From the IMG/VR virus record IMGVR_UViG_3300045125_000085, positions 62,001 through 126,000 of that record: a stretch of DNA of 64,000 nucleotides; one strand, 5' to 3'. This document shows, in pieces, positions 1 through 64,000 of the stretch (position 1 is its first letter; every line of letters starts with the position of its first letter). Origin of the DNA: a virus. The notes beneath the pieces were generated by a model, which made no database searches, was not told the origin of the DNA, and saw nothing but the letters and a program-made list of their open reading frames with translations. A program made the position numbers and the translations under genes.

Positions 1-2086
1 ACCATGAGCTCATTATCCTTAGTCATGACGATAGGCTCTTCTTTACTCGTCATACCGACTAAGCGTCTACCATCTTGCTCTACGCTAGCGATTAAAGCAG
101 GGTCGAATAAAGTTTCACGCTGCTTATGGTCGAAGGTAAAGTAATCGCCGTTGACTCTGACGCTCTTGATATATCTAGCCATCCCGCTATAGGCTCTCGG
201 TGCTTCAAACAAGTTATCAAACACATCAGCCGGACCGATATCTTTAATAATGCCGTCAGGATTCGTCATACCCTTGAGTGATGAGCTGACGAGCTATCCA
301 GTCGTAAAGATCATACGCCTTCTTCTCACTGCGCTGTATGAACAACTTACCATAATAGCTCGACAACACTATAGTCCTATCGTCGATTTTTCTAATTGGT
401 AAATCGACTTTCTGCCTACGAGCTCTATACTTGATACCACCTGACGTAAACTCGCCTTCTTCGTTAATGACCGGTATCCTGAAGTTGAGTACGCTGACAT
501 TACCGTCTATAGGCTTGATCTTGACACGATGCTGCTCATAAGCACCCATGGCATCACTGACTACTTCTATATCGTGGTTTTGTATCACGACCCCAGCTTT
601 CTGAATATGGCTGACTGCATTGACGATATCCTTTTGCAGAAACTTACCGCCTATGTACTTTTTATCTAAGACCTGTACAGTAGATTGCAGCATGGTCTTA
701 TCGACTACACCTGCGTATCAGGCAGCGTGATCTCTTCTGGCTTGATCTTTAAAGCTTCAGTATCAATGACGGTAAAGTCATTGATTTTACTACCGCTCCC
801 ATAGGGCTCTTCAGATTCACCATACGCCATCGCAGTACGCATCAAAGAGCGATAATCTGCAGCACTCATTAACCCATACTCAGCCTGCTCTTCTATCTGT
901 GCTTTTAATTGCTCCAGTACCGGAAACTCTTGATGGATTTCCTCTAATAGCTTCTTGTGGTTCTCTGCTAAGGTAGTCTCATCATCGCCTTTAGCTAATT
1001 CCTTATGTCCGGTACCGCTAGATAGCTTTTGTTCGATCGCTCGTTTCTCAATCGTCTCTAGTACGGATAAGTCTTTATCTACGGCTTCTTCATCATTGAC
1101 GACAGTCTCCTCATGGATCACGCCAGTAGCTGCTTCCAGCCTGGATACTCGCGTCGACGTTACCCGTACGGATCTCATCGGTATCAGCTACGACTGCTTG
1201 ACCCTGTACCTGCATCAGCATGCGCACCATGTACTTCTGCAACTGCATAGGTTTAAAATGCAGATCAGCCGTATTCCAGTTACTATGGTCTTCAGCTTTA
1301 GCATTCTCAAAGAAGCTATGCCAATAGCCCATGTTGATCACAAACCACTTACCACTATGTTGAAAGATCAAATTGACTTTATTCAGATCTTTAGCTTTCC
1401 AGTCTTGCCACCAGTTAGTACCATTTAGCTGTCCTACCCATTTCCATAACTCTAAGATAAACCACTTCTCAGGCTGATCTAGTATCTTTAAAGTACTACT
1501 CGTGACTGCTTTAGCGTGAGTATTTAAAGTAGACACACTCGGCAATACATCCGGTACGGTTAAAATACGATACTGCTGACGTTCACTACTTTCAGCAACT
1601 ATCTTAGCTTCATCCCACAGCGTCTGCTCTAAGTCAGCCCACCTTTGATATTCGGCTAAAGGGACATCGCTATACTGGTACTGATCGATAGGAAAGTTAT
1701 AGTTCAGCAACAATAAGTGCTGAGGGTTTTCATCCTTTAGTCCATGGCTCTCTCAGGTATTTGAACTCTTTATGCGCATGCTGGTAGTCTTGTACTTGTG
1801 CGATATTGAAACGCTCCATCCGACGACTCATGACGCCTTTCGTCATATGCAACTGACTAGTATGCAACTGCTCCGCATGGTCGATGACGATGCTGCCTTT
1901 AGGTCTACTTTTTAAATAAGGTAAAGAAGCATCAGGTCCTTTTACACTAGTATTATAGTCTAAGAAGTGGAATAAGCTATTCATCGGAAAGTTAAGCTTA
2001 TCCATAGGGAACACACGAGGAAACACGATCTGGTTAGACCGCATGACACCGTACTGTTTATAGAAGGCATTGTAGGTAAGCAACAT
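1..2086 (-). CDS. Virion RNA polymerase beta-like subunit, N-terminal part (partial; runs off the left edge)
   Basis: Probable beta N-terminal half of the virion-packaged multi-subunit RNAP of phiKZ-like phages (phiKZ gp178 type), which transcribes early genes after injection. Reading leftward from ATG at 2086 (MLLTYNAFYKQYG), collinear segments continue through four frames (breaks near 1720, 1170, 700 and 250). The segment near 480-300 contains PVINEEGEFTSGGIKYRARR, reminiscent of the beta motif around 'tdnGtFviNGteRV'; the last 255 bases encode PRAYSGMARYIKSVRVNGDY and have no stop, so the gene continues outside. It lies 23 bp downstream of the beta-prime gene, as a two-gene RNAP operon. 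The family call rests on motif and context and no alignment was run; a generic structural protein is the alternative. Confidence 0.72.
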
Positions 2087-2109
2087 AATGGTTTATCCGG
2101 TAATGCTGG

Positions 2110-4114
2110 CTAAGACATATTAATCACATCGGTCTCATGCTTAAAGCTAAAAGTACCATCAGACGCGATGTAGTAATGTCGGCTATTAAGAAAATCTTTG
2201 ACTTCTTGTTGGGCATCAGTAGTGAAACACATAGTCCAACTCAAAGTATCGCCATCGAACCCAATGTCCACGTCTATCCTAGACGCCGGTGCGCAATGAC
2301 ACCCGCCCTGAGTTTCTTCAGGGGGCAGACTATCTCATTACCCTCGCCTCTTCTTGTGGAATAGCGGTCGGGTACTTCCCATTTCGACGCACACTCCTAG
2401 TGCTGTCTACGCCTTGCTGAAGGGCTAGTCGTTGAGCCTACCTCATGCCCTTTTGGGGTTTAGAGGCTTCGCTGCGTGGTTGCCCAATCCTAACCATGCC
2501 GTAATACGACAGGGACTTTTTGACCCGTCACGCTCGCCTTTCAGGCCACGTTGTGGGGGGTTAGGCTCTAAGGGTATTCCCGCAATTAGGAAGGCACTCA
2601 TCTCAGTTTACACCGAGAGAGGGACAATAGTAAGAAAATATGCTACATCATATTAAGCTTACTCTAGTATCGCAGTCAAGACGGCTTAAATGAGGGAGAG
2701 CAGGTGACATAGCGTTTACCCCACCTTCACCCCGTATAGGAAACTCAGGAGCTACTACCTCAGTCTTTTCCCAGCTACTGTCTAATAAGTAGCGTACCTC
2801 AGTCCTCGCTGTCGCTTTGACATGTGGGTAACTCGGGTAGATGCTACCAAACCCAGTAACAGGATAACGCGTCACGTAGCCTGGTAAAGTCGGTGCTCGT
2901 TGAAAGACCGAGATATACAGTAACTCACAAAAGCTCACAGGACGTACATCAGCTCGATTACGCTCAGGTGGTAGTTCATCTATATCTTGGAATAACCTAA
3001 ACGTACCATCTGGCCCAGTATATAAAAGACCAAAATAGCCTTCAGGTAATTCGAGCACATTATGTCTAAGCTCTTCCTCACCAAAGCGATTCAAGACTTT
3101 CTGTAAGCCTTCGTTAGTCATCCACTCATCGTAGACATAACTAGCGACATCTACCCATTTCGGCTTTAAGGTCTTTTTATCGACTAAGACAGCCGGTGAG
3201 TTAGGTCCTTGAAACACTTGACTTAGAAAGCCATTCCTGATATCAAAGAAGACTATAGGTAAAGCACTCTTAAGAAACTGATAGAGTCCTATCACTGACT
3301 GATTAGGATCTAGCAATCTAGGTGAGTCTAAGCTATCGACTTTCTGGATCAGTGCGGTAGCTACATTACGCGTACTGTTAAAGATCTTGCGTGAAGCCCA
3401 CTTACCTAAGATCATTTTACCTTTGCCTTCCATCATCCCTCTAAAGTAATCGTAGATTTCTATAAAGGTCTCTTGCATCTGGTAGCGTACGACATCCATA
3501 GACTCAGGATTATTCTTCAAAGCAGCCGGATCTATCATACCGGCTAAGGAGATCATGCGTTTATATGGCTTATTGATCTCACCTTCTGAAGGTTTACCAT
3601 CTTCATCATACTCGTAGTCTCTTAAACCTGCCGGCAAGATGATTAGCTTATCGATCAGAGGTTGTTCCCTATACTTCTCCACTAGCTTAATGTTAAACTG
3701 TCTAAGTGGACTAGCTCTAGTCTCGAACACGAGCTCACCAAAATGCTCTAAGAAGAAAGTATAGCCTGTACGACCCTCCATAGGCGTAGACTTAATAAAG
3801 TCTCTATTCGTAGCATCCCAGAGAGCATAGCCTTTACCTGAAATAATATCTGCATACAGCTGCTTTAATTCCTTAATGGCTTTAAACAGTACGGGATGCA
3901 GTAGTCCTATATTTAAGCGTACGTAGGAGAAAGTACGGTTACGGCGCTCATCGCCGACTTTACCAAAGATCTCAGTGCTGAATAAGCCGTTAGCTCTATA
4001 GGTACGAGTAGACGGCTCGAAAGTATCGATCGTGGTGACTGGCGGGATACTGCGCACCATCTCCTCAGTCGGTATGAGGATATTGATATTAAAAGGTAGC
4101 ATGTTTACTGACAT
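2110..4114 (-). CDS. Virion RNA polymerase beta-prime-like subunit with DFDGD motif, interrupted by a group I intron
   Basis: Catalytic largest-subunit fragment of a jumbo-phage RNAP (phiKZ gp180/gp80 class). The start is ATG at 4114, preceded by GAGG; an upstream TTG at 4126 is less likely. The N-terminus carries NGLFSTEIFGKVGDERRNRT, matching the beta-prime 'GLF..rIFGp' signature. Exon 1 ends at 2669 in ...HLSRLDCD; exon 2 starts at 2259 with FDGDTLSWTM and stops at 2110-2112. Joining them restores LDCDFDGDTLS, the Mg-binding DxDGD active-site motif, and gives 531 codons with no frame break. Read unspliced, translation stops 5 codons into the intron. It sits upstream of the beta N-terminal gene and is divergent from the giant tail gene with only 41 bp between the two starts. 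Confidence 0.85.
2260..2668 (-). ncRNA. Group I intron (409 bp, no ORF) inside the beta-prime gene
   Basis: The insert has the four conserved group I core elements in order on the minus strand: P as AATTGCGGGAA, Q as CCACGCAGCGAAGCC, R as CTCAACGACTAGCC and S as GAGATAGTCTG. P7 pairs GACTA with TAGTC; P3 pairs TGCCTT with AGGGCA, one wobble. The 5' exon ends in U and the intron ends in G, as group I splicing requires. A candidate guide GUAGCA lies about 20 nt in and pairs with exon UGCGAU apart from one A-G mismatch. Splicing restores the reading frame and the DFDGD motif. It is too short for a homing endonuclease, and none is seen. Confidence 0.93.
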
Positions 4115-4155
4115 AGTAGCCCTCAAATCGTTTGAATTATTTAGGAGTTTGTATC

Positions 4156-7100
4156 ATGGCAAAATCTAAAGAAGCTGAACTCGATGATTTCGATTTCGAC
4201 GACGAGCTAGACTTCGACTTTGACGGTCCTAGTGAACCCGGTGAAGATGTAGAGGAAGACTCTCGTAAGCCTATACAGAAGGCTTTTAAAGGTATCCCTC
4301 AGTGGGGCTAAGGACAGAATAGTCTCGACCGAATTTCTCGGTGAGGTGGTCAAAGGCGCTTTGCCGAAAGAATACAGTGAGTCCACTTTATGGGCTCGAC
4401 GGATCAGCCGTAGACCAAGTAGCTAAATTAGCCGGCACTACGACAGAGCTATACCATGACGCGGTCGCTAAGGTCAAGCCTGAGGCTAATCGCGTCTTTA
4501 ACCAGATGTATAAACTGGTACCTACCAGCCAAGTACGTGCACGTGGGTTCTTAGATAAAGTCCGGGGTGCAGTCGGTTTCGACGAAGAACAACAAAGACG
4601 TGCTGAAGTATCTGCCGAAGATCAAGAAATCAGCGATACCTTAGGCAAAATCTTTACTGCGCAAGCAGAGCAAGACTCACAAGAACGTGCTGAAGATCAA
4701 GCAGAAGGACTGATCCAAACAACGATCGAACAGCAACTGCTTTGAATCTGATTCACAGCGATTAGATGCTATCAATGGTAGCTTAGGTCGCTTAGTCGGT
4801 TACAACGATAGAATCAATGCGGCTTATCAAAAGAAGTCTTTAGAATTACAATACCGCTCGTACTTTGTACAAGCTGGTATGGCAAAAAAGATAGCCGAGT
4901 ATTTTGAAGTCTTTAAAGTCCAAGGCGATAGTATCGTCAAGAATACGGCTTTACCGGATTTCGTTAAGCAAAGGGAAAGTGAACGCTTTAAAGAGTTATC
5001 GCGCACTAAGTTTTACGATAAGATCCAGACAGGCTTATTCGGCAGTGGGAGCGGGATAGAACGTGGGATCGCTAAGATTAAAGGACTAATGAAGGAAAAC
5101 ATCGCTGACTTTGTATCAGGGATGAGTGATGCACGAGATGCCATGGGTGACATCTATGATGCCCAGGATATGCTAGGCAGTATGGACATGGGTGATGGTA
5201 AGAAGACCTCGGCGATGGATATGGCCATGGACATGGGTGTGGATATGGGCGCCGGCATGGTCGGTAAAGCTGGTGTCAATTCCTTAGGCCGCAAAGTCGC
5301 TGAAAAGATCCGTAACAAAATGACCGGCAATAATCCGCTATTAACGGATTTTGCTAAGAAGAGCATGAAGTACGGGACGGATATCCCGGCCAGCTTACGT
5401 GAACTAGCGCGTTCAGATGCCTTGAAAGTTTCTAGTGAGGAACTTAATGAAGGCGGTATCATGAACGCCATGAGACGGAATGGTAAGTATGGTCTTAAAA
5501 ACATCATTAGCTTATTTACCGATACCACTGATACAACTATCGATCAAGGCGAGGGCTTCACCGATCTGACTAAGCCAGCTATCTTTGATGTAGTCACTAA
5601 GCGCAGTATCGATAATATCATACCTGGCTACTTAGCACGTATTTTAAGAGAAGTCCAAGTATTCCGTACTGGTGATGAGACGATTTCTTTAACGGAGTTC
5701 GATCATGGCTCTAATCAGTTCATGGATCGTAAGAAGATAGTGCGCTCTATTAAGAAGCTCATGCAGCGTACGATAGCTGGTGATGATGTCAAGCGTCGCT
5801 TTACTGAGTTAGAGCAACAAATAGGTTTAGAGTCATTTTCACCAGAAGCACAAAAAGCTTTACGCACGATCATGTCGAATACGATTTCAGATCGTAATGC
5901 CGGCATCATCGATAGTAAGACTTTTATGGATGAAAAGCATTATCGCGATTTAGATCCTAATGTCGCTGAAGAGATACAGAGCTAAGTTAAAGCAACGCTA
6001 TGACTTAGGTGCAGAAGGCTATGAGGATGAAAACTACAAGCTCAATCAGAAAGCGACCTTAGCTCGTAAAGCATCTGCGTGGACCGCAAGGACATATGGA
6101 GCAGCTAGTCCGTCTCGGACGTAGAGACATATTAAAGGAGATGGGCTTACTGACTGAAGGCGGTGGCGGTTATGCTGCTGTCGTAGGTGAGTTAGAGAAA
6201 GTACCGCGTAAGTTTCGTAAGGAGTTTACGGAAGCAGCTAAGAAGATGCAGTCAGGCGATAGCATCTATGACTTAATCTCAGAGAAGACTAAGACCAAGA
6301 TACAGGAAGACCCTGGTAAGCTGTTTGAGATCATGCGAGATATCGACGCTAAGTTTGAAGGTAGCGGTAGACAGCTAGTAATGGATTATGAAGGTTATCA
6401 GCGCTTCTTAGCCAACCAGCTCTCCGGTGCTGAAGAAGATGACGGCAATGACACTGGCGTAGAAGCCTCTTCAGCCTCTGAAGTCATAGCTAGACGACCT
6501 ACTGCGATACCTACGCGTCGTCGTGTCGCACGTACACCAGGTGTACCGCGTACTGCTAGACGTACTGGACCGCGCACTGTCGCTCAGACTTCTGCACCCT
6601 TACCGACTGTCGCTGAGATATTACCGACCGATACCAGCCACACCTACGACCTTAGCATCGACAGCACCACCACCAGTAGTCATGGCAGAGGACGCGAGTG
6701 ATAAAATCGTCACTGCCTTAGACCCTATAGCTGGTAGCTTAGTAGAGATTAGAGACTTATTAAAAGCCCGACCTATGACATCGATAGGTGTCACAGGTGG
6801 GTGGACTATGCCGATCTATAGATGCATCTAACTTCAGCATAGGTAATCTGCAAAACGTAGCTAAACAACGCATGGATGAAGGTGTACAATATGCCAGCAA
6901 CTAGCAGAGCAACATGTACCTGAAGCAGTCAGATCGCAAGTCAGTGCTGGTATAGATCGCGTCCGCGATACTAACCTAGATAGCATCATGGAGGATTTAC
7001 AAGGCGTCATCGACCTGGTAGGAGAGATGACAGCTGGGGAGATGAAGCAGAACGCTAGTAACGCATATGAAAATGCTCGGTTTACATTAGTCGATAATGC

Positions 7101-10100
7101 TAGTAAGTCATACGAGCGCTTACCGGAAAATGTGCGTACTCGTTTAAACAATGTGTCGCAGACGGTAACGCAAACAGCGACTGACTTAGGTCAAAGAACA
7201 GTCGCTCAAGTCGAAGCCCATTTACCAGAGAATGTCAAAAAGCAGTTAGAGTCTTTACCAAGTGAAGTCAGGGCTCAGGTAGAATCTGCCTATAAACGAC
7301 TCAAGGAAGGTGAAAAGCTACAGAACTTAATTCCAGAAGAGACGAAGAAGCGGATCGAAGCACTGCCTACCGATATTCGTACTAAAGCCAATGAGATTAT
7401 TGGTAAGATACAGTCGACAGAGTCGGTCCATGACTGGGTAGCTCCGGAGACAATAGAGGAATGGAAAAATCTGCCCGGTCATTTACAAGAGCAGTTTTCA
7501 AAAATACCAGATGTGGTCAGTGCTAGATTAAGCTCTAATGCTGCAGAGCAGACCTGATCTTTTTGCCGACGGAAGCACTCCTGTCGGAGCGACAAGGCTG
7601 CCATCTATCAATCTGCCTAGAATACTCGCACCTACGGCTAGCTGGGTAGAATCGATACAGCAGCAAGTCGGCAATAAAATCCCTACAGCTATTAGGAAGT
7701 CTAACACCAAGCTCCAATGCTGCAGAGCAGACCGATCTTTTTGCCGACGGAAGCACTCCTGTCGGAGCGACAAGGCTGCCATCTATCAATCTGCCTAGAA
7801 TACTCGCACCTACGGCTAGCTGGGTAGAATCGATACAGCAGCAAGTCGGCAATAAAATCCCTACAGCTATTAGAAGTCTAACACTAAGCTTCTAATGCTG
7901 CAGAGCAGACCGATCTTTTTGCCGACGGAAGCACTCCTGTCGGAGCGACAAGGCTGCCATCTATCAATCTGCCTAGAATACTTCGCACCTACGGCTAGCT
8001 GGGTAGAATCGATACAGCAGCAAGTCGGCAATAAAATCCCTACAGCTATTAGAAGTCTAACACCAAGCTCTAATGCTGCAGAGCAGACCGATCTTTTGCC
8101 GACGGAAGCACTCCTGTCGGAGCGACAAGGCTGCCATCTATCAATCTGCCTAGAATACTCGCACCTACGGCTAGCTGGGTAGAATCGATACAGCAGCAAG
8201 TCGGCAATAAAATCCCTACAGCTATTAGAAGTCTAACACCAAGCTCTAATGCTGCAGAGCAGACCGATCTTTTTGCTGACGGAAGCACTCCTGTCGGAGC
8301 GACAAGGCTGCCATCTATCAATCTGCCTAGAATACTTCGCACCTACGGCTAGCTGGGTAGAATCGATACAGCAGCAAGTCGGCAACAAAATCCCTACAGC
8401 TATTAGAAGTCTAACACCAAGCTCTAATGCTGCAGAGCAGACCGATCTTTTGCCGACGGAAGCACTCCCTGTCGGAGCGACAAGGCTGCCATCTATCAAT
8501 CTGCCTAGAATACTCGCACCTACGGCTAGCTGGGTAGAATCGATACAGCAGCAAGTCGGCAATAAAATCCCTACAGCTATTAGAAGTCTAACACCAAGCT
8601 CTAATGCTGCAGAGCAGACCGATCTTTTTGCCGACGGAAGCACTCCTGTCGGAGCGACAAGGCTGCCATCTATCAATCTGCCTAGAATACTCGCACCTAC
8701 GGCTAGCTGGGTAGAATCGATACAGCAGCAAGTCGGCAATAAAATCCCTACAGCTATTAGAAGTCTAACACCAAGCTCTAATGCTGCAGAGCAGACCGAT
8801 CTTTTTGCCGAATCCTCTTCTGAAACACAGATACCACCAACTAGTTTAATAAACCGACTTAAGTCTATTAAGCTTAACGGATTGATCTGTGCCTTTATTG
8901 AGCACTATGGCTACAGGTGCAAGTGCAGTTTCAGGCATACCTATCGGTTTAATGTCTCAACTGTTAGGTTCTTTTAAGAACCTTCAGTCTCATCGACCAC
9001 CTCCTCTTCTGAGCACAGTCATCTGCCGCATCGCCAGAGATTAGCGGTACTGAGCAAGGTTTGTTTAAAGCATGGCGTGATAAATTAGCGTTTGATAAAT
9101 TAAAAGAACTCAAGCCTAATATTGTGCTACATCTAAAATAAATTGGTCCAAAGGTGTCGGACAGGGTGATGCTGGTGCCGACGACGCCAGTGAAGACCAA
9201 TTGGCTGATCCACTCCATGCAACCTACACCGGCTCCACCGGTCCAAGAGAGAGAAGCCAAGAGCGATTAAGCGTGTATTAAAGACTACGCGAGGTATTGA
9301 TAGAGGTTATCGAAACTTAGCTGGTAAAGCGATCATGGGTGCTCCTGGTTTTGCACTCAAAACTTTAGGTAATACGTATAAGTACGGAGGTAAAGCTTTA
9401 CTAGGACTCGGTGAATTTGGCGCTATGTTCGCTAGTGAAGCGATTAAAGGCCATTTAGGTATACCGGATAGTCCAGCACTTATGATGACTACGATGCCTA
9501 GACGAGGCTGGATCGCCAAATACTCAACCACAGGAAGCTACCGAAGGTCAAGCTACCGAAACTACTAATAAGCCTAAGGATGGTATCTGGAACCGTGCTG
9601 TAAAGAAGATGGCGGATACTGTAGGTAAAGGTAAGGAGATACCTACTGCTACTGTTACCGATGTATTGAAACGCTTAACTGCTGAAAGAGCACTCAATGA
9701 AGATAATCAAGATCCTGCTCAGACTCAACGCCATTTATCGCAGTTGCAGACTTTAGAGTTTGTTAACACTGCTTTCAGCAAAGAAAAAGAGGCGATAGTG
9801 AAGGTCAAGCTACCGAAGGTCAAGCTACCGAAGGTGAGGAAAAGAAGACAGCTTACAATGATACAGATCATAGCGGGGAGCGAGATGGTAGCTGGAAGGA
9901 TAGGATCAAAGACTCGATGCGCGTGGCTTTAAAGGTGAGATGCCTAAAGAAGCTGAGGTCAAATATAAGCCTGATAAGAACGTCATTGACTTAATGGCTA
10001 AGAAAGCAAAAGAGGTAATGGATAAACTCAAAGGTAATGCCGATAGCGTCAAGGAAGGATTAGAAGATGCTGCTGAAGATCTGCTCGATAGCGATAATGA

Positions 10101-13100
10101 AGGGCGAGACGGTAAGAAACAGGGTAAGGGGTAAGAGCAATAAACCGATGACGAAAAAGGAGCGATTACGTCGAGGTATTAGAAGCGTCTTAGATAAGAC
10201 TAGAGCTGTAGATCGTGGTTATCGTCGCGTGGTCGGCGGCGCTATTCGTAAAGGGTGCTAAGCTTGGAGCAAAGAAGCTTACTGGAGTGTACACAAAATG
10301 GGTGGAAAGGCGATATGGAACATAGGTAAAACAGCTGTACTGGGAGGGTTAAGCAGTCTAGGAGGATTAGCTATGAAAGGCATCGGTGCTGCTGGAAATA
10401 TCGCAAGAGCAGGATCAGCTATTTATGCCGCAGGCGGTATGAGTGGATTACTGGCAGCAGCAGGCAGCATGATGCTTACACCGGTAGGATTAATTGCCGG
10501 AGTAGGTGCTTTAGGTTACGGTCTTTACAAAGCGTATAAATGGTGGAACTGTAATAAAGCTTCCGTTTACACCAATTTACGTTTACGTCAATATGGCTTA
10601 ACTGAAGCCGATAGTGATAAGAACCATTTCATCTTTGAGCTAGAAGAATACCTGATGAAAGAAGCCGTAGGCTATCACACGAAGGTATTCCTTACTTAAT
10701 GGAAAGAAAGCTCGAACCTGAGAAAGTACTCGAAATCTTCGATATCGACCCAGAAGACGAAGAGCGCATGAATGGTTTCATGACGTGGTTTAACGGACGC
10801 TTTAAGCCTATATTCTTATCTCACTTAGCGGCCTTGTTTAAAGTCGACCGTAAAGCTAACTTGCACGAAATCGACGATATCAAGACAGAAGCCTTAGTCC
10901 AGTATATCAATGCTGTCGCTACGCCTAACGGACCTTATGATATTATTGCTTCACCGTTTGAAGATCCTGAAGAATTAACAGCAGGTGTTCAAGATGTAGA
11001 AGCAGCTATTGATCTAGCTAAGTTAGAGTTAAGTAAAGCCAATAAGAACGCTAAAGGTAAAAGTGATGCATTACCAGGCATCGCTGCTGTCAGTCAGACT
11101 ACGCAGTCTTTAGAAAAGAAAGCCGAAGCAGAACATACTGCTAGACCTTCTACGAGTATTGGTAGAGCAGTAGATGCTGCTAAGCCAGAAAGCAAAGGCA
11201 TCGTGCAGAATATCCTAGGCAAGATCCCGTCACTATTATTAGAGGCAGGTACCGCTATCAGCGATTATGCTCGATCCTGTTAAAAAACTCATGACTAAGT
11301 TCAGCACGAACTTAATCCATAAGTTTGCAGGATTTGCTACTGCTTTGAAGCAGGCGGTTTTAAACCTACGGTTTAGTTACTGTAGATATTCATAAAGCCG
11401 GTATCTTGCGTAAGCTAGAGAAAGGTTTATATAAGTATCTAACGGTCGATAAGGATGTAAGAGCTACATTTGAAGGCGATGTATCTGAGATTCTAAAGGA
11501 GTACGGCAGTGATTTTAGGTGTCAGTTGGAGGTCGAAAGTGAACAAGCCCCGATTTGGATACGCTGGTTTAGATTACGGTTCTTACCGGCATATTTAGAG
11601 TATGTAGGACTTAGCGACCGCAGGCGGTAGGTAAGACGTGAACCTGATGAGTTAGAAGATAACCTCAAGGAGAATGCGTAAGTACAATATCGCCTCAAGC
11701 TATCGTAGGCTTAGCCGGATGTCTGGAAAGTAGAAGAAGCCCCATGGCCTGAATACTAAAGTCCGGCCTCGATCCTAAAGCTCTGTGATGAGAATCTTAA
11801 CTTCTTGCAAGATACGCGTTAAGGAAGAGCAAATCAAGGAAGAGAAAGCCAAGAAGCCTAAAGATGAGCAGATCAACGCAGGCATTAAACCACCGGAAAA
11901 TAAGCAAGCCGAGTTTACGCCTGGTTTAGGTAGACCTAATGATCCAGCCAGACCAGGTGAGCAGCTGAATCTTGATAGTGAGGCTGAGACGTCTAAAGGT
12001 TTGAATATAAAACAGATGGAGGGACAACAGGAGTCACAGGCACGTAGCAGCGCTAGTCCTTCTGGCATCGTTATGGATCAATCACCGTTAGCATCAGGAC
12101 AAGGTGGAGATGCCTTTATCAGCTTAGATGGTAACAGCTATATCGACGGTATGCATCCTTCATTCATGTCTAACTTTAGACGGATGGCTGAGGAGTACGG
12201 CAGTAAGACTGGTAAGAAGATCCATGTGACATCGGCCTTTAGATCAAAGGCCCATCAGAGATGTTGCACCGTAAGGATCCAGCAAAAACCGCTAGGCCCG
12301 GTAGATCTCTGCATGAGAAAGGATTAGCCATGGATATCTCGCCTAAGGATGCGAATGAGTTAGAGTCTTTAGGCTTGATGCGTAAATATGGTTTTACTCG
12401 TCCTGTAGGTAGTGAGGATTGGCATATCGAACCCGCAGGGATACAGGTAAATATCGAACGTGCTAAAGCAGATCCTAACTTTGCTGGTAAGATGATCGAT
12501 GCCTCTATAGGTGAGAGGGTGGTGGACTAGGTACAGATAAGAGCGTCAAGAAAGTCACGCGTGATTCTAAGCTAGCCTTAGCCTTACTCGGTGATATTTC
12601 AGTCAAGGATCCTAAGCCAGCTCTAGCATTAGCGCCACCGACACCTAACATGCCTACTGGTCAAGCTGGTGCTGATAGTCAGGGTGGTGGTGCAGGTGGT
12701 CAGGGAGGTTATGCCGGTAGCATAGGTGGTGGAATGACACCTGTCGGCTATAGTCCTGGAGGAGATGGAAATCAAGGCGGTTATGCAGGAGGCGGTGGAC
12801 TTACCTTACAGACACGGAGTTTTGGTGCCTTAGGTGGTGGTGGGTACGGCGGTAGTCTCGCCAGCAGCGCAGCAGGAGGTGTAGCGCCTAGTAGTACAGG
12901 AGGCCCTACCGGAGGTCCTACCGGAGGTCAAGGCTGGATGAACCAAACTGCCACTGGAGCCGACGGTGAAAAGCCTACATTGCCATCCAGCAACATTCCG
13001 AAGATGCTCACAGACTGACACGCGTCAGACTTAGGCAAGCATGCGAAATCCTTAAGATCATTGAGGACCTATGGCGTCAAAGGCAAGTAGGTGTAGCATC

Positions 13101-15470
13101 TCTAAATGCAGACTGCTGGAATAGATCTATCGCATCTGCATCCAGGACTACTGCTAGACTTGAATCCTAATGGCAGGAGCACTGCGGTACGTCAGACAGT
13201 AAAGGCTTGTTCCATATTACGTTGACAGGTACTTGGCGTGAACAGCTGAATAAGTTTGCATCGCAAGTATCCGATGAGCTTACAGCCTGGGTCATCTCCT
13301 TACGATCCTAAAGCTAGCACGATCTTAGCTGGTGGATGCATCTGAACGCAAAACTTCAACATGAGTTAAGAACTTAGTACCTAAGCTTGGTCCGGTTGAA
13401 GCTTACATGACTCACTTACTCGGTGGCGGCAGGTGCTAAACGATTCTTTAGCGCCCCACCAAGTGACACCAGCTGCAGCAGTATTGCCAAACGCAGCGGC
13501 TGCAAAGCTAAGGACGACTTTATTTCGCCGGAAATATGATACAATCCTCTGATCGGGCATGCTGGCAGTGGATACGGTACTGTTAAGGACGTATCAAAAA
13601 CATGCTGGCTAAGAAAGCCAGCTAGTTTTGGTCATTACCTAGGCCATAGTACCACGAATGTTGGTCAAGATATGGTCACAACCGCTGAAAGGATGAAGGA
13701 TCTAACGGAGCTGATCCGACGAAGGCAGCTGGTGCTACAGGTAGTGAGTCAAGTGGTCAGGGATGGTATGGCTGCTACTAGTAGTGGCCAAGGTGGTGGG
13801 GTCTGAACCAGGTACGATGCCTAGTAGGTTGTCAGCACTGGTAGCGGATGCGGGAGTCGAAGTGGGTATGGTGGCGGAGTAGCGAGTAGTTCTGACTAGT
13901 GCAGTAAGTACTAGGCTCAGGTAGTGGTATGGATCGTAGCGTCGCAGGCAGTGCCGGTGGTGATCCCGGAGTTCCTACGCGGAGGTCCTAGCCGGAGGTC
14001 AAGGCTGGATGAACCAAACTGCCGCTGGAGCCGACGGTGAGAAGCCTGTAGCTACACCACACGTATCCGTTCGAAACCTATACCTCCTGGCAAGCAAGGT
14101 ATATTTGAAGGCCATCGAGGAAGGCCTCTAAAGAAGTCGGAGTCGATCCTAGACATGATGAGAAGTGATTGGCTAGCATCAGGAATCTAGTCTGAGAGCG
14201 GATGCAGGTGCTCACGATAGCAATGCACAAGGTTTATTTCAGTTTATGCCTAAAACTTGGAGGTATCAGATCAATAAACTGTTGGAAAAGGGCAAGTATG
14301 AAGAAATCACATCCGGAGCATCTCCATTTGATCCTAAAGCATCCACTATCATGGCTGCCGAATATCTTAAGGAAAACTTTACAGCCGGTATTAAAAATCT
14401 AGTGCCTAAAATAGGTTTGGTAGATAGCTATCTGATCGCACTTCTTAGGCCCATGGAGATTTAGAAGATTTCTTAGAGCAAATCCAAATCAGTCACTGTA
14501 GCTACTGTGGGTATTTCTAGTGGCGTAATTCAGAATAGGACAAATAAGCCATTATTTGCTCCAAATGGTGTACCGACTACGGTAGCAGGTGTTTACGAGA
14601 ATGTAAAGAATAAGTTGACGAAGACTGCAGCTGCCTTTGGTTTGAAAATGCCCGATGAGAATAAATCACCGGATGCAATGGCTAGTGCCGATGATCCGTC
14701 AAAAGGACTGAGCATGATGGTAGAGAAAAAGCCATCGGATCAGATCGCAGGCTATATCAATGGTAAAGCGATACCGTCACAGGAAGCAGGTTCGGCCGCG
14801 ACACCGTCTACACCGCTGACTAGTCCTACAGCTAGTACAGCTACAGCGACTAATGAGTCTAGTCTTGGCTCTGCTCAAGGGACGCAAACCAAGAACGACG
14901 GTATGACTAAGGTAGACTTTCCTAGAAGGCTATCGGATAGTCCGCCTGAACCTTCCACACCACCACCGACACCGCTAGCACCAGCTGCCTCTTCACCGAC
15001 CCAGCAATTGGGTCAGGCACCTGCCGGTTATTCGGAAAGTGTCAGCACGCCTACGCAGCAATATGCTGCTCAAGCTACTGCACTCAATCCGAATGCGACA
15101 GCTAATGCAGCATTACCTGGTCTAGTACCGATGCAGGATAAACGCGATCTAATCGCTCCTGCCGCTATGGTGATGCAGGCTAATGCTCCATTAGTGCCTA
15201 GCTTTAATATGGCGACCCTAGGAGAAGGCATACATAGCGTCGACGATACTTTAAAGTCCTCACTGAAGATCCAGCAAGAGACTTTAGATGTATTGAAGAC
15301 ATTAGCTGCTAGTCTGAGTCCTGAGCAATTACAAATGTTGCTTAAAGGCTTAGCACCGACACCATGCTCCAGACACGACCCCTGCTCCGAGTACTAATAC
15401 TCCGAGCACCACGGCAGCTAAACGCGACATTCCAGCCAGTGCTATTAATCTTAATCGCACTATGGCATAA
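4156..15470 (+). CDS. Giant tail protein: tape measure / virion-associated lysin with M15 peptidase and SLT domains
   Basis: Very large virion protein, roughly 3,770 codons if it is one gene; phiKZ gp181 (a transglycosylase of about 2,200 aa) is the likely counterpart because it also neighbours the RNAP pair. ATG at 4156 follows TTAGGAG. The start is acidic (DDFDFDDELDFDFDG); helical, Ala/Lys/Met-rich segments follow to 7.5 kb; then a 59-residue tandem repeat (7.53-8.81 kb), a hydrophobic Gly/Ala stretch (10.3-10.55 kb), an M15 peptidase (about 12.1-12.5 kb), Gly-rich linkers and an SLT domain (about 14.2-14.46 kb). At least 20 frame breaks occur and 13.0-14.1 kb is barely readable. It ends ...NRTMA just before a strong terminator. 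A split into two genes in the bad region cannot be excluded. Confidence 0.78.
7530..8812 (+). repeat. Tandem repeat, about 177 bp x 7 plus a partial unit, coding for 59-residue repeats
   Basis: The block starting CTAATGCTGCAGAGCAGACC recurs near 7536, 7716, 7894, 8071, 8249, 8426, 8604 and 8781, a period of about 177 bp. In the correct frame each unit is 59 residues, beginning SSNAAEQTDLFADGSTPVGA and containing SWVESIQQQVGNKIPTAIRS. Copies are almost identical and differ mostly in homopolymer length (T4/T5 in the ATCTTTTT run, CTC/CTTC, CTCC/CTCCC), which keeps breaking the frame. The block lies inside the giant tail protein; both flanks are unrelated in sequence. Confidence 0.95.
9240..10300 (+). 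repeat. Diverged internal duplication in the giant tail protein
   Basis: Two segments encode similar basic motifs: about 9260-9330 reads KRVLKTTRGIDRGYRNLAGK and about 10168-10260 reads RSVLDKTRAVDRGYRRVVGG. Both are followed by a Gly/Ala-rich hydrophobic segment. This points to an old module duplication, distinct from the recent 177-bp repeat. Confidence 0.6.
12080..12520 (+). other. Peptidase M15 (VanY / D-Ala-D-Ala carboxypeptidase-like) domain of the giant tail protein
   Basis: Collinear segments broken near 12270 encode IHVTSAFRSKAHQ, then SLHEKGLAMDI, then SEDWHIEPAG. These match the M15 pattern of an Ser-x-Arg substrate motif, a His/Asp zinc pair (HxxxxAxD) and a C-terminal Glu-x-x-His, here EDWH. 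All zinc and catalytic positions seem intact. The predicted role is peptidoglycan peptide cleavage during DNA injection. Confidence 0.8.
12895..14055 (+). repeat. Gly-rich direct repeat pair flanking a poorly readable segment
   Basis: The segment at about 12900-12975 (GGPTGGQGWMNQTATGADGE) recurs almost identically at 13977-14047, with copies differing by single-base changes and indels. The 1 kb between them is Gly/Ser-rich and heavily frame-broken. This is either a module duplication or an assembly artefact in the lowest-quality part of the window. Confidence 0.7.
14165..14465 (+). other. Lytic transglycosylase (SLT-like) domain of the giant tail protein
   Basis: Across two frame breaks the sequence reads an ESG-like segment near 14190, then AHDSNAQGLFQFMPKTW, then ASTIMAAEYLKENF. 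This fits the lysozyme-like SLT pattern: catalytic Glu in 'ES', 'GLxQFMPxTW', and a later A..YL helix. It would cut the glycan backbone, complementing the upstream M15 domain. The Glu region is in a bad stretch, so the catalytic residue is inferred. Confidence 0.72.
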
Positions 15471-15473
15471 AAG

Positions 15474-15515
15474 GTGGCTGAGAGAGCCCTTCTAAGGCTC
15501 TCTCAGCCTTTTTAT
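15474..15515 (+). terminator. Rho-independent terminator after the giant tail gene
   Basis: GGCTGAGAGAGCC and GGCTCTCTCAGCC form a 13-bp perfect stem separated by a short loop and followed by TTTTTATAC. It starts four bases after the stop codon at 15470. Confidence 0.9.
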
Positions 15516-15540
15516 ACTCATACCCACTACAGTGATAGCC

Positions 15541-17631
15541 ATGGCTGAAAACGACACACCACCCCCGTCTAGCTTACTGAATAATGATAATGTATCATTC
15601 TTGCTAGATAATGACTGGGCCCGCCAAGCCTTCCTTATTAGCGATGAAGGATTTAGGTGGCGCTGGCACTTACGATACCATCAATCGCTATTGGTCGACT
15701 AGCGCATAACAAGTTCACCGATACGTCGCTCAGGCGGTAATCTCGGTATTAACCCTAGACCGCAATTTACACCGTATGCTGATATCCCAGTTAAAGGTAG
15801 AATGAAAGATCGCAGTGATGTCACTGTCGATGATCAGAAACGGACTATTTCGGAATGGGTCGCTACTATAGTGAATCTATAGACGATAACGCCCAGACCA
15901 TCTACATGCGCTTCGGAGTACCGCAGTTTAACTCTTTAGTCGACTTCTTTCAACTAAAGCGTTCGATGCCGAATATGACGGCTAGTCGCCCGTACTGGTC
16001 GTGGCCCGAGCTGCTTGGTACGACGTCGCTAAAATAGCCGGTGCGATAGGTACTGGTTTACATGCCTTTCCAGCGATTAGTATCGATCGATCTTATCTGG
16101 TCAGGCTTATGCATGACTTGCATTTCAGTCAGCCGACGAGTCGTTCTACTACACTGAAGCCGACTATGCATACGTTATTGGTCAGCTGTCACTACCCTGA
16201 CTAACAGCTATCGCTGTCAACCGTGGCATACATGCCGCAAATCGTAGACGGCGGACAAGACCAGGTAGCAAGGTAATCCTCATAAGCTTAGATGCAGCAA
16301 TGATTGCAGAACCATGCACTCGATGGCGATGCCGGACATCTTTGATGAAGATGGCGGGATCGACGTCTATGCTGTCGCTAATAAAGCACAACGTCATGCT
16401 AATAAGCAGTTCATTAGATGACTGTAGTAACTCAATGTTGCAGTGATACGGATTTTGCTGGGTTTCGTGCAGAAGAGCAGATCAGGATAAGTTGATCGTA
16501 ACCGGGTAAGAGTCTCGTCGATCATAGCTTCATGCGCTGCATTTAAGGCATGGTAACGTATTACGACCATGAAGGATCAACCGACAGCCAGCTTAGAGCT
16601 ATTCGCCTAAAATCGACCCTGAGACATCGCTGGACTCTAGAAGGCGGCTGAGTCAGTCATCATCCTTAAGCTTCTTCGACTCTGAGTTTAGCAGATGGTA
16701 GTCAGTTTGCAGTATTTAAAGTAGACCACACAGGCTCTGCATCTGAAGTCTTTTAGCAACTCAGCAGTAGAGTCCGATCTGTCGAACAAGTATAACTAGC
16801 AAGCTCCTACAGACACGTAGAGGCTAAACTTAGTTTTGCTGACGGCAATATAGTAGGTGAGCTCGATCGGTGAGCATCCTAGGCGGTAGTCAGCCGATGC
16901 TGTCGTTGGTACAGTGAGCGGTATGACGCTAGGTATTTCTGACGTATTGCAATACCTAGGCAATACGTATCGTCGATATCCCGAAACACTGGCAGAGTTC
17001 TTCAGCGTCGCTACCGCGCACATCGTACACGATCCAGCTGATCAGCCCGTATGAAATCCCATATCGCAGATGACAAAACATCTATATACCGATCGCTATG
17101 CTGTTAGCCGCTGTACCTTACCCTCATCTACTGGTAAGCAATCTTACACTAGTCCGTTATTCTAGTCCAGCTGTTTGATGAGGCAGATGTCAGATCCAGC
17201 TCGGACTCATGGAATCTCTAAGTATTACTAGAGGTACCGCTAACTTACCATTTACTAACAGAGGTAGAGGTGATGGCGATAGATGTGAGCTTCTCCGTAA
17301 TGGATTTATCGAGCATCATGCATATGCCTATTTCCACTGGAGCTTTGTTTGGTGCGAATATGAGCGATGGATGAGGATAATATCCTCATGGATTATCTAG
17401 CGGTATTAGCAGGCCAAGATATCTACAGTCAAATGTACTCCTATTGCCTAAAGCTAAACTGAATGCAGTTAAGTATGCCGCACCAACTGGTTTGCTAAAG
17501 CATCTTCACCAGCCTACTGGGCTAGCTTTGATTCATGAAGAAACTACTACTGGGATGTTGGGCTACTTGTTCCCACTATCACCGATTATTAAGCTGTCTC
17601 ACCGACGTCAGATTTATTTCAAGAGCAATAA
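15541..17631 (+). CDS. Virion structural protein (unrecognised), heavily frame-broken
   Basis: ATG at 15541 starts [20 protein letters not shown]. Readable pieces include [73 protein letters not shown] and later [16 protein letters not shown], spread over more than ten frame breaks. The hydrophobic Gly/Ala segment near 16001-16060 may be a membrane or packing helix. I place the stop at TAA 17629-17631 ([10 protein letters not shown]) because the terminator hairpin starts right after it. About 700 codons. The position directly behind the tail lysin suggests a tail or baseplate component, but I recognise no family. Confidence 0.55.
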
Positions 17632-17634
17632 GTC

Positions 17635-17673
17635 AGCATATAGCGAGAGAGCTATCTAGCTCTCCGCTATGCC
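17635..17673. terminator. Bidirectional terminator between convergent genes
   Basis: GCATATAGCGAGAGAGCT pairs with AGCTCTCCGCTATGC across a 4-base loop with small bulges. It sits between the convergent stops at 17631 and 17683. Confidence 0.7.
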
Positions 17674-17682
17674 GTCTTCATC

Positions 17683-18911
17683 TTAAGATCGCACCATATC
17701 CTGGGTTTTGACACGCATAGCGGCAAATGGATCACCGCTTTGACCAGACTGAGCATATGCTTGTTTCGCTTGTTGGCCTGCTAGCATCAATGCCGCGTCA
17801 CTAGGCACAGTCACACCACCATCCGTAACAGGACCTACTTGTAAGCACTGGGTCTGTAACAGTCCAGTCCACGGTGTCTGCGTGATCGTGATTTTCTCTA
17901 CCGATTTGATAGTGTGGCTCTGATACGTACTACTAGACCAATTCGGATCGACTTTATTTAAAGTCTGTACTGACTCTTCGTAGAGTTGTTCTCTTTGTAC
18001 GCTGGTGGTCCAGGCGGTATTTGAAAGTTACCAATAAACTGCTGGCTGACATTCGGTGCATTACTACTGACATAAGGGTGACCAGCATCACTATTCGCTA
18101 TTTCCATCATGCCGTTGACACTACCGTTCCTAGAGGCAGCATTAGCTAAAGCTCCACCGAGCTGATAGCGCTGACCAGGATTCTCTACCTGACTACTGAC
18201 GGACTGATAGACATTAGGTAAATTAGCTCGCATGCCTAGATTACCCATAGAGTATAAGGCTCGTTGTTGATTAGCAGGACTGTAGACTTTCCTAGGACTA
18301 TCGCTATTATCGCCGCCTGTGAAACTATCGAGCAGACTAGAGACATCACTGCCGCCCATCATACTACCAGCTACACTAGCTAGCTCTTTACCTTGGCTGA
18401 TGAGGTTACTGATACCTTCTTTACCACCGAAGCTATCGAGTAATCCGCCACCACCAGCACCTTCTAAGAAGTCGAGCTTGACAGCGCCGGAGAGTTCTTT
18501 AAAAGCACCTATGTCGAAGTTCCCACTCATTAAGCTAGAGCCGATCTTATCTAAGTTGAGATCAGACAGCTTATCGAAATCAATCACACTAGAGAGCTGA
18601 TCCTTAGCGCCACGGATCATCTCACCGACACTGCCTAAGCTATCTAAGCTAAAGCCGCCTTCACCGCCCAACATGCCTTTGACGCTATCCATGATCCCAG
18701 TAGACTCAGCGAGACTCACTGAGGCTACCCATGATATCGCCGCCATTCATTATAGATGAGACGGCTTCACCTAGACCACCTAAAGCACCGGAGTGCGCCA
18801 CCACCCATGGCTTGGCTAAACACACCGGAGTCAGCGGCGGCTCAGAAAGTCCATACTCGGTATATTAGTCTCTTTGTCTAAAAACTCAAAACGATTCGCT
18901 GCTATAGCCAT
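17683..18911 (-). CDS. Virion structural protein, Gly/Ser-rich (unrecognised)
   Basis: ATG at 18911 (MAIAANRFEFLDKETNIPSM) follows CGAGGT with good spacing. After two breaks near 18740-18850 a long frame encodes Gly/Ser/Leu-rich helices (GGEGGFSLDSLGSVGEMIRG, DFLEGAGGGGLLDSFGG), and after another break near 17990 the C-terminus reads PWTGLLQTQCLQVGP and ends AAMRVKTQDMVRS. About 408 residues. The composition resembles low-complexity tail or baseplate proteins. It lies on the opposite strand to the tail genes. Confidence 0.65.
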
Positions 18912-18963
18912 AGCTACCTCGATAAAAAAAAACATCACAGCATTAAGCAAAAAATAATCCACA

Positions 18964-18992
18964 TCCTAGAGGAGCCCGTAAGCCCCTCCAAG
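18964..18992 (-). terminator. Terminator with GGGGCTTACGGGCTCC core
   Basis: On the minus strand GGAGGGGCT, a short loop and GGGCTCCTC form a stem, followed downstream by an ATTATTTTTT run. A near-identical hairpin occurs at 55633-55657 behind another small-gene cassette. Confidence 0.7.
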
Positions 18993-19003
18993 ATGCAGAC
19001 TAT

Positions 19004-19466
19004 TTAGAGCTTACTTATCAGCGAGATCGCCGTAAAAGCTCTAGTTGTCTCGGCCGTCAAGGCCGTAAAATCCTCCACATATTTCTCGTCAAATATGTGG
19101 TAACGTCTTCCTTACGACTTAAGCCATCCTTGGCCATACGGCGATCCAGCTTCCATGCCAGACGGAAGATTTTCATCCATGAGGTCAAACCGCTCTGCAG
19201 TTTGCTAAAGAAACGGTAGCAAGATTCATGGTGCCAAACCATGAATTTGATATACCGATTCACCGCATGTACTACAGATGACTTGATGCTGTCTGCTGCG
19301 GCATCTATCTCACGGCATTTTGCCAGTACTTTCATACCTTCTACGGTACTGGTCAAGCTGTCCTTTTTGCCGGTTTTCCATCCAAGCATGAATGCATCCC
19401 GCATTGCTTTACAACCATGATTACGAAAATGAAGACCTTGCGAACGAAAGCGAAGAAACTGTTCAT
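19004..19466 (-). CDS. Small conserved-cassette protein, unknown function
   Basis: ATG at 19466 has a near-ideal AGGAGG seven bases upstream, but its frame breaks within about 10 codons; the main frame then encodes EGMKVLAKCREIDAAADSIK and RYIKFMVWHHESCYRFFSKL, and after a second break near 19070 ends AFTAISLISKL. About 153 residues, basic and helical, with aromatic and Cys residues in the middle. An alternative GTG start at 19473 is only two bases from the SD, so I reject it. It has its own promoter, structured leader and terminator, typical of early host-takeover genes. No family recognised. Confidence 0.6.
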
Positions 19467-19577
19467 AGCACACCTCCTAAGGTATGGTAATAAGTCCATA
19501 CAGCTGAACGACCGTATAGACTGGAAAGGGTGAATGATCTAGCCACCAGTAGGCTAAGATCATCTTTAATATATGGG
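19467..19577 (-). ncRNA. Structured 5' leader (three hairpins) of the 19004-19466 gene
   Basis: Downstream of the promoter-like element are three hairpins: GATCTTAGCC/GGCTAGATC with one bulged T; GTCTATAC/GTATGGAC; and CATACC/GGTGTG, whose loop holds the AGGA of the Shine-Dalgarno. The same architecture recurs at 55482-55585 and 56398-56495, with different stem sequences that stay paired. Confidence 0.6.
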
Positions 19578-19606
19578 ATTATGTTTTTCTGCACTTTAAA
19601 CTAGAG
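19572..19606 (-). promoter_or_regulatory. Phage promoter-like element (TGCAG-N11-CCCATATATTAA)
   Basis: On the minus strand TGCAG, 11 bases, then CCCATATATTAA. Related elements occur at 55578-55608, 56490-56522 and 61688-61712. CATATATT resembles the TATATTAC motif reported for phiKZ early promoters of the virion RNAP. Confidence 0.55.
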
Positions 19607-19617
19607 CTTTAGCTAGT

Positions 19618-19977
19618 TTACTCCACATAAATGCCTTTACCGATATCGATAAACTGCAGCAACTCTCGCATCTGGTCATACGTAGCAGTCAGGTTAAATA
19701 GCGTCTCATCCATAGTCTCGTCTAGGACTAGTACGCGTATCCACATAGATCATCCATGCTGATGCGGTATAAGTCTTTACTATCAGGAAACCGAAATAGC
19801 TTAAAGCCATGATACTGCTTAGCGACACATTCTTTTAAACAACTACTTAAAGCCGCCATGATCGTCCACGGCAATGACCAGACTGCATACTGCGTACCAG
19901 TCTGTTTTACTTTAAACTCTACGCCATGACTGATCTATACGTAGAGTATGCTGACGGTGCTTAATAATCGTTTTCAT
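19618..19977 (-). CDS. Hypothetical small protein
   Basis: ATG at 19977 (MKTIIKHRQHTLRID) follows GGAG at about nine bases. Two breaks (near 19930 and 19735) separate it from KQTGTQYAVWSLPWTIMAAL, HGFKLFRFPDSKDLYRISMD, and a C-terminal DETLFNLTATYDQMRELLQF ending GKGIYVE at TAA 19618. About 119 residues. The joined reading looks like genuine coding sequence on aromatic/acidic patterning alone; no family recognised. It is read after the NADAR-like gene, from which a terminator separates it, and before the 19466 promoter unit. Confidence 0.6.
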
Positions 19978-20002
19978 AGGTAAAGGCTCCGGATGGTCTA
20001 TA

Positions 20003-20048
20003 AATAAAAAAGTGGCATAGCAGAGAGTGCTATCACAGCACTCTCTGC
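20003..20048 (-). terminator. Rho-independent terminator
   Basis: GCAGAGAGTGCT and AGCACTCTCTGC form a 12-bp perfect stem with a 5-base loop; on the minus strand it is followed by CACTTTTTTA. It ends the unit containing the NADAR-like gene. Confidence 0.85.
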
Positions 20049-20136
20049 ATCTCATTTTAAGGTGCTACTTCAGCACCGTGATCTCAACTCATCCTGATAA
20101 CGCATCCTAGCAGAGCTCGATCAGCTCTGCTCCTCA

Positions 20137-20699
20137 TTATCCTGCAGACTGACAGCCTAGCTTAGGTTTAGGAAACTTTAAGCAATCAAGTATGCTCAGA
20201 TTCAGCCTATTCTTGAGGAACTCAAAACTAGGTAAGCGATCCTCACGTAATGCTTTCCTGATTTCATCAAAGCCTAGTATTAACCAAGGCCCGCAGTCTG
20301 GACGTATCCGTACGCCATCTTCACGCTTATAGATGTAGTAACATTCTAGCTTTGAGCTCACAGTCCTTAAGAGCCTCAGCCCATTGCGGATACTGCTGGA
20401 GCTTTTGCCAGTTTGCATCCATGATGATTTCTCTGAAGTTAAATACTTCAGCTCTAGTCAGCTTACGTTCAAAGTTACGTAAGCGTCTGCCCACTAGACA
20501 GACTCCTTATCTCATCACAGCGTTCTGCTGATAAGACGTATTTCCAAAAGGTCTCGATAGAGCAGAATCTACCTAAGACATTATGGACAAACGGAGCTTG
20601 TGTACGCTGATCCAGAAACTGGCCGAGATCAGTACTACCGCGGTTCCAAATATTCAAGTGATCGACGCCGTCTTCACCCAAGGTCATCGGTGACGGCAT
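20137..20699 (-). CDS. NADAR-like (YbiA/DUF1768-type) protein, putative
   Basis: Joined across breaks near 20500 and 20350 the product begins MPSPMTLGEDGVDHLNIWNR, continues LGQFLDQRTQAPFVHNVLGR and FCSIETFWKYVLS, then QYPQWAEALKDCELK and GPWLILGFDEIRKALRED, ending PKPKLGCQSAG. The 'NIWNR', 'SIE.FWKY' and C-terminal 'YYIYKREDGVRI..GPWLI' blocks match phage NADAR-fold proteins as I recall them; this fold binds or hydrolyses ADP-ribose or riboflavin intermediates. About 187 residues, a typical family length. AAGGA lies five bases before ATG 20699. In phages such enzymes can act in NAD-linked counter-defence; that role is inference. Confidence 0.5.
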
Positions 20700-20808
20700 C
20701 GGTGTCCTTATAAGGGTTATGGCGTCGAGTACGACGCTGTCCAGACCCTCTAAAGTCTGCTATTTGCCCCAGACCCTTGAAGTCTGGAGTATAAAGTTCA
20801 TTTCGCAT
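20674..20808 (-). CDS. Small basic ORF upstream of, or N-terminal to, the NADAR-like gene
   Basis: ATG at 20808 has GGAG seven bases upstream and opens a 44-residue frame beginning MRNELYTPDFKGLGQIADFR and rich in Arg, ending DAVTDDLG at TGA 20674. It overlaps the NADAR-like start by 26 bases. It is either a separate tiny gene or, if one base is missing near 20680, the true N-terminal extension of that protein (the frame would continue into EDGVDHLNIWNR). Confidence 0.4.
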   Translation of the reverse strand: MRNELYTPDFKGLGQIADFRGSGQRRTRRHNPYKDTDAVTDDLG

Positions 20809-20840
20809 AATTAAGCTCCAGGTAAGTCACACGATATCCC

Positions 20841-21078
20841 TTATGGCTCAGGCATTTCTTGCTGGTAAGTATATGCGTCAGAGAGGTGAAAGAACAGATA
20901 GATCATTACCAATACTAGCAACCAGTGATTTTGTTTCAGCAAGGCGTCGCAGTATTCGTACTCTACTCGTAATTGCTCCTGGATAGGCTGAGGTATCAAG
21001 CAGGTGTCGGTGTCCTTATTGTCCTCGGGTTCAAAATACAGCCCGCCGGGCTAATACGCCACGTAACTGTATCATCAT
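20841..21078 (-). CDS. Small single-pass membrane protein
   Basis: From ATG 21078 the frame reads MMIQLRGVLARR, breaks at a TTTT run, and continues YFEPEDNKDTDTCLIPQPIQ, then a hydrophobic segment HWLLVLVMIYLFFHL, ending QQEMPEP at TAA 20841. About 79 residues with one predicted membrane helix near residues 53-67. It lies between a 98-aa gene and the NADAR-like unit on the same strand. Function unknown. The region upstream of the break is less certain than the C-terminal half. Confidence 0.55.
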
Positions 21079-21088
21079 GCCATTCCAA

Positions 21089-21385
21089 TTAGGACAGATT
21101 GATCTGTACCTGCTTAGTGAGATTCAGCACAAAGTCTCTCAATATCTCATCTTGGAAGATCTGCTCAGTCGTCCTTAATAAACTATCCGGCATGAGCAGC
21201 TGGTATAGTCTATTACCGTAATACCACTGATAGAGAAAATCCATGACGTGTTCTTTATCATCTCTACCGCTAGGGAGTACACGCATGAGCTCTCTATCTA
21301 GTAACGCGATGATCAACTCACCGGCTTCAGCGAAACTAGGAGCCTGGGTAGTGACGCTATAGATGTAATTATTTTTCTCAGTCAT
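21089..21385 (-). CDS. Hypothetical protein, 98 aa
   Basis: Intact ORF from ATG 21385 (MTEKNNYIYSVTTQAPSFAE) to ...NLTKQVQINLS. Mostly helical, with FLYQWYYGNRLYQLLM in the middle. The start overlaps the stop of the upstream gene as ATGA, indicating translational coupling. No family recognised. Confidence 0.7.
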   Translation of the reverse strand: MTEKNNYIYSVTTQAPSFAEAGELIIALLDRELMRVLPSGRDDKEHVMDFLYQWYYGNRLYQLLMPDSLLRTTEQIFQDEILRDFVLNLTKQVQINLS

Positions 21386-21827
21386 GATGGTGCTCCCTCA
21401 TCGGTCGTATCAGTGGTGTCGGGTGTAGAGCATCTCTTCATCGCTCATGATGTCTAAAGCGACGACGATATCATGCTCCGTGATAGTCTTTGTTATGGTG
21501 GTGGAGTCGTATCACCAGCTCGAACTTAGGGATATTCAGAAAGCGCATCGCTTTAATAAATACCCGCCAAGTCTATAGTGCTCTTAAACAGTTCCTTCTT
21601 TAAATTCCCTCTAGCTCGTGACCTATCCTTGACATCGCCGATTCTGGCGTTGCGAGGATTCATCAGAAAAGACTCCATCAGCCTATGAAACTGATTTTCT
21701 TCTTATTCGCAGATCAAACAAGATCTTCTGGAATAAAGCTGCTAAGACACTATCGACACCGCCACTCTGAGGTACGGTACCGATTTGATGTGCCTTATCG
21801 CCGTAAGGTATGTTTATGAAATGACAT
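21382..21827 (-). CDS. Conserved giant-phage protein, unknown function
   Basis: ATG at 21827 follows AGGAG. After an early break the protein reads PYGDKAHQIGTVPQSGGVDS and VLAALFQKILFDL, then MNPRNARIGDVKDRSRARGN LKKELFKSTI across a short boundary, MRFLNIPKFELVIRLHH, and finally DIMSDEEMLYTPDTTD. Four frame breaks; about 148 residues. Proteins with 'MNPRNA....DRS.ARGNLKKEL' recur in giant myoviruses as I recall, without a known role. Its TGA at 21382 overlaps the ATG of the next gene. Confidence 0.6.
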
Positions 21828-21877
21828 ACTTAACTCCTAGGTCGAAGACTACTCTTAAGGTAGTCGGGTCGTGATAT

Positions 21878-21899
21878 GTGCTCTTTAAATAAAGAGCAC
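21878..21899 (-). terminator. Hairpin terminator
   Basis: GTGCTCTTT and AAAGAGCAC form a 9-bp perfect stem with a 4-base loop, just downstream of the stop at 21921 of the minus-strand gene. A second small hairpin (GACTAC/GTAGTC) lies at 21846-21865. Confidence 0.6.
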
Positions 21900-21920
21900 G
21901 GCCAGTGATAGGTCGTTATA

Positions 21921-22419
21921 TTAGACTGCTTCAAACAGCGCTAATAATGAGACCGTGTTGTTTAATAAGACATCGAGGACTTGCAGCGTATGGGCTTGAC
22001 GACTACCGACGACTGCTTCACAACTACGATACTGCACGATAAAGGCAGTAGCGGCAGTCTGCCATTCTTCTATAGCTCGGACAGGATCGATATACTGACC
22101 ATATGCATCTAAGAAGAACTCCCACAACGCTATAGATTGCAGAGAGTTATTATAGACATGCGGCATGAGTCCGATATCGTCACTGAGCGCCGTCGTCGCT
22201 ATTTCTAAATGGAACGTATATGCTTCTATAGTAGTGAATAATACACTTGCATCGCCAGAGCCTATACTCAGGATCATAGATCCGGCTGAAATGATCAGCA
22301 CGGATACTTTCTACACTGTACAGACCTTGATCGGTCAGGTGCGGTAAAGCGAGTAGTGGTGGAGTGGATTTACCCACCCACTGCAGACATCGCTTTAAGA
22401 GTCGATGAGCCATGCACAT
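21921..22419 (-). CDS. Hypothetical protein, about 166 aa
   Basis: ATG at 22419 (MCMAHRLLKRCLQWVGKSTP) is preceded by GAGG at about eight bases. One break near 22300 joins LTDQGLYSVE to a frame reading LIISAGSMILSIGSGDASVL, TTIEAYTFHLEIATTALSDD and ending NNTVSLLALFEAV. Mostly helical with hydrophobic stretches but no clear signal peptide. It could be a virion component; no family recognised. The gene is divergent from the 22475 gene across a 55-bp gap. Confidence 0.6.
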
Positions 22420-22474
22420 GGCTATATCCTCAAGATTACTATATAAGTTTGATTTTTTTAGGAGCTGTCTTTTT

Positions 22475-22868
22475 ATGACTACTGATACACTCTACGCAGA
22501 CGATGATGCGCTCATCCTGCAGCACACCAAAAACATACGCTTTAAAGATCGTCGATCACTTTACTAGCGAAAATGGCTCATTGCCGCGTAATCAAGGTGA
22601 ATGGGCTGCACTGCATCCAAGCCCTAGATGGCTTAGATCGTACTGTGTTTACTAAAGCTAAACTCAAGTCAGACGAACAAAACCAACAACAACGCCAGCA
22701 AGTACTCGACGTAGTCTGCTGTAGCTCCAGCGTACGGAAGTACAGGCATCGTTGCCACCTGTCCGTACGCAGGATTTACCCGATCTACCTACTGACTATA
22801 CAGTAGTACCTGTACCGGGTGAGACCGATATCGGCTTACATGACTTAAACTACATGAGCAGTTCATGA
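22475..22868 (+). CDS. Hypothetical protein on the plus strand, frame-broken
   Basis: ATG at 22475 (MTTDTLYADDDALILQHTKN) follows AGGAG. At least three breaks separate it from TYALKIVDHFTSENGSLP, ALDGLDRTVFTKAKLKSDEQ, NQQQRQQVLD and a C-terminal LPPVRTQDLPDLPTDYTVVP ending LNYMSSS at TGA 22868. About 131 residues. TACTATATAAG about 30 bases before the SD may be a promoter. It is an isolated plus-strand gene within a minus-strand block. Function unknown. Confidence 0.5.
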
Positions 22869-22894
22869 GTGCTCAAGAATAAATCTTAGCAGAG

Positions 22895-22918
22895 GTAGAC
22901 TCCTTAAGTGGAGTCTCC
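22895..22918. terminator. Short hairpin between convergent genes
   Basis: AGACTCC and GGAGTCT form a 7-bp stem with a 6-base loop. It overlaps the end of the minus-strand gene stopping at 22904 and lies 30 bases after the plus-strand stop at 22868. Confidence 0.5.
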
Positions 22919-23682
22919 CTTAGGCGTAGACTCAGGCTGTGGAAAACCATCGGCTTTTTCCATGACCGCCATCGTCTCTTCAAACGCTATTGAGAAATAG
23001 CGCACGGGTAATAATGTCAGCTGAATTAGCGGTCCTGCTATTTGCTCCATCGCTTCAAACGGTGACATCTTTAAAGCCTGTGACTCAGCTACCGCCGTAT
23101 CACTAGGGCGGTCCATTAAAGTACAGAGCAGGACCCATCAAAGTCACTTCAGGGCAAGTCGTCTTTTTCCACTGACCATTTAAGCTGTGGTGTTCTAACC
23201 ACTCTGGATAACGGTACAGGACTAAGACGCTACATTCTTTTGACCCAAGCGGGATTCAGCTGATCGTAGTCATAGCGAACGATCTGTATATCACAGACTT
23301 GCTTGACCGCACTAGCGACTGCACGCACTATGATTTCTTGCTCAGTATCCGTCAGCTCGTACGGATACATATTGATCATGATCTTAGGCGTGTATTGATA
23401 AGGTCCTTGTACGCCTTGCTTTAAGGTCTCGTGTACAAACTCTTTACATAACCGTACCATCGGTGTCAGTACACTATTCTTTAAAGTCTGTCTATCCCTA
23501 GAGCGATAAACTTTCTCAAAGAGCTCTTGATTGACAGGAAACTCATCGGTCCAGCGATCTAAGTAACCTTTGCGTAAGACAGTCTCAGCGGTTTCTGAAT
23601 CTATCAGAAATAAAGTCGCTAAACGTGTATCGAGCAGACAATCTAGCTCGATGCATAGTAAAGAAGTAAAGGTGTCAGACAT
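22904..23682 (-). CDS. Conserved giant-phage virion-type protein
   Basis: ATG at 23682 (MSDTFTSLLCIELDCLLDTR) with GAGG upstream; a longer in-frame ATG at 23715 lacks an SD. The first 450 bases give LTDTEQEIIVRAVASAVKQV and end near KRM; the next frame reads VLVLYRYPEWLEHHSLNGQW, KKTTCPEVTLMGPALYFNGP, and a third frame gives ALKMSPFEAMEQIAGPLIQL. The same block order ('LYxYPEWLExHS..G.WKKTTCPE') is, as I recall, one continuous protein in other giant phages, so I join them into about 259 residues despite the apparent stop near 23230. Function unknown. Confidence 0.62.
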
Positions 23683-23720
23683 ATCAGCCTCATGGTAATG
23701 ACAGTGACCCCACACATCAC

Positions 23721-23754
23721 AGGCCCCTGAGCAGTATCGACTGCTCAGGGGCCT
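23721..23754. terminator. Strong hairpin terminator
   Basis: AGGCCCCTGAGCAG and CTGCTCAGGGGCCT form a 14-bp perfect stem with a 6-base loop. It sits between the RNAP beta-C unit and the 22904-23682 gene. Neither strand has a long T tract after it. Confidence 0.6.
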
Positions 23755-23837
23755 TATGCGCTACAGGGTGTTAGAGAGATGCATTGCCTTTAAAAAGGTA
23801 CTGGACCGTCCGGGTGGATTCGACTCCTCCGGCATAA
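23754..23837 (+). tRNA. Possible tRNA-Leu (TAA), imperfect
   Basis: An 84-nt candidate in the gap between genes. Ends TTATGCG and GGCATAA pair at six of seven acceptor positions. TGCCT/AGGTA can form an anticodon stem around a TTAAAA loop (TTTAAAA if one base is missing, giving anticodon TAA). CTGG/CCGG forms a variable arm, as expected for a class II Leu tRNA. A TTCGA loop sits in a GGTGG/CCTCC stem with one mismatch and one extra base. The D arm is not convincing, so the call is weak. Confidence 0.33.
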
Positions 23838-23841
23838 TGAC

Positions 23842-24447
23842 TTAAAAGTCTTCTAGGTTAGCGCTACCGTGCCGATTGATCATGGCATTGAGCGCACGTC
23901 GCCCTTTTCGTATCACCGCCTCTATACTTAAATAGCTCAGTGACCGATTTGTCCAGACCCATAGCCGTCATTACTTGTAGCTCTGGGAAAGAGATCTTAG
24001 CACCACGTCTGGCTTCACCTGTGGGTTGGCCTGAGAGTATGTCTGAAGTCTTATCGGACTCTTGTACTGATAACTTCTTGACTAGCATCTGAGAGGCACG
24101 TCGTAACGGCATGTCGATCACCATGTACTTGACAGGTGTCAGATGGGTAGGGATGCCATCATGCTCACCTATCCATAGCCTCTGAAAGAAATCATGACCT
24201 AACTTTTTAGCGACTGCTATATTCCTCTCTAAAGTCGGTGAAGCTCCGAAGTTAGGCATCGTTAAAGTCAGGCACTTTTACCAGTCGCTAGATCATCGAT
24301 GAACTGTTTAAACTCAGCTTCACTGATTTTATCAAAGTAAGCTTTATACAACTCAGTCGTAGGTCCTTTCGGTACCATAGCTTCTAAGCATTGCAGGATA
24401 AACTGTTCAGTCTTTTGTCTAGCAGGAGATTTAGCTATGGTGCTCAT
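23842..24447 (-). CDS. RNA polymerase beta-like subunit, C-terminal fragment
   Basis: From ATG 24447 (MSTIAKSPARQKTEQFILQC) through a break near 24270 the product continues ASPTLERNIAVAKKLGHDFF, GEHDGIPTHLTPVKYMVIDM, SVQESDKTSDILSGQPTGEA, RRGAKISFPELQVMTAMGLD, KSVTELFKYRGGDTKR, and after a second break ends ALNAMINRHGSANLEDF. The block 'GEaRRGAKISFPELQVMTAMG...TELFKYRGGD' parallels the C-terminal clamp end of bacterial beta ('GGqRfGEMEVWALEAYGA...EmLtvKSDD'). About 201 residues, possibly equivalent to phiKZ gp149. Far from the other RNAP genes, as in phiKZ. Its start overlaps the upstream gene by 17 bases. Confidence 0.6.
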
Positions 24448-24809
24448 GGCCTAAAGCCTTCGGTAAACGATGCAAAGCAGCGAATGGCAGTACCGTATCG
24501 CCTACTAACTTTTGCCAGTCATTGATTTCACCTTGGTAGATCAAGCAATAACGCTCATTGATAGATACAGCAGGACACGCCATCAGTTGCAGGTTCCAAA
24601 ACTGATTCAGCATATGCCAGCTGCACCCGACTGTTCTTATCTCTGGCCTCGATGATGTAATGGCTAGTATCGTAGTTATTGACGACCTCGTCAGCTAGAC
24701 CTGCCTCTAGCAATCGGTCTCGCATCCAGCTCACCAGATCGACCTCCTCAGGGGTACGTGGAGCATGGTAGTCCTGTACTCCTTGAATATACTGCGCATT
24801 AGAAAGCAT
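24431..24809 (-). CDS. Hypothetical protein, about 125 aa
   Basis: ATG at 24809 (MLSNAQYIQGVQDYHAPRTP) reads to AYAESVL, breaks near 24600, and continues QFWNLQLMACPAVSINERYC, IYQGEINDWQKLVGDTVLPF and ends LPKALGHEHHS. It lies between the RecA-like gene and the RNAP beta-C gene on one strand and overlaps the latter's start, so co-translation is likely. No family recognised. Confidence 0.62.
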
Positions 24810-24852
24810 AAAGCTAAATCCTCACACTTAAAGAAACATAGAAAGAGCACGC

Positions 24853-26290
24853 CTAGCGCGCTCTCGGTAATTTATCATCGCCAGCCCAGTACGGTGAGTA
24901 CAGGCCCTTACGCATACGGAGTAAATCCATAGTGCTTAAAAATGGCACAGGGTGCTGATCATTATTGACAGTCCACCAGCCTCTAGTACTCAAGAGTACG
25001 TCCCAGTCCCAGCCGAGCTTAATCAAATCCTCAAATAATTGCTGAGGTGTGCACAGTATGTCTTCATCTTTTAAGTAGCGCCAGTAGTGATGCATCTGAG
25101 CCAGCTCTGCCGTGATATTCATGGCACGCCTTAATTTAGCATCTTGATTAAGCTTACTGCGGACACTCGGACGTGAGAGCTTGAGTGACGGATAGAGATC
25201 CAAACTATAATTGGAGTTACTGCCACTGATACCCGAAGCGATCGCACTGATCTTTCAGGTAATGAAACTCACTCAAGCTAGGTAATACGCCTTCAGTCTG
25301 ACTAACGATGAGGTTAAGTACAAAGCCCGTCATACCGGATTTACCACGCAGCTGCCGTAAGCTGACTTGATTTAAATCTAAGTCACCCGGCATCTGGTCG
25401 TCAGCAGTCGAGAGGATACTCAGGGCCTTTAGTGCTTTGATTCAGTAAAGGTGAGGCATTATACGCATGCCAGCAATTACTCATCAAAAAGAAAAACTGA
25501 TCAGTGACGCCTTTGATCTTATCACCATTCTTTAAATGCTGTAACTTCTTAACTGGTGCTTGTGGGATAGGACCGGTAGCGATATTCAGGTCTTTACCCA
25601 TATGAGCTGTCAGCAGCACATAATGCTGCGCTCTCGCAGCGTGTAGCAGGGATCTCCATCATGAACCTAGTCTTAGCTAAGCCTTGACGCATGTGGATCA
25701 CATTGCCACCACTATCACCTAACAGATTATCTTCTTGGATCTTAGCGATATTCTCAGTTTCAAACAAAGTAAAACTGTCAATGCTAGTATAGGTAGGTAC
25801 GAGTATTTCAAACAGCTTACCATTCTTAGCAAGAAACGGAGTAGGGACTGTGAGCTTCTTAGCGTTATCGCGCTTATCCCTAAGAAATTGTTTTAAGATC
25901 TCGTACCAAGGATCAGCATAGTATTGCGTCTTATCGCTCAGTAGCCAGGTACCTTCTTCGACTATGTCTTTATCTTTAAAGCTCTCGAACTTCTGTGAGA
26001 TACGCAGCCATGCGTGACGGCTGACGATTTAACTCTGTATCGTACGTCGTCCCTGAGGTCTCAGTGCTACAGGCGATCCTATCCATAGCTGATAGCATCA
26101 TGTAATCCATCACAGTAGATTTGAAGTTATTGCCGATACCGACGACTCCCGTCAGTAAGCTGAGTCCGCCATTGATGATGCTTTCACCGTGGATACCGAG
26201 GACACTGTGGCCGGTCGGGATATCGAGTCCTGCGCCGACATTGATCATGACTTTGTATTCAGGGGCGGGATCGAATTTTGGTCGTAACAT
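24853..26290 (-). CDS. RecA/UvsX-like recombinase or DnaB-type P-loop ATPase
   Basis: ATG at 26290 (MLRPKFDPAPEYKVMINVGA) follows GGAG at eight bases. A Walker A-like GVVGIGNNFKST appears near residue 50, followed by DYMMLSAMD and TETSGTTYD, in the style of RecA-fold ATPases. Segments continue across breaks near 26015, 25625, 25400 and 25240: LLSDKTQYYADPWYEILKQF, FLAKNGKLFEILVPTYTSID, IHMRQGLAKTRFMMEIPAT, MSNCWHAYNASPLLNQSTKG, ending YSPYWAGDDKLPRAR. About 479 residues. phiKZ has a RecA-like protein (gp152) in a comparable place. The Lys of Walker A is preceded by Asn-Phe (GNNFKST), as in some UvsX-like phage proteins. Recombination or replication role inferred. Confidence 0.7.
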
Positions 26291-26435
26291 AAATATGCTC
26301 CGTCGAGTGAGTATGGGGGTCACACTATCAGTCTCCACCCAGACTATTTTATATGTGTATGCCTGAGGCGGCGTTTAATGCTATGATTACTCTGGCCGCT
26401 TAGGTCATCGTCTTTACACGGCACACGAGGTCCGT

Positions 26436-27448
26436 ATGAAACCTACTTTATTTTCGGCCGATTCGGTGTCGGTGTCGCTGGAAACCCAGATGGCACAGCT
26501 CGCCTTAGAGGCACAGTTTATGCAGAATGTGACGGATCTGTTCCGGAACATAGTCCCGTCTTTTAAAGCTAGATTGCAGCAGCTGCATCAGCAGCTCACT
26601 GGTTTTACTCAGAAAGATGCAGCGCAAGATCTCATAGCTAACTATGACAATAAGATGGCTTATGCCCATCGCTTCGATAAACGTACTCAGACGGCTTTAG
26701 ATAATGCCAAGCACTTAGATCTACTGATCTTTGGCGAACACATCATCACTATCCCTGAGAACTTCAAAGGCAGCCTGCCCGTATACACGACTACCTCTGA
26801 GACAGACTGTTAGAGACTGGCTTACGGCATCAGTCTTTACTCGATACTTTCAATCAGCAACTCTCAGCTTTCATTAACAACCCAGAGCAACGCAGCTCCG
26901 TCACTGGTAATGTGAGCTTCGCTGAATCGAGTAATCAAAGCGCCGTCTTAAAGGAATACCGTGAGCAGTCTACTAAGACTTTAAAGACTTTCTTCGGTAA
27001 GGATACTGGCATCTCTAAAGCACCTTTGAAAAATGTCCTAGAGCGTTTCGCTGATTTAGAAGCACTCATCGTGCAGATGCAGATGATGGCTCACTTCTTA
27101 GATGTGAAAATACTCCACAGCTATCAAGAAAAGATCCAGCAGATGATCCAGCTACTCGACATCATCATGGATCAGTACCGTAAAGGTACGGTCACTACTG
27201 TCTCGCCTAAAGTCGCTATGACTCTTTCGCAAAATGTCTACGATGTCGCTCAGTATGTAGAGTTCGTAGCACTACTCCAGTATGACGGTAGAGTCTGCTT
27301 AAACGTCGTCGATAGGATCATAGAAGGTCTAGCTAAACCCGATGAATGGAAAGCAGCTAATCCACGACAAGGCTTTGATGAACCTAAGCAATCTAAATGG
27401 TTCGTAGGCTTACAGAATCTCTGGCAGTACGTCCACCAGGGCGCATGA
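26436..27448 (+). CDS. Virion structural protein (phiKZ gp153-position)
   Basis: ATG at 26436 (MKPTLFSADSVSVSLETQMA) to TGA 27448, with one break near 26810. Predicted almost entirely helical: FKARLQQLHQQLTGFTQKDA, VLERFADLEALIVQMQMMAH, ILHSYQEKIQQMIQLLDIIM, ending GLQNLWQYVHQGA. About 337 residues. The gene is divergent from the RecA-like gene and followed by its own terminator. In phiKZ a virion protein follows the RecA-like gene; I use that only as context and recognise no domain. Confidence 0.65.
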
Positions 27449-27470
27449 TCGTATACTTAGTCGGCATAAA

Positions 27471-27514
27471 GACACTGTGAGTCTACTCTAGCTTTTGAGC
27501 AGACTCACAGTGTG
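27471..27514. terminator. Hairpin terminator
   Basis: ACACTGTGAGTCT and AGACTCACAGTGT make a 13-bp stem, extended inward by ACTC/GAGC with a small mismatch. It lies 23 bases after the stop at 27448 and before the convergent stop at 27538. Confidence 0.8.
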
Positions 27515-27537
27515 ATAGGGGCATGTATGCTATCGTC

Positions 27538-27976
27538 TTATCCAGCTAGCGGACTAGCTGTTTTTTGATCTAAGATACTACGATAGAGTACTTGTAGATC
27601 ACCGGCTACTTCATCAGTAGATCCATAGACCATGTAGTCAGGCGCGCTCTTAATCAGGTTCCTCGCTAAATTATAAAAGTCAGGCGGACCATCAGTCTGG
27701 CTGACAGTAACAGGCAACCTGCCGCCACATCCATTGGTACTTGACTAAAGGAAACTCAATAGCTGCAGGATCGTGAGCTAAATTGAGTACTTCGTTGACT
27801 TGCTCTAAAGCAGTTTTATCAGGCTCTTTCATCCAATCCAAGACACCTAACGTCGAAGCAATAAAGATCAACCTCTTAAAGCGTTTAGGTAAGTAACTGT
27901 GTAAAGCTTGGCTTAACCATTGCTTCCAACGTGGTAGCGGTTGATTATAATCAATGGGCTCGACTAAGACATTCAT
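27538..27976 (-). CDS. Hypothetical protein, about 146 aa
   Basis: ATG at 27976 (MNVLVEPIDYNQPLPRWKQW) through YLPKRFKRLIFIASTLGVLD and KTALEQVNEVLNLAHDPAAI; one break near 27710 leads to DFYNLARNLIKSAPDYMVYG and the end ILDQKTASPLAG. Helical and soluble-looking. It is the last gene of a minus-strand run and ends 24 bases from the terminator at 27471-27514. No family recognised. Confidence 0.62.
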
Positions 27977-28114
27977 GACTGAGACCTCAGGTAGAAGAAA
28001 GACAGCGATATCGCATAAAGGCTGTAACAGCGACGATACCGGCGTAGGATGAAAGACTGTAGGAGTCCTTTTTTGCTAAGAAAGTATCCGCATAGTCATA
28101 AGACACTACAGTCT

Positions 28115-29031
28115 TTAAGACTCTTCGGTCGGTAGTATATTACGGTTTGCAAAAAAGTTCGACCAGATGCCGACCCCTGACAGGGTTTCGATAACGCAAG
28201 CGTACCGAAGGCTGTAGGGTGATTCAAACCACGTCAACAGCGTGACCTTCGGTTCGAGCGTTTCCAAGTTCTTAAGATGATTACGCGATGGTAGATCCGC
28301 ACCTAGTAATAGAGGGATCTGGATCGAGAGTGACTTTATAGCTGTCTGGATAGCTATGGTCACAGAGACATCACGATGACCGACTGCATAGTCTGATTTT
28401 AAAGTCATCGTGGCCGGTTTCGATTTCGTCGCAGGGACAGGTGTGTAAAACACCTCAGTCAGATCATGGCATTGTAAGCCGGTCGCAGTCACTGCATCCT
28501 GTAGCTCAGGGTTAGCAGCTATAGCCAAATAACGATCTAACAATTCGTCTAAAGAGCCGAAGTTTTCGATCGCACGCAAGGACAGACCGCCGAGCCTTAG
28601 CTCGATGGTGAGTGGTTCGTCATCAACGAGTTGATACCGAGAGATCCGCGATTATTATTCAGTAAGGCATATTTGCCATGCTCTTCAATATAGTGATGGA
28701 CATCGCGGTTATAGAGTTTATCCAGCCGCATGAGCATGACTGTATTGACGCTTTGCGATACATCGTACTGATACTGGCGTACAGCCTCGATCACGGGATC
28801 GAGTACTTTCAGTCTTACTATAGAGTAAGCTGCTTCCGGACTCTTACTACCTATGTACTGATCATCTACCTTAACACCGGGTTCAGCTATATAGTAGTGG
28901 CCTAAAGTGTTATGGTTAGGGTTAGAGTTGAAGTAGAGACGCTTGAAGGCTATCATGGGATGACGCGGGATTTCATGCTTTCCAGTAACTCTTCTCAGCT
29001 CTGACTTTACACTTGGAGACATAGTAGGCAT
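28115..29031 (-). CDS. Virion structural-type protein, about 305 aa
   Basis: ATG at 29031 (MPTMSPSVKSELRRVTGKHE); an internal ATG three codons later is also possible. Segments: IAFKRLYFNSNPNHNTLGHY, PEAAYSIVRLKVLDPVIEAV, then across a break near 28600 DEPLTIELRLGGLSLRAIEN, YAVGHRDVSVTIAIQTAIKS, and ending NFFANRNILPTEES. The joined beta-rich C-terminal half looks like a virion or baseplate component. Its start is three bases from the RNase H stop, so the two are probably co-transcribed. No family recognised. Between 27977 and 28114 I see no gene. Confidence 0.62.
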
Positions 29032-29033
29032 CT

Positions 29034-29614
29034 CTAAGCATAGAGTACGCCTATCACCGAGAGTTTATGTGCGAGCTCGTTACCTAGTATCCCTGCATGC
29101 CCTCGTATCCATTCTACGTGTAAATGGACTCCATTGTCCTTTAAGGTCGTCATAGCCGCCAAGATAGCTAACCAAGTCTCTTGATTAGAGACAGGACTGC
29201 CATCTTGCTTACGCCAATTAGATCGTATCCAGATCGGCAACCAATCCATTACGCCACGGCGTAAGTACTCGCTGTCGGTATAGACTTTGACGTTGCGGAC
29301 ATTATCGAAGTTGATATGAGTGAGGGCGTAAAGTAATGCATCGATCTCAGCGGCATTATTAGTGACACTGTGCTCATCGGCACCATAGAGATCGTAGTAC
29401 CTCTTAAAGTCTTGACTGGTTTATGGACTTGAGTCAACTTATCCGTAGCGATATATCCGGACTCAGTCGTCACATAGCGTCCTGACAATACTTTACTGCC
29501 GTCGTAGTGAGTCGTATAGCGATATCCATGAGCACCCCAGCCAGTCTTACCTGGATTCGGACGTGCAGCACCATCGGTATAGAGGACTATCCCCTCATAT
29601 TGCGTCGTAGACAT
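29034..29614 (-). CDS. rnhA: Ribonuclease HI
   Basis: Cleaves RNA in RNA-DNA hybrids, for primer removal in phage replication. From ATG 29614 (MSTTQYEGIVLYTDGAARPN) the first catalytic Asp lies in YTDGAARPNPGKTGWGAHGY; a break near 29400 leads to SVTNNAAEIDALLYALTHIN (Glu), then VKVYTDSEYLRRGVMDWLPI (Asp) after another frame change, and HVEWIRGHAGILGNELAHKL. The fourth acidic residue, usual in 'GNexADeLA', is His here (GCACAT), which may be a base error. About 193 residues. An in-frame ATG at 29626 and a further 48-codon upstream extension to 29770 are possible but lack an SD. phiKZ also has an RNase H in this neighbourhood. Confidence 0.88.
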
Positions 29615-29812
29615 TCTATTCCCCATTCTTGTTGTTACGGCTAGTATCGTGTAATGATCTTTTTTACATGAGCCTATCAGCACAGCATCCGCTCCGTCAA
29701 TCCAGCTTGCATCTCTGTAATCTGATAGCAAAAAAAGAATGTTCCCTGTGCACTCCAATTTGCACAACATAATATAAAGCCAAGAACAAATATAGGCCGT
29801 GTGAGCATAGGT

Positions 29813-30128
29813 TCATTTAACCGATTCTGAAGTAGCTGGTTCGTTGCTGCAGCGATTGACTGTAGTCTCTAACTCGTATATCTTACTTTTGCTGTAAGAC
29901 TGACTGGTTTTGTAACAGCTCGTAGTTTTGCTGCAGTTGTACGTACTTATAACTGACATGCAGTAAAGCACGTCCAGTCATGACGAGCACTAGTACTAAG
30001 ACTACCGTAATGAAGACCTGGATCCAACGTATAGCGTTAAACTGTGGGCTATAGAAATCGAGCTCTGCCTTTTTATTGATGATCAGCTCGGTGATAAAAG
30101 GTATGATTAGTTTGATTAACTTAAGCAC
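29813..30128 (-). CDS. Small membrane protein with C-terminal coiled coil
   Basis: GTG start at 30128, with GAGG five bases before (MLKLIKLIIPFITELIINKK). A membrane helix FITVVLVLVLVMTGRALL lies near residues 39-56, followed by a coiled-coil tail (YKYVQLQQNYELLQNQ). One missing base in the AAAAGTAA region near 29885 gives a longer C-terminus, SKIYELETTVNRCSNEPATS ending SVK at TGA 29813, about 105 residues. The topology is similar to inner-membrane spanins, but no partner gene is visible, so I leave the function open. Confidence 0.6.
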
Positions 30129-30176
30129 GACACCTCACTAATAGTATCCTACACGATTTCGTAAAAGAGAGCTCTT

Positions 30177-30851
30177 ATGTATATTTTAAAAGGATTCGTG
30201 ACGATCCAGGACTTTATCAGCAATGATCCAGGAGTCGTATCCTCAGTAGGCGAGATCAGTACCTGGTCTTTGACTTACACTAAATCGCCTAGTGAGATAT
30301 ATACTCCCAGGCATACCTGGCTATAGGCTAGTCAGTATGCTCAGTAAGGATACGAGCACTGGTGCTATCCCAGTACCTACTAATATAGTCAATGATGTCT
30401 TATCTGTAGTGCGTAGTATCGTCACCTATGCTCAGACTCACTTTATGCCGTATACGCTGAGTGATTTTAGAGATACGATCATGGCTAACTATAGGACGCA
30501 GATATCTCTCAGTTTAAGATGGGGCCTTTAGTCGATCATGGCGAGATCGCTCTACCTGAGTACATCGAGTGGATCAGCTCTACTGTAGCAGGAGCTAAGA
30601 TACGGATATGGTTAGCGGATACAGCTTTCTACAGCAGTATGATGAGTGCTGAGATAGAAGTCATAGCACCTGTGACTAATTTAGACGATCTGTTCGCTAA
30701 TCCAGCTACTGCGTATAAAGCCTTAGCTGAATGGCCTATAGATGCACTGATTAAGAAAGCTCAAGTCGTCAAAGCGAGTCATCCAGAGACATTGACGCGT
30801 ATACTCTCCTCATCCGTACATCTTTACGGATATAGATACGCCGCTCTATGA
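30177..30851 (+). CDS. Virion structural protein
   Basis: ATG at 30177 (MYILKGFVTIQDFISNDPGV) follows AGAGAG. Breaks near 30300 and 30520 join SSVGEISTWSLTYTKSPSE, LVSMLSKDTSTGAIPVPTNI, THFMPYTLSDFRDTIMANYR, LPEYIEWISSTVAGAKIRIW and SSSVHLYGYRYAAL. About 224 residues. First of three plus-strand genes with overlapping or close starts; the stop overlaps the next ATG (CTATGA). The set resembles tail or baseplate genes, but I recognise no domain. Confidence 0.65.
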
Positions 30852-31477
30852 CTATCCACTGGCCGTTATTGATTTACGGTCAGGCGGGTGATACTATCGA
30901 CGCTATGAAAGAAGCCGTCAATCAGTATGCATTAAATCACTCCACTCATACTCACGATCAGCGGGCACTACGCTCGCCTGAGCTATTTAAGCGGACTGAG
31001 TTCATGATTTTGCCTAGATGGGATAAGTACAGTATCCCTGATCTAGCCGTAGAGACGGGACTCCATAGCAGCTTAGCTGATCCTTTTGAAGCCGTCAACT
31101 TCGCTCAGCGTGAACTGACCTTCTATCCTAGAGAGTGGATACCTCAGCATCTGACATTTGCACCGCACTTCTATAAGTCATTGATGCTAGTAATAGTCGA
31201 TGGTCCTGATAACTTAGCCACTAAAGAACGCTTTAGTGCTTTGTTTCCGACTATCTGCCTATCGCTACTACATCTTTAGACTTTAATCGCATGCAGAAAA
31301 ATACTAGGGACTGGTCATTAAAGCTACACGAGATGATCCTCATCTGTAGAAACTATAGACGAGTATACCGTAGTGCCTGAGCAGTATCGTAAACTCCATC
31401 GTGATAATAAACTTTACCTGGCTTACCTCTATCAGGGTGTCAACTACCTGGTCGCTGCGAAGTCGAACTACCGATAA
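30848..31477 (+). CDS. Virion structural protein
   Basis: ATG at 30848 overlaps the previous TGA. MTIHWPLLIYGQAGDTIDAM, NHSTHTHDQRALRSPELFKR, REWIPQHLTFAPHFYKSLML and LATKERFSALFPT precede a break near 31255; the next frames give TTSLDFNRMQKNTRDWSLKL, ETIDEYTVVPEQYRKLHRDN and LYQGVNYLVAAKSNYR, ending at TAA 31477. About 209 residues. Translationally coupled to its neighbours; function unknown. Confidence 0.62.
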
Positions 31478-31487
31478 GAGGGCGTCA

Positions 31488-32232
31488 GTGGCCGAGTACA
31501 TCATCCCCACGATCGGGAGTCAAGGGTATTACCAGATCGCTACTCCATTCGATCGTCTCGTAGCACCTAGTATCAGGTATACCTGTCAAGCAGTACGTAC
31601 ACTCAAGCATTATCTAGCTGAAGGTCAAGATCCGTTTACCTTGTTCTATAGCCCTAATGGCTTAACCCGAGCTGATTTCGATGCTGACTTCTTAGAGAAC
31701 ATGAGCATCGTCGGCTTACAAGCAGAGACGGGTCCTCTGATCTACGTACCGGCACGCTACATCCTGACGTATCCATTACTGGATGGAGTAGCCTATAGGG
31801 AGATGATGCTCGGTGTCGCATTAGGCAGCGTCCCTGAGGCTTTAGATCTATCTGCTATCAGTACCCGTATCAGTAATGTAGTCCAAGAGAGTCTAGGCAT
31901 AGCTCCAGTCATCACGCCAGTACAGATATCAGCTACGGCTATCGTCAGTACTGAGACCGATGCTAGATTAGTAGCTGCTAGACAGGCTCTGATCAGTATG
32001 CAGATGTCAGATAGCACTAGGAGTGACATGTCTACAGTCTATCATCGATCAGCAAGCCCAAGTCATAGCTGAGTTAGAAAAGTACATCATCAGGCACTAT
32101 GTGAGAGATACTACCTTTAATGCGGAAGGTGGTTATTACTATGGTAGTAAACCTAAGAGCCGGTATATGAAACAAATGCCTGAAGCTTTACCACCTGAAG
32201 TCATGTTTAAGCTCAGACTTAAACACTCTTAA
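31488..32232 (+). CDS. Virion structural protein, GTG start
   Basis: GTG at 31488 with AAGAGG upstream: VAEYIIPTIGSQGYYQIATP, YTCQAVRTLKHYLAEGQDPF, ADFDADFLENMSIVGLQAET, LGVALGSVPEALDLSAISTR. A break near 32030 joins RLVAARQALISMQMSDST to LQSIIDQQAQVIAELEKYII and YYYGSKPKSRYMKQMPEALP, ending MFKLRLKHS. About 248 residues, ending in a coiled-coil-like region. Third gene of the plus-strand structural group. Confidence 0.65.
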
Positions 32233-32256
32233 TAACGCCATCACTAATAGAGAGAT

Positions 32257-32610
32257 ATGGTAATGATCGCTGATGAGTTTATCGCTAAAATGGCCCATGA
32301 GGTCAATCGTACGTATTGTGCGATGCTAGGAGACGATAGCCAAGTCAGCTGGGAAGATGCACCTGAATGGCAGAGGACTAGTGCTATCAACGGTGTGACT
32401 TTTCATAGAGCGAATCCAGATGCTAGAGCTGAAGATAGCCATGCGAATTGGTTGAAAGAGAAGTTAGCGGATGGCTGGCAGTACGGGCCTGTCAAGGACG
32501 TAGAGAAGAAAGAACATCCGTGCTGTGTAGAGTATCATGAGTTACCTGTTGAACAGCAGATCAAGGATAGTCTGTTTAAATCAGTCGTCACGGCTTTGCT
32601 AACGCACTGA
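32257..32610 (+). CDS. RyR-domain protein
   Basis: Intact 117-residue ORF (MVMIADEFIAKMAHEVNRTY; the ATG two codons downstream is an alternative start). WEDAPEWQRTSAINGVTFHR, DGWQYGPVKDVEKKEHPCCV and EYHELPVEQQIKDSLFKSVV reproduce the ryanodine-receptor (RyR) domain pattern 'W..lp...r.s...', 'GW.yG...d...K.HPc..pY.eLp..qK.kD'. Such small RyR proteins occur in bacteria and giant phages with unknown function, perhaps nucleotide-ligand binding. It follows the structural genes at 24 bp and is closed by a hairpin. Confidence 0.82.
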   Translation: MVMIADEFIAKMAHEVNRTYCAMLGDDSQVSWEDAPEWQRTSAINGVTFHRANPDARAEDSHANWLKEKLADGWQYGPVKDVEKKEHPCCVEYHELPVEQQIKDSLFKSVVTALLTH

Positions 32611-32613
32611 GCG

Positions 32614-32656
32614 TCATAGTGCCCTGAGAGCTCTATAGCTCTCAGGGCACTATGCT
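32614..32656 (+). terminator. Hairpin after the RyR gene
   Basis: CATAGTGCCCTGAGAGCT and AGCTCTCAGGGCACTATG form an 18-bp perfect stem with a 4-base loop, four bases after the stop. It shares the 'GCCCTGAGAGC' core with the hairpin at 37198-37237. Confidence 0.8.
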
Positions 32657-32659
32657 GGG

Positions 32660-32685
32660 TAAAAAAAAAGGGCACGTACCTGTGC
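32660..32685 (-). terminator. Rho-independent terminator of the HTH genes
   Basis: On the minus strand GGGCAC, a short loop and GTGCCC form a stem followed by nine T residues, downstream of the HTH gene stop at 32745. Confidence 0.85.
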
Positions 32686-32744
32686 CCAAGAGAGGAGATT
32701 ACACACTAACAAAATCAGTGGAGTTGCTTAGATCTAGCGATCGT

Positions 32745-33298
32745 TAGAGCATTCCATCTTCTCTAAGCAGCTTGAGGTAATAGCAGACCGAACTAGGTGA
32801 TAAGTTCATCTGCTTAAGCTATCTCAGGCGGTGAAACCGCGCTGGTACAGAGAGTACACCTGCTGACGCTTACTTTGAAAGTAAGCAGTCGGATTATCTA
32901 CGATGCCATCCAGCTCATCCCAACCAGCAGTAATGTCAATAGGGGCAGTCTCTATGTCACCCTACCTTTATAGCCAAGGATGATACGATCACCTATCTGA
33001 CGGCTATACTCAGCACGCTTCTGATGTGCTTCGAATACTCTGTAGAGATCTCTTCGCGCAGGTTTTCGGTCTAGGGTGAAGATGACGTCTTCACCTTTCT
33101 GCACAATTATCGTACCATCAGGCCAGTTGACGATGTAATGACCGTCACCGCATTCTCAAACGACCGGCTCATTAGAGATAATATCAGCATCGAGATCGAG
33201 CCTTAGTCCAGCTTTTCCTGAAGGACTTGCTTGAGCTTAGGGCACTATGTCGGTGATCTCTAAGCGTGTATCGTCATCGGCTATCCAAACTTTGCCAT
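32745..33298 (-). CDS. HTH-domain DNA-binding protein (second of two)
   Basis: From about 33298 (MAKFG, with a poor SD) frames read ADDDTRLEITDIV, GKAGLRLDLDADIISNEPVV, ECGDGHYIVNWPDGTIIVQK, KPARRDLYRVFEAHQKRAEY, then across breaks AGWDELDGIVDNPTAYFQSK and RQQVYSLYQRGFT, and finally KQMNLSPSSVCYYLKLLRED ending GML. The last about 45 residues form a helix-turn-helix similar to that of the next gene (SPSSVCYYLK versus TGPTITYYLK). About 185 residues with several breaks; the N-terminal boundary with the neighbouring HTH gene is uncertain, and one long gene is possible. Probable transcription regulator. Confidence 0.55.
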
Positions 33299-33322
33299 GC
33301 TAACAGTAGATGCATTACTGCT

Positions 33323-33700
33323 CTAACTGACAAAATACCTCCTGAGATGAATAGGCGAAATAGACTCGACATAGCTGAGTACTTTATGGACTTCCTTGTA
33401 GCTCAGCATGAAGCGTCCACCATTCGGTGGCAGGATGTCTATACCTATAGGCTTTACAATAAGTAAGCCATTGTTTTCTTCCATCATAGGCGCAGAGATC
33501 TTTTTGTTGAATAGTTCTTGCTGTTTGCTATGGTTCATCAGCCTTTCCTTCTTAAGATAATAAGTGATAGTAGGCCCAGTGACGCCGAGCCTCTTGGCGA
33601 TCTCAGTCATGCTGTATCCAGAGTTATAAAGCTGGACTATGACTTTGCTGCGAGATTCAGCATAGTTGTTAGCATCAAACTTATTGGTATTGTGGCTCAT
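33323..33700 (-). CDS. HTH transcriptional regulator, 125 aa
   Basis: Intact ORF from ATG 33700 (MSHNTNKFDANNYAESRSKV). Residues about 16-50 read SRSKVIVQLYNSGYSMTEIA then KRLGVTGPTITYYLKKERLM: a Hin/resolvase-type helix-turn-helix with the motif 'G.S..EIAkrLGVt..Ti..YLkk'. The C-terminal part is beta-rich (GIDILPPNGGRFMLSYKEVH). Probably binds DNA as a phage regulator. A promoter-like TATATACTTA lies about 50 bases upstream of the start. The next gene on the strand carries a related HTH. Confidence 0.8.
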   Translation of the reverse strand: MSHNTNKFDANNYAESRSKVIVQLYNSGYSMTEIAKRLGVTGPTITYYLKKERLMNHSKQQELFNKKISAPMMEENNGLLIVKPIGIDILPPNGGRFMLSYKEVHKVLSYVESISPIHLRRYFVS

Positions 33701-33737
33701 GAGGTATCCCCTATTATTGATTGAAAATAGTGAGTAG

Positions 33738-33768
33738 TACGGTATACTCAGTGTAAGTATATATCGCT
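33738..33768 (-). promoter_or_regulatory. Candidate promoter of the HTH gene
   Basis: On the minus strand GCGATATATACTTACACTG, similar in its TATACTTA part to the CCCATATACTTA elements elsewhere but lacking the CCC and the TGCAG box. It lies in the 117-bp gap between the SbcC-like stop and the HTH start. Confidence 0.35.
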
Positions 33769-33817
33769 CTATTCACTTTGAATCTATACTGCTGTTAGAC
33801 TCAAGCAGCTGTTGACC

Positions 33818-36313
33818 TTAAACAGGTTTCAGCTTCAAGCAGCTGTTAAAACTAGCTCCAGGTGCTAACTCCACATTAGCACTACAAAGTATGGTAATAT
33901 CGCTATGTTTCATACTGCCATAAGTCTCGTAGTGATGGCTAACTATGAAGATCTGTGAGAACTGGCTATCGTCGATTAGCTCCTGAATGACTTGATAAGC
34001 GGACCGACGATGCGCTGGATCCATTCTAGTAGAGAACTCATCCAGCACGAGTGGATAATCGCTCAGACCTAAGTACTGCATCGCTACGACTTTAAACGCT
34101 AGATCGATGATCTCCTGCATACCAGAGCTAGTCTTAGCGATATCAGGTATGCTGATACTCTCATTGATCTGTACTTGAAACTTATAGTCTAGCTCTAAGC
34201 TATCTTCATCTTCCGGTAAAGTAGCGAGTAGTCGCATAGGGTAGAGCCAGCCTCTAGCGATAAAATGATTCATCTGCTCTACGTAATGACTGATGAATCC
34301 CATTAAGCTTTGAGCAATGAGGCCGCTAGTCGGTGAGAGTTCTTGGGTGAGTTGTTTTAAGGCTTGGCTTTCATGAGTGAGGGTCTCGACTTGTTGTTGG
34401 AGGTTAGCGGCTAAGGCTCTTTGAATGTGGACTTGTGAGAGCGTGCGTTCAGCATTACTGAGTTCTAGGCGTAGAGTCTGGATAGCCTCGTTGAGATGAT
34501 CGCGGATGAGGAGTTGGTTCCAGGCTTCTAGCTGTTGATTACGTTGGCTGAGTAGTCGTGTGAGCGTCTCCTCAATCGACAATAAACGCTGAGCGCTAGT
34601 CTTGTATTGCTGATAGCGTTTTAAGCGCTGCTGGGCGTTCTGCAGGCTGTTACTGTAGTGCTGATAATCAGCCTGGAGTTGATTATACTCAGTTTGTAAG
34701 CGTTGTAGGAATCCAGCTTCTTGATTTTGCGTGAGTTGCTGTAAAGCAGTTAGTCGAATTATCTCTTGCTCTAAATGTTGGATCTCACAGAGTGCTAGTA
34801 GATCTTGCTCTACGAGTTGCAGTTTACTAGCTATCAGTAAAGGCTGAGATCTTAACCAAGCTTCTTGCTTGATCCATTGCCAGAGTGGAGCTAGTACAGG
34901 CCAGCGAGTGACATAAGTTTGATAAGTCTGACTGCATTGCAGATAAGTCGCTAAGATCTCTAGTTCAGCTTGGAGTGTAGTGAGTTCTTTCGTATAGTTA
35001 AAGTGTTGCTGATTCAGTGACTGGATGTTAGCCTCTAGTCTAGCTACCTTAGCGGGCTGATAGCCTATAGACCATTGATGATTGCATTGCGGGCATTGAG
35101 TTTTACCGTGGTCTTTATAGTGGAGTTGTTCTTTTAGTAAGAGAGATTGTTTTTGGGTAGACTGCTCTATCTCAGCTAGATACTGCTGGAGTGTGGTTAA
35201 ATGTTGTTGTTTAGCCTGATGTTGCTCACGGTTATACGGTACATCGAGTACTGGGATACTGCTACAGAGTTCGATTAAAGGGGTAGTGATAGTCTGTAGG
35301 GCTTGTAGTGCCGAGTCAGGTGAAGGCCAGACTAAAGTAGTCTGACACTGTTGACGGAGTCTCTGCTGTCTAGTCTTAAGCTCCTGTAGCCGCTGTTGTA
35401 CATCTTTACTATCCGTGACCGTATTACTCTGAGCTGTATCGACTGCGATCTGAGTCGTCTCTAATTGTAAAGCGAGTTTCTCTAGCAGGATTTGTTGACT
35501 GCGACTCGTGACTTCGGCTTCTTGTATGGCTTGATCGATAGCAGTAAGATCAGTGAATCCTTCTAAGTTAAGAAACTGCTTACGTAAGCTAGGATATTCT
35601 TTCAAACATTGCTTGAGTTGTAGATCTAGTTGACTGAGTTGCTGCGTATAACTCTGGGTAGTGCCAGTGATATTAGGCTTTCTAGCTAGCAGAGTATCTA
35701 AGGCATATCTGAGTACATCGACTTCACTTTGCAGTAGTAATTCTTGCTCTTCAGTCAAGCATTTACTAGCTTCTTGTACGGCCTGAGTCTGAGCTATCTT
35801 TAAAGCACCTTGCACATCTCTGGCTTGCTCTTTCAGTTTCTGAAACACATTAAGTGCATACGTGTAGCTAATATCAGACAACTTAGTAAACCATTGCCGT
35901 CTGTCATTAGGACTCATGCTGGTAAAGCGAGTCGTACCGAGTAATAAGCTATGGACTTCTTGGCTTAAGCCAAATAACTGCTTGACTAATTCTTTTTGTT
36001 CAGCCAACGTACTACTTTGATTTAGCTCTTCACCATCATCCTTAATCAAGCTATGGACTGCGGGTTGGGTAAACTGATTCAGTAAGGTATAGCGTGATTT
36101 ACCATGACTGATTACGACACGCTTATAGCCATCTTTGTAAAAGTCCTGTGATAAAGCTGGCCACGGTGAGAGCTCTTGCAGTAAAGACGATTTACCGCTA
36201 CCATTCGTACCGAGTATCTGGTGCACTTTCTTATCAAAGTCAATTTTCAAATAAGCGATTTCACGTAAAGCAAAGCGCTTATAGCCGACGAGTTCGATGC
36301 TGTGTATTTTCAT
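33818..36313 (-). CDS. SbcC/Rad50-like (T4 gp46-like) recombination ATPase subunit
   Basis: Intact 831-residue ORF, ATG 36313 (MKIHSIELVGYKRFALREIA). Walker A is GTNGSGKSSLLQE near residue 41; a long coiled coil rich in Gln and Leu spans about 170-700, split by a zinc hook TQCPQCNHQW near residue 405; the C-terminal lobe has a signature-like KTSSGMQEIIDLAF and Walker B/D-loop LVLDEFSTRMDPAHRRS, then IFIVSHHYE. This is the SMC-like ATPase that pairs with an Mre11/gp47 nuclease to process DNA ends. No nuclease partner lies in this window. It is one of the few long genes with no frame break. Confidence 0.93.
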   Translation of the reverse strand: MKIHSIELVGYKRFALREIAYLKIDFDKKVHQILGTNGSGKSSLLQELSPWPALSQDFYKDGYKRVVISHGKSRYTLLNQFTQPAVHSLIKDDGEELNQSSTLAEQKELVKQLFGLSQEVHSLLLGTTRFTSMSPNDRRQWFTKLSDISYTYALNVFQKLKEQARDVQGALKIAQTQAVQEASKCLTEEQELLLQSEVDVLRYALDTLLARKPNITGTTQSYTQQLSQLDLQLKQCLKEYPSLRKQFLNLEGFTDLTAIDQAIQEAEVTSRSQQILLEKLALQLETTQIAVDTAQSNTVTDSKDVQQRLQELKTRQQRLRQQCQTTLVWPSPDSALQALQTITTPLIELCSSIPVLDVPYNREQHQAKQQHLTTLQQYLAEIEQSTQKQSLLLKEQLHYKDHGKTQCPQCNHQWSIGYQPAKVARLEANIQSLNQQHFNYTKELTTLQAELEILATYLQCSQTYQTYVTRWPVLAPLWQWIKQEAWLRSQPLLIASKLQLVEQDLLALCEIQHLEQEIIRLTALQQLTQNQEAGFLQRLQTEYNQLQADYQHYSNSLQNAQQRLKRYQQYKTSAQRLLSIEETLTRLLSQRNQQLEAWNQLLIRDHLNEAIQTLRLELSNAERTLSQVHIQRALAANLQQQVETLTHESQALKQLTQELSPTSGLIAQSLMGFISHYVEQMNHFIARGWLYPMRLLATLPEDEDSLELDYKFQVQINESISIPDIAKTSSGMQEIIDLAFKVVAMQYLGLSDYPLVLDEFSTRMDPAHRRSAYQVIQELIDDSQFSQIFIVSHHYETYGSMKHSDITILCSANVELAPGASFNSCLKLKPV

Positions 36314-36380
36314 GATGCTTGCTCTAATACAATAGACCTACAGCATAGCCTTCTTTCCTTGTTTTTTATGAGCCGTCAAT

Positions 36381-37187
36381 ATGAGCGATCAATTAGAAAG
36401 TCAACTCCGCCTTTATTCCTTAGGTATCGTCGTAGCCGATAAAGCCCGTGATAGTGAAGATATACAAGTACACCCTACTGAGATATTGCCTTTAGTCCAC
36501 GGCCCATTGACTGATAAAAAGACTGATGTCAAAAGCGAAGTACCGGATGCTAGTGCCGTACCGCGTAAGAGTGAAACTAAAGTAGCTGACGTACTCACAG
36601 CTAAATGGCTACCAGGTGATAGTACTAACCGCATGACCGCACCCGATGTCATGGCCGGTGAGACTGTCTTGATCTTTAGGTTCGCGGACAGTGACGAGTA
36701 TTACTGGCGTACCGTGTTTCGTGAACCCACTATCCGTAGGCTAGAGACAGTCTATTATGTCTACGGCAATGTCACTGAGCCTTTAAAGGAAATAGGCAAA
36801 GAAAACTCCTATTGGTTTCAGGTCAGTACGCATGATAAAATCATCAAGCTGCATACGACTAAATGTGATAAAGACCCTAAGGAGCCTTACACGTATGACA
36901 TAGAGCTCGATACGGGTAGAGGTATATTGACGATTACAGATGATGTCAAAAACACCATAGTGCTCACCAGTAAAGATGGAGAGCTCAAGATCACGACTAA
37001 TAAGAAAGTAGTAGTGAAGAGCAAAGATATCGAGATAGAAGGCAAAGTCTCTATCAAAGGTGATACTAGCATCAAAGGTAATGTCAAACTAGATGGTGCA
37101 GTAGAGACTACGTCTAACGTAGAGATCAAAGGCAAGATGAACGCCAAAGTAGTCTCCTTTGGTGGTACGACCATGATAGTCCCGTAA
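36381..37187 (+). CDS. Baseplate central spike-type protein (T4 gp5 C-terminal/beta-helix-like)
   Basis: Intact 268-residue ORF (MSDQLESQLRLYSLGIVVAD). The middle reads VLIFRFADSDEYYWRTVFRE and PTIRRLETVYYVYGN, resembling spike-base OB regions of myoviruses; from about residue 165 short beta repeats follow (DIELDTGRGILTITDDVKNT, KITTNKKVVVKSKDIEIEGK, VSIKGDTSIKGNVKLDGAVE), as in trimeric beta-helix spikes. Expected at the tail tip, piercing the outer membrane. A strong terminator follows directly. Confidence 0.75.
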   Translation: MSDQLESQLRLYSLGIVVADKARDSEDIQVHPTEILPLVHGPLTDKKTDVKSEVPDASAVPRKSETKVADVLTAKWLPGDSTNRMTAPDVMAGETVLIFRFADSDEYYWRTVFREPTIRRLETVYYVYGNVTEPLKEIGKENSYWFQVSTHDKIIKLHTTKCDKDPKEPYTYDIELDTGRGILTITDDVKNTIVLTSKDGELKITTNKKVVVKSKDIEIEGKVSIKGDTSIKGNVKLDGAVETTSNVEIKGKMNAKVVSFGGTTMIVP

Positions 37188-37194
37188 AGCGAGT

Positions 37195-37240
37195 CAGCAT
37201 AGCGCCCTGAGAGCACTATGGCTCTCAGGGCGCTATGATT
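37195..37240. terminator. Long perfect hairpin terminator
   Basis: CATAGCGCCCTGAGAGC (37198-37214) and GCTCTCAGGGCGCTATG (37221-37237) pair over 17 bp with a 6-base loop, between the convergent stops at 37187 and 37271. Confidence 0.85.
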
Positions 37241-37270
37241 GCTACAGACTATCTCGATAAGCTCCGATTT

Positions 37271-38512
37271 CTAGTAGCCATCCCTAGAGTGATCGAACGT
37301 ATGCATAGGTGTCATGCCGCTAGTCACAGTCGTCAAAGCTGGATCAGCTACTGTGTTAAAGACATGATGCTTGTAGAAACTATCCTGTACAGTCAATGAC
37401 CATTGTCCATCTTCTAAGCTAGACCAATATTCACCGAGCTTACCTTGACCTATGATCAGGGGATAGATAGGCTTTTGATAGCTGATAAACATACCTGGTA
37501 AAGCTGGGGTCATGAGTCCTCTACGTACCGTAAATAAATGCGGCGTATCGACCACGATCCAAAACGACTGTGGTAAAGTCAAATACTGCTTGACTACCGT
37601 ATCGGAATAGAGTTCAGTCACACTGACGCGCTCAGGATGGAGTACGCTATTTGACAGACTTAAGCTACTGAGATCTAAGTTGACTATAGACTCAAAATAG
37701 CGCTCTACGTAAGGTAAGTGCTCTAATGACAAAGCATAGCTCGTATCACTGATTTGCCAAAACACCTGAGGATCCGGTAAGACTAGATAGCCGCCTATAG
37801 ACAGCAACACCGTCTGATTAGGCGTAGTAGTCGGTATCGTTAAATACGCTTTGCTATGTAAAGATACATCAGGATTACTAGCGGTAATCTGACTCTCAGT
37901 AATAGGCAGCATAGTCAGCTTACCTATATTAGCGAAACTATATAAGCCGAGTTGATTATTTCTACTTTGTCTAAAGCTCCTACCGCCTTCTTTGACATAG
38001 AGTCCATCATCGTCATAGTCAGTAGGATGCAGGTAGCCGTTGACGGATACTAAGCAATATGAGTAGAGTTGCTCATAGACTACTGGTGTGCCAGGTCTGA
38101 TGATACGGATATCGTTACGAGCTTCCTGCTCAGCGATCGTGCTATCGGGTCTACCGATGATGGTCAGATCGGCTAGATAGCCTGCTTGAAAGGCGTCTCT
38201 GTACTGCACATAATCGACTCTAGTAGTCGGTAGAGCCGGGATAGTAGGTAGTGCTCTAGTCCCTAGGTCTATGAACCAATTCGCTAAAGTACCTAGATAA
38301 CCATTATACTCAGTGCGTAAGGGTTCTAGGTCTACGTAGACAGTGGCCGCTAAAGCGGTATTACTGAGGGTCAGGATGATGCGTCTATAGGTACTAAAGA
38401 TAGTACTGAGACTCTGGGTCGAGAGGTCGGCATTAGACCACTGTGCCTGTAGGCTGCGATCGAGCACTAAAGCGGAAAGATACTGGTACATAATAGCCTC
38501 TGGACTAGACAT
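37271..38512 (-). CDS. Virion structural protein, 413 aa
   Basis: Intact ORF, ATG 38512 (MSSPEAIMYQYLSALVLDRS). The N-terminal 120 residues are helical; then a beta-rich part: PVVYEQLYSYCLVSVNGYLH, PTDYDDDGLYVKEGGRSFRQ, NIGKLTMLPITESQITASNP, VVDTPHLFTVRRGLMTPALP and ending MTPMHTFDHSRDGY. Proteins with a 'sVNGylHp.dyd..G.yv' motif are common in jumbo-phage virions, as I recall, probably baseplate or tail. It is on the opposite strand between the spike and tail-fibre genes. Confidence 0.68.
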   Translation of the reverse strand: MSSPEAIMYQYLSALVLDRSLQAQWSNADLSTQSLSTIFSTYRRIILTLSNTALAATVYVDLEPLRTEYNGYLGTLANWFIDLGTRALPTIPALPTTRVDYVQYRDAFQAGYLADLTIIGRPDSTIAEQEARNDIRIIRPGTPVVYEQLYSYCLVSVNGYLHPTDYDDDGLYVKEGGRSFRQSRNNQLGLYSFANIGKLTMLPITESQITASNPDVSLHSKAYLTIPTTTPNQTVLLSIGGYLVLPDPQVFWQISDTSYALSLEHLPYVERYFESIVNLDLSSLSLSNSVLHPERVSVTELYSDTVVKQYLTLPQSFWIVVDTPHLFTVRRGLMTPALPGMFISYQKPIYPLIIGQGKLGEYWSSLEDGQWSLTVQDSFYKHHVFNTVADPALTTVTSGMTPMHTFDHSRDGY

Positions 38513-38603
38513 AATGATAAATCAGATGACACATTCACGCTGGCATTTATGCCAGCTTTCCAGGCATTTTTTGCCCCTATACCATTAAATTCGGGAGCCG
38601 AAT

Positions 38604-41600
38604 ATGGCAGTGCTGTATCCATTCGACCCCACGGGGATGGCGGCGGACAACCTCGTGTTCGAGGAGCCGCACGCTGTTACGGAAGCCCATTACCGTGACT
38701 ACCATTTCATTATTCCAGATGTCGCACCGTTCTACGCAGAAGGGCTAGTGATTACCTTAGCAGGCAGTGAGCCTACTCCAGGTACTCACAGCTGGCGTCG
38801 ACTATTTTGAAGTACTGCCTTATGAAGCGGCTACCCGATCGATCGGGAAGCCGATTTATGGCGCGATCGCTTTGAACAGTCGATGGACGAGTGGCGTACT
38901 CTTACTGACGTACCAGACCTTAGGTGGTCAATGGGTAGCCGATCGCAGCTATGTGTATAAAGCCTTAGCTGAGAAAGCCTATAACCCACGGACCACGGTA
39001 TGGGACGTATTGACGGAATGTCGCTGAGATCTTTCCGCCAATTAACCACACGCAGAACTTTAGCGATTATTACGACGAAGGTCAGCTGATCCAAGCTATC
39101 ACTCGTCTAGGTACGGATATCGCTAGAGAAGCCGATAGTCTGCCTATAGTAAGACATCTTAGGAATTTCGACAATCCGCATAAGACCACGAAAGCACAAG
39201 TCGGTCTGCCATTAGTAGAAAACTACCCGATGGCTACGACCGAGCAAGCGCTATCAGGTCAGATACCAAGAAGCCTATATTAGTCCTAAGACATTAGGTG
39301 ATGTAAGGACTGCGATTAAGACTGAGTTTAGTACTGGAATCAATGGCGCTATGCGCTGGATCTCTAGTCTGCTCGATCAGCTGAATCGTCATAAAGCTGA
39401 TCTAAGCAATCCTCACCAAGTCACTAAAGACCAACTCGGCTTAGATCTGGTCGGTAATTGGCGGATGGCTGAGTCAACTGAAGTCAAAGTCAGTACGTCT
39501 GATCCTGACTTTATGCCGGCGACTGACATTATCGTCAATCCGCAAACTTTAGAACTAGTCCGTCTGTCAGTGCTAGATAACTTAGCCACGGCAGTGACTA
39601 ATTTAAATACTACTATCCGGGTGCTGACTGACCATGTCGATGCCCATAAAGCTAATGAGAATAATCCGCATAAAGTCACCGCTACTCAACTCGGCTTATC
39701 AAAGCTCGGTAACTGGGGCATGGCTACGACTGAAGAAGCGATCACAGGTACGGCTACTGATAGTCTGATTAATCCTAGCACACTAAGGTCAGTACGTAAC
39801 GAGATCACTAAGGATATCGATGCTGCGGGCGATACTATTTATAACCATATTACTGAGACTGTGACCACCATCACGAAGTACATTAATGAAGGTGGTACTG
39901 CACTCGATACGCATACTGTAGATTATACTAACCCACACCGAGTCACTGCTACGCAAGTTGGATTAGGCAATGTCGCTAATCTACCTTTAGCTACTGATCT
40001 CGAAGTAGCCAATGGTGAATCGCTAGATAAGTACGTCACCCTTAGACAGATCACTACGTATCTGACGGCCAGAGCTGGCTTACTTTACAGCATTGCTATT
40101 GCTACTGAAGTCGTAGAAGGTGAGTCGATAGAAGCTACATTGACTACAGCTAGAGTAGTCTCAGGGACGCAGTACTATTGGAGTATCGTGCATGGGACGA
40201 CTACTACTGCTAACTTTACTGAGAATAGTGGGGTAGTGTACGTTACAGATAATACTGTTGTCTGGAGTATTACAGCTACCTTACAGTCTGAATTTAACCC
40301 AGATCGTAGCTTTAGCCTAATGGTGCGAGAAGATAGCATTGATGGTAGAGTAGTAGCTATCTCAGATCCAGTCACGTTGATCAACGTGACACGCTTACCG
40401 GATTATCAGTTTAATATAGCACATACGGATGTAATGCTGAGTAAGTCTTGCAGCATGCCGATCTCGCTGACCGTATCGAATACGCCTATTGGTACGACAC
40501 TGTATTGGGAAGTAGCACCATTGACGGCTATAGCTGCCAACTTTAAGCAAAAAGCTGGTGAAGTCATAGTCAGCGGTAACGTAGTCAACTGGACGATAGA
40601 AGCCTATTCGACGATGGCTAACCGCTATCTATCTACCTTTAAGATTAAGCTACGGCGTGGTGCTGCTGACGGTGAAATCGTCGCTATGTCAGAACTACTG
40701 ACATTCGTAGGTACTTTATCAGCGGCGCAGGTGGTGACGGCGACGAGTCTATTCGCACCGGGCGTCTCACTGAACGCGGATAACTATTATAAAGTCACGA
40801 CCTTCCCACGTGCCGTCAGTAATAATTACGATACGCGTCAAGTGGCGCCGTATAAAGGACGCGCACTGCGTAGACAAACAGGTAGTATGGCTACCTTTAG
40901 CTTAGTACCATCAGTCAAAATACTGAACGAAGGTGACGGCTTAAGAGTCAACGTAACGACTAGTCGCGATGTAGGCTATCAGACAGTATACTGGAAAGTA
41001 ATCCATACAGGTACGACGGCGGGTGACTTCGTCCATGATAGCGGTATCTTAGAGATCATCGGTACTAATGGTCATATAGACCTGACGACTATCTTTAAGA
41101 CGACCGATGTAGGTGAGCGTAGCTTTAAAATAGGACTGATGGCATCTAGCTATACAGAAGCACCTTTTGCTACGACTATACCGATCACACTGCTGAATAT
41201 AGATACAGCTACGTTATACCGCATCAGTACTACGAACTGGTCTATCGCTACTAAGCTGACTAAGACATTAAACTTTATAGCTTCTACGAGTAAGTTAGTC
41301 AACGGTACGAATCTGCGCTGGAAGATCAACCACATCAATACACTCAGTACTGACTTTACGTCAGATGTCGGTGTAGCTATAGTGCAGAATGATGCGACTA
41401 GCTTTATAGTCAACGTATCTGATCTGATCAAGCGCTTATCAGTCGCTCAGTTTAGAGTCCAGCTATATGAAGGCATTAACCTGTTAGTGACTTCAGCTCT
41501 AGTGACCGTCTACTCTGATCTGCAAGCTGCTGGTATCATGCAACTAGAAACACTGTATGATCCGTATGTGACCGCTACCGCACGTAACTACTACTGGGTG

Positions 41601-42755
41601 AATAATGTCGGTAGACGTAGTCTAGTCGATCAGCCCATAGTGCCGCATGACTATCCAGCTCAGTGTGACGAGTGCTACAGTCAGTGAAGGTAGTAGTCTG
41701 ACAGCTAGTCTGACTGCTATCAATATCACTGATCCTACTAACTTCTACTGGAGCATAGAGCACGGTACGACGACTGCGAGTGACTTTACCGCTACGAGTG
41801 GTACGGTCGTAATGACAGCCGGTAGAGCAGACTGGACGATCTCTACTATTTATAGTAGTGTGAATAGTGCTGATAAGACTTACTCGATCGTAGTACGGCC
41901 TTTACCAGAGCACTACAGTCACACCTATCGCATGTAAGGATAATCTGACTATAGGTAATATTTATTATTACGAGCCTACGTATGCTATCAGTAGCAGTCA
42001 GTCTACATATGACAGCATGACGGTCACTAGCATCCCAGTCACAGTGACTACGACACATCTGTCGGATACGACGCTGTACTGGAAAGTGATACCGATTACG
42101 AGTGGCTTAGGTAATGGTAGCTTTACTCTGATCCAAGGTAGTGTAGCTGTAAATTCAGGTACAGGTAGTATTGCGGTAGGGATAAAGAGTACGATACAGG
42201 CGATTAATCCTGCTCAGTTTATCGTGAAGCTATTTAGTGATAGCAGTTACACGACGCAGGTCGCTGTGACAGCTACGATCATAGTGAAGGATCTGACCGT
42301 CTACCCGACTTATAGTTTGACGGTTGGAGTGAGTACGTTAGCTGAAGGCCAATCCTGGCCTCTGAGCCTAGCCACGACGAGCGTCAATAACGACACGACT
42401 CTGTACTGGACGATACTGCTAGATACAGCTTTAGCTACACAGTTTAAAGCAGTCAGCGGTACTATCCGTACGACGGGTGATACGACGAGCTGGACGATCG
42501 CTACTAATGCTAGCTTACTCAAAGATATGGTTAGGACCTTTAGAGTCCAGATCCATACAGGTAGTACTAGTGGTACGGTAGTCGCTACGTCCGCTAGCTT
42601 AACGATCAGTGATATCGTCGGGATAGTGCTCGACATCCATCACGTCATGCCGTGTTGTCTCTACGAGGCGACTAAGCCGATAGATGCTGCCGATTACTAT
42701 GTGATCGGTGTCCATACCCCTTACGTCGCTAATCGAGGAGACTCTCCGTGTCTAA
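38604..42755 (+). CDS. Long tail fibre protein with NPHKVT repeats and beta-sandwich repeats
   Basis: ATG 38604 (MAVLYPFDPTGMAADNLVFE) to about 42755 (the last frame is inferred and overlaps the next GTG). Breaks occur near 38790, 39020, 39270, 41680, 41935 and 42700; 39.35-41.69 kb is unbroken. Four 'NPHKVT..QlGL..l.N..mAt' repeats (near 39175, 39405, 39660 and 39935) are typical of tail-fibre shafts. From 40.1 kb about six beta-sandwich domains of around 100 residues follow with the pattern 'EG.s....l....YW.i.HGTTta.dFt...G.....W.I' and often end with an 'ARxYYWVNNvGrR' block. About 1,380 residues. Receptor binding inferred. Confidence 0.8.
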
Positions 42756-43149
42756 AAATCAAGCGTATTTTCATCGCGTCAATCGACTGCCTGCGCAGTG
42801 TGAACCTTCAGCTATATATTTCCTGAAAGGTGAGCATGAGCACGACATGGACATGTATGCTGCAGGTAGTGATCCGAATGAGCTACTGCGAGTCATGACG
42901 GCGAAGGACGTCTTAGCCGCTATCATCCAGCGCTTCTCCAGCATCATGCAGATCGTAGTGGTGATCCCGACTCAAAAAGCTGAGATCTCTTACTACAAGT
43001 CGTTATATATGAAACGTGTCCATATCGACGCTCGTAGCTACTATTGGGTCAATAACCTAGGTAAGCGTAGACTGCGGTATGGCGGTACTGCTATCATGTA
43101 TGGCATACGCGTACCGTCTGCCAACGAGATGGAAAATGCTAACTGGTAG
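42748..43149 (+). CDS. Tail-fibre-associated protein, 133 aa, GTG start
   Basis: GTG at 42748 with GAGGAG upstream, overlapping the end of the long fibre gene. MSKNQAYFHRVNRLPAQCEP, LKGEHEHDMDMYAAGSDPNE and VMTAKDVLAAIIQRFSSIMQ, then YMKRVHIDARSYYWVNNLGK. The C-terminal 'ARSYYWVNNLGKRRLRYGG' matches the block closing domains in the preceding fibre, so the gene may be a detached fibre end domain. A terminator follows 70 bp later. Confidence 0.7.
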   Translation: MSKNQAYFHRVNRLPAQCEPSAIYFLKGEHEHDMDMYAAGSDPNELLRVMTAKDVLAAIIQRFSSIMQIVVVIPTQKAEISYYKSLYMKRVHIDARSYYWVNNLGKRRLRYGGTAIMYGIRVPSANEMENANW

Positions 43150-43217
43150 TAGCTAGGATGTAAGGCGATCTGACTAATCAGATGGAAGATGAGCGAGGGA
43201 CTGCGTCGACGCAGCAT

Positions 43218-43250
43218 ATAGCCCGGTAGTAGCTACCGGGCTTTTTCTTT
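43218..43250 (+). terminator. Rho-independent terminator
   Basis: AGCCCGGTAG and CTACCGGGCT form a 10-bp stem with a 3-base loop, followed by TTTTTCTTTG. Confidence 0.9.
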
Positions 43251-43278
43251 GTCTTTTATACTCATGAGGTAATTTACC

Positions 43279-43686
43279 ATGGCTCAATTTGGCACTTTTG
43301 GCACTGTGATGACTACTGCCAACACCTATGTACTGGCTGGTGCTGTTAATACTGGTATAGCGTATGCCACTATTTCTGTCAATCTGGTCAATACTAGTGC
43401 TACGGCTGATACTACTGTAAGAATCGCTATCGTACCTACTGGCGTCACTGTGACCCAGCTGACTACTGATTTAGCGTCTTATAAGAAGTACCATATTGAA
43501 TTTGGTGCTAATCTGACTGCTAATGGCGGTGTACTGGAACGTACCTGCATCCCAGTCTCTCCGGGTGAGCAGGTATTTGTGTGGGCTGCAAGTGGTGATG
43601 TCGCTGCTACGCGTATTCGGTCTGGAACAAGCATCTGCCTAACAAGCACCAGCTATATAGCTCTGGCTTTTAATTTAACTCAATAA
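43279..43686 (+). CDS. Small beta-rich virion/fibre protein, 135 aa
   Basis: Intact ORF (MAQFGTFGTVMTTANTYVLA). Composition is Thr/Ala/Val-rich and beta: TGIAYATISVNLVNTSATAD, RIAIVPTGVTVTQLTTDLAS, VSPGEQVFVWAASGDVAATR, ending SYIALAFNLTQ. It resembles small jelly-roll-type fibre or decoration proteins of phages. It lies in a unit flanked by terminators together with the following fibre-like gene. Confidence 0.7.
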   Translation: MAQFGTFGTVMTTANTYVLAGAVNTGIAYATISVNLVNTSATADTTVRIAIVPTGVTVTQLTTDLASYKKYHIEFGANLTANGGVLERTCIPVSPGEQVFVWAASGDVAATRIRSGTSICLTSTSYIALAFNLTQ

Positions 43687-43701
43687 CAAAGATGACCTCC
43701 T

Positions 43702-44044
43702 ATGGCACGTTTCACGTATTTTCCCGGCAGTTCGGGTGTTTCACATAGCGGCATATACACGATCAGTGAGGGCGGTACGGGTGTGACTACACTAGCTAGC
43801 GCAATTACGACCTTAGGGGTATCGCCAAGTCTACGATAGGCAACCCAGGCGGACCTGTCAAAATGAGCCCAACTGCGGCAGTAGTAGATCCGGCCCATTA
43901 TCCTACTGGTGCAGGTACTAGCTATACGCTGAATGGCGTCACTAGCTTAACAGGTGGTACGAGTGATAATGCGACTAAAAGGTATTTATTTGGGTGGATG
44001 ATATCCTAGTAGTCACACGTGCCTTTGGTTTAGAACGAGGCTAA
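43702..44044 (+). CDS. Short tail-fibre-like protein
   Basis: ATG 43702 (MARFTYFPGSSGVSHSGIYT), then SEGGTGVTTLASAITTLGV, a break near 43835, VKMSPTAAVVDPAHYPTGAG, SYTLNGVTSLTGGTSDNATK, another break, and DDILVVTRAFGLERG. About 114 residues. Its N-terminus MARFTYFPG resembles MARYYYSPG of the next gene, suggesting a shared attachment tag. A terminator follows. Confidence 0.65.
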
Positions 44045-44054
44045 AATAAGCGTC

Positions 44055-44092
44055 ATATAGCCCGGCTAAATAGCCTGGCTATTTTTTTTTCA
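44055..44092 (+). terminator. Rho-independent terminator
   Basis: ATAGCCCGGCTA and TAGCCTGGCTAT pair with one mismatch and are followed by a run of nine T residues. Confidence 0.9.
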
Positions 44093-44117
44093 TTACCACA
44101 ATAAATGGTGATCACTA

Positions 44118-45717
44118 ATGGCACGTTATTATTATAGTCCAGGGATGGAATTAATCACACAGAAATCACTAGACGATGTCAAAATCGTGTCAGTGAAAAT
44201 TAATCCTTCCATCATAGATAAGGATATCACGCTAGCTAGCGGGCATAATGGTAACTCAGTCGGCCCTATCGCTATTAAAAAGACACTACCGTCAAAATAG
44301 AAAAGGGTGCTTATTGGCTAATTGCTGGTACATCTAATACAGGTACTGCCGATACAGCAATCGGTACTTCTACTGATGCAGCTCACGCTGACCATGTGTG
44401 CATCCGGTACAGACTAGTGTATCTGGTAATGCCGGTACGGCTACTAAGCTGGCTACTGGTCGCTCGATCAGCGCATGACTGGTGATGTCGCTTGGTTGTT
44501 ACTGGCTTCGATGGTAGTGGTGATGCCGCTGCAGGAACGGCTACTTTAGCTAGCGTCGTGAACGGACTTTCTGACTACTAATACCGGTACTAAGACTTAC
44601 CTTTAATGCTAAGGGCTTAGTGACTGGTAGTGCTTGGCTTTGGCTGCTAGCCGATATCCCTGATCTGGATTGGTCTAAGATCACTACCGGTGTGCCGACG
44701 ATCATCACCAGTTACTAGTAGCGATAGTAGTCCTTTACCGGCGTGCAGCTGATACGGCTAGCTAGTCAGGTACCTCGGCTGATGCCAGCTCGCGCCGATC
44801 ACGTGCACCCATTACCGGCTATTACGACTAATCCTTCCATCATAGATAAGGATATCACGCTAGCTAGCGGGCATAATGGTAACTCAGTCGGCCCTATCGC
44901 TATTAAAAAAGGCACTACCGTCAAAATAGAAAAGGGTGCTTATTGGCTAATTGCTGGTACATCTAATACAGGTACTGCCGATACAGCAACCAGTGCAGAT
45001 CATTGCTTATCAGGTATACGACCAGCCGACGATCTCGCCTCTCACTAGCAGCGTGATTCCTAAAGCATTAGGATCAGCTGCCGTCGGTACTTCTACTGAT
45101 GCAGCTCGCGCTGATCACGTGCATCCGATGCAGAAGCAGTATCGGCACGACGGTGATGAGAGTAGCTTTAGCTGTATCAACACTATGCGTTCAGGTAGCT
45201 TATGCTAATAATCAATTAGCTTTAGTGGATACTTTAGGCTTATTCGGATTTGATACGGCTAATACATTACCGGACGATGGCGAAACATGTATAGTGCTGA
45301 CAGCTGGTGGTGGTGGCTGGGTATTAGAGTGCCCGCATTGGGAGTTTATCAATTCTAACCTTCTGTTAGAGGATTGGTCTAAAGATATAGAAACTCGCTT
45401 CACTAATTTTTCTAATAGAATTTTTGAATGGGTATTTCGATATATACCTAGCGCCACTACCACTTTAGACGCGCTAATGGTTATACAACTTTCGATGTAA
45501 TCTTAGTTGGCGCGGTGCTAATGATTTTAAGTATTTGTATCGCGAGCTCCTGGACTTAAAAGTATATCCGCACATTAACATAACGGCACATATTACTGCT
45601 ACTGATACTGTAACCGTTACATTATTTAACCATTATACTGCTTCTTCAGCCAGTGTTCCTAGTGTGCGTTTATTACTGCAAGTTATTAAATTAGATGCTT
45701 CATTTGGCTTCTATTAA
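44118..45717 (+). CDS. Tail fibre protein with DHVHP motifs and an internal duplication
   Basis: ATG 44118 (MARYYYSPGMELITQKSLDD). Motifs typical of tail fibres, GTSTDAAHADHV then HP and GTSTDAARADHVHPMQ, appear three times across frames. A roughly 165-bp block (NPSIIDKDITLASGHNGNSV onward) occurs at 44203 and again at 44829. The C-terminal third gives ANNQLALVDTLGLFGFDTAN, GETCIVLTAGGGGWVLECPH and HITATDTVTVTLFNHYTASS, ending LDASFGFY. At least eight breaks; about 530 residues. The last part lies in the AT-rich segment, consistent with an exchanged receptor-binding tip. Confidence 0.72.
44203..44993 (+). repeat. Direct repeat pair of about 165 bp inside the tail fibre gene
   Basis: 44203-44365 and 44829-44993 both run from AATCCTTCCATCATAGATAA to GGTACTGCCGATACAGCA. 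The main difference is AAAAAGACACT in copy 1 versus AAAAAAGGCACT in copy 2, a homopolymer change that breaks the frame only in copy 1. Confidence 0.93.
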
Positions 45718-45786
45718 TAATTATTATTATTGGTTGTTTTAGTCACCGTCTCGATCCTCTTTTAAAAGCACTGTTAGGAGTTTTTT

Positions 45787-47368
45787 ATGCCTGATTTATA
45801 CACCGTGCGTTTAATTAAACGCCTAGTAAAGGGAGTGAGCGGAGTCTCTACCCTTGACACATCTTCGACACCATTATATCGTCTACGACAGATAAAGCGA
45901 CTTTTAAATCTTTGATCGAAGATAAAAAAGGGATGTTGCTTTTAGCTAAGACAGCTAATCAGGCTGTCTTTACAGCGATTACTAAGTCGGCTACGGCTAT
46001 GGGTTATATTGCCAATAGTCCATCTGCTTTAGATTTTTTTACTAATAATACTACCCTTAATAATTTACTTTATGACGGCGTAGGTAGTGTGGGCATAGTC
46101 GCTAATTACAATATAACTAAATATGGAAGAGTAGGCGATAATGCTACGTTAAAGGCACTACCTACCTTTAATGACGTGGTAAATAATTCGCCAGTAATGG
46201 CAGCTATTACAGCTAGTACTACTGGGATGATCGCTATATCGAACAGCTCGATTGCTCTGAATAAGTTTCTATCATCATCTACGTCTGATTTGCTTTATAG
46301 TGCCGCTAGTAATGTAGGCAGCATTTTGAATAAATCGTTAATAAATAACGGCGGTGTAGGAAATAGCACTTTGGCCGGTTTAGCTACTTTTCAAGACGTG
46401 GTAAATAACGCGACTGCTTTTTCTGCTTTAATAAATGACAAAACTACTATTTCGACAATATTAGGAAGCACTGCAGCTATAAATAAAATAACGAGTTATC
46501 CAAATTGGATGAATAGTGCTGCAATGCTACTAGTAACGCTGGTTATATGCTGAATGTAATTAATGTGGCTAACGGTGGAGTTAGAGACGATATGTTAGCT
46601 GCTAAAGCTACTGCTGCCTTAGTTGTTAATGATTTAACCACATTCACTGCTATATCTGCTACAAAGGCAATAACTACGATAGTATATTAAATTCGTCTAC
46701 TTTAATGAATGTTCTTGAAGAAAATAAAAGCATTCTAAAAACTGTAATATGGAATAGTGAAAGTTTGCTAACAGACACTAAAAAATAACACAACAGCTAA
46801 AAATTCATTAGCCAGTTCTTCATTAGTTGTTACTATATCTAATATAGTTAAAAGCAAGACGCAGTCTGTATCTGTAAAAACTGGTTTTTCTATTTTACTA
46901 CAGATGTCTCAATCAGTCAATACCGTCGATGTTGAGCTACTGTTAAATTCTCACGGCTATTCAAGTTGGTATGTCAGAGGTACTATTATTATCGGCCTAG
47001 CTGAACAGTAGTTACGGTCTAGCCGTAATAACCTGGGCTGGATGATGGATATCTATGGGTGGGGCGTCACAAAATTATACGATGAAAATAGATTTACTAG
47101 AAAGTAAATATAGTCCAGTTTTTCAAGTGCACGATGTAGAATATAAAGATAAATCTATAACTAACAGTGATCCCATTTATTTAATAGGGAGAAGTATAAG
47201 ATGGTATTGATATAGGTATTAATACAGTAGTAATGTGTAAATATGTTTCTAATATACCGGCAGCTACCGACTGTTATCAATCTTACTATGGTTTGAAAGT
47301 AGACGCAGCTGGTTATAATTGGAGTAGTAATGGCGTACTTACATTTAAGCTTTTAAATCTTGTCTAAT
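45787..47368 (+). CDS. Distal tail fibre / receptor-binding protein, AT-rich
   Basis: ATG 45787 (MPDLYTVRLIKRLVKGVSGV) follows AGGAG. After an early break, the helical repeat-like part has LPTFNDVVNNSPVMAAITAS and LATFQDVVNNATAFSALIND in parallel, each after an Asn-rich 'N.TL..L'. Later pieces: LTTFTAISATKAITTIVY, SLVVTISNIVKSKTQSVSVK, VNTVDVELLLNSHGYSSWYV and NWSSNGVLTFKLLNLV, ending at TAA 47368. About 527 residues, five or more breaks. Base composition is clearly lower in GC than upstream genes. Probably an acquired fibre tip. Confidence 0.65.
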
Positions 47369-47379
47369 AGGTGACATTC

Positions 47380-47835
47380 ATGCAAACATACACTCACGTT
47401 GTAGTATTGTCTGATGATAAAATCATTGGTTTTTCTACAGTAGCTGCTTCAGAATATTCTGATCGTAACCATGTTGCGTTGGATAAAGCAATAACACCTT
47501 TTATCGACGATCATCTTCATTATCAATATAAGAATGGTGAGGTAGTTTATTCACCAAATAGTGATATTAATGACTCACTAGACATCTACTCTTACGCGGC
47601 AGTGGAGACTGGAGTGGAGACTGGTGATAGTTTGATATCTGGATTAGTTAGGCGTTCAGATAGCGCAGAGTTTTTCGACACACCGGTAACAATAGTGCCG
47701 CTGACTACTACTATCAATACTAATTACGACGATATAACTAATTTTGTCTATGTCGATGGCGTGGTTAAGTATGATGTAGAGGCAGCAAGATTAGCACTTC
47801 AAGCTAAGTTAGCTCAAGAAGATCAAGCGATATAA
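47380..47835 (+). CDS. Small tail-fibre-associated protein (assembly chaperone candidate)
   Basis: Intact 151-residue ORF from ATG 47380 with AGGTGA upstream (MQTYTHVVVLSDDKIIGFST). KAITPFIDDHLHYQYKNGEV and DDITNFVYVDGVVKYDVEAA precede a C-terminal helix RLALQAKLAQEDQAI. Small proteins with a beta N-part and a C-terminal helix directly behind a fibre gene are often fibre assembly proteins; this is inference from position. It is AT-rich like the preceding gene and ends at a 22-bp terminator. Confidence 0.6.
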   Translation: MQTYTHVVVLSDDKIIGFSTVAASEYSDRNHVALDKAITPFIDDHLHYQYKNGEVVYSPNSDINDSLDIYSYAAVETGVETGDSLISGLVRRSDSAEFFDTPVTIVPLTTTINTNYDDITNFVYVDGVVKYDVEAARLALQAKLAQEDQAI

Positions 47836-47837
47836 GT

Positions 47838-47891
47838 ATAGCCTATACGGCATAAGGGGGGGTTTTAGCCCCCCTTATGCCGTATAGGCTA
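47838..47891. terminator. Very long perfect hairpin terminator
   Basis: A 22-bp perfect stem (47840-47861 with 47869-47890) containing TATACGGCATAAGGGGGG, a TTTTAG-type loop and flanking AT-rich ends; it separates convergent genes ending at 47835 and 47901. Confidence 0.9.
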
Positions 47892-47900
47892 TTTATCTCA

Positions 47901-48202
47901 TTAGCTAGTGACGATCAATTTAGCTAATTCCACTACATCTCCCACCATATCACCTACTAGTCCTTCAGGCAACTCCACACCCATCACTATCATCACTAGT
48001 ATAGCCGCGATCATTAAAGTCCCAGTCACTACTGCATATTTAAAAAACCAAGCACGTAAATGAATCAATGCTAATCGGTTTTTCACCTCTACATGCACTA
48101 ATGTAGGACAGTCCATATCCTTACAATCCCGCATATCGCATACGTCTTTACCACACTGCTCCTTAGGATCTACGTAGATAGGAAAGTGTTTACGCCCTCC
48201 AC
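47901..48202 (-). CDS. Small Cys-rich membrane protein
   Basis: The C-terminal frame is clear: DVCDMRDCKDMDCPTLVHVE, then LRAWFFKYAVVTGTLMIAAI and LVMIVMGVELPEGL, one or two membrane helices, ending LAKLIVTS at TAA 47901. Upstream, KHFPIYVDPKEQCGK is in the same frame but has no ATG; a GTG at 48202 with GAG context and one indel is my best start. About 100 residues with five cysteines before the helix. Overlaps the upstream stop region. Function unknown. Confidence 0.6.
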
Positions 48203-48211
48203 CAGCTCAGC

Positions 48212-48445
48212 TTAGCCTTTACCTTCATACAGTTCAGACTCTACTGCATCTAATGCTAGCAGTATCAGCCGTGTCCGCACAGGTGCAGGTAGCTCACCAA
48301 ACATATCCAGTATCTTCCAAAACTCACTATCGTGCGCATTGATCAAATCACTAAAGCTACTGATGATATCGGTATTCTTAATATGCAATAGCTTCTTTAC
48401 TTCTTTATGATACTCTTTAAGAGCATCTTCTTCTCTGACTGCCAT
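48212..48445 (-). CDS. Hypothetical protein, 77 aa
   Basis: Intact ORF, ATG 48445 (MAVREEDALKEYHKEVKKLL) after CGAGGT. Helical: NTDIISSFSDLINAHDSEFW, KILDMFGELPAPVRTRLILL, ending SELYEGKG. Sits 28 bp downstream of the RuvC gene on the same strand and is probably co-transcribed with it. No family recognised. Confidence 0.72.
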   Translation of the reverse strand: MAVREEDALKEYHKEVKKLLHIKNTDIISSFSDLINAHDSEFWKILDMFGELPAPVRTRLILLALDAVESELYEGKG

Positions 48446-48473
48446 TTTAGCTACCTCGCTCTTGTTAAAATGC

Positions 48474-49019
48474 TCACGTCACTACTAGTCTCCTTAATTT
48501 AAGTAGATGTGTATAAGCGACTGCGATACTATCCACACCGTGCTCATCATACCCGCTCAGTACCTCTGCATCTAGCACGCTCATTAGCTCACTCACACTC
48601 CCCACTGCAGTCTTGACCGCTACTTTATTACCATGCGCTGTAGCCCCCACCAATTTCTTCACTATAGCGGGTTCATAGGTGATGAACTTCACATTAGCGT
48701 CATACGCTTTCACTGCTAATCGCATCGCATACACACATTCGACTAAAGCTGCATAAGCACTCGGCCTGAACCGATTTGTAAAACGGAGACTCGCAGCAGA
48801 CTATCCAGGGCTGATAGACTTCTAATAAATGCAGTACGGCATCGTGCTGATAGCCTATCCGCCCCCATCTATCTAGCTCCTCCCTACATCTACCACGCCT
48901 GTATGCGCAGGTGCTTTGATCGTCCTAGCCTCCACACTTACCACACTGTAATCCTCCCACCGTATCGTCAGCATACATATCCCTAAGTGCTGTGAGCCAG
49001 GGTCTATCCCACAGATCAC
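48474..49019 (-). CDS. ruvC: RuvC-like Holliday junction resolvase
   Basis: Resolves branched DNA before packaging. A GTG start at 49019 (VICGIDPGSQHLGICMLTIR) is preceded by GGTGGAG. First catalytic Asp in GIDPGSQHLG; after a break near 48880, DRWGRIGYQHDAVLHLLEVY and IVCCESPFYKS supply the Glu; after another break RPSAYAALVECVYAMRLAVK, AIVKKLVGATAHGNKVAVKT, and EHGVDSIAVAYTHL supplies the final Asp. Length 546 nt, a multiple of three, about 181 residues as expected. The first 48 codons are in frame with the upstream structural gene without a stop, which I read as an indel rather than a true fusion. phiKZ also carries a RuvC homologue. Confidence 0.88.
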
Positions 49020-49027
49020 TCCTGTCT

Positions 49028-49919
49028 CTACTCCACCCTCTGGCTCGACGCAGTGCCATAGCTCTACTCCTTTATACACTCGTGACGAGGTAAAAGGCTC
49101 GACTGCCCCTATGTCCATGATCATGTCGATACCAGTGCTATTAAACTGCGTAGTATAAAAGTCCTGGATAAAGTGCGTCACCTGCACAGCTACTGCATCG
49201 GTATAATTGACCACCGTACCGTTAAAGTTACCGGGTACTGCTCTGTCGATACCGCTACAGACGGCTGGTTCACTGATGATCATACCGGCATTAGGGTCGT
49301 CATACAAGATAGCTGCTACATTAGTCGGTTCTTGCATATCGGGTTCAGTCATAGTGAAACGTACCTGAGCTGTCACTGATAGATAATCACCGGTAGTGCT
49401 CAGTACTCCAGTACTACTCAAAGCAGGAGCTGTAGGATTTAAATCCGCTACTGTCGGTGCGAACGGCATACTCGTCACTGCCCCACTACGTTCCGTCATA
49501 TAGGTCATTTGCGGTACGGTCTCATCCAGCTTAAGCATCTTCAGATAGTAAGCGATATAGGTCACACCGTGATGCGTCTCTAGTACTCTTAACCTATAGT
49601 TAATACGCTCGGCAGCCGTCAGGTCATTCTCAGGTGTACGCAGTATGAAAGGTACCTGGTGATATAAAGCAGCATGTCGTGGTAAGTGCGGTACTGCTAC
49701 GATCTGCGTGATACCGTCAGCGCCGACCTGCGCTTTATGACCGCCATTACCTATACCCATGTAGCTGACTTTAGGGGTCTCAGCTACACCTAAGATCACA
49801 CCGCGGTTGACATTATACTTTTCGTTTAAAGTGCTGTTCTCAGCTAATGCGACCGGCATGTTGAGAAACTGACACGATTGCAAATAAGCACCGTAGATAG
49901 TACGGACATTGTTCTTCAT
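49028..49919 (-). CDS. Virion structural protein, about 297 aa
   Basis: ATG 49919 (MKNNVRTIYGAYLQSCQFLN). VALAENSTLNEKYNVNRGVI, VSYMGIGNGGHKAQVGADGI, RHAALYHQVPFILRTPENDL, RINYRLRVLETHHGVTYIAY and later DMIMDIGAVEPFTSSRVYKG. The pattern 'YMGIGNGGH......G......pHlprHAaLY.hiPFVlR...nDL...eR..YRlR' occurs in giant-phage baseplate-type proteins as I recall. The expected stop is lost in the present frame; a TAG in the neighbouring frame at 49028 just before RuvC is the likely end. Confidence 0.7.
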
Positions 49920-49936
49920 AGCGTTTTACTCTGCTT

Positions 49937-52096
49937 TAAATGGTAGAAGGATGACGGAGCCAAAAGTTTATTTGCTCTTTAGGTACCTGACTATTACGCA
50001 TATCGTCCAGATTCAAATGTAGATCGTAGGTAATAGCAGTACGTGTTGACGATTGATCGAGTACATAGCTTTGATAGTCTGCTCATTACTTAGCTGGACT
50101 TTAGCTAGCTTACGATTACGACTCAACGTCAGTGGTGGTAACTCATGCTTTAGACGTACGACTGCACTATTAAGACTACTGATAGTCAAAGGGTGAGTGC
50201 CATACTTTAATCCTAGCATGCTATCGATGTGCGTACTGATATCGCCTACACGTAAACTAGCCCATTCGAGCTAGGCGTACTGGTTTTTCATTGACCTGAG
50301 CGATCGTTTGGATGCTGTAGCTGAGTCAGTTGACTCATGACGGCTAGCATAGCACTGCTGGATATTAGCAGCTGATTTAGTCAGGATCGAAGCGATAGCC
50401 CGTACCTGCTGTAAACACAGTCTGAATTAATAGCTGTAGTTCAGTACTAGTATAGGTACTCTCAGGTAAATGCTGCGAGCGTAGCCATTCCTGATAGTCC
50501 ATGCCGAGTCTCAGGTAACTCTATTAAAGGATCGCAATGTAATTGCTCAAAGATCCTCGCATAGAAAGCTCGTAGCTGCTGATCCTCTATCCGTGATACA
50601 GTATACCAATACTGCTGCTCTAGCCCAAATGCCGCTACGCCCCATTGATAGAACGCAGTCTTAGCATATAAAGCTCCGTAGTCTAGGCACAGTACGCAGT
50701 ATAGTCCGTACTACATCCACATGTAATCGCTTACTATCTATGCCACTCATGACTTCCTCTAAGCTAGGACACGGCCATCTAAAGACATGGTTTAGCCTGT
50801 AGCTTAGGGATAGTGAGGCATAGGTGTGCCGTACTGCTGATAGGTCAGATAGACTAGATAGATGTACGCAGCCCGACTACTCAGACTACGCTGTTCGCCA
50901 GTGATAGGATCTCTAAAGTTGACGATCACCGGATAGCGGTCCTGGCTGATAAAATACAGCCAATGGTTTAATAACACATCAGTCAGCTTATACGGTACAG
51001 CATCAGTATAGTCTATCAGTGATGACTCTAAGTCTTTAGTCTGCACTACACCTGAGATAGACGTCTTAAATGCTAGATCTATCTCACTATATTCTTCTAC
51101 ACTGACGACGGCATTAGCGGGTGCTAGTTTAGCTTCACGCTTCAATATCTCCGCTAAAGTAAACGTATCTTTCCTAGGCATGTTATACATGCCATTGATA
51201 GAACGTTTCCTAAAATGGTAGTCAGGATATAAGCTTTGATCAAAAACAGTGAGCTGGTTCATGGTATAGTCGGCTATCGGAATATAGCGACGCGACAATA
51301 AATGCTCGATCAATTCTAGTAAAGTCGTCTGCTGACCTACATTATGCTTTAAGCTATCGACATTACGATACAGATACAGAGCTTGCTCTAGCGTATAGTA
51401 ATCCCAGTACTTATCTAAACGACCTCTACACGCTAAAAACTGTTTGATATGAAAGCTATGGGCTTCAGCTGTCTTACAGCGTTTTAGCCATAGATTCATG
51501 ATCGTAGGTACGAGCTGTGAGACCATACTCGCCCACTGACTCGCTGCGTACAGCGTATCTGAATGGATGAAAGCGCGTACATGCCACCTAGCAAAAATAG
51601 CGCTGGATCCATCCCTCTAGCTCGTGTACTAATGTCGCTTCTTGTGGCTCTATTAGCTCACTCGGATAGCTCAAAATAGCGCCATTCTTCGCATTGACGG
51701 CATAATGTAAATCGGCGGGGTACAGGATGCCCAGGATCAGATTTTCTTGATCTGGATATGCCTGCACCAACGCCTGGTAATATCAGAACTGCCGTACTGA
51801 TATGCGATAGCTGTAGCCGTATGACTACTCAGATTCTCCTTAGTAAAGCCTATGGTCTCTAGCGTATCTAAGCTAGTCACCACCATAGCACTATCGAGCG
51901 AATGGTATTCACCAGCTAGGTTTAAGTAATACTTCCAGCTGTAAGGATTATTGTTATCGACATAGCTAGCGCCATACTGCTCCATGATGCCGGTATTCAT
52001 TAAGGTCGCGGCATCTTCAGACTTAATGATTAAAGTCTTGGCTAAGAGTAGCGTCATATCTAAATAGATACGGTACTCGTCTAATGGGGTGGCCAT
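49937..52096 (-). CDS. Large virion structural protein, about 718 aa
   Basis: ATG 52096 (MATPLDEYRIYLDMTLLLAK). Segments: YGASYVDNNNPYSWKYYLNL, DQENLILGILYPADLHYAVN, TIMNLWLKRCKTAEAHSFHI, RGRLDKYWDYYTLEQALYLY, NGMYNMPRKDTFTLAEILKR, NHWLYFISQDRYPVIVNFRD, then across the apparent stop at 50804 LNHVFRWPCPSLEEVMSGID, FYQWGVAAFGLEQQYWYTVS, VNEKPVRLA, THPLTISSLNSAVVRLKHEL and ending KEQINFWLRHPSTI. About nine breaks. The fluent reading through 50804 argues for one gene rather than two. Baseplate or tail role inferred from the neighbours. Confidence 0.68.
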
Positions 52097-52146
52097 ACTC
52101 AGTTTACCCTTGTTTCTACTATACTTTAAATAGGATACATTGCACC

Positions 52147-54912
52147 ATGAAAAAACCTAATGATACCCCGCACAGCAATCAGCGCGGGTCTACTGTACGT
52201 CAGCTCATAGATCTCGTCAATAGCCGTAAGTCATATCCCGCTTTACGAGTCATAGGCGATGCCCCTGAGATGGCAGCACTCGTATCGAAACTAGTCCGCA
52301 CCCCGCTCCAGCATCGGACTAGTCCTGAACTAGGTCCGACGGGGCGGGGGTTGACACAGACCCGTATGCAGCAGATTTCTCAAGGCGTCAAAGAGCGCAT
52401 TGGGGATGCAGAAAACATGATGCAACTGTTTCCGGATTTGGAACTTTCGGCCCAAATCCTGGTCAGCTCAGTGCTTTCTCCAAAGGATATGGTGAACTAC
52501 GACCTTATTTTCTCGAACCAAGATGCTCGATTTCCAGCTGAATTAAGTATGAAAATGCTAGATGCTATCAAGGAAGATTTGGATAAGGAATACGACCTCA
52601 AAGCTCAGCTTCCACTTATTTTAAGACAAGTCTTATTCGAGACTGGTAGCTATGTCAGAGCCGTCATCCCTGAGTCTGCAGTCGATGATCTTATCAATAG
52701 AGGTAAGCTCGTCGGTATGGAACATCTATCAGAACTCTTCGATAAGCAAGAACAACCTAAGTCACTCGGTATCCTCGGTAGACCTAAGATCGCTACAGCT
52801 AAGACGGCGCCGCGTACTGCATTAGAGTCCTTTAAGTTTCAGCGTATCCCTTACCAGACGTACGATGCTACTAATGTAGCAGTAGAGTCACCGCAGTCTA
52901 GCTACTTACCTGAAGTCACTGATAACTTCACTGCTACTGAAGCTACCGCGTATCCAGCAGGCTAATAACCGTGCTAAGATCCGTGGTGTCATCAATGGCC
53001 TTAAGCAATCTGCCTTTAGACCTGCTACTGAAGCTACTGCTAATAAAGGTAGTAAGACAGTACTCAATCATCAAGAGCTAGAAGCATTAGTCTATAAAGG
53101 TCATGCGACTAAAGCCGTACCTTTCGTCTCTATCCCTAATGCTACTCAGACGAGTCGTAAATCCGTAGGTAAGCCACTCGTCATGAAGCTCCCTTCTGAA
53201 TCTATCATACCGGTACACGTACCAGGTGATGAGCGTGATCATATCGGCTACTTCGTACTCATAGATGAGGACGGCAATCCAGTCACCCGTCATAGTCAAG
53301 CTGCTTATACTGATACACTCAACACCCAGCTGAGTAATCCGAGTCACTCCATGACCAGCTTCCTCTTAGAGAAAGCTAGGCATAACCTCAGTAATGACTT
53401 TAGGAATAACCTCACTCTCGATCAAGCCGCTAAGATCTATACCGATCTCGTCGAAAACGATCTAATCGAGCGACTCCGTAACGGTATCTATGGTAGTAAC
53501 TTCGCACTCGCACGTACTAATGAAGTCTATCGCGTCATGCTAGCTCGTACTTTCATGAACCAATATACGCGACTCGTCTATATCCCAGCTGAACTCGTCA
53601 CGTATTTTGCTCATGATTACCATGCGAACGGTATCGGTAAGTCATTACTCGATGATCTGAATATGCTCATCAGTCTCAGAGGTATCTTACTCTTCGCCCA
53701 AGTCATGGCTTTGACTAAATCAGCCATAGCTCTGACTCATGTCAATATGACATTAGATCCTAATGACGCTGATCCACAAAAGACGATCGAGATGGCGGTA
53801 CATGACATCATTAGATGCGTCAGCAGTACTTCCATTAGGTGTCAATACGCCTATCGATCTAGTCGATTGGGTGCAACGTGCAGGCTTTGAGTTTACCTTT
53901 GAAGGCCATCCGGGTTTACCACAAACCAAGTTTGACTTTGAGACTAAGAACCTCCAGCATACTGTACCAGATACAGACTTTATGGAGCAGCTACGTAAGC
54001 AGACCATCATGGCACATAGCCTGTCACCAGAAGTCGTAGACTCAGGATTTAGTGCTGAGTTCGCTACGACTGTCGTAGCGAATAACATCCTGCTATCTAA
54101 GCGCGTCCTGCAGATCCAGGAGAAGTTTACCCCACAGCTGACGGATTTCGCCCGTAAGCTGCTCCAGCATGATGAGGAATCTACGTAGTAAGCTCCTAGC
54201 GATCATAGACGAGCATAAAGGACTACTCGGTGCCCATATACCGGATGATGAGAAAACACGCCTTACAGAGCATCCTGGAGGCGTATTTCTCGTCGAACTC
54301 CTTAACGGCTTTATTGAATCCCTAGCGATAGACCTACCACGTCCCGATATCACTACGCTAGAGAACCAATCACAAGCCTTCCAACACTACTCAGAAAGCT
54401 TAGATGCCGCACTAGAAGCTTGGATCAATAGTGACATTTTAAACGATGTGACTTCAGGTGAACTAGGCAGTCATACCGACATGCTCAAAGCTACGTATAA
54501 GTCATACTTCTTACGTAAGTGGATGGCTGAGAACGGCTATATGACTGAGCTGACTGATATAGTAATGGCTGATGAGGATGGCAACGCCATGATCGACTTA
54601 GCAGCTATTATGAAAGACCATATCGAAGGACTGACTCGCTCAGGTGTAGAGTATATCGCTGCTTTGAAACCAATGATAGATGCAGCTAATATGGACTTAA
54701 ATAACCTGAACGTAGAGGAAGGTAGCTCTAGTCCTAGTGATAGTGGTAGCAGTGATGATAGCGGCGGTGGTGATGATGGTGGCTTTGATTTCGGCGGAGG
54801 GGACGACATGGGGGGTGATGAAGCAGGTGGTGAAGAGGCTGGTGGCGATACTGGCGGAGAAGAAAAGGGTGCAGGCGATGATGGTGGTTTAAGGTTTTTA
54901 AGCTACGCTTAA
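52147..54912 (+). CDS. Portal vertex protein
   Basis: ATG 52147 (MKKPNDTPHSNQRGSTVRQL). Breaks near 52960, 53830 and 54180. The core FMNQYTRLVYIPAELVTYFA, HDYHANGIGKSLLDDLNMLI, SLRGILLFAQVMALTKSAIA, VNMTLDPNDADPQKTIEMAV and KQTIMAHSLSPEVVDSGFSA matches the T4 gp20-like/jumbo-phage portal pattern (a 'vYip.elvtYfaf.y...GiGrSLLeDl' block, the 'kaei.' stem and an SPEVVD-type loop). About 921 residues; the last 70 are a Gly/Asp/Glu-rich disordered tail (GGGDDGGFDFGGGDDMGGDE). Forms the DNA entry channel. Divergent from the 49937-52096 gene. Confidence 0.85.
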
Positions 54913-54938
54913 GTGTTAAGCTACGCTTAAGTGTTAAG
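54899..54938 (+). repeat. Short tandem duplication at the portal 3' end
   Basis: AAGCTACGCTTAAGTGTT occurs twice in direct succession; the first copy encodes the last residues and the stop of the portal gene (SYA, TAA 54910-54912), the second lies in the gap before the next gene. Confidence 0.9.
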
Positions 54939-54957
54939 CAATAAAAGGTACTAAGTA

Positions 54958-55086
54958 ATGAAAGACAATGATAAATGGCATGGCTTAAATAGTGGACTCT
55001 TCGCTATCACCTTTGGCTTTGGCGTCATGCTGATGGCCGATGCTCTCTGGAGTTTGTTTAAAATGGTCTATGAGCATGTGAAGTAA
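54958..55086 (+). CDS. Tiny membrane protein, 42 aa
   Basis: ATG 54958 (MKDNDKWHGLNSGLFAITFG) with AAAGG upstream; the hydrophobic segment LFAITFGFGVMLMADALWSL is followed by a short basic tail (FKMVYEHVK) and TAA at 55084. One membrane helix, positive-inside C-terminus. It follows the portal gene by 45 bp and is followed by a terminator, so it ends the plus-strand unit. Confidence 0.65.
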   Translation: MKDNDKWHGLNSGLFAITFGFGVMLMADALWSLFKMVYEHVK

Positions 55087-55098
55087 AAAAAAGAGTGA

Positions 55099-55142
55099 GC
55101 ATATAGCCCAGAAGAGCCATAGTGCTCTCTGGGCTATATGTC
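55099..55142. terminator. Hairpin terminator of the CATATAGCCCAG class
   Basis: CATATAGCCCAG and CTGGGCTATATG pair over 12 bp, with an inner AGAGC/GCTCT extension. Nearly the same hairpin occurs at 56530-56572. It separates the convergent stops at 55086 and 55148. Confidence 0.85.
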
Positions 55143-55147
55143 GATCT

Positions 55148-55481
55148 TTACCAGTAGCTCTCTGAGCTGGCTGGTATCGACATGGCTTCAATGCGGGCGT
55201 CCTCCAGTCCTTTATAGACGCATAATACACCTTCCCAGTTGATTCTTTTGAAAGGGCTTCGAAAGACGATGTTGCCATCGTCTCTGACTTCTATGACAGC
55301 CTCACCATCCTCGCGTTTCTCCACGATGACTTCTACGCCATCCTTGGCATAGACGACGCGAGTAGGAATTACAGCATTGCCAGACGCCAGCCGAGCTAAC
55401 TCAACGATGGTAGTTTTGGGAACAGCCATAATGTTCCAGTCGTCCAAAAAGAGATCAGTGGTCAATGTCACTTTTGCTCAT
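55148..55481 (-). CDS. Small beta-rich protein of a leader cassette
   Basis: ATG 55481 with GGAGG seven bases upstream starts MSK; a break within the AAAAG run then gives VTLTTDLFLDDWNIMAVPKT, TIVELARLASGNAVIPTRVV, YAKDGVEVIVEKREDGEAVI, EVRDDGNIVFRSPFKRINWE and ends PASSESYW. About 111 residues. An internal ATG (MAVPKT) lacks an SD. It has the promoter and three-hairpin leader shared with the 19466 and 56397 genes, so it is probably expressed at the same time. Function unknown. Confidence 0.65.
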
Positions 55482-55585
55482 GATACACCTCCAAAGATGT
55501 TACATTACTCTAACAACCGAGCAGATTGTTAGAGCAGAAAGGAGGTTTATGATCTCAGCAGTAGGCTAAGATCATTCTAAGTATA
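55482..55585 (-). ncRNA. Structured 5' leader (three hairpins)
   Basis: On the minus strand: GATCTTAGC/GCTGAGATC; CTCTAACAA/TTGTTAGAG, a 9-bp stem with loop TCTGCTCGG; and ACATC/GGTGT, with TTTGGA as its loop holding the SD. The loop TCTGCTCGG is identical in the 56398-56495 leader although the stem differs. CCTCC lies upstream and could also pair with the SD. Confidence 0.65.
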
Positions 55586-55608
55586 TGGGACTGTAAAAAC
55601 TGCACTAT
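55578..55608 (-). promoter_or_regulatory. Phage promoter-like element (TGCAG-N10-CCCATATACTTA)
   Basis: On the minus strand TGCAG, TTTTTACAGT, then CCCATATACTTAGAATG. TATACT fits a -10 box or the phiKZ-type TATATTAC early motif. The 55482-55798 stretch holds only this promoter, its leader and two terminators, no gene. Confidence 0.6.
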
Positions 55609-55632
55609 AAAGAAAGCAAAAAAGAAGAGTGG

Positions 55633-55657
55633 TATAGAGGAGCCCGTAGGCCCCTCA
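55633..55657 (-). terminator. Rho-independent terminator
   Basis: On the minus strand GAGGGGCC, TAC, GGGCTCCTC form a stem followed by a TCTTCTTTTTT tract. Same core as the hairpin at 18964-18992. Confidence 0.8.
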
Positions 55658-55679
55658 GTGCTACTCTTTCCTATCAAAA

Positions 55680-55708
55680 GAAAGCGATGCTCCTAGCGTC
55701 GCTTTCAC
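55680..55708 (-). terminator. Hairpin terminator behind the 55799-56397 cluster
   Basis: On the minus strand GAAAGCGA and TCGCTTTC form an 8-bp stem around GCTAGGAGCA-type loop bases, followed by TTTTGATAGG. Confidence 0.65.
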
Positions 55709-55798
55709 TGAGCCTCCGGCCTTCTTTCTATTAAGCTCCTTCTTACTTCATTCTTCCTTGAAGTGATTTCGCCTTCCGTGGCGTTATATGCGGTTAGC

Positions 55799-56017
55799 TC
55801 ATCCATGATCTTCCACATCCTTAAATAACTCTACACCCAAGGCGTAGAGCTCTGGATCACCTTCCTTGGTGATCAGCACTTCCCATGCACCACCCGTCCA
55901 ACCTCCTTGGTCGGACGAACTGTAGAGTGGCGCCATTCCTTTCAATGGCGCCACCGTATTCATACGACGCTTCCACGTCGTAACGAAGTCTGCCAAACTT
56001 CCTTGTTTTTGGTCCAC
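55799..56017 (-). CDS. Small hypothetical protein, 72 aa, GTG start
   Basis: GTG 56017 with AAAGGA eight bases upstream (MDQKQGSLADFVTTWKRRMN). Then TVAPLKGMAPLYSSSDQGGW, TGGAWEVLITKEGDPELYAL and GVELFKDVEDHG. Third and last gene of a cassette driven from the promoter near 56490-56522. Soluble, mixed alpha/beta appearance; no family recognised. Confidence 0.6.
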   Translation of the reverse strand: MDQKQGSLADFVTTWKRRMNTVAPLKGMAPLYSSSDQGGWTGGAWEVLITKEGDPELYALGVELFKDVEDHG

Positions 56018-56035
56018 AGAGAATTCCTTTTCTTT

Positions 56036-56224
56036 TCAGCGATCCTTGCTTCTTCTTCGCTCATCCTTGCGAATATTTTCATCCTTCATCCTGAACGCTT
56101 GCTCCTCGTCCTTGAAGGGTTTTAACGCTTCCTTGCATAATTCCCTGAAATCCTTTTCAAGAATATCCTTGGCCTCCCTGGCCTTTTTCTTCTCCATGAA
56201 TTCCTTTTCCTCTTGCTCCCTCAT
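56036..56224 (-). CDS. Highly charged coiled-coil protein, 62 aa
   Basis: ATG 56224 (MREQEEKEFMEKKKAREAKD) continues ILEKDFRELCKEALKPFKDE and ends NIRKDERRRSKDR. Almost entirely Lys/Glu/Arg helix. The SD is weak; an overlapping frame from ATG 56244 (MSFSNAPDEGARGKG) is an alternative N-terminus if one base is wrong. It follows the 53-aa gene by 11 bp. Could also be joined to the next gene by an indel. Confidence 0.5.
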   Translation of the reverse strand: MREQEEKEFMEKKKAREAKDILEKDFRELCKEALKPFKDEEQAFRMKDENIRKDERRRSKDR

Positions 56225-56235
56225 CGGGAGCGTTA

Positions 56236-56397
56236 CTAAAAGACATCCCTTTCTATTTCACGTCCTTGTTTAAGTGAATAAACCACCCCTTCCATAGGGG
56301 TTTTTCCTCTGTCAAGGACATACATGGTTTCCCATGTATGTCCGGCCACCCAAGCCTTCTTCCGAGAAAGAAAGCTAAAAGACTTCTGAATGCTCAT
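56236..56397 (-). CDS. Small basic protein, 53 aa
   Basis: ATG 56397 with an optimal GGAGG seven bases upstream: MSIQKSFSFLSRKKAWVAGH, then TWETMYVLDRGKTPMEGVVY and SLKQGREIERDVF, ending at TAG 56236. First gene of the cassette behind the shared promoter and leader. The product is basic and probably DNA-, RNA- or host-protein-binding; no family recognised. Confidence 0.7.
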   Translation of the reverse strand: MSIQKSFSFLSRKKAWVAGHTWETMYVLDRGKTPMEGVVYSLKQGREIERDVF

Positions 56398-56495
56398 AAT
56401 ACACCTCCTTGGGTGTTGGCTCTAAGCCCGAGCAGACCTAGAGTATTGATGGATAGCCTGCTTATGCAGGCTTTGGTTCATGCTTACTATGTGGG
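56398..56495 (-). ncRNA. Structured 5' leader (three hairpins)
   Basis: On the minus strand: AGCCTGC/GCAGGCT hairpin; CTCTAGG/GCTTAGAG with loop TCTGCTCGG; and ACACC/GGTGT around AAGGA, placing the SD in the loop. The architecture matches leaders at 55482-55585 and 19467-19577. Confidence 0.65.
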
Positions 56496-56522
56496 ATTAT
56501 AGCTTTTTGCATTTCAAAAAGA
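56490..56522 (-). promoter_or_regulatory. Phage promoter-like element
   Basis: On the minus strand AATGCAA, then AAAGCTATAAT, then CCCACATAGTAAGCATG. It matches the other three elements with two substitutions in the CCCATATA block. Confidence 0.5.
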
Positions 56523-56529
56523 AAAGTAG

Positions 56530-56572
56530 AAGCATATAGCCCAGATAGCTTTAGTGCTCTCTGGGCTATATG
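56530..56572. terminator. Hairpin terminator of the CATATAGCCCAG class
   Basis: CATATAGCCCAG and CTGGGCTATATG form a 12-bp stem around a TAGC/GCTC inner region. It insulates the 56668 gene unit from the cassette promoter. Confidence 0.85.
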
Positions 56573-56621
56573 TCAGCTTAATTTACTATTCGTCATCGCA
56601 CATAGTACACCTCGGTATAAA

Positions 56622-56656
56622 GGCGCCAGTAGAGCGATTAGGCTCTACTGGCGCTA
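56622..56656 (-). terminator. Hairpin terminator
   Basis: GCGCCAGTAGAG and CTCTACTGGCGC form a 12-bp perfect stem with an 8-base loop, directly downstream of the minus-strand gene ending at 56668. Confidence 0.8.
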
Positions 56657-56667
56657 TGCTGATTAGT

Positions 56668-57913
56668 TTAGCGACTGATGAGATAGCTACCACTCATGAG
56701 GTAGCCTTTATGCAGTCTATAGATCTGATCATCTCTAGTAATGATCAGATTATTCACTGACATATAGGGCCAGGCTTCCATTTGGGTGAACAAGCTACTA
56801 GCTAACTCATACAGCATCGGTGTTTGCCGCTCATCTATCCTCAGTGGCTCCATATCACCGATCTCTATCGCTAACTCACTGCCGAGTATATCGACATAAG
56901 TCAAGCTATAGTTGATAGGAATAAATGACATATTAGCACTACCATGCATCTCGTCATCACTATCGCTCTCATCATCCTTAATATCAAAGCTTTCCTGATA
57001 TCAGCTCGTACGACTTTATCTAGCGGACTGATCATGCGGTTCCCGAGCATTTCCATCTCGAACCTATCGTAAGCAGCTGAGTAATTACCATCATAGTTCT
57101 CACGCAGGTAATCTTTCAGGCTATCGATATCGCTAGTAAAGCTATCGATACTGATACGTCCCAGCGACAAGTTATACGTCAGAAACTGGTTAATGACGCT
57201 AGTCAGCCAGCTATCGATCTCGTTACAATAGAGTACGAGATCAGTCGCATCTTCGCCATCGGTGTCTTTCTGACTGCTGCAGGCTGTACCGATGCTCCTG
57301 AGCTTCTTAGCCATGTCGGTAAATCTACGCATGCTAAAGATCTGATCGTAGACGTTATCATAGCTCTCATCCGTCACGATAGGTTTAGCTATCAGTGACG
57401 AAGCTACGATACAGACCACAAGCTCCTTTGACACGCTGCTGTCTACGGCACTCCAGCTTGACTCTAAAGATAGCATCTTCCAGGAATGAGCCTACGCTCC
57501 ACTTCTTATCAATGTAGGTATTGATGAGGTCGAGGTTTTCGGCTTCGGGTTCAGTACCATCTACCGATATAGCGGCTTCGAGGTTCTCCCTACTGATAGC
57601 AGCCATATCTCGACTGGCATTAGTGATCTGCTCATTACGCAGTACGCCATCCAGCGTGTAAGAGTGATCCAAGAAAGTGATAGCGTGTATAGTTACGGTT
57701 CATCTGTGATTTCTCCAATGGTTTAACGACCTCGTAGACGCGATCGTTTCTTTTCTGATAGTAGACGTCGAACGCCGATTTATCGATCAACGTCCGGTAG
57801 GGTTGGCTGCTGCTAGGGATCCAGTCAGCTGCAGTGAGCGCCATTTCTAGCTGAGTGCTGTCCATAATAGGCTCCATGTCAGGGACTACACTAGGTGCAG
57901 CATCGGACGACAT
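56668..57913 (-). CDS. Conserved giant-phage protein, about 414 aa
   Basis: ATG 57913 (MSSDAAPSVVPDMEPIMDST). DWIPSSSQPYRTLIDKSAFD, YYQKRNDRVYEVVKPLEKSQ, break near 57660, NLDLINTYIDKKWSVGSFLE, DAIFRVKLECRRQQRVKGAC, break near 57410, FSMRRFTDMAKKLRSIGTAC, DSLKDYLRENYDGNYSAAYD, break near 56980 and an acidic linker, then SFIPINYSLTYVDILGSELA, ending GYLMSGSYLISR. Mainly helical. Not recognised as an enzyme; possibly an RNAP-associated or internal virion protein, which is a guess. Confidence 0.62.
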
Positions 57914-57959
57914 ATAGCGCGTATAGCTATTTTCATAATAGCTCGACGCCTGTAGTCCA

Positions 57960-58814
57960 TTACCACCAGGTCTTCCCTAGAGTAGCCGGTCCTGTGGGTG
58001 GGGTCGGTGGTGGTGTAGGCTGCCCATACTGAGCAGGTGGTGGCGGTGCCGCGTTCTGACTAGTGTACTTATTGACGGCACCTTGCGTCTGCGAATAAGG
58101 AGGAGGGTAGCCCATCCCCATCCCCATCGGCGACTGCATCGGTCGTCCCAGAGTAGCACCACCAGGATACTGCGGTGCTCCCATACTCGGCTGCCCGTAC
58201 GGCTGTGACCCGTACGGCTGCTGATATCCTTGTTGAGGCGAGTACCCATGTTGAGGATACTGCGGCTGGTACTGTGGAGGATATCCCGGTGACTGAGCAG
58301 GGTACTGTGGCTGATACTGAGGAGGAGCGAATCCTCCCATCCCCATCTGCGCCTTCAGATTAGCGATCTCTTGCCGTCTCGCATTTAAGAAGGCTAAGTT
58401 CTCCATCGTGCCATTGATCAGCTGCGGCGTCACCATGCCTTTCAGATCAGGAAACTGATGTAGCTTCTCCGAGATCCAAAGTACATAAGTGTTGCTAGCT
58501 ACTTCAGCCAGTATCTGACGCGGATCCTGCGCCATGCCTTTACGTAGATCGACTGCGATACTAAACGCAGCAGTCGAGACTACATCAGCAAAATCAGCAT
58601 TCTGCCAATTGTTAGCAGCCAACAAGTTGAAGCAGAACATCCTTAACGGTGACTGACCTGAACGAGCCGATGCTTCGTTCGCAATTACCGTAGCAATGTC
58701 TGCTAGAAATGGATAGACCTCAGGTGGGACTTGCACCTGAGGGATAGTGGGAGGCGATCCAGGTGGGTACTGGACCGCTTGATGCTCGTAGGCATCGGCT
58801 CTGTGAGGCAGCAT
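57960..58814 (-). CDS. Protein with a disordered Pro/Gln/Tyr-rich C-terminal half, 284 aa
   Basis: Intact ORF, ATG 58814 with AGGAG upstream (MLPHRADAYEHQAVQYPPGS). A helical domain of about 130 residues (FLADIATVIANEASARSGQS, DFADVVSTAAFSIAVDLRKG) precedes an intrinsically disordered tail of QYPPQYQPQYPQHGYSPQQG type. Such tails drive multivalent or phase-separating contacts in other proteins; whether they do so here is unknown. Four bases after its TAG-ending upstream neighbour's SD region, so co-transcribed. Confidence 0.75.
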   Translation of the reverse strand: MLPHRADAYEHQAVQYPPGSPPTIPQVQVPPEVYPFLADIATVIANEASARSGQSPLRMFCFNLLAANNWQNADFADVVSTAAFSIAVDLRKGMAQDPRQILAEVASNTYVLWISEKLHQFPDLKGMVTPQLINGTMENLAFLNARRQEIANLKAQMGMGGFAPPQYQPQYPAQSPGYPPQYQPQYPQHGYSPQQGYQQPYGSQPYGQPSMGAPQYPGGATLGRPMQSPMGMGMGYPPPYSQTQGAVNKYTSQNAAPPPPAQYGQPTPPPTPPTGPATLGKTWW

Positions 58815-58825
58815 AGATTATACTC

Positions 58826-60456
58826 CTATTTGATGCCCTTTAACATACCTTCCGTATGCTCCACAAAGACTGGAACTTCGGATTACCGACGATCTCGCCG
58901 TTCGCTAAGTTCACGTGCATGTACGGATTCGCACGGATCATAGGTGTCGGATTGCTCTTGGGTAAGAACAATATCGAACCAGCTTCGATCATGCTGCTAT
59001 GCAGTCGTTTACTAGCGTCTACCGTAGTACGAGTACGGCGACCACGTCTAGCTCCGACTACACTCTGCTGCTGCCCGATGACGCTCGTTAGTTTGAAGTA
59101 CTTATTATCACCCGAATAGCTGACGCTACCCGCAGCGATATTAGCTCTCGTCAAACCAAAGATACTACCAGGCTTCAGCAGCTTATTAAACACACCCATG
59201 ACATCATCCGCTGTTAGCGTCATACCTTTCTCTTGCTTCTTAGTATTTTGCTTAGCTAGTTGAAAAAGCTGTCTTAAATATACTAGTCTTAATATCGAAC
59301 AGAGCATAGTACAAGACTTCTAAGTTCTTACCGTAGACGGACTGGGTGACGTCCGATGAAGCTAATGTCCATTGGTTAAACTCCTTTAAGATGTAAGCCA
59401 TCAGCTCGTAAAAGTCTGAGACTTCACAGCCGATTTCAGCGAGCTTTCTAGCGATGATGGGGTCGACATACTCATTTAAACTACCGAAGTGCTCTTGGAT
59501 CTTCGTGTAGTTGACACCCATGCGGCTATTACCGAGAAGATGACTTCACCTAGCAGTATGATCCATAGCCTAGCATCCGTAATCGTCTCGATCGCTATAC
59601 GCTGAGGAAAGTGATCGATGACGTAGAAAGCAACCTGCCATCAATGCCTGCGTCATCGCATTCCAATCTGACTTAGGCACCGCTACGAATAACTTGCTAG
59701 GGAAGTATATGGGATCCATATACGTCTTGGGTTTAATCTGCAAAGACGTACAGACGACCCAATCGCTCGCTGGATAATCGCGCTCCGTATGCTCACCATA
59801 CTCTCCGACTATAGGTGTCGTATTAGCGAACTTCTGGAAATGTCTCCATAAAGCCATACCGAGCAAACAAGTAATGCGCTACACAACTCTTCGCTTTAGT
59901 CGTAGGCGGTACTTTCTTCATTTCGGTGCTCTTTCTGAAGATTTCGCTCCAGACTACATACGTCTGCTCTCTACCTTGATTCGTTACGAACGAGACAGGC
60001 AAGCGATAGAAGTTGACCTTATCGCGTTCGAGCCGTACGAATACGGATTGTCCTGTCGCCGATACACACTTATCCGTCAGTACGGGATGGATGTGATAGC
60101 AGGTGCCGCCTAGATGAATGATCCCCGCATCATCTACGAACGGCAAATACAAATACCTATCGAACTTACGGCCTTGATACTGGAACCAGAAGCGGACTTG
60201 ATAGATGTCGCTCCTAGCTAGATTAAGGATACGTCTGCCATTCCTGGCTTTTGTGACTTCTTCAAACTCTTCCTTAGGTGTACAGCGTTGATATCCTAGA
60301 TACTCTAGCTCAGGTACTGAGCGTATCGCACCACCTAAATAGCTCGTCGATATATCGCTCTGCTAGAGGGATATACGTAGTAGCTAGTCCGTCACACACT
60401 GCCCGGTTCGGATACGGGACGTGCTTGTCTATCAGCTCCCTAAATGCTTTCTCCAT
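58826..60456 (-). CDS. Conserved jumbo-phage protein; candidate non-virion RNAP beta-like subunit
   Basis: ATG 60456 with AGGAG (MEKAFRELIDKHVPYPNRAV). Pieces: VPELEYLGYQRCTPKEEFEE, LARSDIYQVRFWFQYQGRKF, YLPFVDDAGIIHLGGTCYHI, HPVLTDKCVS, VFVRLERDKVNFYRLPVSFV, FVAVPKSDWNAMTQALMAG, FYVIDHFPQRIAIE, GSLNEYVDPIIARKLAEIGC, SSMIEAGSILFLPKSNPTPM, ending VEHTEGMLKGIK. About seven breaks, 543 residues. 'DDaGiIhLgGt.Y.I.PVLtDk.vS...VFvrL.RDKvnF' recalls beta N-terminal lobes and, as I remember, phiKZ gp123-like proteins. The polymerase assignment is tentative; conservation in giant phages is more secure. Confidence 0.5.
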
Positions 60457-60483
60457 CTTAGACTCCTATTGTAGTTAGTTTAT

Positions 60484-60510
60484 GGATATCCTAGCCTTTT
60501 AAGGCCAGGA
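60484..60510 (-). terminator. Weak hairpin
   Basis: CCTAGCCTT and AAGGCCAGG pair imperfectly over a short TTTT loop, between the stop at 60538 and the start at 60456 of the next gene. Confidence 0.4.
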
Positions 60511-60537
60511 CATCCTATATTTGCCATGATTATTTTT

Positions 60538-61668
60538 TCATGACGACAGCGGCCACCCTAGCCCTGCGACTAGCGCCCCCGTAATGAACTTAAACCAGTC
60601 GTGGTTGTCCTTACAGATCGTAGAGAGCGTTGCTCGTAGTACGATTCACGCTCTAACTTCTGAGAATCAAACTTAGCTTTGAGTCTCTGGGCTTCGGCTT
60701 CCATGTCGAACTTCTCCTTCGCTAACTCCGCTTCCCGTTCTTTCATCTTCGCTTCCCGTGCATGTTGCTCAGCACGGATGCGTTCAGCTTCTTCTCTGAG
60801 CTTTTGTTCTAGCTGCTTGATCTTCTAGCTGCTTGATACTGAAGCGATGATTCATCTCAGCGACTTGCTCTTGCCTTAACGTCTTAACATCCCCACCCGA
60901 GATAGCTTCTTCACGTGTCTTAAATAGACCGAGCTTTTCTTCTGCTTCCTCTAGCTCGAACCTACCGACATTGATGATAGGCTTGCCGTACTGATCTTGA
61001 TCCGTGATACCGACATAGACTCCACTAGCACGTAAAGGATCTACCCGTGGCTTCAGCTGCAGTAGCTGCTTAGCTAGATAGATAAATCGCTCACCGATCT
61101 GATGCTCATTATCTATTAACTCTATAGAAAACGTCAAGCCATGTATCGTCTTCGCCATCTCCTGATAGCGCTCCTGTAAGAGCACTGAGTAAGAGTGCGG
61201 ATGATCCGGTGCCTGGCTCGGATGATCGAGCGTGACGACGATATCACGATTCGCTATGTATAAAGAACGATGCTCCTCTAAACGCTCTTCCTTGACTACG
61301 CAGTCCAAGATGACTTGAATCGGTGTAAAGCGATGATCCTCATATTGGCGAAAGAACGATTCCTTAAAGATGCGAAAGTCAGCATAATCATTATCTTCCG
61401 AACGCTCTAAGAACAAACGCTGTAAATCCGAAATGCACTTACAGGCACCATGTACTCATCCCTGATAATAAACTCCTGCGAGTATGTGTCAGGAGTACTA
61501 TCGATACGATGCTTGGATATTGCTCCTATCTACTACCGTGATTTGATAGCGTGTGTGGTTGATATACACGGTACGTCGTTGTATACCACTCACGTGCTGA
61601 TTAGGCATCTCATACGGGCCATGGATCTTAGCGCGTACGAGACCGATTAAATGCTCAATGTCTAGCAT
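60538..61668 (-). CDS. Membrane-anchored coiled-coil protein, about 377 aa
   Basis: ATG 61668 with AGGAGG (MLDIEHLIGLVRAKIHGPYE). After breaks near 61500 and 61420: DTYSQEFIIRDEYMVPVSAF, DCVVKEERLEEHRSLYIANR, GLTFSIELIDNEHQIGERFI, GVYVGITDQDQYGKPIINVG, then a charged coiled coil KIKQLEQKLREEAERIRAEQ and KEREAELAKEKFDMEAEAQR, and after a last break a short hydrophobic C-terminus DWFKFITGALVAGLGWPLSS. The layout is a soluble domain, a stalk and a C-terminal membrane anchor. A promoter-like element lies about 20-45 bases upstream. Function unknown. Confidence 0.68.
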
Positions 61669-61687
61669 AGATACCTCCTATTGCTGC

Positions 61688-61712
61688 ATTATTAGTATAT
61701 GGGGACATACTG
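61688..61712 (-). promoter_or_regulatory. Phage promoter-like element, short leader
   Basis: On the minus strand TGCAGTATGTC followed by CCCATATACTAATAATG, about 20 bases before AGGAGG. It matches the other elements in CCCATATACT, but the TGCAG spacing is six bases instead of 10-11, and no hairpin leader follows. Confidence 0.5.
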
Positions 61713-61726
61713 CATTCGACTAGACG

Positions 61727-61768
61727 GCATAGACAGAGGAGCTACTGTAGCTCCTCTGTCTATGCTGG
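61727..61768. terminator. Long hairpin terminator
   Basis: GCATAGACAGAGGAGCTAC and a fully complementary arm (AGCTCCTCTGTCTATGC) pair over 17 or more bp with a tiny loop, between genes at 61668 and 61770. Confidence 0.85.
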
Positions 61769-61769
61769 C

Positions 61770-62177
61770 TTATGCATGGATGATTCCTAAATTGTAAGCT
61801 TCTTGTAGTCTAGCCTCAATCTCAATCATCAAGTAATGACCGAAAGCGTTCAGTATCGGAGTAGGCTGCTCTTCATTGACATACTGTCTAATAAACAATA
61901 CGTTACGACAATCCAGCTTGTGTAAATGATAGCCTAAATCCTACTACTGTCTGCAGCTCTTCAGGTACAGGCTGTACTCTCATACGGGTGCAGTAGCTGT
62001 AAATCATCAGCTACATCCCCGCCTAGATAACCATCGAGGTAGATCTTAGCGATCTTAGTATCTGCTTGCAATATACCTTTCTGCTGAGTACCGTCGTATT
62101 CGACTAAGTGTAACTTAAGGTAGCGTTTCGCATACAGTGCTGAGTGGTATAGGTCTACGTGCAGCAGCAGTAGTCAT
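61770..62177 (-). CDS. Hypothetical protein, about 135 aa
   Basis: ATG 62177 (MTT), an early break, then HVDLYHSALYAKRYLKLHLV, EYDGTQQKGILQADTKIAKI, YLDGYLGGDVADDLQLLHPY; breaks near 61985 and 61935 lead to VQPVPEELQTVVGFRL, DCRNVLFIRQYVNEEQPTPI and AFGHYLMIEIEARLQEAYNL, ending GIIHA at TAA 61770. The SD is weak. No family recognised. Confidence 0.6.
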
Positions 62178-62193
62178 GGTATACTCGGTAAAA

Positions 62194-62221
62194 TACGAGC
62201 ACCTATCGCTAGATGCTCGTA
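62194..62221 (-). terminator. Hairpin terminator
   Basis: On the minus strand CGAGCATCTA and TAGGTGCTCG pair over 10 positions (one G-T) with a GCGA loop, followed by TATTTT. Confidence 0.75.
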
Positions 62222-62233
62222 GAGTGCTGTTAA

Positions 62234-63076
62234 TTATCTATGGAGTTCTCTGAGATAACTACAGAATGCCATCCCTGCAGCTGTCTCGTAATCCATATCG
62301 TCCGTCTTAGCGATACGGATCACCATGTCAGGATGGTCTAGGCGCTTGATGCCGAACATCCAGGCATTTTCTTCTTTCTTAAAGCAGCTTAACATCAGCC
62401 ACAGATTAAAGCGCTTAAACACTTTATTCATAGCCTTGTTATTCCAAGCTCTAATGAAAGGTGCTACGGGTTGGTCTTTGAAGATAGGCGACATCATCAT
62501 CGCCTGAAAGCCTTCTTCAGTCACTAAGAAGCTCTTAGCCATTGCATCCATGAGTGTCTGACTGACATCGTAGCGATTCAACCAAGCTTTGACGTTCTTA
62601 CGTGAAACGACCTGCTCATTATCTATCGGGTTTTGCAGGTTCTCGTAGTTCTTCAGCGTTTCATCGAGGTTGCCTTCACCGCTAGTGTTTTCAGCGAGCT
62701 TCTGAGCTGAGAGACTGTTCAGGAAGTCTATGAGGACTTGATTAGTCAGCGTATCGCCTTCAGTAGATTCCAGCAAAGCAGCCGCTACGTCTGCTGGCAA
62801 CTGCATCTGACCTGGCATCTGCGGTGGCATCTGCGGTGGCATCTCCATGCCTTCAGGTATTTCTTGAGCTATACCTTCGGCCACAATCTCAGGTACTTCC
62901 AGTACGTCAGACTCGCTAGCAGTAGACTCGGCTTTCTCCATAGGTACTTCGACAAATTCAGCATCAATGATTTCTTCATCAGGGCGGTAGGACATTATAG
63001 TAGACTCCTCTAGGGTCGTATGGTCGGTGTCGACAGATGGTCGTTTAGGGGTGAGACGGATGCGGTTAGGCTCCAT
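62234..63076 (-). CDS. Hypothetical protein with acidic N-terminus and PQM repeat, 280 aa
   Basis: Intact ORF, ATG 63076 with AGGAG five bases upstream (MEPNRIRLTPKRPSVDTDHT). A disordered acidic N-part (PDEEIIDAEFVEVPMEKAES) and a short Met/Pro repeat (MPPQMPPQMPGQMQLPADVA) precede a helical domain: NVKAWLNRYDVSQTLMDAMA, VAPFIRAWNNKAMNKVFKRF, ending AAGMAFCSYLRELHR. Later ATG at about 62995 (MSYRPDEE) is a possible start. Function unknown; flanked by terminators on both sides. Confidence 0.75.
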   Translation of the reverse strand: MEPNRIRLTPKRPSVDTDHTTLEESTIMSYRPDEEIIDAEFVEVPMEKAESTASESDVLEVPEIVAEGIAQEIPEGMEMPPQMPPQMPGQMQLPADVAAALLESTEGDTLTNQVLIDFLNSLSAQKLAENTSGEGNLDETLKNYENLQNPIDNEQVVSRKNVKAWLNRYDVSQTLMDAMAKSFLVTEEGFQAMMMSPIFKDQPVAPFIRAWNNKAMNKVFKRFNLWLMLSCFKKEENAWMFGIKRLDHPDMVIRIAKTDDMDYETAAGMAFCSYLRELHR

Positions 63077-63195
63077 TAGGACTCCTTAGTTTAAAAGCAC
63101 TCATTAGCATATACAGCTTACCTAAAAATAAGGCAGCATAATACGCATCAACGCTGAGCCGACACTCAGTGCTATGCGTAAGTAATTCCAGCGTG

Positions 63196-63226
63196 GAAAA
63201 AAGGAGGCACCACGTAGGCACCTCCT
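63196..63226 (-). terminator. Rho-independent terminator
   Basis: On the minus strand AAGGAGG and CCTCCTT close a hairpin over TGCCTACGTGGTG-type inner bases, followed by TTTTTTCC. It ends the unit of the 63296-63935 gene. Confidence 0.75.
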
Positions 63227-63295
63227 TAAGATTTCCCTTTTCTCAGAAGAAGGTAATAGCAGTAAACGTGAGCACATCTACCACTATACGATACC

Positions 63296-63935
63296 TTAGA
63301 TAAAAGTAGCCATATCAAAGCCGACGATAGTGCCGCCTTCAAACGGTATCTCGGCTCCATCAGCAGCGATCGCATGGACGCCATTGATCTCTAGCTTAAA
63401 GGTATCGTCATTATAGTTAATGACGCCTGAGATATCTAAGCTCAGTTCGATATACCACATGTTCTCATGATACTGGAGTGGGCCAGGTATCTCTTCTTCT
63501 AAGAAGACTTGATCGCCTTCCACGGTCATACTAGCTTGACTGATAGTAGTACGTACTGAGAGATCATAGCGATACTCCCAGCTCTCTGGCTGATCATTAT
63601 CGACCGAGTCATGCCAGTGATCTGGTGCAGAGAAACTGTTGCTGACCCTGATGACATAGGTATTCCCTTTATCAGTCTGTACCTGCAGATAGAGAGCTGA
63701 GTAGGAGATCAGCATCTTTCTGAGTGCATCAGGATCCAGCTCGACGATCTTCTCGATCGGTATATCTAAGTTGACTTTCAGCGGACTGGTATAAGGTGCA
63801 TCTTCCGGGATACTGCCTCGCCTGCAGCGGTCGTGGTTCCAACACCATGCTATCTACGAAATAATCCGCCATGTCTTCCTGGAATACAGGGTAGCAGAAA
63901 GTCAAAGCAGAAGTCTTGTAAGCGATTGTTCTCAT
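63296..63935 (-). CDS. Conserved phage protein, about 213 aa
   Basis: ATG 63935 (MRTIAYKTSALTFCYPVFQE). DMADYFVDSMVLEP, break near 63840, DAPYTSPLKVNLDIPIEKIV, ELDPDALRKMLISYSALYLQ, VQTDKGNTYVIRVSNSFSAP, DDTFKLEINGVHAIAADGAE and ending TIVGFDMATFI. Beta-rich C-terminal half. A longer ATG at 63986 would add MSIPYCSFLLIHKRV without an SD. No family recognised; downstream terminator at 63196-63226. Confidence 0.65.
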
Positions 63936-64000
63936 GAGTATTACTCTCTTGTGGATTAAAAGGAATGAGCAGTAGGGTATGCTCATAAGTAATATATGCG

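Follow-up and report, generated by a model that had tools for sequence, protein, structure and literature searches.

The window analysed here, a 64-kb (64,000-nucleotide) stretch of a viral record of 144,006 bases, carries near one end a gene for an RNA polymerase beta-prime N subunit that is interrupted by a group I intron. All features of this locus lie on the minus strand. Exon 1 (2669-4114) is one open frame of 482 codons, which begins with the ATG at 4114-4112 and ends, in the codons CTT GAC TGC GAT, with the first Asp of the motif DFDGD. The intron follows as 409 nucleotides at 2668-2260. Exon 2 (2110-2259) then opens in frame at 2259 with TTC GAT GGC GAT and supplies 49 codons, FDGDTLSWTM...VINMS, before a TAG stop at 2110-2112. 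The insertion is in phase 0, between D482 and F483. At the junctions the exon reads ...CTTGACTGCGAT, the intron ACTAGAG...GACATTGGG and exon 2 TTCGATGGCGAT; neighbouring bases differ on both sides, so the junctions have no room to slide. U is the last base of the upstream exon, and G (omega-G, at 2260) that of the intron. Removal of the intron gives the junction ...GCGATTTCGATGGC, restoring LDCD/FDGDTLS in a single 531-codon frame, and the ligated exons are predicted to read ...GACTGCGATTTCGATGGCGAT. A preliminary description had placed an ORF-less group I intron at 2260-2668, with the same terminal bases and the same restored frame, and its coordinates proved exact.

The spliced protein matched the family phrog_2986, 'RNA polymerase beta subunit' (PHROG 2986), over residues 1-530 in one stretch (599 bits, E 1.1e-179), the match carrying on through exon 2 to its end. 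With the spliced protein as a tblastn query, 291 phage records were matched; in 277, a single place covered 80% or more of the query. D482, D484, G485 and D486 were invariant in an alignment with 12 jumbo-phage homologues. A search for a solved structure detectable from the protein sequence found none. Among annotated proteins the closest relatives are subunits of the phiKZ gp180 type, PhiPA3 gp212 being annotated as similar to phiKZ gp180; according to the literature, such subunits are located in the virion. The gene order of 12 cultured phages (a divergent tail/lysozyme gene, beta-prime N, beta N) is also that of the window. The full-length family match and the gene order identify the gene as that for the beta-prime N subunit of a virion RNA polymerase, phiKZ gp180 type. 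In both polymerases of jumbo phages beta-prime is split after its DPBB domain (PMC7598289), which explains why exon 2 has just 49 codons.

Downstream lies the gene for the beta N-terminal subunit (phiKZ gp178 type; 1-2086, start at 2086). Frame 0 of the beta-prime gene reads on beyond the TAG at 2110-2112 (MS*PALPDKP), and a recoded stop or frameshift was considered there; it was rejected, as neighbours show a normal beta-prime N end and beta N starts at 2086. The beta N gene is broken into five frame pieces, four of which, within 2086-259, match phrog_3148 collinearly, at positions 2-105, 119-288, 356-472 and 479-621. Of the other ORFs in the window many are short, and the frame breaks look like single-base indels from a long-read assembly. 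Frame breaks in the very next gene mean that some intron base could be wrong. Elsewhere in the window, a tandem array at 7530-8811 (177-nt unit, 7.2 copies, 98% identical) sits in a divergent structural/tail-type reading frame, with frames shifting between copies. Sub-threshold Rfam matches to microRNA and plastid families at 47828-47900 and 56495-56579 were set aside as chance or repeat matches; at 47828-47900 the microRNA-family matches of the two strands coincide, which most likely marks an inverted or low-complexity repeat.

The insert was identified with Rfam. It matched the group I intron model RF00028 at 2306-2641 with 59.8 bits (E 1.2e-12), above the gathering score of 50 bits and complete over model positions 1-253. 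RF00028 was the only family above threshold in the window, and this was the only intron match in the whole record. The 409 bases have a G+C content of 52% and contain no ORF; each of the three frames is closed by stops, the earliest of which comes within ten codons of the junction. An unspliced transcript would hence be read to a stop ahead of the complete catalytic motif. A DNA-level search with the intron and its flanks against 50,697 phage records gave no match.

Folded on its own, the window copy had an unremarkable minimum free energy (z -1.3), and covariation was therefore used, in an alignment of the window copy with ten homologous ORF-less introns from the same and neighbouring positions. 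The covarying structure comprised helices P2, P3, P4, P5, P6, P7, P8 and P9, of which P3 and P7 form a pseudoknot, with 47 pairs and 95.9% of cells paired; two-sided changes were seen at 29 pairs (104 cells). None of 500 shuffles reached any of five measures, which excludes chance, and sliding the partners lowered pairing to 39-47%. P2 is a hairpin, UCUCGGU/ACUGAGA (2601-2618), found by consensus fold and covariation. The P3 5' strand CCUUCC (2589-2594) pairs with GGGAAG at 2375-2380, with one C.A mismatch in the window copy. In this copy P4 (UGCGGG at 2579-2584, partner 2473-2478) has a single mismatched pair and, where U-A is usual, a compensatory G-C of its own. The guanosine-binding helix P7 (GACUA at 2426-2430 with UAGUC at 2328-2332) is perfect, was 100% paired across the alignment and has two pairs with two-sided changes. 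P8 (UACCC/GGGUA, 2339-2374) and P9 (2304-2327) also covary. Core elements with P3 and P7 pairings had been proposed beforehand from the letters of this one sequence, and they reappear here as a covarying core.

Between P7 and P3 lie hairpins at 2386-2425, seen in the consensus fold and with two-sided changes, that resemble P7.1 and P7.2. In the usual classification P7.1 and P7.2 mark subgroup IA. The intron is thus IA-like, an assignment made at the level of IA as a whole and not of IA1, IA2 or IA3. At the 5' splice site, the P1 5' strand (2658-2671) consists of exon GAU and intron ACUAGAGUAAG, which pairs with CUUACUAUUGUC; the intron-side extension was paired by inspection and the exon part by scan. 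The P1 3' strand, also located by scan (2622-2634), holds the internal guide sequence GUCC, whose G at 2625 faces the splice-site U. Exon GAU against guide GUC gives only three base pairs in addition to the intron-side extension, with U.G at the splice site. The score, the covarying P3-P8 core, P7, the splice-site U.G and the terminal G together confirm that the insert is a group I catalytic intron.

To place this intron among relatives, IMG/VR was searched with three alignments of cultured-phage proteins, since the exon-1 protein alone gave no matches to viral contigs as a query. The best 80 of about 280 matches per query were taken, and reduction to non-identical loci left 128 beta-prime loci, 12 of them from cultured phages. 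The gene reads DxDGD without the 409 bases in 115 of the 128, leaving a gap at the insertion point, as the preliminary description had expected of homologues. The other 13 are broken exactly at the motif, and four cultured phages are also interrupted in DxDGD; no interruption elsewhere in the beta-prime gene was seen among the 128. The earlier idea that cultured phages are uninterrupted at the motif had to be dropped in view of Vibrio VP4B, Aeromonas PS1, the EL-like phage GXNNE2 and Bacillus PBS1, and two further loci (L181 and L238) were removed as start-of-alignment artefacts. Junctions were resolved in 12 of the 13 interrupted loci, where splicing restores a full-length protein with the usual C-terminus. 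The DFDGD site is a recurrent hotspot and not a one-off, and the hotspot is the interesting part of the finding.

This recurrence bears on the quality of the sequence. The contig has many apparent single-base indels and an adjacent gene in five frames, and a sequencing or assembly error might be suspected of having put 409 foreign bases into the gene. We regard this as extremely improbable, as homologous introns with the same core occupy exactly this junction in nine contigs that are independent and come from different samples (L020, L021, L055, L124, L152, L160, L165, L167 and L239). The structure of the insert is moreover that of a covarying ribozyme, and its removal restores the frame.

The insertions fall in six registers spread over 12 nucleotides. 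Besides the window and those nine contigs at D/FDGD, introns split the Phe codon itself, after its first nucleotide in L081 and L142 and after its second in L051. L020 and L021 each have another intron at DFD/GD, where that of L054 probably lies too; among the cultured phages this is matched by DxD/GD in GXNNE2 and PBS1. PS1 is interrupted at DFDG/D and VP4B after the motif, at DYDGD/. Rfam group I matches were found at the motif in L020 and L021 (two each), L051, L055, L124, L142, L152, L160, L165, L167, L239, VP4B and PBS1. L081, L054, PS1 and the EL-like phage fell below threshold, with core elements visible by eye in all except PS1, whose intervening sequence we infer to be an intron from the reading frame. 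The intervening core of the EL-like phage resembles that of VP4B. In every intron scanned, the guide G lies 37-40 nucleotides upstream of an AAUUGC core, and the guide shifts with the register: GUCC at D/F (exon GAU), GAUC or GGUC at one nucleotide into Phe (exons GAUU and GACU), GAGUC at two nucleotides (exon GACUU) and GUCG at DFD/GD in L020 and L021 (exon CGAU). These shifts give independent support for the splice sites. The intron tree was poorly resolved and fits a shift of register or independent arrival alike.

Some of these loci merit separate mention. In VP4B (L245, 4447-4943), PS1 (L246, 4459-4716) and the EL-like phage (L247, 4450-6221) the beta-prime sequence is annotated as separate genes; each pair is most simply read as a single gene with an intervening sequence at DxDGD. 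In PBS1 (L248), a group II intron (RF02004/RF00029) follows TRYPIEQYRM and a group I intron lies at GDYD/GD, and the intervening stretches at 6118-7615 and 9329-9640 both have annotated homing endonucleases. In L054 (intron at DFD/GD, 6352-6840) the 3' exon seems to be without the codons GGTGAT (CTGACAATATCC), as though the sequence between ACAATA repeats, active-site Gly-Asp included, had been deleted.

Two-gene annotations of this kind could also be taken at face value for the window. The intron would then no longer splice, and beta-prime would be a pseudogene or be made as two separate polypeptides. The stop within ten codons and the single mismatches in P3 and P4 would fit such a dead insertion. 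We nevertheless consider it very unlikely: exon 2 is in frame and matches its family to the end, neither the core nor P7 is disrupted, and exon 2, 49 codons long, offers no start codon ahead of the motif. Two polypeptides would moreover divide the metal-binding Asp triad between them.

In L020 (7447-8342) and L021 (7447-8200), two group I introns flank an exon of six nucleotides, TTCGAT (Phe-Asp), so that three exons together encode DFDGD. Short exons enclosed by introns are reported for phage phiNIT1 (PMC11878797), and placozoan mitochondrial cox1 has a one-base exon (PMC5436844); a two-codon exon is thus rare and not unprecedented. The beta-prime intron of L020 at 7447-7972 also shares an identical block of about 85 nucleotides across P4-P6 with an intron in the beta gene of the same contig (11689-12250), which suggests exchange between introns at the catalytic sites of both genes. 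By a motif scan, the Asp-Asp site of beta that is occupied in PhiPA3 holds an intron in 5 of 13 loci with an interrupted beta-prime gene against 10 of 103 with an uninterrupted one (Fisher p 0.013, ignoring the relatedness of the loci). Taken together, these observations may mean that the 15 nucleotides of DFDGD act as a landing pad for related group I introns in many registers. The introns would take six positions within 12 nucleotides, with guides shifting to suit and sometimes two introns leaving three exons, the middle one of two codons. The same family would occupy the Asp-Asp site of beta in the same genomes, with sequence exchanged between the two sites, and the virion polymerase would be made only through repeated splicing at both sites. 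We favour this joint reading, with somewhat more for it than against it.

The distribution of introns at the cognate site is patchy. On a FastTree protein tree with some long branches, the 17 intron-bearing rows among 132 require at least 14 changes of state. The introns of L020 and L021 are 86% identical and their exons 74%; this is consistent with transfer, to which structural constraint could contribute. In the introns of L051, L160, L165 and the EL-like phage, loop L1, which precedes the core, contains ORFs that match HNH_3. The window intron encodes no endonuclease, the feature by which a homing intron is recognised, and a search of the 144-kb record, an indel-rich fragment, for HNH, HNH_3, GIY-YIG and LAGLIDADG_3 genes found none. 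It is a fair inference that this copy, if mobile, would move with help in trans or that it has lost its ORF.

The element might also be beneficial and not merely selfish. Splicing might delay or gate the virion polymerase, or the intron might guard its site against homing endonucleases of rival phages. A homing site, once occupied, is immune to cutting, and the DFDGD site has been occupied repeatedly. In PhiPA3, the endonuclease encoded by the intron of the adjacent beta gene gives the phage an edge in competition with phiKZ (PMC11620839). Such a benefit is nonetheless doubtful for the window intron, as none of the four endonuclease families was found in it or elsewhere in the record, and most relatives do without the intron, which indicates that it is dispensable.

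The explanation that we favour is a self-splicing element that would have arrived by homing. In the pre-mRNA, the exon end GAU would pair with the guide GUC, placing U.G at the cut, and a guanosine docked in P7 would attack the 5' site. The freed exon would then attack past the terminal G, joining the exons as LDCDFDGD. Because the unspliced reading stops within ten codons and has no catalytic triad, the virion polymerase needed for the next infection would depend on splicing. The ancestral element probably had an HNH_3 endonuclease gene in loop L1, like relatives at the same or neighbouring positions. The window copy would either have lost this gene or have been copied in with an endonuclease acting in trans. 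Reasoning from sequence comparison, we give this whole explanation, an IA-like intron at D/F of DFDGD in a phiKZ-like phage with splicing required, arrival by homing and an HNH_3 ORF lost or replaced by help in trans, a probability of about 0.94.

That group I introns occur in jumbo-phage RNA polymerase genes and prefer conserved sites is already established, and the preliminary description invoked both. The preference is documented (PMC2814812), introns in AR9 have been mentioned (PMC5312081), and in PhiPA3 a group I intron follows two conserved Asp codons of beta, with an HNH enzyme that nicks the phiKZ homologue (PMC11620839, Birkholz et al. 2024). The PhiPA3 intron (gp210, in the beta gene gp211/gp209) is like the window intron in being of group I and in interrupting catalytic-region Asp codons of the same virion polymerase in a phiKZ-like phage. 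It differs in lying in the beta gene and encoding an HNH endonuclease, whereas the window intron lies in DFDGD of beta-prime and has no ORF. GXNNE2, VP4B, PS1 and PBS1 share interruption within DxDGD of the phiKZ gp180-type subunit but differ in register, and their annotation shows no more than separate genes; in PBS1 the group II intron lies upstream as well. Introns of the T4, SPO1 and Twort type and those of Bastillevirinae (PMC11878797) are likewise IA-like and sit in conserved codons of essential nucleic-acid genes. Self-splicing is proven for the Bastillevirinae introns, which also enclose small exons. These introns lie, however, in DNA polymerase, ribonucleotide reductase and terminase genes and not in a multisubunit RNA polymerase. 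In an incomplete literature collection, we found no paper describing a hotspot at DFDGD of beta-prime.

Because the codons for the catalytic Asp residues tolerate no change, an intron inside them can be neither dodged by mutation nor lost imprecisely, and the DFDGD intron is a clean natural example of this logic. The six registers within 12 nucleotides offer a testable series for how introns move, whether by homing, by reverse splicing or by drift of the guide sequence. The two-codon exon of L020 and L021 lets one ask in which order two ribozymes splice when they share six exon nucleotides. Finally, in zeta-group crAss-like phages the DxDxD motif of the RNA polymerase is disrupted, and the mechanism of expression was left open by the authors (PMC7886860). 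That polymerase is interrupted in the same catalytic motif as the window gene and differs in being of an unrelated single-chain type. The DFDGD introns suggest a concrete explanation for broken DxDxD motifs in other phage polymerases.
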